Below, piece by piece: positions 1 through 64,000 of a DNA stretch of 64,000 nt; the stretch's first letter is position 1, and each line of letters opens with the position of its first letter. The notes beneath the pieces are model-generated. The model saw only the letters and a program-made list of their open reading frames with translations. It was not told where the DNA came from and did not search any database. The translations under genes were made by a program, and so were the position numbers. The stretch comes from Deuterostichococcus epilithicus (taxonomy: Eukaryota; Chlorophyta; Trebouxiophyceae; Prasiolales; Stichococcaceae). The stretch lies in assembly GCA_033439295.1 (NCBI GenBank), contig JAVTLE010000003.1, positions 2,542,001 to 2,606,000 of the forward strand, read 5' to 3'.

Positions 1-693
1 CATCGGTTCGGCTCGCCATGAGAAAGCTGAGGCGATGGCCGGAACGGTAGCGCCCTGGCTGGCCCCAGCAGGAAGCCAATTTGTTGTTGCTCTTGTGGTT
101 GGCTTGTGGTTGCCGTAGCTCGTGGTTTGCAGGGTGAAGTAAACCCTGAGCGACGGCAGGGGCCGTCTATCCTGGGGCTCCGGATGCTGCACAGCTTTGA
201 GGGAGAAGGCTTCGCATGGCTGCAAATCCCCGCACACCACCACCGGCATGTTTCCGGCGGGAGTGGGCCAGTCTGAGCACGCAAGGTGAGGCCTCTGGCG
301 AGTCCCATGCAACTCCTGCAACCCGCATCCACCCGGTTGGCAGGGCCTGACGGCACGCTGTCAGGCAGGCAGCACGCCTAAGGTGTTTAGCTTCTGCAAC
401 CCTTCCAGCAGCCTTGCATTCATGACATTGCGGACGTGGCTGTTCTTTCTGAGACAGCGCGAGATGGACAGGTAGAACAGGGTCATCGACGAGGGGGAAT
501 TTGGAAACCAGAGGGGGAAACAGAGTGAGACTTGGAGCTTGAGCTTCAGGTGCGCCGTACGCCCAATCTGCTCGAAGGAGGAACTTCCAGAAAACATCAA
601 GGTCATTTTCCCATCAAGTCATTCCCCAGGCACCTGCTTGAGGAGCTGGCCCCCTCGAGCCAGTACAAGGACCCAGGCGCACCCGCAGCGCAC
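1..693. other. Left edge, no assignable exon
   Basis: ArgJ reads leftward into this stretch, but I find no exon for the conserved block that should follow (the region around the nucleophile-proximal D-T-S-T-N-D-T motif). Bases 1-250 hold an open minus-strand frame running off the edge. Its composition looks non-coding and it matches nothing I know. The rest of ArgJ is either beyond the window or lost. Confidence 0.5.
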
Positions 694-2600
694 CTGGTTG
701 AAGGACTTCACGGCAGCGCGCTTGAACAGCGCCCGCCAGATGTCCACCTCGACGGCTATGTCGCAGGTGACGACGGCCAGCATGGTGGCCATGTTGGGGT
801 GGATCATGCCAGACCCCTTGGCGATGCCGCCCATCCGCACGGTCTTCCCGCCGATCTCCACCTGCATTGCGACAGCGGCGAACATCGGCGTCTGCGCAGT
901 GGTTTTGTCACTCGTCCCAGCATGTGGCCCCTTGGCGATGCCGCCTGGCCGCACCGTCTTCCCCCCGATCTCCACCTGCTTTGTTGTTGTATAGGCTGAT
1001 GTGCTTTATGGAAGCAGATCAGCATGGGCGCTCACCCATCGCTGAAGACGCTCAAGCCCTCCTTACACGTTTGCCTGGGGAGCCAGCCCGCGTCCTGCCG
1101 CCCGCTGACATGCAGCATGCGTCTTGTTCTCCTGACCTGAGTGTTTACCAAACAGCCGAGGGCAAGCACGGCTAGCTCGACGGCTGCCCCTCATGTGGCG
1201 CGCTCCTGCTGGCGAGGCGCGCCGTCATGACGGCGGCGGGGCCTTGTGACCCTCACTGAAGTGAGGGGCGGTAGAGCAGGACTGCTGACAAAAGGACCTT
1301 CACCTCGAGCGCCGCACTCTTGCTGACCAGGTCCGTTGTGGTGATGGCCACTGCCGCATGGTGCGCTGCCTCGGCTGTCGGCTCCAGGCTCTCCGCCAGA
1401 AGCGGGACTCCCTCCAGCAGCGCTTCCATCTTGAGCTGGCGCCCGATCACCCCCGTGGACTCTATGAGCACCTGGTCGGCGGGGATCCCCAGCGCCGCCG
1501 CGACCGCGTCAGCGCTCGCCCGGCAGTTCTGCGAGCAGGAGCAGGAGCCAGTGCTCTGGGCTGGCGCAACCACATCACGGCTGAAGCTTCGCACATAGTC
1601 TCAGGGTAGTGGCACTAAACACCCTGTTTCAAGACCGGCATTCCCCATGCGTGGTTTCAGGCCTGCTTCGTGGTGAAGCCGCGCGGACAACCCCTTCCCA
1701 CACTGCAGAAGTTGAAGAGCGATCTGGGACGAGCAACTCGCCTTATCACCCTCTGTGCCCGTGGCCGCATTTGCCTGCCCCGCATTGATGAGCACCTGCA
1801 CCAGAGGACAGCTTCAGATTGAACAGTCCCCTCGTCCTGGAGTGAGCGAAATCGGCGCTCTGATCCTGGCACCTGTGTGATCGCTGAGCGCCTGCGCCGC
1901 GTGCGGCGCCGCCGTCTCAAGGCTGCGTCCGCGGATGGCAACCACAGCATGAGGCGGAAAGAAAGGGCCAGCGGTGGGCACAGGGGACACAGCACATGCT
2001 AAACAGAGAGCACGGCGCCAGGCGCGCACCGCGCGTGCGGTGCCGCTGCCCGCCAGCACCTCCCGGCAGTAGGTCACGGGGGCCGCAGCCATGACGTTGG
2101 TGGTGAACACGCCCGCCGCCGCCGCGGGCGCGTCCGCCACCACCAGCGCCAGGTCTGCCTTGGGGCCCTTGGCACGCATGCCCGAGAACATGCCTGCAGG
2201 TGCGTGGTCATACAGCTGGTTTATGTGGGATTGAACGTCTCTTGGGCGTTTTGGCGCAGGGCATCCACCACCGCCGGCACCAGATGTGGCTCTGAGCCCC
2301 TGGCAGGCCCCTGGCGCGGATGCCGGGAAAACATGCCTGCGGCAACTCTGGTGCAGGGGGTGCATTCGTGTGCTTGAGTTCAAAGGTGGGCATCCGCAAT
2401 GGAGACGGCGTCCGGCTGCCGGCGCCGATTGGGAGCGAAGCAGGTCGTGCTGCATGGCACAGCAGCCAGTGTGTGGCGGCATGCTGGCGGGAGCACCCAC
2501 CCTGCGCACGGAAACCCTTGGGAGCGCACACGCAGCCATCAATCTCCCTCCAGGGCCCCTTTGGGATGAGGATGGGCGCCGCCGGGATGCTGAAGGTCAT
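694..2600 (-). CDS. ARGJ: Arginine biosynthesis bifunctional protein ArgJ (glutamate N-acetyltransferase), 5' part
   Basis: ArgJ transfers acetyl from N-acetylornithine to glutamate in the cyclic arginine pathway; in plants and algae it is plastidial. Exons read on the minus strand: 2501-2600, 2030-2193, 1742-1795, 1304-1528 and 694-861. They give, in order, the GPW...APKGFRAQG start, the block [19 protein letters not shown] with [13 protein letters not shown], then [14 protein letters not shown], then [13 protein letters not shown], and finally [18 protein letters not shown], all ArgJ hallmarks. Phases agree at each junction. Intron 3 needs a GC donor (AAG|GCGAGT). The ATG at 2598-2600 leaves only a short leader, so a transit-peptide exon further upstream is possible. 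The expected following exon is not found in bases 1-693, so the gene is partial here. An in-frame copy of the start of exon 5 lies at 928-978. Confidence 0.9.
928..978 (-). repeat. Diverged copy of the 5' edge of ArgJ exon 5
   Basis: These 51 bases, including a CAG acceptor, repeat 814-864 with five differences by my count, two of them silent. Both begin CAG|GTGGAGATCGG and end GGCATCGCCAAGGGG on the minus strand. The copies are 114 bases apart, a multiple of three, and one frame stays open across both. Use of the upstream acceptor would add 38 residues inside ArgJ. Confidence 0.8.
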
Positions 2601-3628
2601 CTCCTGGTTGCCACCCGCTGCCCTGGCCGCCTGCCGCCGCTGGCGCCGTGCCTGTGCAGCGGTTGCGAGCGAGTCTCAGCGCAACATGCCAAGTTGGCGC
2701 TTCGCAGGGGTTGTTCTGCAAGCGAGGCACAAACCGACGCCATCCGTGCTTTCGCTGCTTTCAATGCTTTGACTAGCCTGTCAAGGCACCATGTGCACCA
2801 TGCATCTGCAGCGGCAACAGTGATGGCAGCTGCATGCATGAGCGCCACTGCTGATGCTGCGACCGCGGTTCGGGCTCACAGCACGCCTCAAAGGTCAAAG
2901 GTCACGCCATTCCAGCCTCATGATCAGGGCAACTGTCGCAGATGTCAGGACGCCAGGTTTGAGGACAGAGATGGCATGCTAGATGAAACTGTGACGCAGC
3001 CCGCTCGGCATGCTACACTGTCTCCAACCTCACCAGAAGTCTCTGTACCGGCGCGGCTCGCAGGCACGGTGATTCTGAACCTTTCCTCGCAGAGGCTAGC
3101 TGCTGCGCTGCCGAACCTGCGATCAGGCACGGTTGCTGCGCCTCAGCTCGCCGCATCAGGCTGTGGCGTGGCGCACGCCTGACGGTCGGGAGGCTGAGCG
3201 ACTTGAATCAGCTTCCGATGGTCACAAGCGATGTCATCACCTGTGATATGACGACACAAAGGGTGCTGGCGAGCGGCGAGACCGTTCCGGAACCCTACAT
3301 GTGCCTCTGCAGGTGCATGGAGGCGCCCCAGAACGCCACTCGGAGCCATCATCAATCTCAAGATCGGCACTCGTATCACTACCGTTACCCCGTATATTGC
3401 AGCCTGCTCTGCACCATCACTGCTGCCTTTGATCTGAGCACACAAAGGGGCAGACGAGGCCAAGCGGGGGCAGTGTCCTCGGATCACGTGAACGCTCGGT
3501 GACAAAAGCTTGCCGCTGCGTCCTTCCCCGAGCACAATTGCGCACCTTTGCTTCCTGCAGCATTCAGTCGAGCTCTATTCCAAGAACTTTCTGGTGTCAA
3601 CAACCAGGCAGGTCACAGGAACGCCGAC
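2601..3628. promoter_or_regulatory. Divergent intergenic region between ArgJ and ABM-fold copy A
   Basis: About 1 kb separates the two divergently oriented starts, so it should hold both promoters and 5' untranslated regions. Open frames exist on both strands, but none has recognisable homology or convincing splice sites. I see no clear TATA box. Confidence 0.4.
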
Positions 3629-6559
3629 ATGCGCGCACTCGCACTGCTGGTTGTGGCTCTCGCCGTCGTCGACGTATCGGCCCGCCCCGCCAGCGCCTTC
3701 AGCGAGGACATCGTCGATGCGCTGAAGGTGAGACAGAGTGTTGCCGTCCATCGAGGTTGCCGTCTCCTGCTCGAGACGGGTTTCATTGGTCACGTGCCAT
3801 GAAAGGTCAGTGCAGCCTAGCTGAACGACCTCGAAATCCGCACCGCCATCTCTCGTGGGCTTCTTCACCAGCCTTTAAGTCAACCAGAATGACGGGCAGC
3901 TCGACGGCACCTCAACATTGTGTGCCAGTCAGACCCTTCAGCCATCTGCCAGGCACGAGCTTGCGAGCTCGTGAGCTGTCGGGCAGCCACATTGCCAGCG
4001 CAACTCTGCGTGCGATATCTGCCTATGCAACCGAACGCCTGAAGCCTTGCAGTCCAAATCTTGCATGCGAACGCGCCTCTCCCTCGGGCCGCGAGCTTCT
4101 TCGTTCTCTGCTGCAGCTGTGGAGCAATGGCCGCCTGGAGGTCGCTGAGTCTGTTCTCAGCGGCTCCCGCCGCAGCTCGGAATCTGAGGAGGACTCCAAG
4201 TGCACACGTTTCCCCTGACTGCAAGACTCTCGAGAATGCATTTTGAATGTCGGCTTAGGTGCTCGTCGCATCGGCTTGATCTGAAGTCCTGATCTGCTCT
4301 GAACATGCTACCAAAATGCACCGTCACACTGCCTGCCTGCCTGCCTGGAGCCCGGATCTTGGCGCGTCCAGACGACACTGCTACTATGGTCACTCCGGGG
4401 CCGGCGTGTCGCTGCATCATCATCGGCTGTGCGCAGTGTGTAAATTGAGTGGGTAAACTGAACTGAATCCTGCCATACGTGCGCGACTCGCAGGTTCTTC
4501 CTTGTCAAGCAGCTCGACGTCCCTCCGCACCTGGGCTGCGAGTTCGCTAAGGCTTCCAAAAAGGTGCGACTGCCGTGTGATGTTGCTCCAATGCAGACCG
4601 AGAAGAGTGTGATGGACGTGCCTGTCGCCGCGCTTGAGTCTCTGGCATGCGCATGGCTGGCTTGACAAGCTGCATTATGCTGCTACGAGCATTGATGCCT
4701 GCTGCGTCGTGCAAGTGCCATGATGTTCTGAGTCTGGTCTCGCATCGCAGCTGAAAGAGGAGATGGAGAGCATCAAGTCGGTAAACCACTTCCAAGTCAC
4801 GAAGACACTGACGGACAACCGGCTGTTCTTCTCCTGTGAAGGCGCGTGATGAAACCACATACGAATCATCTCCGCCGTCGTTTCTGGGCGGCTGCGCAGC
4901 CACGTGCAACGCCTGCAGCAGCCTGTGCATGCTGAGCAGCTTTCGTCAGCCTGCAGCTCGTCACGATTTTTGTTTTTGCTCCAGAGTGGGAATCCAAAGA
5001 CGCATTCCTCGAGTACATCAAGAAGGAGGACACCGAGGGGAAGAAAATTCTGAAATACATTCAGGTGCTACGGCCTATCGGCATCCTCATCATCCAGCTT
5101 TCAATGTGGCAAGAAGCAATCGAGCTCAAATCTGCTCTTGCTGCCTGTAGCAGCCTGGCATGCAGATCATACCAGAGTGATAGAGGCCAGATGATCGGCC
5201 CGGTCTGTCAACAAAGGTTGGATTCTTCAATTCAATACACAAGAGCGATGTGGATGATGCCTGCAGAAAAACGACATCAGCTTCAAGCTGACGCAGCTGA
5301 TCCCGATCTCCGAGGCGCTGCCATCCGAGGACGGCGACCATGCCGTCAATCACAGCCACATCCAGGTGCCCTTGTCACTTCCAATAGACAGATAGATGTG
5401 ACTGACTCGGCACACATTCTGCGCTGCTGGGCTCTTGCATGATGGCAGCTCAAGGTACCAGCAGGTACGTATGCATGTCCTCACTGAGGCGCCTTGCACC
5501 TGCAGCTGAGAGGTCGTGCCGCCATGCAGTGGGACTCATCCATGTTCTCCAATGCCGCCGCCAGCGCGAATGTGCGGTTCCACCCACATGTCTCCGCGCT
5601 TATGACGTGCTTGAGCTAAGCTGATGCATGACTACAGCTTCGCCCGAAGACGATGTGTTTGCGCCGCACCGACGGTTAAGCACAGATGGTTGCTCAGCAC
5701 TGCGCAGCAAGGCCGCCTGTTGTGCATCCACTTACAAGACTTGCTGGATGATATCCAGGAGTGGATGATGGGCGGCGTGGAGGAGGGTGAGGCCATCATG
5801 CTCATCAAGATGATCGTCAAGCCATCGGAGTTGGTGCGTCTCGCGCGCGCGGCCTGCTGCCTGTCTCATCGATCTCGTCATTGCATGGTTTTCCCCATCG
5901 CTGAGGATGGCACATTTGCTGCAATGTTGCAATGTATCACAGCTGGTATTTGCTGCACTCTCGGTCAGCAGCAAATGCCCGACCTCAGCCGCAGTGATAT
6001 TCTAAGAAACCTGCTGCCTGTAGCCGAGTACCTTGCATTGCAGCCGCTGTCTAAGAATGAGCGCACTACTGCGCTGCACGAGGCCAAGACGCTCCTCTCA
6101 CCAGACAGCATTCTCTTCAATCCAGGGCGACCTGTTCGGCGAGGTCAAGGAGCTCACTGCTAAGACGGAGGAGCAGGAGAAGGAGGAGAACCTCGTGTTC
6201 GCCTGGAAGAAGGCCGCCGACGACGACTTCACTGTCTGGGGCTATGCCGGTGCGAGCGAGAGCGCTGCGCGATTGACTCATGGTGACAGCAGTGTGAGGG
6301 CGAGCGAGGTCCTAGCCCCAGGCCGGAGAGAGGTCGTACTGCTGCGGCAGAGCACGCATGCACCACTTCGTTGAGTCAGCTGCAGCACTGCCTGATCAAT
6401 TTGCACCTGTGTGCCGCTGGCCTAACTGGTTGTGCGTTGGTCGCTGCAGAATGGAAATCTTGCGAGGCTGCGCGCAAGCACCTGGAAACCGAACACTTCA
6501 AGCGCTTCAGATCCTACGTGCTGCATCACGACATCCTCGTCTCCAAGACGCCGCTGTGA
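3629..6559 (+). CDS. Secreted protein with two tandem ABM-fold (dimeric alpha/beta barrel) domains, copy A
   Basis: Function unknown. Exons: 3629-3727, one unresolved exon in 3728-4493, 4494-4563, 4751-4841, 4985-5064, 5267-5365, 5506-5571, 5708-5833, 6126-6249 and 6450-6559; phases chain from 4494 to the stop. Exon 1 encodes a signal peptide (MRALALLVVALAVVDVSARP). Two repeats follow, each ending in the Trp-acidic helix typical of antibiotic-biosynthesis-monooxygenase domains: EEWESKDAFLEYI in the first, EWKSCEAARKHLETEHFKRF in the second. Between them lies a linker with LTQLIPIS, also present in copy B at 34508-37139. The intron after 4841 needs a GC donor. ABM domains occur in monooxygenases, heme-degrading enzymes and proteins of no known activity, so the fold call is an inference from pattern and no enzymatic role is claimed. 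Confidence 0.75.
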
Positions 6560-6870
6560 GTCTCCAAATCACCTGGTGTGGCGAATGATGCTGGCAGTGG
6601 AGAAGTTGGCACATACGGCTGTGCCGACACGTGTGGACAGGATGCTGCCCAGGATCATGACTCGTGCAGAATGTGGTGGTGGGCACTGATTGATCGTGCG
6701 GTTGGTGCTGCAACTGCAGGAAGCCCGTCGTCAAGATGGAGGAGTGCTAAAGTGTGGGTGAGCGCCAACAAGGACGGCCTTGTGAAAGATGATGTCTGGG
6801 GAACGCGTGGCATGATCAGCGGAGATAGACTTGGCACGTAGATGCAGACATTCTGTGGCGAGAAGCAGCT

Positions 6871-6875
6871 TTACA
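6871..6875 (-). terminator. Candidate TGTAA polyadenylation signal of the LAGIKW-repeat gene
   Basis: TTACA on the plus strand reads TGTAA on the minus strand, the usual green-algal nuclear polyadenylation signal. It lies about 300 bases beyond the stop at 7177. Confidence 0.35.
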
Positions 6876-6925
6876 TATTGACAGATTCAGCGAGCAGTTT
6901 CGTGCTGATGCCAGAAATGTGAGTG

Positions 6926-6930
6926 TGTAA
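6926..6930 (+). terminator. Candidate TGTAA polyadenylation signal of ABM-fold copy A
   Basis: TGTAA lies about 370 bases after the stop codon at 6559. It is beyond the opposing signal at 6871, so the convergent 3' untranslated regions would overlap. Confidence 0.4.
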
Positions 6931-7176
6931 TCCGCCAACAGTCAGTCCTATACTCAATCGTCTGTGTAGTGCGTGCTAGCCTACTCATCTTTTCGAACAC
7001 TATACAGCGTGTTCCACTACACATACAGTTCAGATATCGAACAACGCTCATGCAAGTACGGGATTTCAGTGTCGCATGGGGACAGTACTAGTTCTTGTTG
7101 GACTGGAAAGCAATGTTTCGTTCCCCCTACTTTTTCACGGGCCTCGCTGATGACTGGCGCCGGCAAATGCGGCAGC

Positions 7177-8451
7177 CTATTCGGCTGCCTCTGTCAAGCA
7201 CACCCAGTCATCCTCTTCAGTGCTGCTGTCCTCGAAGGCCGACAGCTCGTCGTCGTCAGACACCCGGCCGCCAACAAAGCCAACGCCCGCGGTCTCATCC
7301 TCGTCCGCCGCCTCGTCCATCGCGATGATGACGGCAGCGGGTCCCAGCTCCTGCAAAGATGCACGCCCATGCAGTTGTTGCCAGCAAATGCGTAGCTGCT
7401 GCTCTGGTGCTCATTTGCAAACCGTGCATGCACTGGGAAGCGCTCCGCCACAGCATAGACGCTTAGACAAGTCCACCTCGAAACCAACAGCGAGTGTATT
7501 GCGGATCATGCACACAGGTTTTGGTTTGGTAGACTAGTCGGAGGGGGAGTATCACCTCGGCGCTGATAGGCGCTGCTTCTGCCGAGGGCCTGCCATCTCC
7601 GGCAGCGGGCAGCGGCGCAAAGAGCGCCAATGGCGTGCCGGCCACGGTTCCGTAGGGCGCAGCATCGTCGCCGGCCGGCGGCGCAGCTGCCCATGGCGGC
7701 GATGCGGCGGCCGCCGGGGCGCCCCACTTGATGCCGGCCAGCTTGATAGAGGACGCCCTCACGATGCGCCCCGGCGGCGCTGCCGAAGCTGCAACACTGT
7801 ACTCGTGTGCGGGCAGCGGCATCGGCCACGGCGGCGTGGTGGCACTCCCCTTGGTGCCGGCCGGCGCGGCAAACAGCGGTGCGGGCGTGCTAGCCGCAGC
7901 GCCGTAGGGCACGGCATCCCCGCCAACTACCGGTGCGGCGGCCCACGGCGATGGCATGGCGGCCGCTGGAGCGCCCCACTTGATGCCGGCCAGCTTGGTG
8001 AAGGACGCTGCCGCATCCACGATGCGGCCCGGCGGCGCCGCCGGAGCCGCAACGCTGTACTCGTGCGCAGGCAGCGGCGTCGGCCACGGCGGCGAGCACT
8101 CTGCTGAAGTGGGCCGCACCAGAACTGAGCAGGCCACCGCCGCCGCCTCCTCCCACTTGATGCCCGCCAGTTTGATCGGCTCGAAGGCTGTCGTATACTT
8201 GCCGGCCGCCGCCGCCGATGGGTTGGGCACACACTTGATACCGGCCAGCTTGAGCGGCTTGAAGGCGGTCTTGGCCTTCACCTGCTGCGCAGCAATAGGA
8301 GATCCAAGTCAGCTTGCCAAGCAGTCGCTGAACATGCACCAAGTTTCATCCTCAGGCCCAAGTTTCCAGCAAGTAAACTGTCGGCACACATGATGCTGCC
8401 GCCGCTGTCGAACTGGTAGTGTTATAACAAAAGGAATCTCCTCCTTGCTCA
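7177..8451 (-). CDS. LAGIKW-repeat protein with acidic C-terminal W-x-x-L (LIR/AIM-like) motif
   Basis: I do not recognise this family. Proposed exons: start near 8451 to about 8389 (MSKEEIPFVITLPVRQ...), 7556-8284 and 7177-7350, all joined in phase 0, giving about 321 residues. The large exon carries four copies of KLAGIKW (the first ends in C), each preceded by an AF or S-rich lead. The last two copies sit in a longer repeat that also holds PLPAHEYSVAA and APPGRIV. Spacers are Ala/Pro-rich. The last exon is acidic and ends EEDDWVCLTEAAE. Trp-x-x-Leu after a run of acids fits the ATG8-interacting motif (LIR/AIM), a short motif that also occurs by chance. The next gene upstream is the FRB protein in the same orientation; its exon at 8742 could also splice in frame to 8284, so a single fused gene is possible. 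Confidence 0.65.
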
Positions 8452-8508
8452 TGACAGGCACGCATTTTGTCAGGCCCCCGACAAATGCTGTCGCTCTCGC
8501 GTGGGCAA

Positions 8509-11388
8509 CTAGCTGAATAGCCGACCCTCACTGCCCCTGCTCTCGAACGGCATGGAGGTCCCCAACATTACGCTGCTTGCTGGTACATGGAGCTGCCCTG
8601 GCGAGCACCTCATTTGCGCTGGGGGTCCATGCGACAGGCAACTGGGACATGGCAGCCGAAGCACGAAAGCTCTGTCACAACTCTCGAGTGCTTTCGACTG
8701 ATAAATGAACCCTCGTAGAAGCAGAAGAGGAAGCCAGGCACCTGGGCTTGCACGAGCGCAGGCGCCACGTAATGTGGATCCAGCGTGGTAATCAGCTGCG
8801 GCAGCTGCTTCTTGATGCGCTTGAAGACGTGGTGGTACAGGTCCCAGGCCTGGTGCAGGTCGGAGTCCTTGCACGACAGCCGGTACTTGTGGAGCCACTC
8901 CCCCGCCTCACTGAGCTGGAAGCCGTACGCCTGCAGACCTCCCGAGAATGGGGAGGGTCAGGCTCCGCATGTGCCGCTTGGTGTCTGGCGGTATTTGCTA
9001 CACCAGCCGCCCGCTTTGCTCAGCTTGCGGCCAGACGTTTGAGGATGGCTGAAACACTACAGGTCTTATGTACAACACATCATGTGGTCTCCACCACTCG
9101 CCCACCTCGCTTGGCTCGTGGTCACGCGCCTGCACAGCCAGGGTCGGAGATGGTGGCAGTTGGCAGATGTTCAGGGGTCGAGGCCCTCATGAACGAAGAT
9201 TTGGGACAGCCAGCCGTTGGCAAAGGCGACATCAGGAGGCCGAAAAGGTGGCTCAGGAAACAGAAGTGCCCTGTCAAATGCCTGTCCCCATACCAGGTCG
9301 CTTATGTCCCTGGCGGCACAGCATCAGACCTCAGCGCCCATTGCACCAATGAGCGTATGGTGTCATCCGTCCATGGGCCATGGCTGGCTCCAGCGTGAAG
9401 ATGCTGTGTGCATGGCAGACCCTGCTACTACGCAGGAGCCTCATGCTCTGCAAGTCCCTCCCATGCATGCATCGCTCGAGATTTTGAGCAATGCGTCAAA
9501 AAGCCACTGTGAGAGGCTCTGCATACTGGTAGCATCGGGCAAGGTTGGATTTAGGCAGGGTTTGCGAGCGGCTATACAGTCTTCACACACCTGGACGAAG
9601 GCGATCTCCTTGGGGGTGGTCGGCACCAGCTTCTCCATCACGTCGTGCAGCGGCGTGAGCACCGCCAGCCTGCCGGAGACACTGTACTCGCCAAAGTAGA
9701 GTCGGCTCGCCTCCACCAGCGCCTCATGCCACATCTCGTGCCACAGGGTGGCCAAGCCGTAGAGCTCCTGACTCGCCTGCGGGAGATGAGATTGGGAAAG
9801 CACCTTCAGCCTTTGATCGGCCGGGCGGCGCTGCTGCGTGCAGAACTAGCAACGTGACGCACTTCCGGGCAACCTCGCTCAGCTCTAATGCTGGCCCGGC
9901 GCTGTGCTGCGGCCATCTCCATCACACCTGTGTGAAATACCCCTGACGAACCCGCTGCTGCAACCACCGAGCCTGATGCTGGAAGCCACGCACGCAAAGC
10001 TCTACAGGCGCGAAAGGAGTCAGCAGGAAAGCCGCACCGGCGTGCTGCGCAGCGCCAGCGCCAGGGAGTCGATGGTGGCCTGGAGGAACAGCACCGTGGC
10101 AGCTGCGGCGTCGCCGTCGTCGACCGCCGCGTCCAGCAGCCGCCGCGGCTCCGCCAGCCACACCTGGAGGAATTGCAGCAGGGCCGGCGAGGTGAATCGC
10201 AGAGACCACCGCAGCAGGCACTGGCATGGCAGCACGCTGTCACACCCCACTGAACAGAGCCAAGGAGGGCAGCGCCCGGAAGCGCAGGGCTACCCGGATG
10301 GAGATATGCTCGGGGGCACGAAACTGCTGCACGCAGCCGGAGGGGCGCCACACCTCGCTCCAATAGGGTAAGCAATTGCTAGGTGGCAACGATGCAGCAG
10401 CGGCTTTGCCTTGGCTAGATTTCAGTGTTGCAGCGCACCTCGTTCAGCAGCGCGTCCCTGGTGTTCTGGGCGCCAATGGCACCGCTCTGCACCTCCAGCG
10501 CCATGGCTGCGGCCAGGTGCCAAAAGCCAGGTCGAAGTCAATATATTGCGGGAAGAACCTCGCAAATGCGTGCAGTGGCGGAGTGCAATGAGCGCCAGGT
10601 CCACTCAGCAAATGGATACCGTCCAGTTTGATAAGATCTGGACTAATGCATGAAGGCAGTGCATTTCGTACTTGCGCATGGGATGCAAGGCTCTCATCAG
10701 TAAGCAGCGGTGGTGACACAAAGGCATGGCTGCACCTCGTACGACGGTGTCGACGCGTGCGGCGTGCTCCAGGGTGGCGGCCTTGCAGCTGCGCTCGGTG
10801 CTCCTGTCCGGCAGCAGTCGCCGGGACAGCGCCGCCACCGCCGCCTTGACATCCCAGTCAGCCGAGAATACCGGGCGGCACTGCTTGCAAAGGCAGCTGC
10901 CCTGCGCGGTAGCGGGCGGCAGGGAAATTAGTGCCATGCTGAAGCCGGGTGAGCAGCAGTGCAGCACAGCAGCGGGCGGGTGTCACACGAGCAAGGACGG
11001 ATACGTGCCTGCCAGCTCATCCATGCATATACTGTTTGTTGCTGCTGAAAACCCGCAGTTTTGGTCATAATGCGGACGAGCAGCAGTGCAGGTGGTATGT
11101 ACCAGAGACCAGGTGCCAGATGCAGAGGCAAGTTGGCGCTACAATGCGACAAGCAGCAGTGGAGCAAAGTCTGCGGCCATGCAGTGGCATCACGGGCGAA
11201 GCTGCATGCACACACCGTCGAGTCTGTGGGGCAGGCCTTCTGCAGGGCAGCCGCATTCGCGTGCAGGTGGGCCATGACCCCCACACTGTGCGAGCCGCCG
11301 GCCTGCAGCAGCACGGCGGACTCGCGCGCCGTCGCCGCCACCCGCTGAAGGATGCAGTTGACGCTGTTGATGGTGCCCGCCTTGTTGT
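8509..11388 (-). CDS. TOR-type FRB-domain protein without a kinase domain (5' end unresolved)
   Basis: Exons 9591-9776 and 8742-8930 encode a full FRB domain (the FKBP12-rapamycin-binding region of TOR): LWHEMWHEALVEASRLYFGE through QAWDLYHHVFKRI and KKQLPQLITTLDPHYVAPAL. A 33-base exon, 9874-9906, supplies the HS...ASQEL lead of TOR at the exact family spacing. Ser and Phe of ASRLYF and Trp of QAWDLY are kept; the position of human Tyr2105 is His. Upstream exons 10038-10163, 10439-10506, 10736-10880 and 11216-11388 chain in phase but do not look like FAT or HEAT repeats. TOR should continue into ELAVPGTY and the PI3K-like kinase. Instead the likely last exon, 8509-8592, ends in TAG after 27 residues, and the next gene starts about 60 bases on. 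No kinase motif (GDRHPSN, DFGD) occurs in the window. It could be a stand-alone FRB protein, a truncated TOR paralogue or an assembly misjoin. Confidence 0.72.
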
Positions 11389-13908
11389 CTGCGGCGGCGT
11401 GCTTCGATATGAACACAGCAGGCGCGGGTTGCCATAGGCATGTAGTGGGACATCAAGGTGTTTGCACTCAGCAGTCACTGACTGTTGAACGCCGCGTCAC
11501 TGCAGGGATACAGACAACATGCACCTAATGGCTCGCGTACAGGCGTTTGAAAAGCCTTGCATCCGCCACATGTATGCTGGGCACGCTGCCGGATGGCAGG
11601 GTGCGCGCCTGCGGAGTTGACCTTCGGGACGGATGCGTTCACGCACAGCATCCTCGAGTCGGTGGCCGGTAGATCGCGTGTCGCAGGCTCGCAGCTGCCC
11701 TTTTTCAGCTTGATTGCCTCCAGAGCGGGGCACCTCCATGCGTCGGCTTTGGCGTGGTAGGTGTATGTGAACGTAGCGGCGGAAGATGCCGCACCTGCGA
11801 TGCTCCTGCCATTGCCTGTCCCAGCCATGACGTAGCTTGTCTGCAGCAGCATTGCGCGCGATTTAATTCCCAATGTCGCTCAGGCAAGCATCCTCGCCTG
11901 CATGCAGCACTATGGATACCAAGCCCTGGACTGCATGCAGGTGTGACATCCGCCACGCTGAAAACGCTGGCGGCAGTCTGCAACAGCTGTCTGCAGCTCC
12001 ATCCCTCTGGAGAACTGATTTGTAACAATACTGAATGCTTAGGGCTGCAAATCCGCTGGAATTTTGCAACAGTAGTTGCCCTTTGGCAAGCTGTATGCCT
12101 GCTCTGCGAGTGGCCGTTGTCAGCATGCTGGTCATGCAATAATGATGCCGAATGGCGTTTAGAGCACTAGGCTGAGTGATAGAAAAGAATCGAGATGCGC
12201 AGCTCCTACGGAGCAACCTGCTTCTCGTCGATCGTGCTGCTGAGATTTAAGACATCACAACTTCGGCAGACTGGACTCGCAAAGATCAGGCATCATGGAA
12301 CATACCTTGCAACGAAGTTTCTGATCCTGTACAGCACTAACTCCCCGGCGCTGCCGGCGCAGCACCGTTGAACCTGTAGACAGGGCGAACGACAAAGGTG
12401 TCAGTGCCAGGACGGTGTCTTTTCAAATCCACCGTGGGAAGGGCTGGATCCTTGAGTCCGTCTCAGAATAGAGCTGGCGAGATGATCAGCTCGTTCTGCA
12501 TGGCCCAGAGCAGCCTAGCTGCCCATGCTGCCAATTCGTCTCTGACGCATCTCCATTCCATGCTGCCCTTCGCCGCCAGGCGCAGGTGACGCCGCGCGAT
12601 AAGGACCGCTGCATAAGCCTAGCTCCTGCTTCAAGTCCTGCATCAGATTGTAATCGCTAGGGCTTTCATCACTGGAACTCGCTCACGGCGTGTGACGATG
12701 GTGACGCTGGTGACGCGGCGTCCCGTCCTCTTTGCGTCCTCCTGCTGCATATGACGCTGCAGATAAGCGTCGGAGCTGTTATGGCTTCGCGATAGCTTTC
12801 CGAAGTCTGCCACTGTAAAGACTCAAACGCGATGACAATTGTGCCACACCCTGCGAAACTCCAAACCCCCTTCCGCAAAGCGAGAAGTTTTACCGCCACC
12901 CCTAAGTTGAGGGGTATTTCACCAAAAAGGCCGGGTCTACTCATCCATGCTGATTTGTGGCTGGATGAAATGTGAGGACCGACCGCATGAGTGCAACGAA
13001 AAGCTAAGCATTTCCGTTTCTGCACAAGACACACACTTGTGCTCCGCCCACTTGTTCGCCGCACGCTGCCGGCGCCATCAAGAACTAAACAAGACCTCTG
13101 AGGTGGGACTCTCATGCATAATGGTATGCATTGATCATGCCGGACATCCAAGTGGCAAGAAATGGAATGAAGCAACTTATCACAACTTACAACGAAAATG
13201 GTTCAAGCAATGTCTAAACAATAAAGATGAAACGCCGGAATGCACACACATTGAAATCCGATTTCCATTCGCAGGAGGCGCCACGCACTCAGTCATGACG
13301 ACCTTGCATGCTCTGGGTCTGACGGTTTCTGTCCCGTGTGCCTGATGCAAGGCTCCGGGGATCGCACGCGGCACGCGCTGCAAGCAGCGCCCCTGCCAGC
13401 AGATGTCTCAGAGCCGCGGGCGGCACACATGCCACCGCCGACAAGCAAACCGGCCGCTGCGCCACCCAGGTCATCGAACACAACCGAGTGGAGTGCCGTC
13501 ATCTTGGGGCCGCAGCAAATCAGGCCCCGAGGCAGCCTGCACGTGTGCTGCCGATCAGCAGGTCGCCTCGCCAGGCGAAAAATGGTTGCTGCAACGCCGA
13601 CAGGCACTGGCCGCTGCTACACAGCAACACAGCACGGCAGAGGGCACCCGTAAACCCCATGCAAGCTACCTACTGCTCGAATTCTGTTTTAAACATGCAC
13701 TCCCCAGTTCCTAAAATTATACGCAGCCATGCCAGATCCGCTGTGCGCGAGGCACCTGCTCGGCAATGAAGACTGAATTGCCTCTCCCATCTTTGGAGCT
13801 ATGCCTGGCGGCCGGCTTCAAAGCTGGTCTGCATGGCAGCGTCAACGCCAGCTGGCATTGCTGCATCCACATTGGCTGGCAGCCGGCATCAGCTCTGGAG
13901 AAAGAGCT
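11389..13908. other. Unresolved region with exon-like pieces and a GC-poor patch
   Basis: This 2.5 kb should hold the 5' end of the FRB gene. Minus-strand stretches at about 11560-11710 and 12466-12590 look exon-like (for example MEWRCVRDELAAWAARLLWA), but I could not connect them in phase. Around 12940-13350 the base composition drops and a 132-residue plus-strand open frame with many Cys and His appears; it has no homologue I recognise. Confidence 0.35.
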
Positions 13909-16900
13909 TCATGTGGCGGCAGCCTGTCGGTCGCCCGGCGACGCTGATTGCCGCTGGTCGCCAGCCTCAGGCTGCACCTCAGGCGCTGAAGGCCTAGGCT
14001 CCGCAGCGCGTGCCAGCCCTTTGCTGGCGTCAGAGGCCGCCTGTGGCGCCTCAGCCGGCTGCACCGGCGGATCTGCGGTCGCCTGATGAGGCGGCACCGC
14101 CTCGCTTGCCGACGGCAGCGCCGGTTCCTGCCTCTGCGGGGCGAAGTCCGGCGAGGCCGCCGGCTGCAGGGCGGCCATGGAAGCCGCCCTGCTGGCGGCC
14201 ATGGGGGCCGCCTGGCTGGCAAACAGTGAGGCCGTCCGGTCAGCCGTCGCCCGCGGCGACAGCTGCGGCGACAGCTCGCGGGCCAGCCGCTGACCCGCCG
14301 CTGCTGATGTCGTCGCCTGCGGCTGCGCTGGGTGCTGCCTGCCGGCGGCGCCGCCGCCGGCGGCCACCGCCGGCTGCTGCGCCGCGGCGGAGAAAGGCGT
14401 CTGCGGCTGCGGCTGCGGCGGCGCGGCGGCTGCTGCAGCGGCGGCAATGCTGCCCTGCTGGTGCAGTGCCGCGAGCCACGGCAGGTGCAGGCTCTGCAGC
14501 TGCAGGCTGGTCTCCGCCCATGAGATGGCTGCGCAGGGGTAGCGCCGGCAGACACGTCAGTCACTGTGTTGTGGGCATCGACTCAGGCTTCAAAGCAGAA
14601 GACCAGTTCGACAGCGTTTGGACCTCCGAGCAGCAGCGGAGGCTGCTTCTCGAAGGCACAGGTGCATTAGATTGATCTAAGGAAGGACAAACATCTTTCA
14701 ACCCACAGCGCAGAAAGGCACGGTATGCACAATTCTTGGGAGATTTGCGGCCCAAGGTGTGCCATCAGCTGGTCGGTGAAGGCCATGTGTGGGTGGCAGA
14801 CAAGGTGCAGCGATGGAGCATGGAAACGGAACAGCGGCGCACTTGCGACGGCGTACTGCCGCAGCGGCAGCACCCGGCCCGCCTCCGTCAGGTATTGTTC
14901 CCAGAGCCTGCAGGGAACGATGGTGGCAATGAGCACTTGCAGCTGGCAGCCACATGTAGAAGGGATGGATGGGGTTGGCACAGAGAGAAGCGCAAGGGGC
15001 GAACACGGCTGAACGCGAATGCTGGCGCTGATGGGGCACATTCGAGCCAGAAGACGCATCAGATCGGCAGCGAAAGCATCATTCGCACAGCTACCAGGCT
15101 ACGCACACAGAAGCAACAGGCGCAAACGACAGGAAAGCCGAAAGATGAGGAACGGGAGCAAAAGGCGCACCTGTCGGGCTGCAGCAGCAGCATGCGCATT
15201 GCGTCCAGGCGCCCGAGCACCTCTGAGCCTCCCCACGCTGCCAGCAGGTCCTGGTATGCGGCGCCACCCGCAGCGCCTGCGGAGCAGGAGGACCATTGAG
15301 TTCCAGGGCTGCGGGCTGACTCGAGCTCAAGCCTTGGACCCTGCTGTCAGCGGGTGCTGGTGTGCAGCGCCCAACCGCGCTGCCTGCAATGCAGCAGAGA
15401 CACGGTGCGGGGCGCGCGTCGCAAGCTGGCGCCGCGCAGAGGGGGGACCCTGCGCTCGCCGTGCATAGCACATGTCCCATCGCAGCCGGCGAGGCCATCT
15501 CGGAGCGCAACCGACCTGCGCCGCTGAGCACCGCCTCGTCCACGCCGGCGGCCGAGGCGCGCTGCGAAGAGGCGCGCTCGCGCATGCCGGAAAGCATGTC
15601 CGCGTAGCCGACGCCGATGATGCGCTCCTGCTCCGCCAGCGACGCCTGCGGTGACGCAAATTTGATGAGCACATGTCTCACAACTCATTCAATCAATGAG
15701 CTGCTGCTCCGCAACTGACGCCTGCGGTGGGGAACACCTCCTCAGGAACTCACCACAGCCGGTGAGCTGCGCCGGGTGCCGGCCTGTTGCCCATCACTTC
15801 GTGAGCGCACGCGCAGCAGCGTCAGGAGCTCTGCAGCAGCGGCAGCAGCGGCGGCAGCGGCGGCAGCAGCAGCAGCGGCTCTGATCTGCTGCGGGAGGGG
15901 GGGAACAGGCGCTGTGAAGGTGAGTCGGGATGCTGCTCCGAGGAGGAAAAGGGAGACACTAAACCCTGCATCCTGCTCCCGCACCCGCAGCGTGTGTAGG
16001 CGCCCCAGCGCCTGGGGCTCGACGCTGGGCCCCAGCTTGACCAGCAGCCCGGCCACGGCCTCCGACGGCCGCAGCGCCCCCAGCCACGCGTACGGCCGCT
16101 CGCTGGGCAGCAGGTGCTCGCCGTTCATCATCAGCACGGCGCTCTCCCTGCAGGGGCAAGCGCAAGGCGTCAGGCACGGTCGCAGGTGCGCTGTGCAGTT
16201 GGCTAACCAGTGTGGCGTGTAGGGTGGCCTCCTTTATCGCGCAGCCCACACCTCAGGCGACATTCTCCTCGAACCTCATGCCTCGCGTTGTCTGTCCATG
16301 AACGAGATCGCCAACTGTGCAGCTGAAACTCGAATGCAAAGTCGGACTGGAACGCCTCCAGTGCGGGGGCGTCCGGGTGCCAAGGATAAGCAGGTGACCT
16401 CAGCACGGTGCTTCGAGATAGCCGCAGCAGGGATTAGGGGTTGGGGCCAAAAGACCTCACCCGCCGAGCACGGCGCGCTTGAGCTGGAAGTAGGCCCACA
16501 GCTCGTCCTGGGCGGCAGCGACCAGGCGTCGCAGCTCTGCCTCCTCCGTGGTCAGCGTCTCCAGGGCACGCCGCACCGCCAGCGCCGTGCGCACATGACC
16601 TGCCCGCCACTTTTCAAAGGCCTGCGGCACAGACGGTCGCCGGCGTCAGACTCTAAACCGCCAGAGCGCAGGCGCGCCAGCACCATGCCCCCGCATGATG
16701 CAGCAGCCTCACCACTGGTCAAGCTTGTGAAGGCTGTTACGGTTCAAATGGTGCACACCCTGCAGCCCTTGTGTCAAAGAGGATGGGCAGGTCAAGATGC
16801 GGGTAAACCCTCAACCCTTTCTCGAAAATCGCACCGCGTGGACCTCGGCGGTGAGCGACGCCTGCGCGCGGGTCGCAGCGGCGCCCGGCAGGTGCAGGCT

Positions 16901-19900
16901 GCCGACGCTGAGGGTGCGGGAGCCGGGGCCCAGGCCTGAGGCGCCGCTGGGTTCGCCGCTGGCGTCCACGCCGCCGCCGGGGTCGCCGCTGTGGCCCTGC
17001 CGCGGCGTCTCCCGCAGGTTGGAGCCGCCTGGATTGACGAAGGAACGAGTTCAAGCAAGCGATGGCGGGCTTTTGAGACGCCCTCTGAAATGAAGGGTGC
17101 AGTGAGGCGGCCGGACTCAGGGCATCAGCCATATGCAGAGAGGGCATGTGGAGTCCCTGGCCAAGTGCTTGCAGGGAGTTGCAAGGAGCACGTATACGAG
17201 TACGTGCCACAAAGCAGGGCTGCAGGCGCATACTAAAAACCAGCACGCTGGGCACTGAAGAGAGGCTGGCCAGGCAATGCTTATGCAGGCACTCTTCACA
17301 GTTTAACACCAGGGACTTCGCGGGGCGGATCTACTAGACCCTAAGAAACCATACCTTCAGAGGGCGCGCCGCCGCCGCCAAAGACCGGCATGACCAGCGG
17401 CGCAGGCGGCTCGCTCGTCGGCGCCCCGCCATCTGACGACAGCCGCGTGAAGCGGAAGCTGACCTCGCTGGCCAGCGGCGCCGGGCTGGCGTCGCTCCTG
17501 CAGACAGACAACACACATACATCATGTCAGGAAATTAACCAAATGGAGAGAGCCCCCCGCTGCACATTGAGGTAGCTGCGACGCAGCTGCCAGAGCTGCT
17601 GGCGACACATTGAGCCGGGGGGAGGTAGTGCAGCGTCTCGGCAGTGCAGCGCCTGAACCCTAAGTCCTCAACGCTAGGCCAGGCGAACACGCATGCGGAT
17701 TGCATCAGCGGGCGCATGCTGGCTCTGGCAGGAGGCAGCTGCCGCGGCAGCGGGTTCCCTGCTCAGGGGCCATGGCTAGGACTCGGTGCTCCTGCTAGTC
17801 AGCGCACGGCTGTTGCAGGACTATGAGCGGGATTCGCGCCGGCGCAAGTGACGGAGCAGCAATGGCAGCTCACACAGCCTTGGCAGCCTTGTGTCTGCCA
17901 CACATATCACACTGCAAGCCAGCAACTCAACGCTGACCTCTGTGAGTCATGGCATGGTACGTTTGGCTGCACACAGGCAGCTGACAGGCTGTCTCAATGG
18001 GGATGGAGCCAAGCCATGCGAGGCTGGTGTGAGCCGAATGCTGATGTACACTAGCTACGCGCAAAAGTACAGTCTTGGCACCAAAAGGGCAGTACGGGAC
18101 AGCCTTAGCAAGCTCAGGCTGGTACGCTGGGTGATTTGTGTACCTTGGGTTCGGCAGCACATTGTAAACCCGTTTTCCAGACACGTACCCTCCAATAGCA
18201 CTCAGATTCATGGCAACAGCTTGGTGCGCTGTCATGCCCTGCTGTTGGCATGCGCTTGCAGACAGCCTGGCAATGCTGTCCCAGCCCTGGCCCAGCGCCC
18301 CCTTTTGCCTCTTGCCTGTGAGCCTGTAAAAGGCGCAGCCATCGCTCGGTCCCGCTGTACTGGTTCGCAATGTTCGCAAGGCATCGATCTGCCATGACGG
18401 GGCCGCACCTCGAGGGGGCAGAGCTGCTGACGGGGCCGGCGTTGCGGCCGGCGCCGCCACCGCCGCCGCCGGCGGCAGTCACCTCCGCGCTGAGCTCGGC
18501 TGCAGCAAAAGGTGACGTCGGCGGCGGCGGCGGCGGCACCATCTGCGCCAGCAGGCTCCGCGTCAGCGTGCTGCTCCCAACGCCCACAGTCCTGCGGGCA
18601 GCAAGCGAAGAAGAACGTCAGCCGGGCTGCCATCTGCACAAACTTCATTTGCACAGCACCCGGTATACAGGCACTACTTGGTCGGACTTGCAGATGCGGC
18701 CATGAGCTGCCTCGCCGGCTTTGTCACGAACTGCGATGGTCAGGACCCCGCCATGGACCACAGGTGCGGCAACAGGTGAGGGAACTGCTGCCATCGCAGG
18801 TCTCGCACTCCCATGTGAGGCACTCACTGCGCGTTGCTGAGCTCCCGCAGGCTCTGTTGCAGCGCGCTCATCGTGGGGCGTGCCACCTGCGAGCTGCCCG
18901 TGCGCAGCTGCGGCGCTGCTGCCGCGAGGGCAGCCGCCGCCTCAATCTCCCCGCGCCGCACCTTCTCATTGAGCTGCGACATTGAGCAGTCGAGGGGTTC
19001 AGGGGCCAGGCTCACTGGCTGTTGCCAGGAAGGCGGCGGCACCCCGGCCAGCTGCAGCGCTGCCCCGCTGCCGGCCGCGGCGGCACATCAGCTCTGCTGG
19101 CAGACCGCTTGTACGCAAACTTTGTGTGCTGTCACCAGTGGTCATTCCCGCCGGCTCACCCTGTAACAGCGCCAGCGCCCAGCGATGGGCGCACAGCCCA
19201 CACCATGCCCTGTTGGCTACCGTGGCACACAGCACGCTGCCCAGCTCCGCCAGGAGACCAAACCCTGTCTGCGCGGGGCCAGTCTACAATCACCACAGCT
19301 GCGATGTCGCATACAACCCGCACGCACCTCGACCTCGAGCTGCTTCATGTAGTCCTTCTTGCGCTGCCGTGACTTCCGGGCCGCCTCCCGATTCTGCGCC
19401 AGGCGCCGCTGCACCTTTTCGTCCAGTGCCGCATAGTCCTTTCGGCCGCCGCGGCCCCGACCGCCGCCGCCGCCGCCTCCGCCCTCGCTGCCGTCCGACA
19501 CGCTCTTGCGCTGCGGTGAATGGGCGGGCGACATTTGGTCAGGGGGAGCGGTGGTGCCGCTGGATGTTGGTGTGACACATCAACGGCTGCGGGGTTTTGA
19601 CATCTGCACTGCAGGAGTGGTGATGTCGTTGGATGTGCAAGCTGTGACACACGGCCGCGCGGCCGAGGCACGGCCGTACCGCCGTACTGAGGCTGGCAAC
19701 ACAGCGCTGGACGAGTCTCAATCGCAAGGCGCTGTGGCAAAGCTCGACAGCAAGCCTTGCACGGCCGCAGAAAGCAGCCGTGGAGATCTGGCACGCATCG
19801 CAGGGCTGCACCCTGTTGCTTCACCAACCACCTCTGCCGAACAGGCTTGGGTATCATGGCAGATTTAGGGTTTGGAATCTATGGCACCTTGCGCGTCTTC

Positions 19901-21751
19901 GTCCGGGGCCGCTTGGTCGGCTGCTGGCCCTCTGACGGCGGCTGATCTGGCGCCGGCGCTGACCTTGCCGCCGCAGCGCTGCCGCCGCCGCCGCCGCCGA
20001 GTCTGCTGGGGATTGCGCTGGCGGAGCGTCGCGAAAACTCTGGCGACGGCGCAGTCAGCTGCTGGCCGGACACCCAGGCGTCTATCGAGGGCGCTGCCAG
20101 GGAGCCGCTGCTGGCATGCTGCCGGTGCAGCAGCGCATCGCTGCCGCCGCCGCCGCCGCCACTCGCAACAGCCGCCAGCAGCTGCCGCGCCTGCGCCGCC
20201 TGGCTGGCCTCCTGTTGCAGCGCAGCAGGGCAGAGCGTGGCCAGTGGCCAAGGGGCAGGTTCACATGAATGTGAGCCTGTGACACTGTGAGTGTCCACAC
20301 TGGCCCTACCACCGAGCGTGGCTGGCTGACAGGATGACTGACGGTGATACAACCTATCAGGTGACTAATCGTGTCACCCCTGGTAGTCATCCGCCCCAAA
20401 CGACGACTTGCAGGCAGGCGGTCATGGCCCCTCAGGTCATGGCCTCCAGGGCATGGCCCTGTCAGCCGGGGTGTGCGTTTGTGCATGGCATCGAGCTGCG
20501 CAGTGCAATGGCTCGTGATGCACCAGTCCGTGCAGCATGGGCGCCAGCCGGCGGCGCACCAACAGCTGTTGGTAGAAGGCCTGCTGGGGGTCGCCGTCGC
20601 CGCCGCTGCCGCCGCCGCCCGCTCTGCCGCCGCCGGCCGCCGCCCACAGCGACGCCAGCTCCGCGGCGCCGCTGCCGCCGAGGGAGCTGCCGAGGGAGCT
20701 GCCGGTGGGCGTGCGGCCGAAGACTGTGCTGCCGCTGCCGAGGCGCATGCCGCCGTTGGAGGACGGAGGGGCGGGCCCAGAGCCGCCGGCCCCCGCGGCA
20801 AACGGGTTAGCGACGCCGACGGCCGGCGAGCTGATGCGCACGTTGAAGGGCGGCTGGTGCTGCGCAAGCATGCCGGCGGCGGCCGCGAAGCCCCCGGAGG
20901 CGGGCAAGCCGAAAGGCGCCCCGCCACCCATGCCGGCGTACGACTGCCCATGCCCAATGCTGCCCACCGAGTGCCGCGAGTAGGGATTGATGACGCTGGG
21001 GCCGCTGCGGAAGGCACGGGGAACCGAGTCAACAGTGGCACTAGGTACGTGACGCAGAGGTTGGGTGCCTGCATCGTTGGCAAGGGGTACAGGCGCCCTC
21101 ATGCGCAGAACACTTCTGCACATGACAAGTGCCCCAGCATGCTGGCCCATTTGCGGGGCCTGAAACGTCGCGTCAGCACCTGTGGCGGCCATAGGGGTTG
21201 CTGCCGCCGGCGCTCAGGATCGTGCCAGTGGCATCGGTTGCGGTGCCGGTCTGGCTGGTGGAGCCGAGGCGGCCCAGGATGGCGGCAGCCTTGAGCTGCT
21301 GCTCCTCCGGGCCGCCGCCGCCGCCGCCGGCGTGCGCCAGCTTTGGCGACTGCTGCTCCCGCACCAGCTGCGCCTGGAGCGCCGCAAGGTACGCCAGCTG
21401 CTGCTGCTGCTGCTGCTGCTGTACAGGCTGCTGGCTGTGCTGTTGCTGCTCTCCCAGCTGCTGCGGGCTGGGCGGCGTGCCCTGCGCAGCGGACGGCGTT
21501 TTGCATCAACACCACCAGCTGTATACAGGATTCGTGCACGGATGTGTCTGCCCGGTGCCTGCGAGCGTGCAGTGTCGCTGCGGAGCCAGTGCGGTCCCCA
21601 AGAGTGGATGCCCGGCTTTGTGGAGCACGACCTGTCTTGTAACCAGGTGGCAAAATCGCGGCGTGTGAAAGGCGGGGCACACCCGGAGCAGGGGAGAGGG
21701 GCTGTTATCGCCGCGCCGGTCGCTGCCGTAGGGCCGGAACCCCGTCGTCTC
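13909..21751 (-). CDS. Large TGA-like bZIP transcription factor with DOG1 domain
   Basis: TGA factors are nuclear regulators in plants. Sixteen phase-consistent exons: 21683-21751, 21180-21481, 20524-21004, 19888-20211, 19328-19510, 18828-18973, 18409-18591, 17355-17497, 16844-17028, 16461-16621, 15985-16147, 15811-15888, 15516-15645, 15171-15276, 14843-14907 and 13909-14528. They encode about 1,112 residues, against 330-480 for plant TGA proteins. The basic region RRLAQNREAARKSRQRKKDY is intact (N-x7-R) and is preceded by the basic patch KRPRTKTRK. The following leucine zipper is weak. The DOG1 domain starts AFEKWRAGHV...QDELWAYFQLKRAV and continues SERPYAWLGALRPSEAVAGL, matching the TGA AERCFLWLGGFRSSELLKLL block. 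Ala-, Gln-, Pro- and Gly-rich segments fill the rest. The first exon is probably upstream (see 23268-23391). Confidence 0.85.
21398..21421 (-). repeat. CTG/CAG trinucleotide run encoding polyglutamine
   Basis: Eight CTG units on the plus strand read as CAG on the minus strand and encode most of a nine-glutamine run in the N-terminal part of the bZIP protein. It is a candidate length-variable coding microsatellite. Confidence 0.85.
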
Positions 21752-24037
21752 CTGCAATCGAGCACATCGAGAAGGTTTGAGTCATGAGGAGGCGCGCAGG
21801 TGGAACTGCTGGCTGTAGGGCCAAGGCCGAAGCGACCCCAAAGATTATTTTCGGGTTGTGAATAAGTGGTCTGCCTGGGAGACGGCCTCGTGGTCGTCCA
21901 CGCGCGCCGCAGACCGCCGGCGGGCGAAGGTACTGCCTGTGCTAGTGATGGCGCACTTGCCGTCGCCCCACGTGCAACAATTATGGTTTTGCAGAGCCCA
22001 GGGCCGGCCACGACAGCGCTGTCGGGTACCTCTCAGGGTTTGGGCGCGGGCTTGTACCTACGACACCGGCCGCGGAGCGGCAGTGGGAGGGTGAAAGCTG
22101 CGCTACTCGTGCGAGCCGGGGCGGCGTAATTGCCTAAAGGGTGCCGAGCTGGCGGCGGGGGGACCCTCGGACTACCGGCATGCGATCACGTAGTACAAAG
22201 GAACAAGACAGACAGCCGCCGCCGGTGACTTGCGGCAGCCACGATCAACAGACTGCTGGGCAGCGGCTAGAGCTGATTGTTTACAGAGTCCCTGTCGAGC
22301 GCTGTTTCCGCAGGCACGCGGCACACCCCAGGCTTAGCAGGTTGCCTCTAAGTTGTACGAAAAGTGTTCCGTCTCACGATCAGTGTCAGCACTGGCCCTC
22401 CGTCGTGGTCACTGCGGCGACGCACTCGCCGCTGCGTCCTCCATTCAGTGGAATGAAACAGCGGTTAAGGACCCAGGCAGTGCGGCATGTGCCCTTCGTA
22501 GGCAGGTGCCAGCAAGTGCTTCTAGGTACAAAGCACAGCTTCGGATTTTCGACCGAGGGGTACTTTCCCCAACTCCTAACACTACTCACCCGCCAGCTGT
22601 TGTATCGCCCTCCGCCTCAGCTGACAGTACATCGCAAGGAGTGCCTGATCTTGGCGTTCCGCCACAGGCCCAAAGCGCACACCCACACCACCAGCGGCGA
22701 ACAAGCGCCACGAAGTGACGGCGGCAGACATGCTCTGCTGGCCACTGACTGATGTCTCTGAGGAGAAATGGTTGCGATGCCGGAGCAGAGGCTGGCGTGC
22801 CGACGCAGGCGCAACAGGAAGCGCCACAGCCCTTGTTTCATTCCGTTCGGTTGTAGAACCCTCGGCAGGCGGTCGGGCGTGATATGCGAAGCGTCAGCAG
22901 TCAGGCGTTAAGTCAGCCTGGAAGTGACGCGTCCGATACTCGATGGTCACCAAGAGGGGCAGTGCTGCAGCCGTGCCGCGGCCAAGCACTAGGACATGAC
23001 CCTGGCGGACGACATGTCAGGCAACCTCCAATGAGCTCGTACCACGGACAAGCCGGACGCTCAAGGGGGTGTTATCCGTGCACGCACACCTCTCATATTG
23101 CGCAATATGCTGACATTTTGGTGTCGCTGCAGCAGCGGTGCCCCGGGCATGCATCACGTGCCGTTCGTGTTCGGTGTTGCAATCACTTTGCGCTGCCTCG
23201 GGCAGGCTCACCATCAGACCGGCACGGCTATCCGACTCTGCTATACAGCCGGATCTTTCATTCACGCAATGTGGTAGGCGTGCCCCCCGGCGCTTGATGC
23301 CAAAGAGGCCAAACGTGTGCACCTCGCGGTGCAGCGGCTCGCTGCCGCCATCCGAGCTCGGGCCGGGTGATTCTGTGCTCTCCGACGTCATCGCGACATT
23401 GGCGCCGCAGTATGCCAGCGTCCCCACCGCTGGCTGTGTTATGTTTCTCCTTCTCCTTGCTCTGTGCGCAAGCGCTTCCGAAAACGCAGATCTCGGAAGC
23501 TTTTTGTTACTGATGACGGCATATAACACCAACGCAGGTGAGTCACCGCTGTCAGCAACCAAGACGCCAGCTTTGGTGGCCCTGCAGCGTATGCAGCTGT
23601 CTGCTGGGCATGTTATTACCAGGCGCTCACATGGCATCTGAGCATCCCTGGGTTGTACCCGCTTTTCTGATGTTGAAAAGCCAGCATCCTGCTTCCAGCT
23701 TTCGAGATCGTTCCGACAGCTTTGAAAACAAATTGCAATCGAACAGGCGGTCATCAAGCAGTCGAATGTTTGCTGACAGGCATTGCTCGCTCGCTGCGCA
23801 TGATGATTGGGACGCGCTGCGCAGAGGCTGCAAGCAGTCAAGGGGGCAGGCAATAGGCTGCAGCAGCGTCTTCCGACACGGAACCCATCGCACAGTGACA
23901 TCCTTCACCCATCTGCCGCTGATACGGCTGGCGTGCATGTCTTTGCATGCTATCTGTGAGGTCTTATACTTCTGCCTGTTTCGCCTGCAGGCGCAAGCGG
24001 CGTGTGGCTCCCAATCCTTTGGAGCTGTGCGAAGTTG
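21752..24037. other. Upstream region of the bZIP gene and divergent promoter with PrimPol
   Basis: Apart from the candidate first exon near 23.3 kb I cannot fix exons here. A minus-strand stretch at about 22590-22640, ending in a good donor (GTGAGTAG), could be one more small bZIP exon but does not fit the phase. The 650 bases between 23391 and 24038 separate divergent starts and should contain both promoters. Confidence 0.35.
23268..23391 (-). CDS. Candidate first exon of the bZIP-DOG1 gene
   Basis: An ATG at 23389-23391 opens a frame beginning MTSESTESPGPSSDGGSEPL and continuing HREVHTFGLFGIKRR. Plant TGA proteins begin with a similar short motif (YEPVHQFGMWGESFKS in TGA1), so E-P-L-H...FGLFG is a reasonable counterpart. 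The donor is unclear (GTGAAT near 23268 is the best), and the link to the exon at 21751 is not shown, so this is an inference. Confidence 0.4.
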
Positions 24038-27000
24038 ATGGCGAGTGATGCCCTGCGCAAGCTGCTGATCGCCTCGGCTGCGGCTGACACCGCCAGGAAG
24101 CCCTTTGGCAGCGACACCAGCAGCCTCCGGCACTTGCAGCAGGTGAGCCGCTACCAGGTTCGTAGCCCCACCTGCACCGTAGGCACATTTTGCAGCACCG
24201 CTGCGAGGACAAGAGATGCGCAGATGCACAGCCTGCAAGGCGCTGACGCACTAACCACCTGACACCACCGCTGGGTTCGCAGGACACTGTCTCGCCTAAG
24301 CGCCGTGCCAACCGCAGGCGGAAACCTGCGGACAGCGAGCGGGCTGCGGCTCAGCCTGCCAGACCGCCGCAGCCGCCACTCCGGCCGCGCTTCGGCGCCC
24401 TGAACCTGCAGGCGATCCGCCGGGGCGCTCCCTGCCGGCAGGGCGTGCAGCCTGCCGCCGCCGTTGAGGGCACCGGCGCCTCCGCACCCTTGCCGCTGCC
24501 CCCGCCGCAGGCAGCGGCCCCTTTGGCGCACAGCCTGGGCGCGCCTGGCCCCTTCGGAACAGCACCTCCGTCACCGCCTGCGCCCGGCGGGGAGCTGCCG
24601 CTGCCGTCAGAGACGTTGCGGACGCCGGTGCACCACCGCCAGCGTCCCGGCAGACGCTTTGCCGCCGGCGACCTCGCAGCGGAGTTGGCGGCCCTGGAGG
24701 CGGCCTTCTCGCCCATGAGCATCAGCCCCAGCGCCGCGATCCCGCCGACGCCAGCGCCCGCGGCGGCAGCCGGGGTCCACACTGCGACGCCGCCGCTGCA
24801 GGGCGCGCCACAGCATCGGGCGCCGCTGTCACCGCTGAGCGCCAACCACGGCGATGCCAGCATGACACCTGGCGGAGGTCAGTCGGTTCCGATCCTGAAG
24901 CGCAGTCGCACGTGCCCCCCTGCTGTCGCTCCCTTCTCCACACGCATGATGCTGAAGTCGCTGGCAAATCTTCACACGTGCACCGCCATTACTCGCAACT
25001 GAGCTCACTACCGCCAGGCATGCATCCAAATAAACAGCCCTGGACTGCAGGTGATCGACCGGCTGGGCAATGCACGGCGCAGCCTGAGGAGGCAGGAGTC
25101 AGTCCGCGGCAGAGCCAGCCCTCAAGGGGCGCCGCGCCCTGTCAGCTTGATCCGGTTTTGCCAGAGCCATGTGCCTTGCAGCTGCCAGTCCACAGCTGCG
25201 CGTGCAGCGCCTCGCCGCTGTGGCTGACGTACAATGCTGCCGACGGAACTGCTGCGCAGACGTCGGAGGCAGCAAGCGGCTGTGCTGCGGTGCCGTCAGC
25301 AGCTGGCGGCGGCGCGACGAACCGGCTAGGCGGGGCGGGTGCAGCAGCCGGCCAAGCAGAGCAGCGGCAGCAGCAGCAGCGGCAGCAGCAGCAACAGCGA
25401 CAACCACCGCATGCAGCCGCGCAGGCGCGCACCCTGAAACGCTTCACATGGCAGCGCGAGGCCTTTGACTTTGCGGACGTGTGCAACCTGGCGGCCTGGG
25501 GCCTGACTGCAGCCGACATGGTGGCGCCGGCGGCGTCGCTTGTGTCCGTCTCAGTCTCCGTCAGCAGCGGCACCGACGCGGGCGGCCGGAGCGGCGCGGC
25601 AGCTGCCGGTGGGGATGAGGGGGAAGTCTCAGGCCCCCTGCGCACTGCGCATCAGCCCTCGGAAGGTAGGACCTGCCGCAAGAGCGGGTGCAGTCAAGCC
25701 AGTGGGCCCGACTCCCAGCCACACCGTTTCCCACCATGACCTGCCGTTGCGGTGCTGCCCGGCTGTTGTGCAGGATCAGCAGACTTTTGCTTTCATGTCA
25801 GAAAGGGGGCAACGTGTCCGTGCACGCTGTCGCACCACCAACGAACCACGCTGTGCGCACTCAAGGCAAACTGAGATGAGTGAAGCCTCCATAAAAAAGC
25901 ATCGATTTCGGTCACCAGGCACGCGTGTCCAAATGGCCGCTGCCTATCAACTAGCAGTCGCCATTCCGAGCTCCATCGTCACTCGAGCCGCCATGCCCAT
26001 GCAGGTAGCGGCCCACAGCCCGTGCAACGCCCCGCAAAGCGCAGCCGGCACGCGCCGGCGTCGTTCGCGCTCGGCGACGCTGCGGCCGGCGCAGACGCCG
26101 CCGCGCCCGGTGTCGCTGGTGGCCTTGCCGCCGCCCCGGCCCCACAGCCGCCGGGCAGCGGCGGCTGCCGGCGCCCGCGGCGCCCAGGCCGGTCCTGACA
26201 TCGACGCGGGACCCCATTGCGGAGGCCCGCGCCGCTGGCCGGCTGCGGCCGTCCACCTACAGCACGGCGGCCTACTCGTGCAGCCCTGCCGCCGCTCAGG
26301 CGTCTCAGGGAGCGGCGCCCGCCGCAGTCACGTCCGCTCCGGCGGGGGGCCGGCCGCCAGCGCCGCGCATGACACCCGAAGCGTACAAGGCGCTGCTATG
26401 GTCCCTGGCGCCGCCGCCGCCCGCCGCGGCGGCGGCCCCGCCCGCAGCGCCGCCGCCGGCGCCTGCGGCCGCCGCCCCTCGGCAGCCGCCTGCTGGTGGG
26501 CAGTCGTGGCGGAGTGGCGGCGAGGCCNCCACCGCTGCAGGTGTGTGCTTGCTCCTTTTCGTCACTGTGCCAGCACTTGGGGAGGACTTCTCGCATGCTA
26601 GCACACTCGAGGCGCACTCCAGTGCAGGCTAGTATGTGGTGTGCCGCCCTGTATGTGCAGTACCGCTACCTGGCTCATCTGCCTTCCTCTGCCCTGTCAA
26701 TTTGTGCTGCCGCCTCCAAACCAGCACGAAGCCCTGAATCCAACAGGCAATTGATTTTCGCTGTAAGCAATGCACCTGGAGTGCCGATTTGGTTGCAAGG
26801 GCGCTTGTCAGCGACACTGGTCCACACTGGCAGGTGCCAATTCGTCTGATGCCCTGCCGTCAGTCGCGGCGCCGCCGCGGGAGGTGCCGGAGCACGTGCG
26901 GCGCTGCGAGCCGGTGCGCGTGTTCTGCCGCGAGACCCAGTGGGAGGGCGGCTGCTCCCGCAGCTTCCTGGCGGCGTCGCTGCCGGCATTCTGGGGCCAC

Positions 27001-30000
27001 TACAGCGGGCAGGCGCAGAACGCGCGCCACTTCTACGAGGTGCGGCGGGTCACAAAGGGCTACTCGTATGGGAGTTTGCGGCGCTGTGGCGTTTGGAACC
27101 ACATTCTGGCTGCACTCTGAGGCAGAAATAGGGCTTGGCCTAGAAACCCTGAAATTATAAACATAAGGCGCTGCAGCAGTCGTCTCGACCTGCCCACTCT
27201 CTTGAGGTCGCGACGGGGTGTCGTTGGGAGGCCCGCCGGCCGCTTCGGCAGTGCTTGAGCCGGGACACGGCCAGCCAGCCGCCAGCTGCAGCTGACTGAT
27301 GCTCTTTGCGTGGGGGGATCCTGCGACCATGGTGGGTGGCGCTGTCGGGCTGCACCGCAGGCGTGCAGACGGTCTGCAAATGGCGGGACGGCATATTGCC
27401 GACCACCCAACAGTCCCCCGGATGCTGCTGCTGTGCATCTCGCCTGCCGTACAAGCCACATTTCGCAAGCCAGTCGGCAGCTGCTGCCGCCCTGTGCCAG
27501 AGACCTGAACCGCTGCAGGCGGCTTAGCGGGCTAACGAGCACATGCTCGTCTTGTCGTGCTTCATTTATAGGTCCTGAAGTCCCGACAATTCGTGAACCT
27601 CAGGTGGTGCGGGAGCGGCGGCCGTGTCACCTGTACTTCGACCTGGAGTTTGTGCCGGCGCACAATCCAGGCGCCGACGGCGACGCGCTCGTGGAGCGCC
27701 TGCTGCAGCTGCTGGAGCGCGCCCTCGGGTGCGCCAGCACCAGGGTCTAATGTCACCCGGTCTGCGAGCGAGTGGTGCACTGGCGGCACCAGGGCAGGCC
27801 AGGGACGTGGAGCCGTCCGTGGGCCGCCCGCTTTCTCGGGCGCAGCCCAGGTCCTCCATGCCCTCGTGCGCCAGCGCCGGCAGTTTCAGGCGGATGCGTC
27901 CATGCGACGTGCTGTCTGGGGCCGTTGCTTGGATGCTCTGCTGGAACCTGCCCTCGGCTGCGGCTGGAACGCCCCCAGCTGGAACGCCCAGCCGGGGGCC
28001 GTCACAACTACATGGCACGGCCGAGCAGGATGCAGCATGACAGTCCGCCCTCGATCCCCCTCGAAGCACCTGGCTGCAGCCGCCCTGTCAGCTCCTTCTG
28101 TGCAGCCTTGCCCACGTGTGACTGCAAGCTTGTCCGGTCACCAGCGGCAGGCCTGCTGGAGCTTGAAGCCTTGGCGCGCCATCGCCATGGCTCGGAACCA
28201 CAGGCGACTCATCAAAGAGTCCTGGCTGCACTGCAGGCTGCGGTGGGGCATCCAGCTGGACCCGGCCGCCGTCGCGGAGCTGGAGTCGTCGACGCCAGCC
28301 AAGTGGTCGCGACACCTGGTCGTGCGGCTGCCGGGCGTTGCGTTCCGGCACAACGGCCACATGGGGCGCTTTGTCGAGGCGCTGCTGGACGACCCAGAGG
28401 TGCGCAAACACCCCAAAAAGCAAGTGCTATCTGTGCCACAGGGGTTGCCGTGCCTGATCTGAGCCCATTCGAGGGTCTAGGCGGCCCGGGATGGCTCTCG
28501 TGCTGATTGCTGGGCACGGCGTTCGTGCCTGATGCGACGCTGCGCCTTCAACAAAAGGGACCTCGGCCATGCTTTTCTGGGCAAGAGGCTGTGAGAACAC
28601 AGCACGTGGGCGATCGTGTTCTCGCAGCGCAAGTGCTGGATCTCACATAGCGCATTGCTGCGTCGCAGGCGGACGCGCTGATGCTGCGGAAGAGTGCACC
28701 CGACGCGCCGGTGACACAGTATGCCTCCATGGTGGACACCGCAGTCTACAGCCGGTGAGGACCGCTGCTCGTCTGGTCGCAACCCTGCTGCTGGCAGACG
28801 CTTGTTGGGCTGGCGATGCCATGGCACATGCCCTCGCAACCTTGCAAGACCGGACTTGGGGCTGTTTTGGATTGCTGAGCTGTGCGACATGCGTCAGTGC
28901 ATCGAATTGGGGCAGCCGCCAGAGTGCAGCGACAGCAACACTTGCGGCAGCATGTCTGCTTGTGTGCTGCTTCGAGGCTCGCCACGCCGAGTCACAGCAG
29001 CAGAATGTTAGCAGTTGCCACTGCCTGCACGTCAAGGACGTACAACTTGCCAGTGAACCCTTCAGCCTTACATTGCCCTGCACTCCTCACCATCCAACAC
29101 GCAGGAACCGGCACTTCCGGCTGCTCTGGAGCTGCAAGGGAGGCAAGCGCGCGATGCTGCTGCCTTCCGACCGCTTTGCAACCGGCCCCGGCGGCGCAGG
29201 CGCGTTGCCACCGGCCTATGAAAGGAAGAGCGGTCCTGCTGCATGTACAGTCGCTCACATGCATGCCAGGCAGAAGCGCAGCCAAAGCATTGACTCGCAT
29301 TATTTGCCTCCTCATGGACAGGTCTTGCACACGCCTCATGGCTCAGTGTTGCAATGTCCAGCCGCGCTGATCTGCCATGCCTGGCCGGAACCGACTCGGA
29401 GTCTGACGCACCATGTACATCATCCAAGCCACGCGCTGACCGCCTCCTCTGCCGCCGCCGCAGCGGCGGCGCTGAAGTCGCAGGCGCTGTTGCGGTACAC
29501 GCTGGTGTGCGAGGTCGACCCAGGCGCCACTCTGCTGGAGGTGCGCCCAAATATACCCTGAGAGACTTGTCGAAATACTGAGCCGCGACCCGCACACCGC
29601 AGCGCGGGCGGCGTCGAATGCGCAGGCTCCCTGTGACCCCCCCCTCCAGCGCACTGGCCAAAGGGCGCAGGGCTTGCGCTGCACGACAGCAGTCTGTTTT
29701 GCAGCACAAGGCTGCGCTAGCGCCGGCAGGGCCATCCCTGCGGACCAGGTGCAGAGGGGATCAAGGCATAAACTACCCTTCTTTGACTGCAGCTCGCGGC
29801 GGTGCCAGGTGCAGGCGAAACGACCACCCTCGTGCCGGTGCTGGCCGCCCCAATGTCACGTGTCGTGCCTTCCGCAGATGCCCGTGCAGCGCTTCCGCAA
29901 GCTCAAGGGGCACGGCGGCGGCGGCGGCGGGGCACAGATGCTGGGCCGTGTAGGCGGTGCTGGCGGCGAGGTGCTGCTGGTCTCCAAGCGCGACGCCGCG

Positions 30001-30944
30001 GACGATGCCGAGGCGGCCGCCGCTGAGGCCGTGCCCTTGGCGGGTGCGGTGCAGCGGACATCTGAACCCTCGCTGACGAGGCAGGCCTGCTTGTGACTGA
30101 TGCCGGTGTGCGATTTGAAAGCAGTTCGCTTCCCAGGGTTCCGCTCGACCCGCTGATCAGGCGCCGGAAGGCCCGCACTGCGCGCCACCACCCGGTCGCA
30201 CCCCCTGTGCTCAATCCCCCTTCGTATCCCTGCACACGCCGCAGAGCTGGCGGCGGCGGCGCAGGCTGCGGCGCCCTTCCTGGCGGCGGAGCAGCGNCNN
30301 CGCGCCGGCGGCGCGGACGTGCACGTGCGCACCATCGCCTACTGCGGCGCGAGCGGCACCGTCTCCTTCAGCATGCTGGGTGCGCTGCTCCACCAGACTA
30401 CAGGAGCAGTCACTTCGACAGTTGCGTCTGCACAGCAACATGAGAGCGGACCATCAACTATTGCAGCACGAGCAGCACCGCGTCCTGCAGCTTGCTGCGT
30501 GCGCATTGGCAGGTGACATGGTTCTTTGGCCGCCACACTCGACCTCGTGTAGCAGATTGCCGCGCCTTCCAGCATCGCCGTCCGCGACAACTTCTCGTAC
30601 AGCATGCTGCCCGAGCTGCCGCTCCCTCCTGCAAGGTCTTTTGATATTACGACTGTGCTGTCGATTGGCAATCGGTGCCCACGGTCCGCTTCGGTGCTGC
30701 AAAGACGCGAGCTGCCAGCGCACTGCACGCAGGCCCCGGCAGCCACTGGTGCGGGAACGTGGGCCGCGCCCACGTCAGCAACAACGTGCATTACGTAGCC
30801 CACCTCCGCGACGGCCGCTTCGCGCAAAAGTGCCACGACCCCGACTGCGCGGGGTACCGATCCCCCTGGGCGCCGCTGCCGGATGCGCTGCGGCTGCTGC
30901 CGCACGATGGCGGCGGCAGCGGCAGCGCCGGCGGCACAGGATGA
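24038..30944 (+). CDS. PRIMPOL: PrimPol (archaeo-eukaryotic primase-polymerase) with long N-terminal extension
   Basis: PrimPol re-primes stalled forks and copies past lesions in nucleus and organelles. Exons: 24038-24142, 24283-24877, 25051-25665, 26148-26540, 26834-27039, 27604-27728, 28237-28399, 28669-28754, 29105-29199, 29464-29540, 29878-30043, 30245-30379, a doubtful 30553-30635, and 30733-30944. Motif I is YFDLEF (D-x-E), motif II SRHL (S-x-H), motif III the Asp of MVDTAVYSRNRHFRL. The zinc site is C-x6-H-x19-C-x4-C, starting CGNVGRAH and ending KCHDPDC, as in human and plant PrimPol. The last three bases before the stop follow GSAGGTG. The first four exons chain in phase into the catalytic part and add about 570 Ala/Pro/Gln-rich residues, far more than known relatives. 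The intron after 29199 seems to have a GC donor. The phase through 30553-30635 does not close. Ambiguous bases lie at 26528 and 30297-30300. Confidence 0.9.
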
Positions 30945-31873
30945 ATGGAGAGCGCGGAGGCTCGAGTGCAGGGATGGCTTGCGGGCCACCGCGCCGCCGC
31001 TGCAGGCTTACCTCGATAAGGACTGGCCGCCCTTCGAAGGGCCTGTGAGTGTGCCGGCTGGATAGATGTATCCGAGCTAGGAGTGTTGGAAGGCTCTGGG
31101 CTTCTGATGAGCCTGGCAGTTCGAACAAGAGCAAGACAATTGGAAGCAGCGGAGTCAGATCTGGGTTTGATCTTGACTTTGCGAGCACAAGAACAAGGCC
31201 TGCGCAACAATACAGCATGCGCATAGGTATGGGGCGATGGTGTAGAGACTCTTTAAAGCATTTTGTATGAGGTACACTCGTTGAAAGAGAGCCATCGCAC
31301 AAGCGAAACTCACCCGAGGCATTTCAGAGAGAACAAAATGCCTCCGCGACATTTACACATATGTGTCATTTACACCAACCCACACACAAGAAGTGAAGCA
31401 GACGCCTTCCAGCGCAATTGTAGCCTTCCAGCGCGACTGTATCAGCTTCCTGCTTCACACCAAAGCACCTTCAGCAACTGCATATAACTGGAGGACCGTT
31501 CGGTTCAACAATGCCCCATCGCAGATCCAACGGAATTTTTAACCGATCTCTCTCTGCAGGACACGAGCCGCAGCGCAGCCTGCCGTAGAAGATTGTTCTT
31601 CCGGATTGCCATCTGCTAGGAGGCCAAAGAAGCCAGGGATTGTGTCAGTACTGCTGGGCCCCAGAACCGTGCCATCGTCCTGTCCTGCCATCCTGACCCT
31701 GCGCTCTCAGCGCCGCGTGATTGGTCCAGCTCGCCGTTCTCTCCGGGACCTGGCACCACGAGCTGCTCGATGTGCAAGCGACTGCAGCGTCCCCGTGGCC
31801 CAGCTCCTCTGGCCACAGCTGCTGGAAACGCGCCAGACTGCTGAAGGCGGCGGCGCCTGCCGCCAACGCGCCG
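30945..31873. other. Convergent intergenic region between PrimPol and the E2 gene
   Basis: No gene seen. Two minus-strand TGTAA motifs (31353-31357 and 31370-31374) are candidate polyadenylation signals for the E2 gene, about 500 bases beyond its stop. GC content falls in 31200-31550. Confidence 0.4.
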
Positions 31874-33334
31874 TCAGCCCCAGGCGTACTCGATGGAGCG
31901 TTGCGCCAGGGTTTTGACGCGGCGGTTGTACTCGCGCATGTCCGACTGGAAGAGCCGCGCCGCCTCTGCGTTTGCGGGGCTCTGCGGCACGCAATGCGGA
32001 ACCTGGCGTCAGCTGCGAAGTTGCTGTGAGGCGCCTGCCCAGGAAGGCTCGAGCACGACAGAAGCCCGGCATCACACTGTACGTAGAACAGATCACTCGA
32101 CCCCAGCTGCCCAGCACAGCCGAGAATGTTTGCCACATGCAGCCGCTCCAATACTGGCCTCCTCGAATGCATGCCGGCCTGGCAGGGCGGCTGCAAATGA
32201 TGCACTTCGAGCCTCGCAAGGGACTGCTGGGGAGCGAACAAGGACGTACGCTGCAGTTGGGGTCGGTCAGCAGGCTCTGCACCGACGTCAGCAGCGTGCT
32301 CACGCTCTGGCAGGGGCTCCACTGGTCCTGCGGGTCGAACTCAACAGGCTGACGAGTCTCTGGACACACACGGAGGGCTGAAGTGCTCATGTCTCGGCAG
32401 CACAAAGCCTGGCTGACGGCATATCATAATCCAGCACTGCTCATGACGCATGTCTCTGAGGGATGTACCCGCAACATAGCGGTAGGAGGAAGCACCTGGA
32501 TTGTGTCGAGGCACAATGTGCCGTCTTGGTACACATTCGGGTGGAACATCGGGCCCGTGAAGCGGACCTTCGGCGGCCGGTTGGGGTATTGCTGTTGCGA
32601 AAGGAAACAATGCCAGATCACCAGCGCAATCTCGGAGCGGCACGAACGTGCGTGCGCAGTGCGCGCAGCAGCTGAAAGCGATGTATTCGTGGTTGAACTT
32701 CGCAAAAGCCAGCAGACAGAAACACAGAAGCTGCATGGTGCTCAGGCCTGCCCACCTCGCTGAAGGTGAGCCGCAGGCTGAACACACCGCCCTCCTGCAA
32801 TGTGTGGGAGCAACTCGGGCAGTATGCACATTGTTCGGGCTGTGTTTTCAGACGGCGCTGACATGTCAAAGCCCCAGCTCTCCATGTGCGTGGTAGCAGC
32901 AGCCGCGCCAGGCAAAGTGGGATTGTGTGCGCTTCGGGTGCGCTGCACTGGATCGCAGGCAGTGGCTCCTGCCATTCGAGGAGCTACGATTCCGGCACCC
33001 ACCCACGGCGAGTCTGACGGTCCAAACACGCTAGCGGTCCAGACGAACAGGTCCGACTCGTTGGGCGACGCTGAGCAGCCGTCTGCAAGGTGGCATGCGA
33101 GACATGTCGCGTGAGCCCTCGCACTTCAGCCATGCTGTCGCATTTCAGCCATGCTGAGGGAGTATGGCTTCGTCCGCTGCGGTAGGTAGCACGGCATGTG
33201 CTGTGAGCTGCTTGCACACGGGCCTGTGCCCTGTAGACCACCGTCATAGGCCGATGCTTGCCTGGCGGATCTGTTGAGATGGCGCGCAAATCGGACTGCA
33301 GTCGCAGCATGGCGCTCGCGCCGGGCACCGCCAT
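31874..33334 (-). CDS. UBC2: Ubiquitin-conjugating enzyme E2, RAD6/UBC2 type
   Basis: E2 enzymes carry ubiquitin on a cysteine and pass it to targets with an E3; RAD6-type E2s act in histone H2B ubiquitination, DNA-damage tolerance and N-degron turnover. Six exons, 33262-33334, 33003-33082, 32756-32794, 32496-32591, 32250-32327 and 31874-31981, join in phase to 157 residues, the usual length. The core reads [20 protein letters not shown], with the HPN motif, then [15 protein letters not shown] with the catalytic Cys, then [20 protein letters not shown]. Intron 1 has a consensus GC donor (CCAG|GCAAGC). There is no long acidic tail, as in plant and animal RAD6. The ATG at 33332-33334 fits the family start; the frame stays open a little further upstream. 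Confidence 0.92.
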
Positions 33335-34507
33335 CTTGCCCACCGGGCCAGCTGCTGCGGGCTTATCGAGCTCGCCCAGCCTTCGTGTACCAGTATTAAG
33401 GATAAGTTGTGATGGACTTGTGGTCATCGGCACGCTTCGGAAACGTGAATTGCGCACGCATCCTGCACCCGAGGCAGGATTGTCAGACTGAGAGGGGCAG
33501 ATACCCGCACTTGATACAACACGAAGCGTGCGACGGCTAGCTTCTACTTAAAACTCCTACACGGTCTTTTGCAACCGGACGTCGCCAAGTAAAACTGCGA
33601 TGTAGAACTTTTCGACACAAGGGCTTCGGGACTGGCTGGTAACCTCTGTAGCTTCCAAGGCGATAATGCTGTACAGTGTTTGCAGACCTTGCTATATTTC
33701 TGCTGGCAGCGGGAGCAGAAGGGTCGCGCAAATGCGATGAGAAGTGTTGTGAACCCGGTGTGTGTCATCGGCTCATCTCACGTGTTGACGTCAGCACACA
33801 GCAGCTGGGTGCGGGGGAGGGATGGTCTCGCCTGCCCCTGGAGTGGCAGGCACCTGGCAGTCAGCCTGTATGTTGGAGAGTGTAATCTGGCAAGCATGCG
33901 TTTATTTCCTTGAGGATTCAACTGGGTTTCAAACCTTCTTCAGCAGAGGCGGTAGTCGACTGGCGGTGTCACGGCTCAGTTCTCATGTGTGCGAACAATT
34001 CAGCAGCGGCACACGAGCACCGGAGGGAAAAGGTCAGTATGACACTTTCAATTAGACAGGTCAAGTGCTGCGGGACGTTTTTCAGGTGCGTTTTAAACAA
34101 GATTGAACTTGTCAGCAACCAGGACAATCGGTGTAATTCAAGCACTGCGCATGCAATACGCATGCAATACAAAATGTCAGGAGGCGTCCACAAGATGTGG
34201 CAGCAAGATGAATGAGGTCCAGGCGATAGCATGGATGGTGCACATCAACCCAAACCTCTATAGATTACAACTCCAAGAATGGCTTCCACACTTGCAACCG
34301 CCCGCAGTCCAAAACTGTGTCCATCATCGAGTCTCTACTCGTCCAGGGCCTCGATGGGGAACCTGCAATGTTGCGCAACATACAGTCAGTGCAGTCAGAC
34401 TATCCACCTCGAAGTACTACGCCAGAGCAAAAAGCTCCGCATTCCGACCAGCAGGGTCTGAAAAGAAGCACAGGTTGTAGTCTAGGGAGCAGAGCCGGCA
34501 GACACAC
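33335..34507. other. Intergenic region upstream of the E2 gene
   Basis: Relatively AT-rich stretch with no recognisable gene. It should contain the E2 promoter and the 3' untranslated region of ABM-fold copy B. A minus-strand TGTAA at 34265-34269 lies about 240 bases beyond the copy B stop and is a candidate polyadenylation signal. Confidence 0.4.
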
Positions 34508-37139
34508 TCACAGGACGGTCGTCGTCAGGACGATGTCGTGGCTGAGGATGAACTCCCGGAACTTCTTGGCGGCGCAGCTCTCAAAGTACTTCTTCACAGC
34601 CTCATCATCCTCCCAAACCGAGTATCTGCGCGGACGTAGATCGAGTGCTCGAATGCAGCAGTGTGCTTCTCAATAGCAGACAATGACGAATGCACAAGAC
34701 GACGGCTGTCTGCAGAGACGCATGAGAGGCTGTAGGGCGCACGAGTAGAAGGTCACATCGTCCTGCACCAAAGCCACAACATAGAGTTCAGAGCAGTTTT
34801 GCTGCTGAAGTCTGTAATGAGTGTGTTGATGGCTGTTTTAAGTCTATCAGGCCAGCAGCCACAGCCCAATGTCAACACAAACACTCACAGCACAGCTCAC
34901 ACAGGTTTTACTGCAACTGCAGGATGCCCACCGTCAACGTCTTGGAGAAGCCATAGACGACGGAGCCAGATTCCTTTGACACAGCCTTGGTCATGAGCTC
35001 AGCCGCCTCGACGAAGTGCACCACCTCCGAAGGCTTCACGATGAACTTTCCAAGCAGCGTGGGCTTCTTTGGGTCGCGGCCCTGAACGCTGTTCTGTGCG
35101 CCAGCGACCGACGGCTGCATCCATGCCTGTGAAGCGATGGCGAGACACTGATCGCAGCCACAGCTGCAGCAGCAATGAGAGCTAGCGAGCTATGCCCCTG
35201 CAACAGCGGACTACACCAGCAGTATACAGCAGATAAGCACCATCGAGGCCGCAAAACAGCGCCTGAGGCAACCACTTGAAGCGGATGGCAACGCCAGATC
35301 ACAGACAGCGTACCTGCAGGGAGTCAGCAGCATCGCCGAGCATATCGACCATGACGTGCATCGGCTGGCTGCTGGTCTGCAGCATCACAGCCAGACGTCT
35401 GAAGCCGGCAACTATTGAGTGGCAATGCATGTGAAGATACGCAGTATGCGCAGTGGGTTTGCAGGCAATGCAATAGCAGAAATATGCTGCTGGCGCACCT
35501 TCGCAGCATCGTGCAGCTGCACCTTGCCGTGGTGGTGCTCGTGGTGGTGCTCCTTGTGATAGGAGATGGGAATCAGCTGCGTCAGCGTCAGCGCGATGTC
35601 GTTCTCCTGCAGATTTGATACAATTTCCATTGGTCGGGAGGGGCGCGTGCTTGCGAAGCAGATAAGCAGGCAGCATGTGGCGGTTTCCAGCGCTGAGCGT
35701 TTGCCATGAATCGGCATTTCACTTCACACATCGTCGGGCAGGCCAGGATGATGTGGTGCAGCTGCTGCATCGTGCTCACAACAAAATGCGGCTGCCAAAA
35801 GGGTGATTGCGGCCATTTCGCTCCGCGAAAAGGGTCGCGCATACCTCAATATACTCGGCCAACTTCTTGACCTCAGAGTCCTTGTCGCCGGTGATCCACT
35901 TGAAGAAGTCCGACTTGCTTTCCCACTCCTGGTAGCTGCGTGACGTGCCGGGGCCGTGGTCAGCAAGGGGGCAGGTGCATTTGGTGACAAGAGAACACAA
36001 AGTTGTGGTGCAGGGCTGTTGGGTGACAGGCAGCGAGAGCTCAACCAAGGTGGGGCATACCTGTAGAACAGCAGGCTGCGAGGAGAAAATAAGGTTGATG
36101 TCAGATCAGCATCATGGCAACGAGGTTGCGCAATGTGCATGGACTGCATCCAGAACTGCGAATGATGCCGACGATGCACAACAGCAGAGCACAGTCATTG
36201 GGCACTCACTTGTCGGTCAGCGGCTTGGACAGGTTGAGACGGATGTTGCCCTTTGCGCTCTCCGCCTCCTCCTTCACCTGGACACAGAGTACGAAGTCAC
36301 AGTTTGCAGCTATGCACCAGGACGCCGCGGCCAGATGGTTGCAGGGATGCCTCTGCTCCTCAGCTGACGGCGTCGTCTTACCTTCAGCCAGGCAGAGATG
36401 AACTCCTTCTGGATGGAGGGCCGGATGATGTACTTCACGAGCAGCGTGAACTTGAAGTCCTTGTGCTCCTCGTGGCCGTGCTCGACGGAGCCCAGCGCCG
36501 ACGGCTCCACCTGCAGGCGGTCGCCACTCCATTCCTGATCGAAAAAGCAAGGCAAGTTCTGTCAGTGCCTACAAGCGCAGAGCACATCTCTGGGACACCG
36601 TAGCCTCTGCTGACGAGGTCACAAGCTGTGCTGCGAACTGGAGCAGCCTTGCGACCCAGATGTCGGACGAGATGTGAGACGCAACCTGTCTAGATGTCAC
36701 GAAGTTCGCTTGTTGGCCCGCATGATATATAAGTATAGTAAGAAAGATCAGGCACTTTTGGGCTGCACACGCCCGAAGGTGCCACGTCCGATATCAGGTG
36801 CAGCAACCTATCTAGCGCGCTGCCACTTCGAAGCGCAGTAGGAAAGCCGTTGGAGATCCATACAACCACAATTCGGTGCTAGGACGCTTGTTGTCCCACC
36901 ACATGGGCAGAAAAGCAAAAAATTCCTCCGATCACACGTGCCAAGGTCACTCGCACGTCGCAGCAGAGGTGCCCTTCCGACGCAGAGAAGGACATGCTCA
37001 AGCGGCGAGTCTATCAAATTACCTTGAGCGCGCTCACGACATCGTGGGCCCAGTCGTTGACGTTGACAGCAGGCCCCGGACGTGCGGAAGCGCCAGCGGC
37101 GAGCGCCAGTAGGAGGAGACTAAGCACGGCAGCACGCAT
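34508..37139 (-). CDS. Secreted protein with two tandem ABM-fold domains, copy B
   Basis: Paralogue of 3629-6559; function unknown. Ten exons, all in phase, give 315 residues: 37023-37139, 36382-36534, 36210-36277, 36061-36075 (15 bases), 35845-35935, 35499-35606, 35314-35376, 34932-35126, 34743-34762 (20 bases) and 34508-34625. Residues 1-20 are a signal peptide (MRAAVLSLLLLALAAGASAR). Domain 1 runs from KFTLLVKYIIRPSIQKEF to YQEWESKSDFFKWI. The linker holds LTQLIPIS and a His-rich loop (HKEHHHEHHHGKVQLHD). Domain 2 runs from LLGKFIVKPSEVVHFVEAAE to VWEDDEAVKKYFESCAAKKF. The W-E-D/S helix after each beta strand is the ABM signature. Secretion or lumenal location follows from the signal peptide. 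A His cluster could bind metal, but that is speculation. Confidence 0.8.
34743..34762 (-). other. 20-base micro-exon of ABM-fold copy B
   Basis: This exon encodes DDVTFY plus a split Ser codon, with a GTGCAG acceptor and a GTGCGC donor. Copy A carries the matching DDDFTVWGY within exon 6126-6249. Confidence 0.75.
36061..36075 (-). other. 15-base micro-exon of ABM-fold copy B
   Basis: CCTGCTGTTCTACAG lies between a CAG acceptor and a GTATGC donor and restores frame between LTDN and YQEWES. Copy A encodes the same residues (RLFFSC) inside one longer exon. Confidence 0.8.
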
Positions 37140-37891
37140 GGTGTCAGGATTTCTGTGCGAAATGGAACAAGTAATCAACAGTGGCGTTGCAATGAGTTCT
37201 CTCACGGCTGCCCGAGCATCGCCTGCAACATTGGCCCAAGAGCAGCTTCTTGCCAACCCCATACAGGTGCGGCAAGATGGAGCCTGGGCTGTGACCACAC
37301 CAGCCACCCCTGAAACTATTGTTCAGCAGGCATGCTCACGGGCGGCGCAAATTTGCGTCGTAGAGGGTCAAACGACCAGGCACAAATCGTTGATCTGCTT
37401 GAGTGCCGGGACGTGCGTAGGGGCCGTCAAACCCCGGGGATCGCGTGCAAGCGCCGCCTGCCGCCTTCAACACGAGCATTCGTTTTGTTCGCGGGTGAGC
37501 GGAGATGGCCCAAGTGTGGCGATGCAGCCTGCCGTCTCGAACACTCGCGTGCATGGCGCATGTTGCCGGCATCTGTGTCGCCGGTGCAGAGGGACTTGCA
37601 GCATCTCTTCATAAGCATGCCACCCTGCATTTTCCGGTGAGATGGGTCAGAGCACCCCTCGCGTGCATGGACGCAATCAATGCGTCTATGTATCCACCAG
37701 GATCAGCTGCGAAGTGTCTGCCCCCTCAACAGGGCCGACGAACTTACCTGCGAAGGGCGGCTGTCGCGGGCACGGCGCGCCGCTTGCAGCTGGAGATACA
37801 TCGGTCGGAGACCAGCTGCTGCCGCGGCGCCGGTGTCGCAGCGCCCGCCGGCAGTTGCTGGCGGGCCGCAGTGTTCTGAGCAGTGGCCAGC
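37140..37891. promoter_or_regulatory. Divergent intergenic region between ABM-fold copy B and NOP56
   Basis: About 750 bases separate two divergent start codons, so it should contain both promoters. No conserved element or convincing coding exon is visible. Confidence 0.4.
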
Positions 37892-40800
37892 ATGGCGACG
37901 TACCTGTTGTTCGAGGCGGCACATGGCTATGCGCTGTTTGAGGTGCGCGCAGATTGCGCTGCCACGCTTTGCACTGTTGCTGCTGTACATGGCGCGTGAT
38001 CAAACTCCTCCATGTGCTTGCAAGCCAGTCGAGCCATCCGAAGTGCAGTGTTTCTTGGTCGTGTGTGCTTTCGAAGCCTTAACATACGGTCATGCTGTAT
38101 GTCCGTGTATGACCATGGTCAAGCCGTCTGCTTTAGTTACACTGCTCCTATTCTGTCCGGGTGTCAACTGCAGGTGAAGCAGGCGGATGAGCTGGCGCAA
38201 GGATCAGCAGCGGCGGCGGCGCTGGCCACCGACCTTACGCGTTTCTCCAAGGCGGTCACGCTGACGTCCTTTAAGGCCTTTGGCACAGCCGCGGAGGCGC
38301 TTGCGGAGGCGTCTGCCGTGTCGGAGGGCGGCATGACGGACACGCTCAAGGCGTTTCTGCAGATGAACTTGCCCAAGGTGAGCACAAGAAGATGCGAAGT
38401 TTCCGTAGGGAAAGAGGCAGAAGGGGCATGCCTGTATTGCCTTGACTGCATTGCCTTGCGGTGGTGGCTCCGCACATCAGGCGGCAGGGGCACACGTGCA
38501 GGCTGCAATGCCGCCTCCAGGCACAGCCCATGCTTCGCACTGACACACAGCATGCGTATCTGCTCCACTTCAGACGCTCACGGCATTCAGGGCGGTTCTC
38601 ACAACACGAACCCCCTTGATGACCCTGCATGCCTGCCGCTATGTCGCAGGTGAAGGAGGGCAAGAAGCCCAAGTTCGTGCTGGGCGTCGCGGAGGCGAAG
38701 CTGGGCAATGCCATTTCCGACGGCCTGAGCGTGCCGTGCGCCTGCAATGAGTTCACGGGGGAGCTGCTGCGCGGCGTGCGGGCACACGCCGGCCACCTCA
38801 CCAAGGTAAGGCACGACGCGCAGGAGCCGTGCACACGAGTGCGGTTGTGTCGGATTTACGCTGGGGGCGCATGGTGTGCAGGGATTCATGCCGCGTGCCA
38901 AGGGCTTCCTTTCACTTGGCTTCTCAGCTGTGCATCTGACAGGGCGAGGCAATCAGCAGATCCCGCATCAGCACATGGGGGCTGGGGCACTGCAGGGGAG
39001 GCGCCAGGGGCCAGCGCTCTTGCACGAGAATGCTCGCTGCCATGCTCCAGTCACACAAACCTTGCCTCGCGAAGCAACCGCCTGCTCCTGCCGCCACCGC
39101 AGAACCTGGCCACAGCGGAGGCATCAAGGGCGCAGCTGGGGCTGGCGCACTCCTACTCGCGCGCCAAGGTCAAGTTCAACGTCAACCGCCAGGACAACAT
39201 GATCATCCAGGTGCGGACGCACCTCTCTTGGTCTGCCGCCCGTCGCTGCAGCTGGGCGGTCACCCACCAGAGGCGCCAGCCGTGAGGGATGCAGCCAGCG
39301 CGTGTCACGACCTCATGCCGCGGTTGCTCGACACAGGGGTCAGCACTGCACAGTGGCCGCGTCCGGACAGTGGACTGCTCCACATGCGCGATGCCCTTGC
39401 TCGGAGCAGCTCCCAGGCCGCGACTGCGGAGTGCGCAGCGGCGCAGTGATCCAGCTCTGAACAAGGGCTTCTTCACGGATCGTCCTGCTTTGCTCCTGCT
39501 GTCTCATACGACTTTCACACGACAGAGGCAGCCATGTGTACCTCGTCATCTCGTCTGGCGGCGTCCAAGCGGGCGCGGCCCTGCCAGATGAGCTCCGCCC
39601 CTGATGACCCTTTCGACTCAGCCCTTCCCTCTTTCAAACCTGCAGGCGATTGCGCTGCTGGATACGCTGGACAAGGACGTCAACACCTTCGTGATGCGCG
39701 TGCGGGAGTGGTATTCGTGGCACTTTCCAGAGCTGGTGCGGATCGTCCCGGACAACTACACCTACGCGCGCCTGGCGCTGGCCATCCAGGAGAAGGGCAG
39801 CTTGTCCGACGAGCGCAAGGAGGAGCTGGCGGACATCACCGGTGGGTTCCGGATATAGGGTTTGGATCGACCAAATCGCATTGCGGAACGAAGCTAAGAC
39901 GACACAGGACGTCTGAGCAGCCGCGGCGGCTTGGAGATCCGGCAGCGGGTTGACGCTGGTGCCGATGTGTTGGGCCGGGCTTTGCTGGATTGCTGGGCCT
40001 GCCGCATGCAATCAAGCTGCACGCTGGCAAGCTGCGCATTTGCAGCCTGAGGGCTGCTGTCGCCAGCGGGCTGCCCTCACAGCAGGCTGGCGACACTTTC
40101 CGAGTGGATCTGCACTGGGCTGCTCAACTGCGCTGACACTCTACCCCGCATGCATGCTTGCAGGCGACGAGGACACGGCGCAAGCGATCATCGAGGCGGC
40201 CAAGACCAGCATGGGACAGGACATCTCGCCCATCGACCTCATCAACATCAAGACCTTTGCCGCGCGTGTCATCTCTCTAGCCGAGTACCGTCACAAGTGC
40301 GCCGCTTGCTATGCCCCGACCTTGTCTTACACCCAAGCTGTGCACCTTGAGGCCCTGGTGGCTCCATCGACGAATGCTGCAGGCAGTGGGCACACAGCAC
40401 AGCAGTCGCGCATTGCCGACTGGGACTCGACACGCCTTGCCCGTCAATCCTGAAACCTGATCCCGCAGGCTGCACGCTTACCTGCTGGAGCGCATGCACA
40501 ATGTGGCGCCCAACCTGAGCGCGCTCATCGGCGAGATTGTGGGTGCACGCCTCATCAGCCATGCCGGCTCCCTCACCAACCTGGCCAAGTACCCAGTGAG
40601 TGGCGGTCTCCCATAGAATCGAAACCTTTCCCAAACTTACACCACCTCTACAGTGCAGCGGCAGACTTGCTTGGAGTGCCTGCACAAGCAGTTCGGCTGC
40701 AGACGGCGCTCGGCTGCAGACGGCGCTGGGCAAGTCCTCTGTGGTTCGGCAAGCGATGCTTCGAGGGAGCTGGGTGCGCCGTCCGTGTGCGCTCTGCGCA

Positions 40801-43031
40801 CCCACGGCGGTGACCGCTTCCGTCGCAGCTGGGTCGCCGCCATGCGCGTGATGCCAGCCCGGTTCCGCAGCCTCCTCGGCATGCTTAGACGTGCTCATTT
40901 GGACTGGATGCAACTCTGCCTCCCTGCTCGCCGCCGCAGTCGTCGACGGTGCAGATCCTGGGCGCGGAGAAGGCGTTGTTCCGGGCGCTCAAGACCAAGG
41001 GCAACACCCCCAAGTACGGCCTCATCTTCCACTCCAGCTTCATCGGGCGCGCCAAAGCCCGCAACAAGGGTCGCATCAGCCGCTACTTGGCCAACAAGGC
41101 CTCCATCGCCTCCCGCATCGATTGCTTCATGGAGGTGGCCACCTCCGCATTTGGCGAGAAGATGAAGGAGCAGGTGCGGCCTACTCCCAATCTTTTAGCG
41201 ATCAGTCTCCAGTAGCGTCTGGTTACGAAGACCTCCCGAACTGCTTCATGGAGGCTGCAACCTCTGCGGTTGGCGAGAAGATGCAGGAGCGGGTACCATC
41301 CGCTGTCCCAACGCATTCTTAAAACCCTGCAAGTTTGTTTTCTTTGGGCGATCTCACCGGAGAGTTGAGGCACAGTCGGCATTTCGTTGCTGACAGGGCG
41401 GCCGCCACGACTTGGACATGCTGTTGCTGTTGTGGCTTGGGTCCCTTGTGCTCCCCTTGTCATTGCCATACAAAATTCCAGCAGCATGCGCCGGTGCGCT
41501 TGATACGCAGCTGAGCTGCCGCCTGGACCTCGAGTCAGTCTCTGTAACCGAGCCCTCAACATGTGCCCTGTCCCTGCGTCCAGGTGGAGGAGCGACTGCG
41601 GTTCTACGAGGAGGGCATCGCGCCCACCAAGAACCTCACTGCCATGCAGGTGCGATTATGGTCTGGGGTTTAGGATGCTGCGTCCGCTGTCTAGCCTGCC
41701 ACCTCCTCCCCGAGCCGTCCCTCCATGGCATCTCAGGCACAGCAGATGCATCTTGGGCGCCTCTGCAACAGGGCCTTCCCGCCTCCATGCTGATGCGGCG
41801 CCTCGGTGTTGAAGCTGCGGCGCGCAACCCTGGTTCATTGTGGGACTGGTGCCAATGTCCACTGAGAAAACTATCAGGAGCTGCCGACTGCGGCTGCTGC
41901 GACGCTGTGCGCACGACCCCGCGACCCACGGCGGCAAGGCAAAGCCTGTCATGTTGCAGCCCTCCTCCAAAATCTGCCCTGACTCAGCCTGAGCGCTGGG
42001 CTCCGCGCCTCTGCAGGCTGCCATCAAGACGGCCGGCGGCACGGAGCTGCTGGCCGCGGCTGCGGCGCAGGCGGCAGGCGGCGCGGCGCCTGACACTGAG
42101 GGCAAGAAGAAGAAAAAGAAGAAACGGCCCGCCGCCGAGGTTGCTGCCGACGCCGCAGACGCCGCCGTGGGTGAGTTGACATCCTTATTTCGAGACACCT
42201 TCTCGATAACCCTAATCTCCCTCCTCCCAAGGCCTCCCCCTCCGCGCCCTCGACGTCTAATCAGTCGCCTGCTCGTTGTGGAAAGTCCGGCCTTGCTGGC
42301 AAGGCTGGTCTGCATGGTCGGTGACGAAACTCTTGACGCCGAATGGGGGATGCCCCTCCTGTGGCAGTTCAACCTCTAAGAAGTCCTGAGACCATCAGAA
42401 ACAACGTCAGTTACCTTGACACCTGTGAACCCAGCGATGTATCTGCCGCAAGGGAGAGGGAGAGGGGATGTGCACGCTAGGTCGTGGTCGGTGAGGAAAA
42501 TCTTGACGCCGAATGGGGGATGCCCCGCCCTGTGGCAGTTCAACCTCTAAGAAGTCCTGAGACCACTGTTGGGTGGGTAAGGGGAGCGCATAAGGGTCGT
42601 GATCTGAGAAAACACACATTTTGAAGCGCTGCTGCTGATGTGTGCATCCAACCACAATGCACTCGACCGATGCGTATGCGTGTCTCCTGCAGTGCACTGA
42701 CGCACAACACCACCGCTGACCTTGCAGAGGAGGTCGACGCAGTGGAGGATGCACCCAAAAAGAAGAAGAAAAAGGCCGCCGCGGCTGAGGTGCGGTCCAT
42801 GCTGTGTGCCATCGTGTACCTTGTCACATGGACCTCGGCTGCACCCGACCAATGTGTGGCAGCGCACCTGAGGATCGCCAGCGCAGTCGCGAGTGCACCT
42901 GCAGCAGGTTGTTGAGCCCCGGCTGGATGGCCCATGTCAATGCATGATGCCACGCCTCTGCAATCCCGCAGGCAGACGCAGCGCCAGCGACTGGCGAGAA
43001 GAAGAAAAAGAAGAAGAAGGCAGCCGAGTGA
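37892..43031 (+). CDS. NOP56: Nucleolar protein NOP56, core box C/D snoRNP subunit
   Basis: NOP56 pairs with NOP58 and fibrillarin in box C/D snoRNPs that 2'-O-methylate rRNA in the nucleolus. Twelve exons join in phase to 516 residues: 37892-37942, 38174-38377, 38650-38805, 39103-39210, 39646-39841, 40164-40296, 40469-40595, 40940-41173, 41584-41649, 42017-42170, 42728-42789 and 42972-43031. The start [17 protein letters not shown], the coiled-coil block [19 protein letters not shown] and the Nop domain (AHAYLLERM-like lead, [38 protein letters not shown]) fit NOP56 rather than NOP58; the segment [20 protein letters not shown] is diagnostic. The tail has three Lys-rich modules, one in each of the last three exons. 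Introns 8 and 10 contain duplicated sequence. Confidence 0.95.
41242..41297 (+). repeat. Diverged intronic copy of the 3' edge of NOP56 exon 8
   Basis: Fifty-six bases starting TGCTTCATGGAGG repeat the end of exon 8 and its donor with about ten differences by my count. The copy still reads [15 protein letters not shown] in frame against [15 protein letters not shown] of the exon. It lies about 70 bases into the following intron. Confidence 0.8.
42315..42565 (+). repeat. Direct repeat pair of about 80 bases in NOP56 intron 10
   Basis: Bases 42315-42395 and 42485-42565 are near-identical, sharing CTTGACGCCGAATGGGGGAT and the tail GAAGTCCTGAGACCA. They are separated by about 90 unrelated bases and encode nothing recognisable. 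Confidence 0.85.
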
Positions 43032-43895
43032 TGGCGTTGACAGCATCGAGCTCCAGGCATACCTACAGCTGTGCACAATGGTATGCGGTGCAGCTCAGGC
43101 TCTTGAGAATAACACCTCTACTTCTTCGGTGTTGCGATTTTCTCCGTCTCAGGTGGGGCACTGGACCAGGACCGCCGGTCAGTTTCGCCACGTGAAGCAG
43201 AATGTCAGGGAGAAATCGTCTATCAACACAGAGTGTTTTGCCGATCGGTCATGCCGCCTGCAAACTTTTGTCCAGAAGCGCAAAGAGGAATCCAGGTCAT
43301 GTGGCAGGCATCTGCGACGCAGAGTCCTCAGTTGGAGCCCAATCACAGCTACAACAACCAACAACTCGATGACGAATTTCGTCCGCCTTGGCGCCTACCC
43401 GTTGCTTCACGCAAACCAGCACGGAAACGCTTGCATGTGGGCATGTGGCGAGTTGAGAATGGAAGGTCCATGTAGGTTTTCATCTCGTCATGGAGCGACT
43501 TCCACTGCCTGGGGGTGTGCTTCATTGGTGCGAGGACATTGGGTGCGCCAGTCACCGCCGCAACTATATATTCGACGAAAGCTATTGCGGCACTGTTCTG
43601 TTCAGCATGTCACGTCGTCTGTCGGCAAACACATCGCCGCAGTTGCTGCTATGTTGCTGTCCGACTGCATGTTGAAGTGCATGCTGCCGCCCGGCTCGCC
43701 TTAAAACCACGGCACATTGTTCCTCAATCGCACAGAGGCTCGGACCGCACGGATGCTGATAGGGCTGACACCACGCGAGTCGGGCATGTTCCCCGGTCTT
43801 CCTGCCGCTTCACCTTCAGCAGCTTCCTGCCCCGCTGCTTCCACCTGCTGATGTGTCATTGTTGCTTGTACCATCGCCTCGCAGCCGTCCCGGGC
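43032..43895. other. Convergent intergenic region between NOP56 and AIR carboxylase
   Basis: Holds two opposing 3' untranslated regions. Open frames occur but none looks coding. I found no clear TGTAA signal. Confidence 0.35.
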
Positions 43896-44414
43896 TCAGT
43901 AGTGCTCCCAGCCGACAGCCTCGAGCCGTGCCGCTTTGTCCAGCACCGTCTGCTTCATGTCCGACTGGAACTGTTCCATGCGCTGCCGCAGCGCCGGGTC
44001 AGCGGCTGCCAGGATGCGCGCCGCTAGTAGCCCCGCATTGGCGGCATTGCCGATCGCGACCGTCGCCACTGGCACGCCCTTCGGCATCTGGGGCAGCAGG
44101 GGGGTCAAAAGTCAGCATCAGCGCGTGCCACGCAGGCTGCCGACGCTTTTGCCGGGCCTCCTCACACGCCGAGAATTGCACGAAATGATATGCGAGAAGA
44201 TAATGCAAGAAGAATGCTCAGGTGTAAACAATCCGCTGCCTGCGTCCGCCAAGTCACGGCAGGAGCGCCACCGCTCAGCGGCAGGGCGTGCTGGACGCGT
44301 GTGCCGCTGGCGTTTCACCTGCACAATGGACAGCAGCGCGTCCATGCCGTCCAGGTGTGCGCCCTTTGGTGTCACGGGCACGCCCACCACCGGCAGCGGC
44401 GTCGCGGCGGCGAC

Positions 44415-44455
<41 letters not shown>

Positions 44456-47400
44456 TGACCTGCGGACCGGAGCGGCATCGGGAGCTTGACGCGCAGACGA
44501 TGCCTGGTTTTGCGACTTGGGCTGCGCTGCTGAATTGCCGCCATGTTTGAATGAGTCGGTGTGGGCGAGACCAGCAGGCTCCAGTCGTGGCCTTTGCGCA
44601 CAGGCCGGCGCCAGTGCCGAGTCCATGCCGCCTTCATGCCGCTGATCCGATGCGATGCAGCAGCCTGGCCAGGCACAGACGCCTCAATGCTCTGGCGACT
44701 AGACTGGTTGGAGGCCGCACGAGAAGGCAGTCTCGGCCGTCACCTTGAGGCCGCGGTCCGCCGCGCTGCGAGCATACTCCTCCAGCCGCGCTGGCGTGCG
44801 GTGCGCGCTGACGATTGTCACCTCGCAGGGGATGTCGAAGTCCCGCAGCGCCTCCGCCGCCGCCCGCATCGTCGGCAGGTCCGAGTCCGAGCCCATGATG
44901 ATGCCCACCTGTGGGGAGTGCACGGATCTGTCGCAGTCAGGGTATGCATTTGCAACATGATGCGGCCCAGCGCTCCGGAAGTGGGCTTCGTGGATGCAAA
45001 CAGCACACCACCTTCTTGTTGGCTCCTGTCTGACAGCGGCAGATGGAACTGCGCTTCCCATCAACTCCAGACAGCACCAGGTGCGTGCCTGCGGCCGTGG
45101 CGCTGCTGCTGTCTGTGGCGGGCTGCTGCCGCTGCCGGCGGCACTGCCGCTGCTGCTGCCGCTGCCGCCAGCTCCGTCGTCGCCGGATGCGGCCTGCAGC
45201 GCGTCTGCCGCCTCGGGGTCGATAGCCCGGAGCCGCGAGCGCGCCTCCCCGGGCGTGGCTGCTGTGATGGTGACGTGCCCGACCTTGCGGCCGGGGGTGA
45301 TGCCGGCCTTACCGTACCAGTGCACCGCCGCGCCGGGGGTCTGCAAATACCAAGAGGGCGAGGCGTCATGGGCGTCAGCAGCGACAATGCAAGCACCGCT
45401 CCCTGAAGTCCGACCCAGACCCGCCGCAGGAGACGGCACATGCCATCGGTGGTCTTTCATGGGGCCTAACCGTCGGCCGCGGCACATGTGCATTCGGATT
45501 CAGCCGTGAGCAAGTCTGCTGGGACGAGACATCAACGGGAACCCAATCGCCTGAGATGCATCGCTTTCAGTCGTACCTGCAGGGCTCTGTGGAGCTTGGC
45601 CTGTGTGGGCGAAGCGCCGCCGTCCTCGCCAAGCAGGTTGAGCATGATTGCGCTGCCCACCTGTCAGATACATCATTCAGTAGTTGCGCCACACAGCATG
45701 CATGCCATGCATGTCTTGCGAGCCAGCTTGGCCACGTCGGCAGGATCTCATGCTGATGCGCATCGCAGTCTGCCTTTCTGGCACATTACATCGTGTGACA
45801 ACAGTATGCGGCTGCTGAAGCATGCCAATCGGAGCCGCAGACGCGGCCTGGGCCGCCGAACATGGACACCTGGCAGCACACCACACACACTGAACAAAGC
45901 CTGCATTGTAGTCACCTTGAGGTCTGTGGCACCCAGCGGCCAGCCGAGCACCGCGCGCAGGTGCTGCTCGTACTGGCTGGTGGCGCACCCCTCGATGGTG
46001 TAGTGCCCTGCGCCAGCCAGGGCCGCAGCGCATGAAAGCAGTACCGTGTAGCTGCAGCAGATCTACAGCAGAACGGCACTCCGATCCAGGCAAGCACGGC
46101 CTGCATTGCACCTGCCGAGGGATGACCGAGTTGCAGGCTGGAGGTGCACCGAACCAGGTCTGCGGAGCGCTGCCGACTCGCCTGAGTTGTGCGGTCGCGG
46201 TGCCACCTCATTCAGCAGCAGCTTGCCGTCCTCCAGCAGGAAGAGCTCCACGCCAAACACGCCGGCGCCTGCACCACATGGCCAGGTCACCTGGCGCTCA
46301 CCTGCCGCCTCAGATGTTGCCGCAGGTCGCTGTGAGTGGCGCCTGCCGGGACGAGCCACTACCGATGTCCCACTGCTGTCCCGGGCAGCAGCTGCAAGGT
46401 GGGCACGCGTTTCTGGGGAGGCATTTGACAAGGCGAATTATTCTCTTTTTGTCTGCAGCCTTGAATGGCTCGCGCTCAACAGGCATTGGTGCCAAACCCT
46501 ACACCATTAGCCCCCCCTCCCCCCCTCACCTGCCAGCGCCTTGACGGCGGCCTCCGCCAGCTGTGCCGCCGCCGCCGCGATCTGCTCTGGCACGTGTGCC
46601 GGCGCCTCCGTCACCCAGCAGATGCTGTCCCGGTGCACGGTTTCCACGACGGGAAAGGCGCGCGTCTCGCCGTCGGCGCCGCGCGCCACCATGCACGCCA
46701 GCTCCTGCGGGATGTGTTGCTCAAGAATTGAGGCCCAGCGCCATTGAGGTGCATTAGCGTTTCACTCGAGCCCAGCACCTGGACCCTGCACTTGAGATGG
46801 GAGTCACGAATGGGTGGCACGGATGGGGGCCCCCGCCTGGATCCTCTTCGCAATTGAGGCAGCGCGCCCCCGGTGCAAGCTCGCATCCCATGCCGCCAGC
46901 AGGCCATCTGTGCCTGGCACCAGGCAGGGCCGCCAGCCGTCCCTCCCGCAGCCTTCAACCCCGACCCCTGTGTTAGCAGTACCATGGGTCCTGCATGGCT
47001 CCCGTGGCACCTCCCCACCTTGACGTAGGGCGCCCACCGCTCGGCGTACAGCCCCTGCCTGTAGCCGCCCAGGGCGTCGACCGCCGTGCCCGCGTCCCGC
47101 TCCTCTCGCACCGCAGCATTGCCGCGCCCGTCGTACGCCAGCCTACGCTTGCACGGTTTGCACGAGTGAACAGGCAAGCGCGCTGACACAACGTGCAGCA
47201 ATGGCCCACTTTGGATCACTCTGTTGCGGCACTGCCGAGGCCGCTGCTGTGCTGCTGACTACAGCGCGGACTGTGTTGTAATTGCGGCGGCTCTGCCATG
47301 TGGTGCCATGTGACAAGTATCATAGAACATTGATGAGGCGCCCATGGGTGCCTGACTCAGCAGCCCTCCCGCATATCGCCGACGGCACCTGGAAGCCTCC

Positions 47401-48514
47401 ATGCTATGTGTCACGCCAGAGACGAACATGATGCCTGCAGGCGTTGCACCACCTTCCACTCACGTGCGTGACTTGAGCATGAAGGGGAAGCCGAACTCTG
47501 CGGCGGCCGCCGCCAGGTCGCCCGCGTTCTCGATGCCGCGGAAGTCTGGCAGCGGCACCCCGGCTGCCGCGAAGAACTGCTTTTGCCGCAGCTTGTCCTG
47601 CACGACGAGAATTGCACGGTGATCCGCAGGACATGGCGAGCAGCGCCGCATCGGCCATTTCCATCCGAAAGCCGCTCCACGACTCTGGAAACACAGTGCT
47701 GACAGCGCTTTGGCATGTGGCCGCTGTCTCGCCGAAATGTCGCGGCAGCGACCAGCCAATGCACATCTGCAGCGGCTTCCCGCTTGGGGATGCCTGCTCG
47801 AGCACGAGCATGACAGCTTTTACCTGGATGATCTGCAGCGTGCCGGCACTGGGGTGCACGCGGCAGCCGCCACCGCGCTCCAGCTCCGCCAGCACTTGTG
47901 TGTCCACGTGCTCGATCTCCACCGTCAGCACGTCGACGCCAGCGGCGAAAGCCGCGATGGCAGCCGGATCTCGGAAGCTGCCCTCCGTCTGCGCTGCAAC
48001 GACTGCGGCGGGGCAGACGGGTGTTGGGTCCAGCACCCGGATGGGCACGCCCAGCTGCGCCTGTCCAGAGGAAGCAAAAACCTGCCGTTTGCGGCGTGCT
48101 TGAGCCTGGTGCAGCGCTCGCTCTCATGCCTGGCTGTGCGCCCGCACACATACAATACACAGCGCCGCTGACGCGCTGGGCAGCCTCGCCGATCTACTGT
48201 GTGCAAGTATGGTGGTGGCTGAAATGCCATGCACTGGCATGCGGCATTGCAGCGCCCTTGCTCAACAGGCGTTCCACGGCGGAGCTCACCGCAGCGGTGG
48301 CGAGCATCTTTCCCAGCTGGCCGCCGCCGAGCACACCCACCGACGGCAGGTCTGCTTTGTCGCCGGTATAGCTTTCGCCTGCCGGCGCGCCCTCTTGCCA
48401 CGCTCGCTGCTCCTGCCGCTGCCGCCGGCTGCGGGGGTGCTGTGGGATCAGCTTCCAGCTACTTGCACTGGTGTTCGAGGATGGCGAGACAGCCTTGCCG
48501 GCATGAACCACCAT
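43896..48514 (-). CDS. PUR6: Phosphoribosylaminoimidazole carboxylase, fused PurK-PurE (ADE2/PUR6 type)
   Basis: Makes CAIR from AIR in de novo purine synthesis, plastidial in plants. Twelve exons chain in phase to 635 residues: 48290-48514, 47824-48060, 47464-47597, 47019-47142, 46530-46704, 46182-46268, 45916-46007, 45577-45660, 45089-45340, 44744-44908, 44319-44459 and 43896-44087. The first ~50 residues are Ser/Arg-rich and may be a transit peptide. The ATP-grasp PurK half begins [18 protein letters not shown] and includes [31 protein letters not shown] and [17 protein letters not shown]. The PurE half has [23 protein letters not shown] and [14 protein letters not shown], the catalytic loops. 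A Ser/Gly-rich linker joins the halves. Introns 6 and 9 need GC donors (TCAG|GCGAGT and CCGCAG|GCACGC). This fusion order is the fungal and plant one; animals use a different fusion. Confidence 0.95.
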
Positions 48515-49522
48515 GCAAGCGCTGATGTGGTACTATTCGCAGCTGCACTTTCCCATGCGCCTGCCGTACCTGGACTGCTGCGGCAGTGCCACGGGCCGCA
48601 TGCCAGGGAGCTGCAGCGGCCTAAGTGGGCTACACCAGCTGCTCTGGGTGCGGCAATCACATCGCAGGTGGGCTGCGCTGCTGCGCGAGCTTCCGAGCTG
48701 CAGAGGCTGGCGGCCGATCCGCGCTGTGTCAAGCCGGCCACCCCGCAACAACAGGGGCGCGCCGACCATCTGCAGTCACGGTGGTGACCCCTGACCTTCA
48801 AGATGCCAGCAGCTGCTTCAAGGGTTCGGGTCAGCAAAGCCCAGACGGTGCAGACTTCGCAACACAGTCACTTGTCGAGCGGGAATTTCGGGTTTGTGGC
48901 TGGATGTCCGCAGAGTCTGCGGCAGTTGTATGCAGACGCTGACATGAGGCGTTGAACAGCACTCGCAATCCTGCAAAGTCGCAGCCAGTCAGTTCAGCTG
49001 TTCGCCCCGCCCTGCAGCAAGCCAGGGTGGTTTCAAATGACGAGATGACAGCCGGCACAGCGGCAGAGGCGAATCGCCCAAGGCGATGCAGCATGCCAGG
49101 TTGCGATACAGCAGAAGGCGCTGAGGCTGACTGAACCAGTCTTGCACGAGAAACTAGCGACACAAAAAAAAGCCGCAGCTGCAGCCACGTCGCTCGCCTG
49201 AGCGCATGCGTGGAGGGGCCACGCGTGCCGGCATGTTCGAAGCAACACGGCAGAGCACGAGAACGAAAGCCACGGTCTGCAGTTCAATTACAGCGCAGTC
49301 ACTCAGCAGGTAGGAGCATCGAAGAGGCAGGTCTTGAGGGCACATGCCCTGCCTGGACTACTACGAAAGGCTGATGCCTCTCGGCATTGTCCTGTTCATT
49401 GCTGCGAATGGTTGCAGGTTTGCAAAGGGAACGTGGATGTACACGTGGCCCACGCCTCCCCATCGGTAACCTTGCCGAAGGCTGCAGGCTGGGGTCGGAT
49501 CCACTGACACGGGCCCCCGCCA
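48515..49522. other. Intergenic region upstream of AIR carboxylase
   Basis: About 1 kb with no recognisable gene. It should carry the AIR carboxylase promoter and the 3' untranslated region of the membrane-protein gene. Confidence 0.4.
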
Positions 49523-50401
49523 TCAGCGCTTGCCTGCGCGCCCCGCCGCCATCGCACCGGTGGGCGCAAAGTCCTGCTGGTACCGCTCCGGCCCGAATTG
49601 CCGCTTCTGGCCGGTGGCGGACGCCTTGACCAGCTGCTTGAGTAACACGCCCCACACTGGCATGCTACCGAACACCGCCAAGAGCACCTGTGATTCGTAG
49701 GCATCGAGTCAGGCTCGTGCAGGCTCTGTCGGCGCTGCGGTGTGCATTGCTGAAAACACATCCCCAGGTGGCGCTACCCGGTGCCCGCACGTTGCCAGCA
49801 GCTTCGTAAGGTTCATCACGCCGATTGAGCCAGGCCACGAAGCAAACCGAAGCCAAGCCATGCAAAGAAAGAAAGAGATCTCGTGCCTTGGTGACCGTTG
49901 AGCCGCAGGGCGTCACGCGGTGCTGATATAACAGGCCAATCGTCACGTTATTGGCTGCCGCCAGCATCGTCAGCAGCTTCCAGTTTGCCGGGTGCCGGCT
50001 GTCCAGCTGTCTGGACAGCATGGTGATGGCGTAGCCTGCAAGACACAGGGACAGTGATGGCTACTGCACAAATTTCAAGGTGGCACAATCTAGCGGCACA
50101 TGCCCTGCTCGTTTGACAGATGCCATGCCAATGCCAGGCTGCGCGGTCGAGAAGCAGGCTTGGTGGTGCCAACACATTGAGACTGCGCGCTCACTCAAAG
50201 TTTGCAGACCGTCTCTGCACCTGTGATATACAGGACCATGGGCGCGATGCCGCACAGCGTCCACAAAGCCAGACCGCCACGGCGGCAGTTGCGGCCTTGG
50301 TCGCCGCCGTAGATGCCCAGCAGCGCGAAGGCTCCGCCCGTCAGCAGCGCATCTCCAAACGCCCACATGATCTGTACAATGCGAAGGATATCCAACGCCA
50401 T
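49523..50401 (-). CDS. Small multi-pass membrane protein, unknown function
   Basis: Not recognised. Three exons in phase, 50221-50401, 49917-50035 and 49523-49687, give 154 residues. Hydrophobic segments are ILRIVQIMWAFGDALLTGGA (continuing FALLGIYG), GLALWTLCGIAPMVLYIT, LLTMLAAANNVTIGLLYQ and VLLAVFGSMPVWGVLLKQLV, so four membrane helices are likely, followed by a basic, charged C-terminus. The loop after helix 1 (GGDQGRNCRRGG) is polar. The ATG at 50399-50401 directly precedes the first helix, so either there is no cleaved signal or an upstream exon is missing. It has no operon-like partner; its neighbours are AIR carboxylase and POT1 on the same strand. Confidence 0.6.
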
Positions 50402-51118
50402 GCCAGGCCACTTCGGCTGCAGCAGCTGGTGTGCCTGATGATACCCAGCGACGCGAGACTGACACTTGCAGCACCTGCACAGCATATAATTGTCTCACAA
50501 AAGAAGAGCAACGCCACTTCGACTGCAACGAGGGGCTGCTGCTGCTGAGTACCCACTTGCAGGTCGTTGCAATCATGCTTGCTCAATCACGAATGCGAGG
50601 AAAGATTTATACGCCATGCATCTCACCCACTTATATAGCTGTTGGCGACCAGAAAATGCCGCGGGTGCTTGAAACGCGCTTCCACCAGCGATCAACTGCC
50701 AACGACTTTGGCGGGGACGGAGGTCCTCCGCACGGCGCCTGACGTTGTCCGGATGCGGCTTTCAGTTCGAGACAGTGCCGTAAGTCTTCAGGAGAGCTTT
50801 GCGATCACTGAAGACGCTGGCCGCGTGGCCGGCGGAAACGCGGAGAGAGCGCATCTGTGTTTGGCCAGCTGCGTATTCTCGGTTTGACTGATGCTGACGT
50901 CACTGCTGCACTGCTTGCCTTCGAGTTGCAAACCCGCTATCGGCATCAAAAGCTACCACGGCCAAGCAGCTATCCGGCAAAACAGGCCTGTGCGCACAGC
51001 CTTGAAACCTCAGACAACATCCTGGCTGCTATCTGCGTAGACTCGTCTCCGCTGGTCTGAGCAGGCCGCGCAGAGCATTTAACCGAAGATACACTCATTT
51101 GACCAGCCACAGTGCTAG
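50402..51118. other. Intergenic region between the membrane-protein gene and POT1
   Basis: About 700 bases with no convincing exon on either strand. It should contain the membrane-protein promoter and the 3' end of POT1. Confidence 0.4.
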
Positions 51119-54100
51119 TCAGGCGGCGCCAGGCTCGACGGCGCAGCGCGGCTGCAGCGCCGGGGCCACACGGGTGTCGCACAGCATGTGCACCGCTTGC
51201 TTCTGTGACGGATTGTCCTCGGTGTCTTGATAAAACGTCTTGATCGCCACCTCCATCCACGCGCCGCCCTCCCTGAGCTGACACATGAAGATAGTCAACA
51301 TCCAGAGGTGGCCCGGCGGCTGGTTTGACCCATACGAACTCGTGTGCAGCTGTGCGGCCCACCTGCACCACCTGCTCGCAATCAGGCCCTGGCCTGCCAT
51401 AGTTCCCAGGCTCCATTCAGAGGCAGCGCTGCCACTGCACCGCGCATGCAGTCGTCGAGGCGCATGCTCTCGACCTGCAGCACCTCCGGCTGGCATCAGG
51501 GAATGTGAGGGGGACAGGCCGGCCCACCTGGGCTGGGGCACGTCGTTCTGAAGCGCGGCCGTGGTGCGCCGCAGCGCCTCCGCGGCGACGGCGTCCGCGG
51601 CCAGGTCGCGCGGCACGAAGCCGCCGAAGAAGCGCCCGGCCTCATCGTACAGCAGCAGCGGCAGCTCGGCGGTGGCATCCTGCACCGTTAGCTGCGCGCC
51701 GTACACCCAGCGCTCGCCTGTGGGCAGCGGACGAGCACGTTGCATCCAGGATACTCGTGGAGACTCGGGCTGCGGGTGTCAAGCTGCCCAGGCCATGAGC
51801 TGCTGGCCACCCGCGCGCGCTTGCTCCTGCAGCTGCCGGCGGTGTCCACACATGTGTGTGCAGAATCACATAAGCCAAAGTGGCTTCATGCCCAGCGCAA
51901 CACTGGAAGGTACACACACGCGCCAGTGTCGCCAAGTCGGCAGGGCGCTGCTGCATGGCATCACACAGCCGCACACCTGCGGTGCCCTGCGCGTCGGCAT
52001 CGCGGTGGCACAGGTCCGCGGCATCTGACGGCACCATCTCCGTGACCCGCACCAGGCAACGGTCCCGCAAGATCTTGCCGGTCGCCGTGCTCGCTAGCAC
52101 CTGATGAGGAAAGATGAGGAAATGGGCACGGCAGAAGATCCGAGAGCATTGCATGCGACTGAGGGGCATGCTACAGGTGAGCCTGCTGCATGCCGCAGCA
52201 TCAGCGTGCGACTGCAAGAACCACACAGCTGTGGCTTCACAGTGCAAGCAGCAGCGCAAAAAGACGGCTGGGTTCAAAAGGGCTTCCAAACATACCTGGC
52301 GCAGGGTCCGGAACGGCTGCGACTGGTGCGGCGTGACTGACGCCCACTCCTGCTTGTCTGCCGGCGCCCACCCTGCAGTATAAGTGAACCAGTGAGTGCC
52401 GATTCGGTGACCAACTGCCAGGGTGCGCCCTTGCGCAGGCCCGCAAGCCAACAGACCACGTATGAGACTGCGCGCAATGCCGTGACGAAGCGTGATTCTT
52501 TACGGCTTGCCCACTGGCATGCCTCCTGAGGTACTGGCACATGCATTGCAGTTTGCGGTCTGCAGCCGCCTGTCACCACTGGGCCTGCCGGTGCATGCAC
52601 CGAGCGCACCTGTGGTGTTGTTGGCAGCGCGCCGCCGGGCGTCCTCCCCCATGCAGGCGGCAGTTTCGCCCCAGGGCAGCCACTTGGAGGCGGCATGGAA
52701 GGCGCCCTGCAGCTGGCCTTCCGTCACAAAGGCGCCCACATTGCGCAGCTTCACCCAGGCGCCTGCAAGGCACACACGAGAGCACTGACAAGAGGGGCGA
52801 TGCATGGCGCATGTCATGCATTTGGAAGATGGGGCACGATCCCGTATGCAAGTCTTTCAGGATGCGACGTCCAGCAGGATCCACGGAGGTGACAGCGGCC
52901 AAGCCACCGCACACCTGGCTGCGGCATTTTCTGGTCACGCGAGACGCTCGCGGACACAAACACCGGCAGCGCGGTCCCCAGCGGCGGCATGTCGTCGCCC
53001 ATCACCGCCAGCTCCTGCAGTTGATTGCAGACACAGGCTGTCACACAGACGGACACCGCAGGTGCCCTGTCTCCCAGCCACAAGTTCCGTCCAAGGCTGC
53101 TGCCAGACATCTACACCTGCTTAACTGGGCCCAGGATCTTGCGGCGCACACCCTGCTGAAGTGCGGAGACAGTCCTGCGCCCACCTTGCCTGAGCTGGGA
53201 AGTTCTCGGCATCAACGACGACCCGACACACGGCCAGGCCTTGGCAGGGAAGGCGTGTGTCATCGGCCTGGCCTCACCTCCGGCGTAAGCCACTGGCGAG
53301 CACGGTTTGCGGGCAGCTGCATCGGCTGCGGCGGGCGGGCGCAGGCGCCGCCGTTCTGCTGCTCAGGCGCCACCGGCACCTCCACCCGCGTGGTCAGCCT
53401 GCAGCGTCAGCGCTCAGCTCATCCACGGCCACTGGCATTTCTGTCGAAACAGCCACATGCCCAACCAATGCAGCATCTGGCATCAATCAGCAAGAGCCCA
53501 CGGATGTACGTGGTGAATAACGGTGCCCCAGCGGTAAATAAACTCAACTCCCAGCTTTGGTCCAGCAAAGCCTGCCCTGCAACTTGTTTTATCACGTGGA
53601 TGTCACAGAATTCTGACTCACCCTGATGGCAGCGGCAGCGCATCTGTGCCGTCCCAGACGAACATGAGCAGGCCGCCGCCAGAGCCGCCCGCCCCATGGC
53701 CCGCGCCGCCTGCCCCATGCCCCAGCTTTGCGTCCTCGGCAGCTGCCTTCGGGTCGGTAACCAAGCGAACAGCCAGCACCTGCGGTGTGTGTGCAGGCAG
53801 AAGTGAGGGGGACACATGCCGAGGTGTGGTGCTGCTGGATGCCGCGATGGGTGACAGCGCTCGTCTGGCACCGGTCTCATCAAAAGGTGCTTCGTCGACA
53901 GACAGTTCCAGGCTGCACTTGGGCTCAGGCGGTCTGGAAGCTGGGTGCATCAGATGGCTGCAGCACGTCTGCATGCTGGGTGCATGAGACGGCTGCAGCA
54001 CGGCCAGCGACAACGTAAAGTGGCTCCGACCAGTGGATGTGAGAGCGCCGGTGAAAGCGCAGAGTGCACACGGCGGAGCCCCTACCCTGCAGATGCAGTC

Positions 54101-57100
54101 GAAGAAGGTGCCGTGCCGCGCCTCCATGAGCTTGCGCAGGTACTTTGATCGCCCGACGCCGCGCGGCAGCCCTGTCCGATATTCCCGCAGCAGCGCCAGC
54201 AGCAAGCCCTCATTGTGCCCATGGAAAGCAAAGGTACGCCCGGAGTGCGCGTACGGCTCCAGCGGGCCCTGCACCGGGGGTGGAATCGGCCGTGTCGAGG
54301 GTTCGAAACTGCGGCGCCGCCTCTGAAGCAGTCCCGGATCCACAGCAAACCGTTTCACAGCGGCAAAGCCTGAATGTTGCAGCCATCGCGACCTCAGGCA
54401 CAGCAAGGGAGACAGGGCAGAAACACAGCACGGTGTACAATACCATCAAGCAGCCGGAGCACAGCTCTTAGCACCTGCGGGTTGCCCTGGAAGAGGCAGA
54501 AGGCGAGGGCAGAGCCCGGGCCCACTTTGCCAGTGAGCTGCGGCCTGCCATTGTACATGTCTCCCTGCACGGGTTGGCACAACGCTTGCGGATCTCCACC
54601 GTATCCTTCCGACCCTTTGGGACCCCGCAGAAAGGAACGGGCCAGCTGCAGCGTCCACACAGGCCACGTGGCGCCCGCCGTGACGGAAGTCCGGCAGCTG
54701 GCGCATCAAAGGACAACGACCAACAGCAGCTGTGAACGCACGAATGGAGGCTACAGCAGCTGCACGCCTCTCACATGCAACCGACGGCCGGGCGGCACCC
54801 CACCTTGACACGATGCACGCGGATGATGTCGCCGGCGCGCCGAACGTGCGGCAGCGCCGCCTCAGCGCCGAACAGGATGAAATCCACACCATCCTCCAGG
54901 CCCGGCGTGTCCTCAGTGGATAGGTCCAACAGCGCCAGGTTCACCACCCAATCTGCAGCAGGAGAACCAGTGCCTCGAAGCCTACAGTGCGACGTGTCAG
55001 CAGTGTAGCGGCCATTGTCGGGCCGTTCTCGAATGTCATCACCCATGTCAGGATTGCACACACACAGCATCAGCGAGGCCTGTCGTGAGCAGCCGAGCCT
55101 TGCGTGCTCGGATTCTCAAGATGGAGCTGCAGCGGCACTGGGCATGGGCTGATGCAACTTCGCCACATTGCAGCATGGGGTAGCACACACAGCTGCTCGG
55201 CAAGCGGGGTCTGGCTTCGTGCATCGATTGGAAATGCGTACCTGTGCCCCTGCTGCGGCGCGGTCGGGTGGCCTCGGACACGACTGCATAGACATGGCAG
55301 AGGCGTCCCCTGAAGTTGCCCACCTGCATTCAGGCCAGCTGTTCCGTTTTCCCAAGGTTTCATCAGGCTCGGACACCCACAGCTGGCAGGGTGAACAATC
55401 CGCTGCAAGTGAGGGCGATCAGAGCCGGCAAGCTGCAAGCCCGTTGCCGCATGGGCTCAGCAGAGCTGGAACTTCAGCACAGCCCACAAATGCTGCAAAT
55501 ATGGGTGCAATCGTCATGCTGCAGAAGTGCGCGCAATGCACCGTCACGATGCATGCTGGCACACACTCACCTCGCTGAGCATGGTGTACGCGTACTGCCC
55601 GCCATCGCGCGGCGTGGCGTTGCGCGGCACGAACAGCCCGCCGTCTGGGTGCGGCTGCGGCTGCGTCACAGGGGCATCGCAGGCGGTCAAAGCACGATCT
55701 CAGCGGCAGGCCATTGAGGCATGTGAGGCTGGAGACGTGCAGGCAACCGTGCACAGCGAGCTGCATGGCCCGCTGCTAGCATGGGGACGATGCACAGTGC
55801 GCAGCACCCTAAACCCTAAACCTTGAAGCGGACCCCGAATCGGCGCTCTGCAAAAGCAGTCCCAGATCGGCGCCCAGAGCGAGTCGGAAGCCTGCTCACC
55901 TGTGGCAGCAGCAAAGGCTGCTCGGCCACGCCCTGAGCAGCAGGTACAAGAGCCAGCTGGGGCAGTGCTGCCGGCGGCACAGCAGCGCCCTGCTGCCGCG
56001 TCGGCTGCAGCACTGGCGGCGCTGGCCGGCGGCCCGGCTGGCTGGCCGAGGTTGGCGGGGAAGCAGCAACAGGACCGGGAGACGCCGCCTGCGCCTGGTG
56101 GCGCGAAGAGCGCAGCAGCACTGGCGATAGCGCCGCCCGCACAGGCGACAGCCCCTGCTGGTGCGCCTGTGGCAGCCGGGTCAGCTTCGCTGCCGACGGC
56201 GGCGCTGCCAAAAGCTCCGAGGCAGGCGCGCGCTGCGCCGCCGGCGCCCCGGCCGCGAGCGCCGCTTCTGATGCCGCTGTGTCCTGAGCGCTGCCTTTCA
56301 TGCTCACTGAGCCGGCTTGAAGTGCTGCCCCTGCCCGTGCAGCTGGGGTGCCACCAGCAGGAAGCTCGCCCGGCAGCTCGGCCCCTGCCTGCGCTGCTGC
56401 CGGAGGGGCGGCGGCCGCGTCAGCAGACGCCTGCCCGCCGTCACGCGAAGGGGTCGGCTGCTGCAGCACTGACGCCGCTGTCTCGGGCAGCTGGTCCACT
56501 GCCGCGTGCGCCGCGGGTGCCTGCTGAGAGCTTCGCGCGGCCTCGGCGCCCGCTGGAAGCGTACGCGCCTGCGTGGCAGCGTGGCCTCTGGTGTCCGCCG
56601 TTGCCGCTGGCAGTGCCAGATGCCAGGGCTGCACCAACGCCGAAGAGCGCGGGCTGGGACGCTGCCGCCATGGCGCGGGGCGTGGCGCAGGCAGCGGTTG
56701 TTGCTGGCTGCCGGACGCGCCGGGCTTCGTGTGCCGCTGCTGCGCCGGCAAGGCTGACGGCATCGACCTTTGCTGGCGGTCGGCAGCCTCTGTCGGCGCT
56801 GGGACGGGCGGCTGCTGCAGGCCGCTGGTGGCTGGAGGCGGCTGCACTGGCGACTGGAAGTGCGCAATAGGCGAGCCTGCCCGCTGCGCCTCTGTGGCAG
56901 CTGCCAGCGACGGGAGCCAGCGAGCTGGCTCCCTCGGTGGCGCCGAAGAAACCCTACTCGCGCGGCCCGGCGATGGCCGCCAAGGCTCCCCGCTCCGCAG
57001 ATCGCGCGTCGCCGCCACAGGCGCTGGGTGCCCGTGCTGCCGCTGCTGTGGGCTCCCGCTGGTGGTAGCAGCCGACGCCGATGCGGCCGCCGCATGCGCT

Positions 57101-58198
57101 TCTGCTGCAGTGGTCGCCCTTGACGCCGTGCTGGCTGCCGCGGCGTCCGCCGATGCGCTGTGTTTCTGGCGCGCCTGCAAGGGCGATGGCGACGCCTGCT
57201 GCGTGGCGGCAGCGTCCAGTGGCCCCAGGGAAGGCTGCGCTAGGCTGGGCAGGGAGGCTGGCAGTGCCTCGGTGCTGTACGCTGCTGCGGCTGCGGACGC
57301 CGGCCTTGGCAAAGCCGGGGCGTCTGCCTCGGCAGGCGGTGCTGCCGCCGCCATGAGCGGCGGTGGCGAGCCTGGCCTCAGCTCCTGTGTTGACACCATC
57401 TGGCTCCCGAGCGGCGTGCTAAACGGGTTGCCGTCCTCACCGTCTGACGATTCGACGGCCTCCGACAAGTACTCGTCTTCCGAGCTGCTGCCGTTCAGCA
57501 GAGCCAGCGGCTGCTGCGGCTCCGCCTCCTCCACATCCAGCAGCTGACCGGGCGAGGCTGCGATGGTCTGCGCGCCACCTGTCGAGCCGCCAGCGGCCTG
57601 CAGTGCGTCACCTGCCCGCGCTGCGGCTGGCGTGATGTCGGCTGCAGCTGCAGCCGCCAGGTACGGCGGCAGCTGGTGCGTTCCGGGCGCGGCACCGCTG
57701 CTGGCAGGCGAGCCCCCGTCTGCCGCAGCCTGCTGGTGATGCTGCTGCAGCGACTGCGGTTGTGCATCTTCCCGACTGCCACTGGCTGGTGATCCTGGGT
57801 CGGCTGCAGTTTCGCCTCCCGTCCGGGCCTCTGAAGGCGTGGCATGCTCTGTCCGCTGCCGCTTCGTGGGCTGCGGCTGCGGCGAGTCAAAAGGCGCCTC
57901 TGCGGCGCTGCGCCGTCCCAGGAGGTTTTTGGCCCAGGTGGTGAAGCCAAATTTAATGCCGCTGGTTGACTGCCTGCGGATGAAGTTTGCAACCTGCACT
58001 CAGCTGCACACCTGACTTGCATGTCAATGGCGGTTCCATCGCGCGGGTCATAGCAGGGTTGTGTCCGCACCTCGGTTGAGGGTTTTTCGGTAGTTTTGGC
58101 GAAACAATCGGCCCTACGCCTGCGGCTGTCTGGGTATTGTCTTCCTCGTCCGAAATCGGGACGCCTGCCTCAAGTGCCAGCTGCTGGGGTCGCGCCAT
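51119..58198 (-). CDS. POT1: Protection of telomeres 1 (POT1) with an apparent 734-residue N-terminal extension
   Basis: POT1 binds telomeric single-stranded DNA through OB folds. OB1 exons: 55571-55660, 55242-55323, 54804-54952, 54475-54564 and 54086-54268, with RLCHVYAVVSEATRPRRSRG, the block LPHVRRAGDIIRVHRVK and SGRTFAFHGHNEG. OB2 follows: 53622-53779, 53278-53398, an unresolved part, 52915-53014 and 52610-52762 (GAWVKLRNVGAF). C-terminal OB: 52296-52372, 51977-52100, 51528-51717 and 51119-51272, with VYGAQLTVQDATAELPLLLY and AWMEVAIKTFYQD, as in plant POT1. The exon carrying the OB1 start has no usable ATG. It joins in phase 0 to a 2,074-base exon, 55900-57973, whose CCACAG|GTGAGC donor is strong; that exon joins 58071-58198, with ATG at 58196-58198. 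The extension is Ala/Pro/Ser/Gln-rich with a KRQR patch. If the large exon were a separate gene it would stop at 55816. Confidence 0.85.
53941..54004. repeat. Tandem 35-base repeat in a POT1 intron
   Basis: Bases 53941-53975 and 53976-54004 repeat CTGGGTGCAT followed by GGCTGCAGCACG with few differences. Non-coding. Confidence 0.7.
55806..55822 (-). repeat. Two telomere-type TTTAGGG units inside the POT1 gene
   Basis: ACCCTAAACCCTAAACC on the plus strand reads as GGTTTAGGGTTTAGGGT on the minus strand. That is two full units of the plant and green-algal telomere repeat, within the intron between the long 5' exon and the OB1 exon. Confidence 0.9.
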
Positions 58199-58932
58199 TG
58201 CTGCGCCCGCCCAGAGTAACGGGGACTCACTCCTGCAGCAGGCGAAACTGGATCGTCGTAGAAGATGTCAAACAGCCTGAACGACGACTTTCGAGCGAAG
58301 AGAGCAGCCGTTGTGCAGCATGACCGTAGACATAGACATACGAGTCGAGCCTTGACAACGGTTCAAACTTTGGTTTTCGCGAGCAGGTGCTGTGGACCCT
58401 GTGCATATCATCTGAAAGTGATGTATCGTCGCCAAGCTCACCCACGTAGCAAGCAGCTCCCTCAGGCCTGCGCACATGTGGCCTGGGCTGAGTCTGCTGA
58501 TCCTACTGAAACTCAAAGGCTTCGCTGTCAGGCAAGCACAGCTGTGCAGGATAGCCTCGCAGGGTCGCGTTCAAGTCAAGCCATGACGAATCCGGACCTC
58601 GAACCTATCGGCGAATGAATGTTGTGTTGGCAGCACGCTCAGCATGTTTACGGATGCAGGAAACAGGACCATCAGGCGGAAGCAGTAGCAGTTTCCCTTA
58701 TGCATTTCGCCAGTCTCGCCTTGCACCACACAATCAAGTGTTAGCTTGCTGTAGCCTGGGCGTACTGCTGCAGAGCCTGGCCTGGCGGTTGCATCAGATC
58801 CGTCCGCGCTTGAAGCATTCACCTTCCCAAAACAAGTTGACACACCTGCTCCAGACGTAGCGCAGCTCTCCTGTACAGCTGATCTTGACCGGCGACATCT
58901 GGGTGATCTAACTGCAGGCCTGAGACAATGAC
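58199..58932. promoter_or_regulatory. Divergent intergenic region between POT1 and MED10
   Basis: About 730 bases between divergent start codons, presumably a shared promoter region. No clear TATA box and no coding exon seen. Confidence 0.4.
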
Positions 58933-60046
58933 ATGTCCGATCCTCGCCAGGGCCTGAAGGCTGCGATCAAGGATTCACTGCAGAAGGTGCCCGTGAGTCA
59001 GCCTTTGAGCTCAGTCCCAAGGCAGCACAATGGGCGCGAAACCCAGCACAAAGGCACCCAATGAAGCGTCCTGCGCAAGAGCTGGAAGACAGCATTCAGA
59101 CGCATCGTGTCGCCCGGCGCGGTGAAGAGCTGTGTGCGCCAGTCAGGCGGGCCCTCATCCATCTCAGAGTCCAGGCCCTGCGAGGTCACTCGGGCTTTGA
59201 GCTGGCTGGCCTGGAACGCGCAGGTGTACGAGCTCCAGGCGACAGTCGGCGAGTTCAGCGGTGACGCATCACTCCTGACTGACCGCATCGACGCGCTGCT
59301 CGCGGCGCTGGGCGAGTTGCACGGCCACCGCGACGAGGCCGCCTTCGACATCCCGGTCGACCTCATCAGGCGAGCCCGGCAGCACGTCTGCTGATGAGTC
59401 TGACATCATCACTCACCAGTGTCACGCCCGGCGCCGAATGGAACTTGGGCGCACACTGCAGAGCAGCCGCTGGCCATGGGCGCGCACTGCCAGATCCAAT
59501 CGAGCTCCATGTTGGTCATTTCGCAGGTTTGTGGACGAGGGCGGGAACCCGGACGCCTTTTTTGGCGGCACAACCCGGTCGGCGTTGCGTGACAACCAGG
59601 TCGCCAAGGGCAAGGTTGCTGCGCTCGAGTGCGCTCTCGTCCCAGTCCTGCTGGCTGCGCTTCAGGCATTGTCCAGTGCTGCTCTCGATGCAGGTATACA
59701 TGTAGCATTCGGAGCTCGCTGCGTCCAGAATCGAGCGAGCCTCGAGTTTTGCAGCTGCGCGGCGCATGGAGTTTGGGCGGCCACTGCATCCTGGCACGCA
59801 GTCAAGCTGGCTGTTCACTGCTCGGGTTGCGCTTCTTGATGCAGCTCCTTTCGCGAGGCGATTCTGAAGGAAGCGGGCGAGGCATTTCCAGAGGACGCGG
59901 CTGCCTACCGCCGCCTGACCGGCGCGCCAGAGGCGGCAGCAGAGGCCGCCAAAGCAGGCGCGGCATCAGACAGCCCTCAGGCTCCGGAAGCGGCGTCGGC
60001 GCCACCAGCTGCCGCCACATCGGAGCCTGCGAGCAGCGCCTGCTGA
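58933..60046 (+). CDS. MED10: Mediator complex subunit 10 (MED10/NUT2)
   Basis: MED10 is a middle-module subunit of Mediator, bridging activators and RNA polymerase II. Four exons in phase give 169 residues: 58933-58992, 59224-59369, 59527-59628 and 59845-60046. After MSDPRQGLKAAIKDSLQK comes a helical region (VYELQATVGEF...LLTDRIDALLAALGEL), then the family signature FDIPVDLIRFVDEGGNPDAF and QVAKGKVAALDSFREAILKE. Compare I-P-L-E-V-V-E-Y-I-D-x-G-R-N-P in other MED10 proteins. The C-terminus is a short Ala-rich tail. Intron 2 must use a GC donor (ATCAG|GCGAGC), because no GT donor keeps the frame. The stop is 33 bases before the TPLATE start codon, with no TGTAA between. Confidence 0.88.
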
Positions 60047-60079
60047 CCCACGGTGTGCTAGCCTACGCGTCGGCCCGCC

Positions 60080-63000
60080 ATGTTCTCGCGGCTCACGGGC
60101 AAGGGCAAGCCCAAGCCGCCAAAGGCGCCGGCGGCGTCGATAGAGCCGGTGCAGGCCTCTCCATTTACCGCCACCGGCGCCGCCGGGCCGGCAGGCTCCT
60201 CGCCGGCTGCCAGCTTGCAACAGGGCGGCGATGCCAGCGGCCCGCAGCAGTCGGCGCCCAGTCACACGGCCGGCGGTGCTGCCCCTGCCGGCAGCGCCGG
60301 CCTGGGCGCTGCGGGAGAGCCGCTGCCTGCCGGCTTTGCGGCGCGCTCAGAAAGCGCCACCGCCGCCGCCGGGCAGGGCAGCCCCTCACAGGATGGGCCA
60401 GCCGGAGGTGGCGCAGCCGCGGCAGCGGCAGCCGCGGCGGCCGGTGCCGACCAGCCCATCAATGCACCGCTGCAGCAGCCTGGAAAGCCGGCAAAGGCTC
60501 CCAAACCGAAGGCTGGCGGCATCAGATCCGACCTGGTACGGCCATTGTCTTCTGAAGCATCGCAAAACGAAAACCCGGAGACGTGTTTGACGCCCTCAAT
60601 ATCTGTGGCAATGCCACTGCAACACCTGCTCTGCAGTGGCGTGACCGTGCCTTTTCATGTCCGCAGGCAACGCCGGAGGCCAAGATACAGTCGCCGGCAC
60701 TCATGGCGGTGCTCAACCGCCTAGCTGTCGGCACTGATGTGTCAGAGCTGGTGTCCATCGTGTGCCGGGTGAGATCTGATGTGCCCGGCTTTTCATGTTG
60801 GAACACAGCGCCTTTCCTGCCGTACTGCAGCGTGTTGACCCGCAATGTGAATCCGGACTCCAACCACTGCCGGATTCACATGTACACGTCTTGAACAGTC
60901 TGCTCTGTGCCCGCAGCATGTCATTGCGCGGCCGGCGCCGCCGCTCAGCAAGCAGCTGGCGTACGACATCGTCAAGTCGGGCGCGCCGGGCGACAGCGAC
61001 TGGGACTTCGTGTACGCAGGGCTGCGCTTCGACTTGGCGCCGGGCTCGCCGCCAGAAGTGGCGTCCGCAGCGCTGGCGGCGCTGCAGGGCCTCCCGCCGC
61101 ATCGCTTTGCGGAAGCCCTCGCGCCGCTGCCGGCCGACAAGGGTGAGGCCGAGCCAGCTGCTGGGCAACTTCTTGGGCGCCTGAGCGGGGATACTGCAAC
61201 CACAGGCGCTGCAGTGTGAAGAACGTTGTGCAGTTCTGCAGCTTCATGCTTCATGCCGATGCATGCTGACGGAGACTCCCTGTGTTGGCAGTGCTGTCAG
61301 CGAGATCCGCCTCATATTGCTGCTGTGCTCTTGAAATGGGCTCCGGCTTAACGCCTTGTACGTATACACACCCTCAGTAGCCTGCAATGCATGTCACAGC
61401 CGTCTGCCTGCCCGCACACCGATCTTGACTTTTCTCTGGACGGCGCAGGGGGTGCAAACGCCGGGCAAGCGGATGGCGCCAGCCACCGCGGTCCTGCCGC
61501 CTCGCTGGCACGGGCGCCGGCGCCGGTGCCGCAGCCGCTGGTGGCACGCCCGTCACCAGCCGCATCGGCCACGAGCTTCACAACTGCGCCCTCCGCAGGC
61601 GGCACTGCCTCTGGCGCTGCCGCCAACCTCGCGGCTCTGGACGCTGCCATCAAGGGCTCAGGGCCGAGTGCCACCGCTGCCGGCGGCAATGGCGTCGCCG
61701 GCGACGGCGCGGCCGGGGTCACCAACGGCGTCGGCGGCCCAGAGACGAGCTCCGTGATCCACCAAGGGCTGGGCAGCCGGGAGGACAGCTACAGCACCGC
61801 GGCGGGCATCAAGTTTGAGTCGCTGGGCATCCACGCCAGCGGCGCCTCAGCCTCCGGTCCTGCCGGCGCCGAGCCCTCGATGTCAGGTGAGCGGGTAGCA
61901 GCAGCACGTCCCTTTTGGTTGCTTCTTGCATCACGGTCTCGTACCTCATCTCCTTGGTGAGCGTGCCTCACCACCGATGTTCTCCTGTCAGTCGGCTCGG
62001 ACATCCTGAAACGGCAGGGCTGGCAGCGGTCGATGGCCGCCGCATGAAGCCTGGTCTGTCAGCTGGCAGACATTTTGTCCACCATTTGTCCTTCATAGTT
62101 ACTCACCCTACCCTAGACCCTGACCCTCCTCCCGATCCGCCTGCACAGTCGGGCGCGTGGACCTGCGCACGCGGCTGGGCGAGGCGCTGGCGCACCAGGA
62201 GCCGGCGGTCCGAGCCGCCGCTGTGGAGGCCATTGGGCGCGCCGTCGCGTCGCCGCCGGTGCTGGCCGCCATAGCAGCGTCGCCGACGTCCGAGAATGTG
62301 CGCTGCTGCTGGTCCCGTCAGACGGCTCGCTGTGGCTGCAGTATTGTTTGCCGTCACAATGCTTCCATGCTCGTGCACAAGGCTTTATCCTCTCCCTGTG
62401 GCGGCCAGACTTGAGGCATCTGCACCGTCCAGCATGGACAGCATTGGCCACACTGCCCACAGAACATCTGTGCAACACGCTTCGAATAGCTTGTTACTGG
62501 TGTGTTGCTTCCGGCTTCGGAGGCAGCGCGTTCCACACGATGACTGCCGAACTGTGGCTAAGAGATGCTCCCCCATCTTCACGGCAGGTGGGCACAGTTG
62601 TGAAGTGGGCGGAGCGGCTGGGCGATGCGCTGCTGGACGGCACGCCGGCGGTCGCCGCAGCGGGCGCCGCCGCCGTGGCGCTGCTGCTGGGCGCTGCTGC
62701 GGGCCTCGCGCCTGACGGCACCGTCGCGCCCGGCGCCAAGGCCGTGCTGCCGCCGGAAGCTGCAGTGAGCTGCATCCCTGCTCATGTTGAATACTTCGCA
62801 AGGTTCAACTGGATTTTGGCCTGATGACTCTTTCAGGGGTGCAGCTATGCCGGCCTGACAGCCTTCAGCTGCTTGTGGCTGCAAGCAGCACTTCGCATGG
62901 CCTCCTGCTGGCAGCAACCAGGGTCCACATGCCAGGCGACGTGTAGCCGAGCCGACCTCGTGTGCCGGTTTTGGCGTCGGCAGTAGGCAGTGTGACTACC

Positions 63001-64000
63001 ATTCACTGTGCTGAGACACCAGGTGGGATGGTGCGCTGCATGGGAGGTCAGTTGTGGGCTCTTGCCTGCAGGCGGCCATCTCGACAGAGCCGGGCGCCGG
63101 CAGCTGGGTGGCTGGCCGCGCCGCGGCGAAGCTGGGCTGGCGCGCAACCGCTGGCCTATCCTCCATCCTGCGCCGCGCACACAACCTGGCGCCCCTGGAC
63201 CAGGTCGGTGGTTTTCCCAAAGTACCTGTTGCCCACACAGGGTCGAGCATCCCGGATCAGTTCAGCGGTGCCATGCAGCTGTGGTTCACAGGTTTTCACA
63301 GCACAGCTCAACACGACGTGCCTCTTTTCAGCCATAGCATCCAGTCTCTGCTGCACCGGCGTCCAGAGAGGCTGCTGTTGCCCCGACTGTCAAGGTCTTA
63401 CGCTGCCTTTTGCTGCTGACTCATTCAGCATCATGCAGCAGAGCCTCAGGGAATTTCAGGTCTGCCGTAAGTCTGCGTTGTAGCATTTCACACACACGAA
63501 AGTGCGGTACGCGCTGAACAGCACCCTGCCATATCACGCAGCCGTGCTGGTGGCCCTGCGGTTTTGCCGCGATGACTCATCAGCCATTTCCATGATGAAA
63601 GAGCAACAACCCAATCACAGGTACATGTCATCCGCATGCTGGTGGCGCTGTTGGAGTACGCCGCCGCCCGCGATTTTGACCTGCCGCCGCCGGCGCTGGA
63701 GGACCAGCTTCCGACAACAGCGCCGCTGCCTCGGCGGCAGCAGGACCTGCTTCCCAGCCTGGACCCAGTCGCTGAGCTGGCCGGCCCTGCGGTGCGGTAC
63801 CCCATGTCGTGCAAAGACAGCTTTGGTCAGCGCCTCGAAACGTGGCTTGCCGGCGGGCAATGTGATGCGCAATGCATATTTTGTGCCACACGCTATCTGC
63901 GAACTCCTTTAGCTGCTTTGGAATTCGTCCGGCATGCAGTCATGACGACGAGTTCCTGTTCTGCAAGCCAGCAGCACACCAAAGCAGCTGACCGCGCTGT
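60080..64000 (+). CDS. TPLATE: TPLATE subunit of the TPLATE/TSET endocytic adaptor complex, 5' part
   Basis: TPLATE is a beta-adaptin-like scaffold of the TSET/TPC complex, which acts in clathrin-mediated endocytosis in plants. Exons: 60080-60535, 60667-60768, 60917-61142, 61449-61886, 62149-62297, 62588-62764, 63072-63203, and less certain 63484 onward and 63621-63825; the gene runs off the right edge. Homology starts at IRSDL and includes VLNRLAVGTDVSELVSIVCR, PLSKQLAYDIVKSGAPGDSDWDF-type and LAPGSPPEVASAALAALQGL blocks, matching Arabidopsis TPLATE (VCKKLAFDLIRST, FPDPDVTAAAVSILAAIPSY). Later exons encode VVKWAERLGDALLDGTPAVA and LLEYAAARDFDLP. A 150-residue low-complexity leader precedes the homology, and exon 61449-61886 inserts about 146 Ala/Gly/Ser-rich residues. 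Confidence 0.8.

Follow-up and report, generated by a model that had tools for sequence, protein, structure and literature searches.

How does a complete FRB domain come to lie in this genome with no TOR kinase behind it, and does it make a protein of its own? FRB is generally seen as integral to TOR. Microalgal TOR is laid out as HEAT-FAT-FRB-kinase-FATC in an excerpt of one published account (PMC9664231). The window, that is, the whole 64,000-nucleotide stretch of contig C3 that we analysed, had been described in an earlier note as carrying two FRB exons, and these were confirmed: exons E and F (Table 1) lie on the minus strand and are both open, with AG and GT at their borders. Once joined, they matched Pfam FRB_dom (PF08771) over all 99 profile positions at 109.3 bits (1.2e-31), the Pfam cut-off being 24.7 bits, and this places them in the FRB family over the full profile. 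They also matched human mTOR at 1e-38.

The encoded FRB was identical to that of the TOR gene found on contig C13 (see below) at 98 of 124 aligned residues, and to the human one at 73 of 121. Relative to TOR, it showed 26 substitutions. In human numbering, Y2105 was replaced by His, as had already been noticed, and E2032 by Val. Among the residues taken here to form the ligand face (S2035, Y2038, F2039, W2101, D2102, Y2105, and F2108), 6/7 were kept, the exception being Y2105. Thus, like the FRB of the TOR kinase (human mTOR), the window copy covers the entire profile; unlike it, it comes without FAT, kinase, and FATC, has an extra codon, since exon F is one codon longer than its TOR counterpart, and bears the Y2105H change. 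Two further elements of the proposed gene model fared less well. The candidate 33-base exon placed at 9874-9906 aligned to TOR intron and had a poor coding score. Past exon F, a stop does follow, yet after 43 codons rather than about 28; this read-through was rejected as a C-terminus given its noncoding composition.

We then looked at the genome (46.8 Mb, 21 contigs). By a scan in which 6/6 candidates were scored, and by a DNA search, FRB exons turned up on C13, on C11, and in the window (C3), three loci in all. A separate TOR was found on C13, with FAT, FRB, kinase, and FATC, which ruled out the window FRB as the genome's only TOR. Its C-terminal residues, GW|CPFW followed by a stop, are divided by an intron, which explains an apparent stop within the FATC match. 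All matches to FAT, kinase, and FATC in the genome fell outside the window; the locus is therefore not a TOR kinase, in agreement with the absence reported in the earlier note.

Table 1. Features of the FRB-bearing region and of its relatives; positions are those of the window unless a contig is named.
Feature	Position	Strand	Basis or remark
Duplicated TOR segment	8356..9914	-	Homologous to C13:98993-100608; blastn and base alignment
blastn matches to the TOR locus	8356-9133 (79%); 9578-9914 (77%); 9092-9470 (64%)
Candidate exon A of orphan host gene	11216..11388	-	5' end by eye; 11213-11380 at 99th percentile
Candidate exon B	10736..10901	-	Codon score about 95th percentile; ends in phase 1
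Candidate exon C	10439..10506	-	Codon score between 95th and 99th percentile
Candidate exon D, phase 0 donor	10038..10163	-	Codon score above 99th percentile
Exon E, first FRB exon, phase 0-0	9591..9776 (186 bases)	-	FRB match, AG/GT borders, 87.6% to TOR exon
Exon F, second FRB exon, phase 0-0	8742..8930 (189 bases)	-	FRB match, AG/GT borders, 90.9% to TOR exon
Candidate exon G, KLAGIKW and PPWPxPLPAHEYSVAA repeats, phase 0 acceptor	7556..8281	-	Repeat constraint
Candidate last exon H, acidic tail ending EDDWVCLTEAAE and stop	7177..7350	-	Coding segment, acceptor TTTGCAG
C13 TOR FAT exons	C13, between 105947 and 102581
C13 TOR FRB exons	C13, 100462-100277 and 99559-99374
C13 TOR kinase exons	C13, between 98358 and 96344
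C13 TOR FATC	C13, 95083-95012
C11 FRB copy, kinase-free, intron-bearing	C11:2741452-2742739
Decayed exon F fragments	C13 about 99600-99760; window about 9090-9135; C11 about 2742150-2742205

Comparison of the whole window with C13:83001-123000 by blastn gave three matches, all within 8356-9914. In the base alignment with TOR, identity was 88% for exon E, 91% for exon F, and, with gapped columns set aside, 81-84% for the introns. A genomic stretch of TOR, 1.6 kb long and holding the two phase-0 FRB exons with intron sequence around them, was copied here. Both ends of the segment fall within TOR introns, so that precisely the FRB exons were carried along. A processed (retro) pseudogene was rejected, because the TOR introns are retained at that identity. 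Nor did the window exons show the lesions of an unprocessed pseudogene: there was no stop and no frameshift, and AG/GT were intact. No target-site duplications were found at the segment ends, the longest word in common being 8 bases. Two marks of exon shuffling were present, namely, intronic breakpoints and symmetric exon phases. In addition, we observed at all three loci that the intron before exon F carries partial, decayed repeats of that exon, covering its first 42-53 bases (two in TOR, one in the window, and one in C11); these fragments multiplied in the intron, probably before the FRB was copied.

We evaluated the surroundings of the segment with a codon model trained on PIKK exons of the same genome (1396 codons, third positions 92% G+C), and scores were ranked against random stop-free stretches. 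Candidate exons A to D were found upstream, and G and H downstream. Exon G scored above the 99th percentile in its first half and below the 90th in its second. Its two long internal repeats differed at 32/73 synonymous sites (43.8%) and 33/179 non-synonymous sites (18.4%); 35/65 differences were at third positions, a pattern absent in shifted frames. Because of this frame-specific synonymous excess, exon G is taken on sequence grounds as real coding sequence. No ATG was present in its open frame ahead of the first repeats, and well-scoring phase-0 first exons for it (within 10030-8283) began at methionines inside exon E, the alternative at 8452-8429 being low-scoring. Exon G is thus most likely translated through upstream exons. 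The idea that another gene begins immediately after the FRB, at 7463-8308, is then probably wrong: this stretch lacks an early ATG and joins the FRB in phase, and a further, downstream exon of the FRB-bearing gene is likelier than a separate gene. Junction phases were consistent throughout the candidate gene (A|B 0, B|C 1, C|D 0, D|E 0, E|F 0, F|G 0, and G|H 0). Since coding-like exons flank the FRB in phase on both sides, a stand-alone FRB, as initially proposed, appears doubtful.

Exons A-D, G, and H had no Pfam family at E 1, and no paralogue of these orphan exons was confirmed in the genome, so that the pre-insertion state was not seen. A match on C7 to exons A-D was dropped as weak (E 0.014), tblastn giving nothing better than E 0.086. 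Another weak match, at C3:21878-22048 (E 0.04), was followed within its own locus of ~3 kb, where no A-D match was found. Relatives of exon G were not found in the genome, and none was confirmed in viral contigs, where no relative of the TOR FRB was confirmed either. The acidic tail ends in EDDWVCL, which we take to resemble an autophagy (ATG8-binding) motif; this is weak evidence, since a similar motif occurs in 244/3000 shuffles of the protein. On the same strand, the neighbouring gene at 13909-19500 has bZIP and DOG1 domains, the pairing found in plant TGA factors, which points to a green alga or plant, and an ArgJ-family gene lies at about 690-2200, also on the minus strand.

We next asked how the FRB copies had evolved, counting changes unique to one copy over the 111 codons aligned in all three. 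The window copy had 2 synonymous and 20 non-synonymous changes, TOR had 7 and 3, and the C11 copy had 7 and 14. In 579 well-aligned intron columns, summed over two regions from which badly aligned columns were excluded, unique changes numbered 57, 68, and 70 for window, TOR, and C11, respectively. Assuming about 250 non-synonymous sites, non-synonymous changes were depleted relative to the intron rate in C11 (P=0.0008) and in TOR (P=8e-10), and not in the window copy (P=0.21). Amino-acid changes in the window copy hit positions common to TOR and human (17/89) about as often as the others (8/32, p=0.46). A three-branch codon model gave a window omega of 2.6, not different from 1, and fixing it at 0.2 worsened the fit relative to a free omega by 2dlnL 9.6. 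For C11, the model gave an omega of 0.16, at odds with the counts of 7 and 14, a mismatch that probably stems from the 92% G+C of third positions; on the window branch, the two approaches agreed. The plain pairwise dN/dS between window and TOR was 0.84. The picture is complicated in two ways: window-only synonymous changes, at 2, were fewer than expected (P=0.01), and window-only changes overall were rarer in exons (21/372) than in introns (57/579, p=0.02), so that some constraint on the window FRB exons may remain.

The amino acids of the window FRB thus appeared close to free, and its reading frame did not. We simulated a neutral window branch with 0.06-0.10 substitutions per site and 0.10-0.20 indels per substitution, the latter rate being taken from the intron alignment, on which the simulation depends and in which indels within intron blocks came to 0.11-0.20 per substitution, varying with gap penalties. 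Simulated indels were frame-breaking in 65-75% of cases, as against 79-93% in the introns. Both FRB frames and all four splice borders survived in 0.05-5% of neutral runs and, at 0.083 substitutions per site, in 0.2-2%. Given such low neutral survival, the copy probably had to keep its frame, though not its amino acids, for most of its life.

Taken together, we lean towards an exon-shuffled chimera in which the FRB rides as a passenger under relaxed constraint, with a frame that is still of consequence. The 1.6-kb TOR piece would have entered the intron between exons D and G of an orphan gene on the minus strand. Both FRB exons, being phase 0-0, could then be spliced in without disrupting the frame. 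The candidate product would then comprise an orphan N-terminal part, the FRB, the KLAGIKW-repeat region, and the acidic tail. Frame and splice sites would be retained, since the downstream exons depend on them, and FRB identity would be free to drift. Indeed, a passenger FRB placed ahead of constrained coding exons accounts for both the kept frame and the free amino-acid change. CHRFAM7A is presented as a partial-duplication fusion gene in an excerpt of its description (PMC8998457). The arrangement seen here is alike in that a subset of exons, with their introns, lies in frame beside foreign exons; it differs in that the TOR FRB is what was copied and in that the putative host is an orphan gene. 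No kinase-free FRB gene was present among the literature matches listed, from a search that most subscription journals lie outside, and no literature pairing the FRB domain with exon shuffling was found there.

A first alternative is a dead relic: exons E and F would sit within an intron, or else separate two genes (A-D and G-H), be skipped by splicing, and be open by luck. The near-neutral amino-acid change fits with this, and so does the in-frame TGA already borne by the C11 sister copy. Likewise, the first-exon scan did not find a gene start, the best upstream candidate (11651-11585) being in phase with exon A with a weak score of 3.7. However, a relic would have to belong to the few neutral runs in which open frames and AG/GT borders persist, its sole exon indel happens to be a whole codon, and it leaves unexplained why exon G has no ATG ahead of its first repeats and is in phase with exon F. 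We therefore regard a relic as rather unlikely.

A second possibility is a working FRB protein without a kinase, either by itself or within the chimera, which would bind substrates or regulators of TOR and act as its competitor. The window FRB matches the full profile and keeps most of the listed ligand face. As described in part of PMC6325617, the FRB of mTOR overhangs the catalytic cleft and docks substrates in mTORC1 (PRAS40, S6K1, and 4E-BP), and the isolated FRB binds the DEPTOR linker according to an excerpt of PMC8439657. The C11 copy is also informative in this respect. It resembles the window copy in having the same two exons with introns present, and the two share bases unlike TOR, for instance GCG as the first codon and the change from E to V at human position 2032; because of these shared departures, they probably derive from a common duplicate ancestor. 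In contrast to the window copy, the C11 copy is interrupted in exon E by an in-frame TGA and lengthened there by 18 inserted bases, and its exon F carries a Pro-rich insertion. Yet, despite the TGA, its amino-acid changes shun conserved positions (7/84 conserved vs 11/27 variable, p=0.0003), which points to past constraint. For the window copy, on the other hand, changes fall equally on conserved and variable positions, the non-synonymous rate is not under the intron rate, and Y2105 and E2032 have become His and Val. A functional FRB protein seems improbable here. The TOR competitor or decoy suggested in the earlier note is possible and poorly supported: the changes ignore conservation, 20/22 being non-synonymous, and this lack of constraint disfavours such a role. 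A broader version, in which a natural kinase-free FRB family left TOR, was under selection for a while on C11, and gave on C3 a chimera that docks TOR partners, would be, if anything, a shade less probable still.

Last, an assembly artefact, that is, a misjoined piece of TOR near 8.6 kb, is highly improbable, as the copy and TOR are 9-12% apart in exons and 16-19% apart in introns, TOR homology continues unbroken across 8.4-8.8 kb down to 8356, and window positions 7000-14000 contain no N.

Returning to the chimera with a passenger FRB, the earlier note was borne out as to an FRB without TOR kinase and a separate TOR elsewhere; its stand-alone protein became doubtful, and its competitor fared poorly. 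The locus is better read as a shuffled FRB module, probably within a chimeric gene and probably a passenger, than as an FRB protein standing alone. With three FRBs for one TOR, as far as found, the genome shows that two symmetric exons encode the domain and that it can move as a unit. Should any free copy be translated, its product would be a natural counterpart of the FRB used for chemical dimerisation in the laboratory, and a possible TOR competitor. If the free copies are not translated, they would offer a clear example of a kept frame around a decaying domain.
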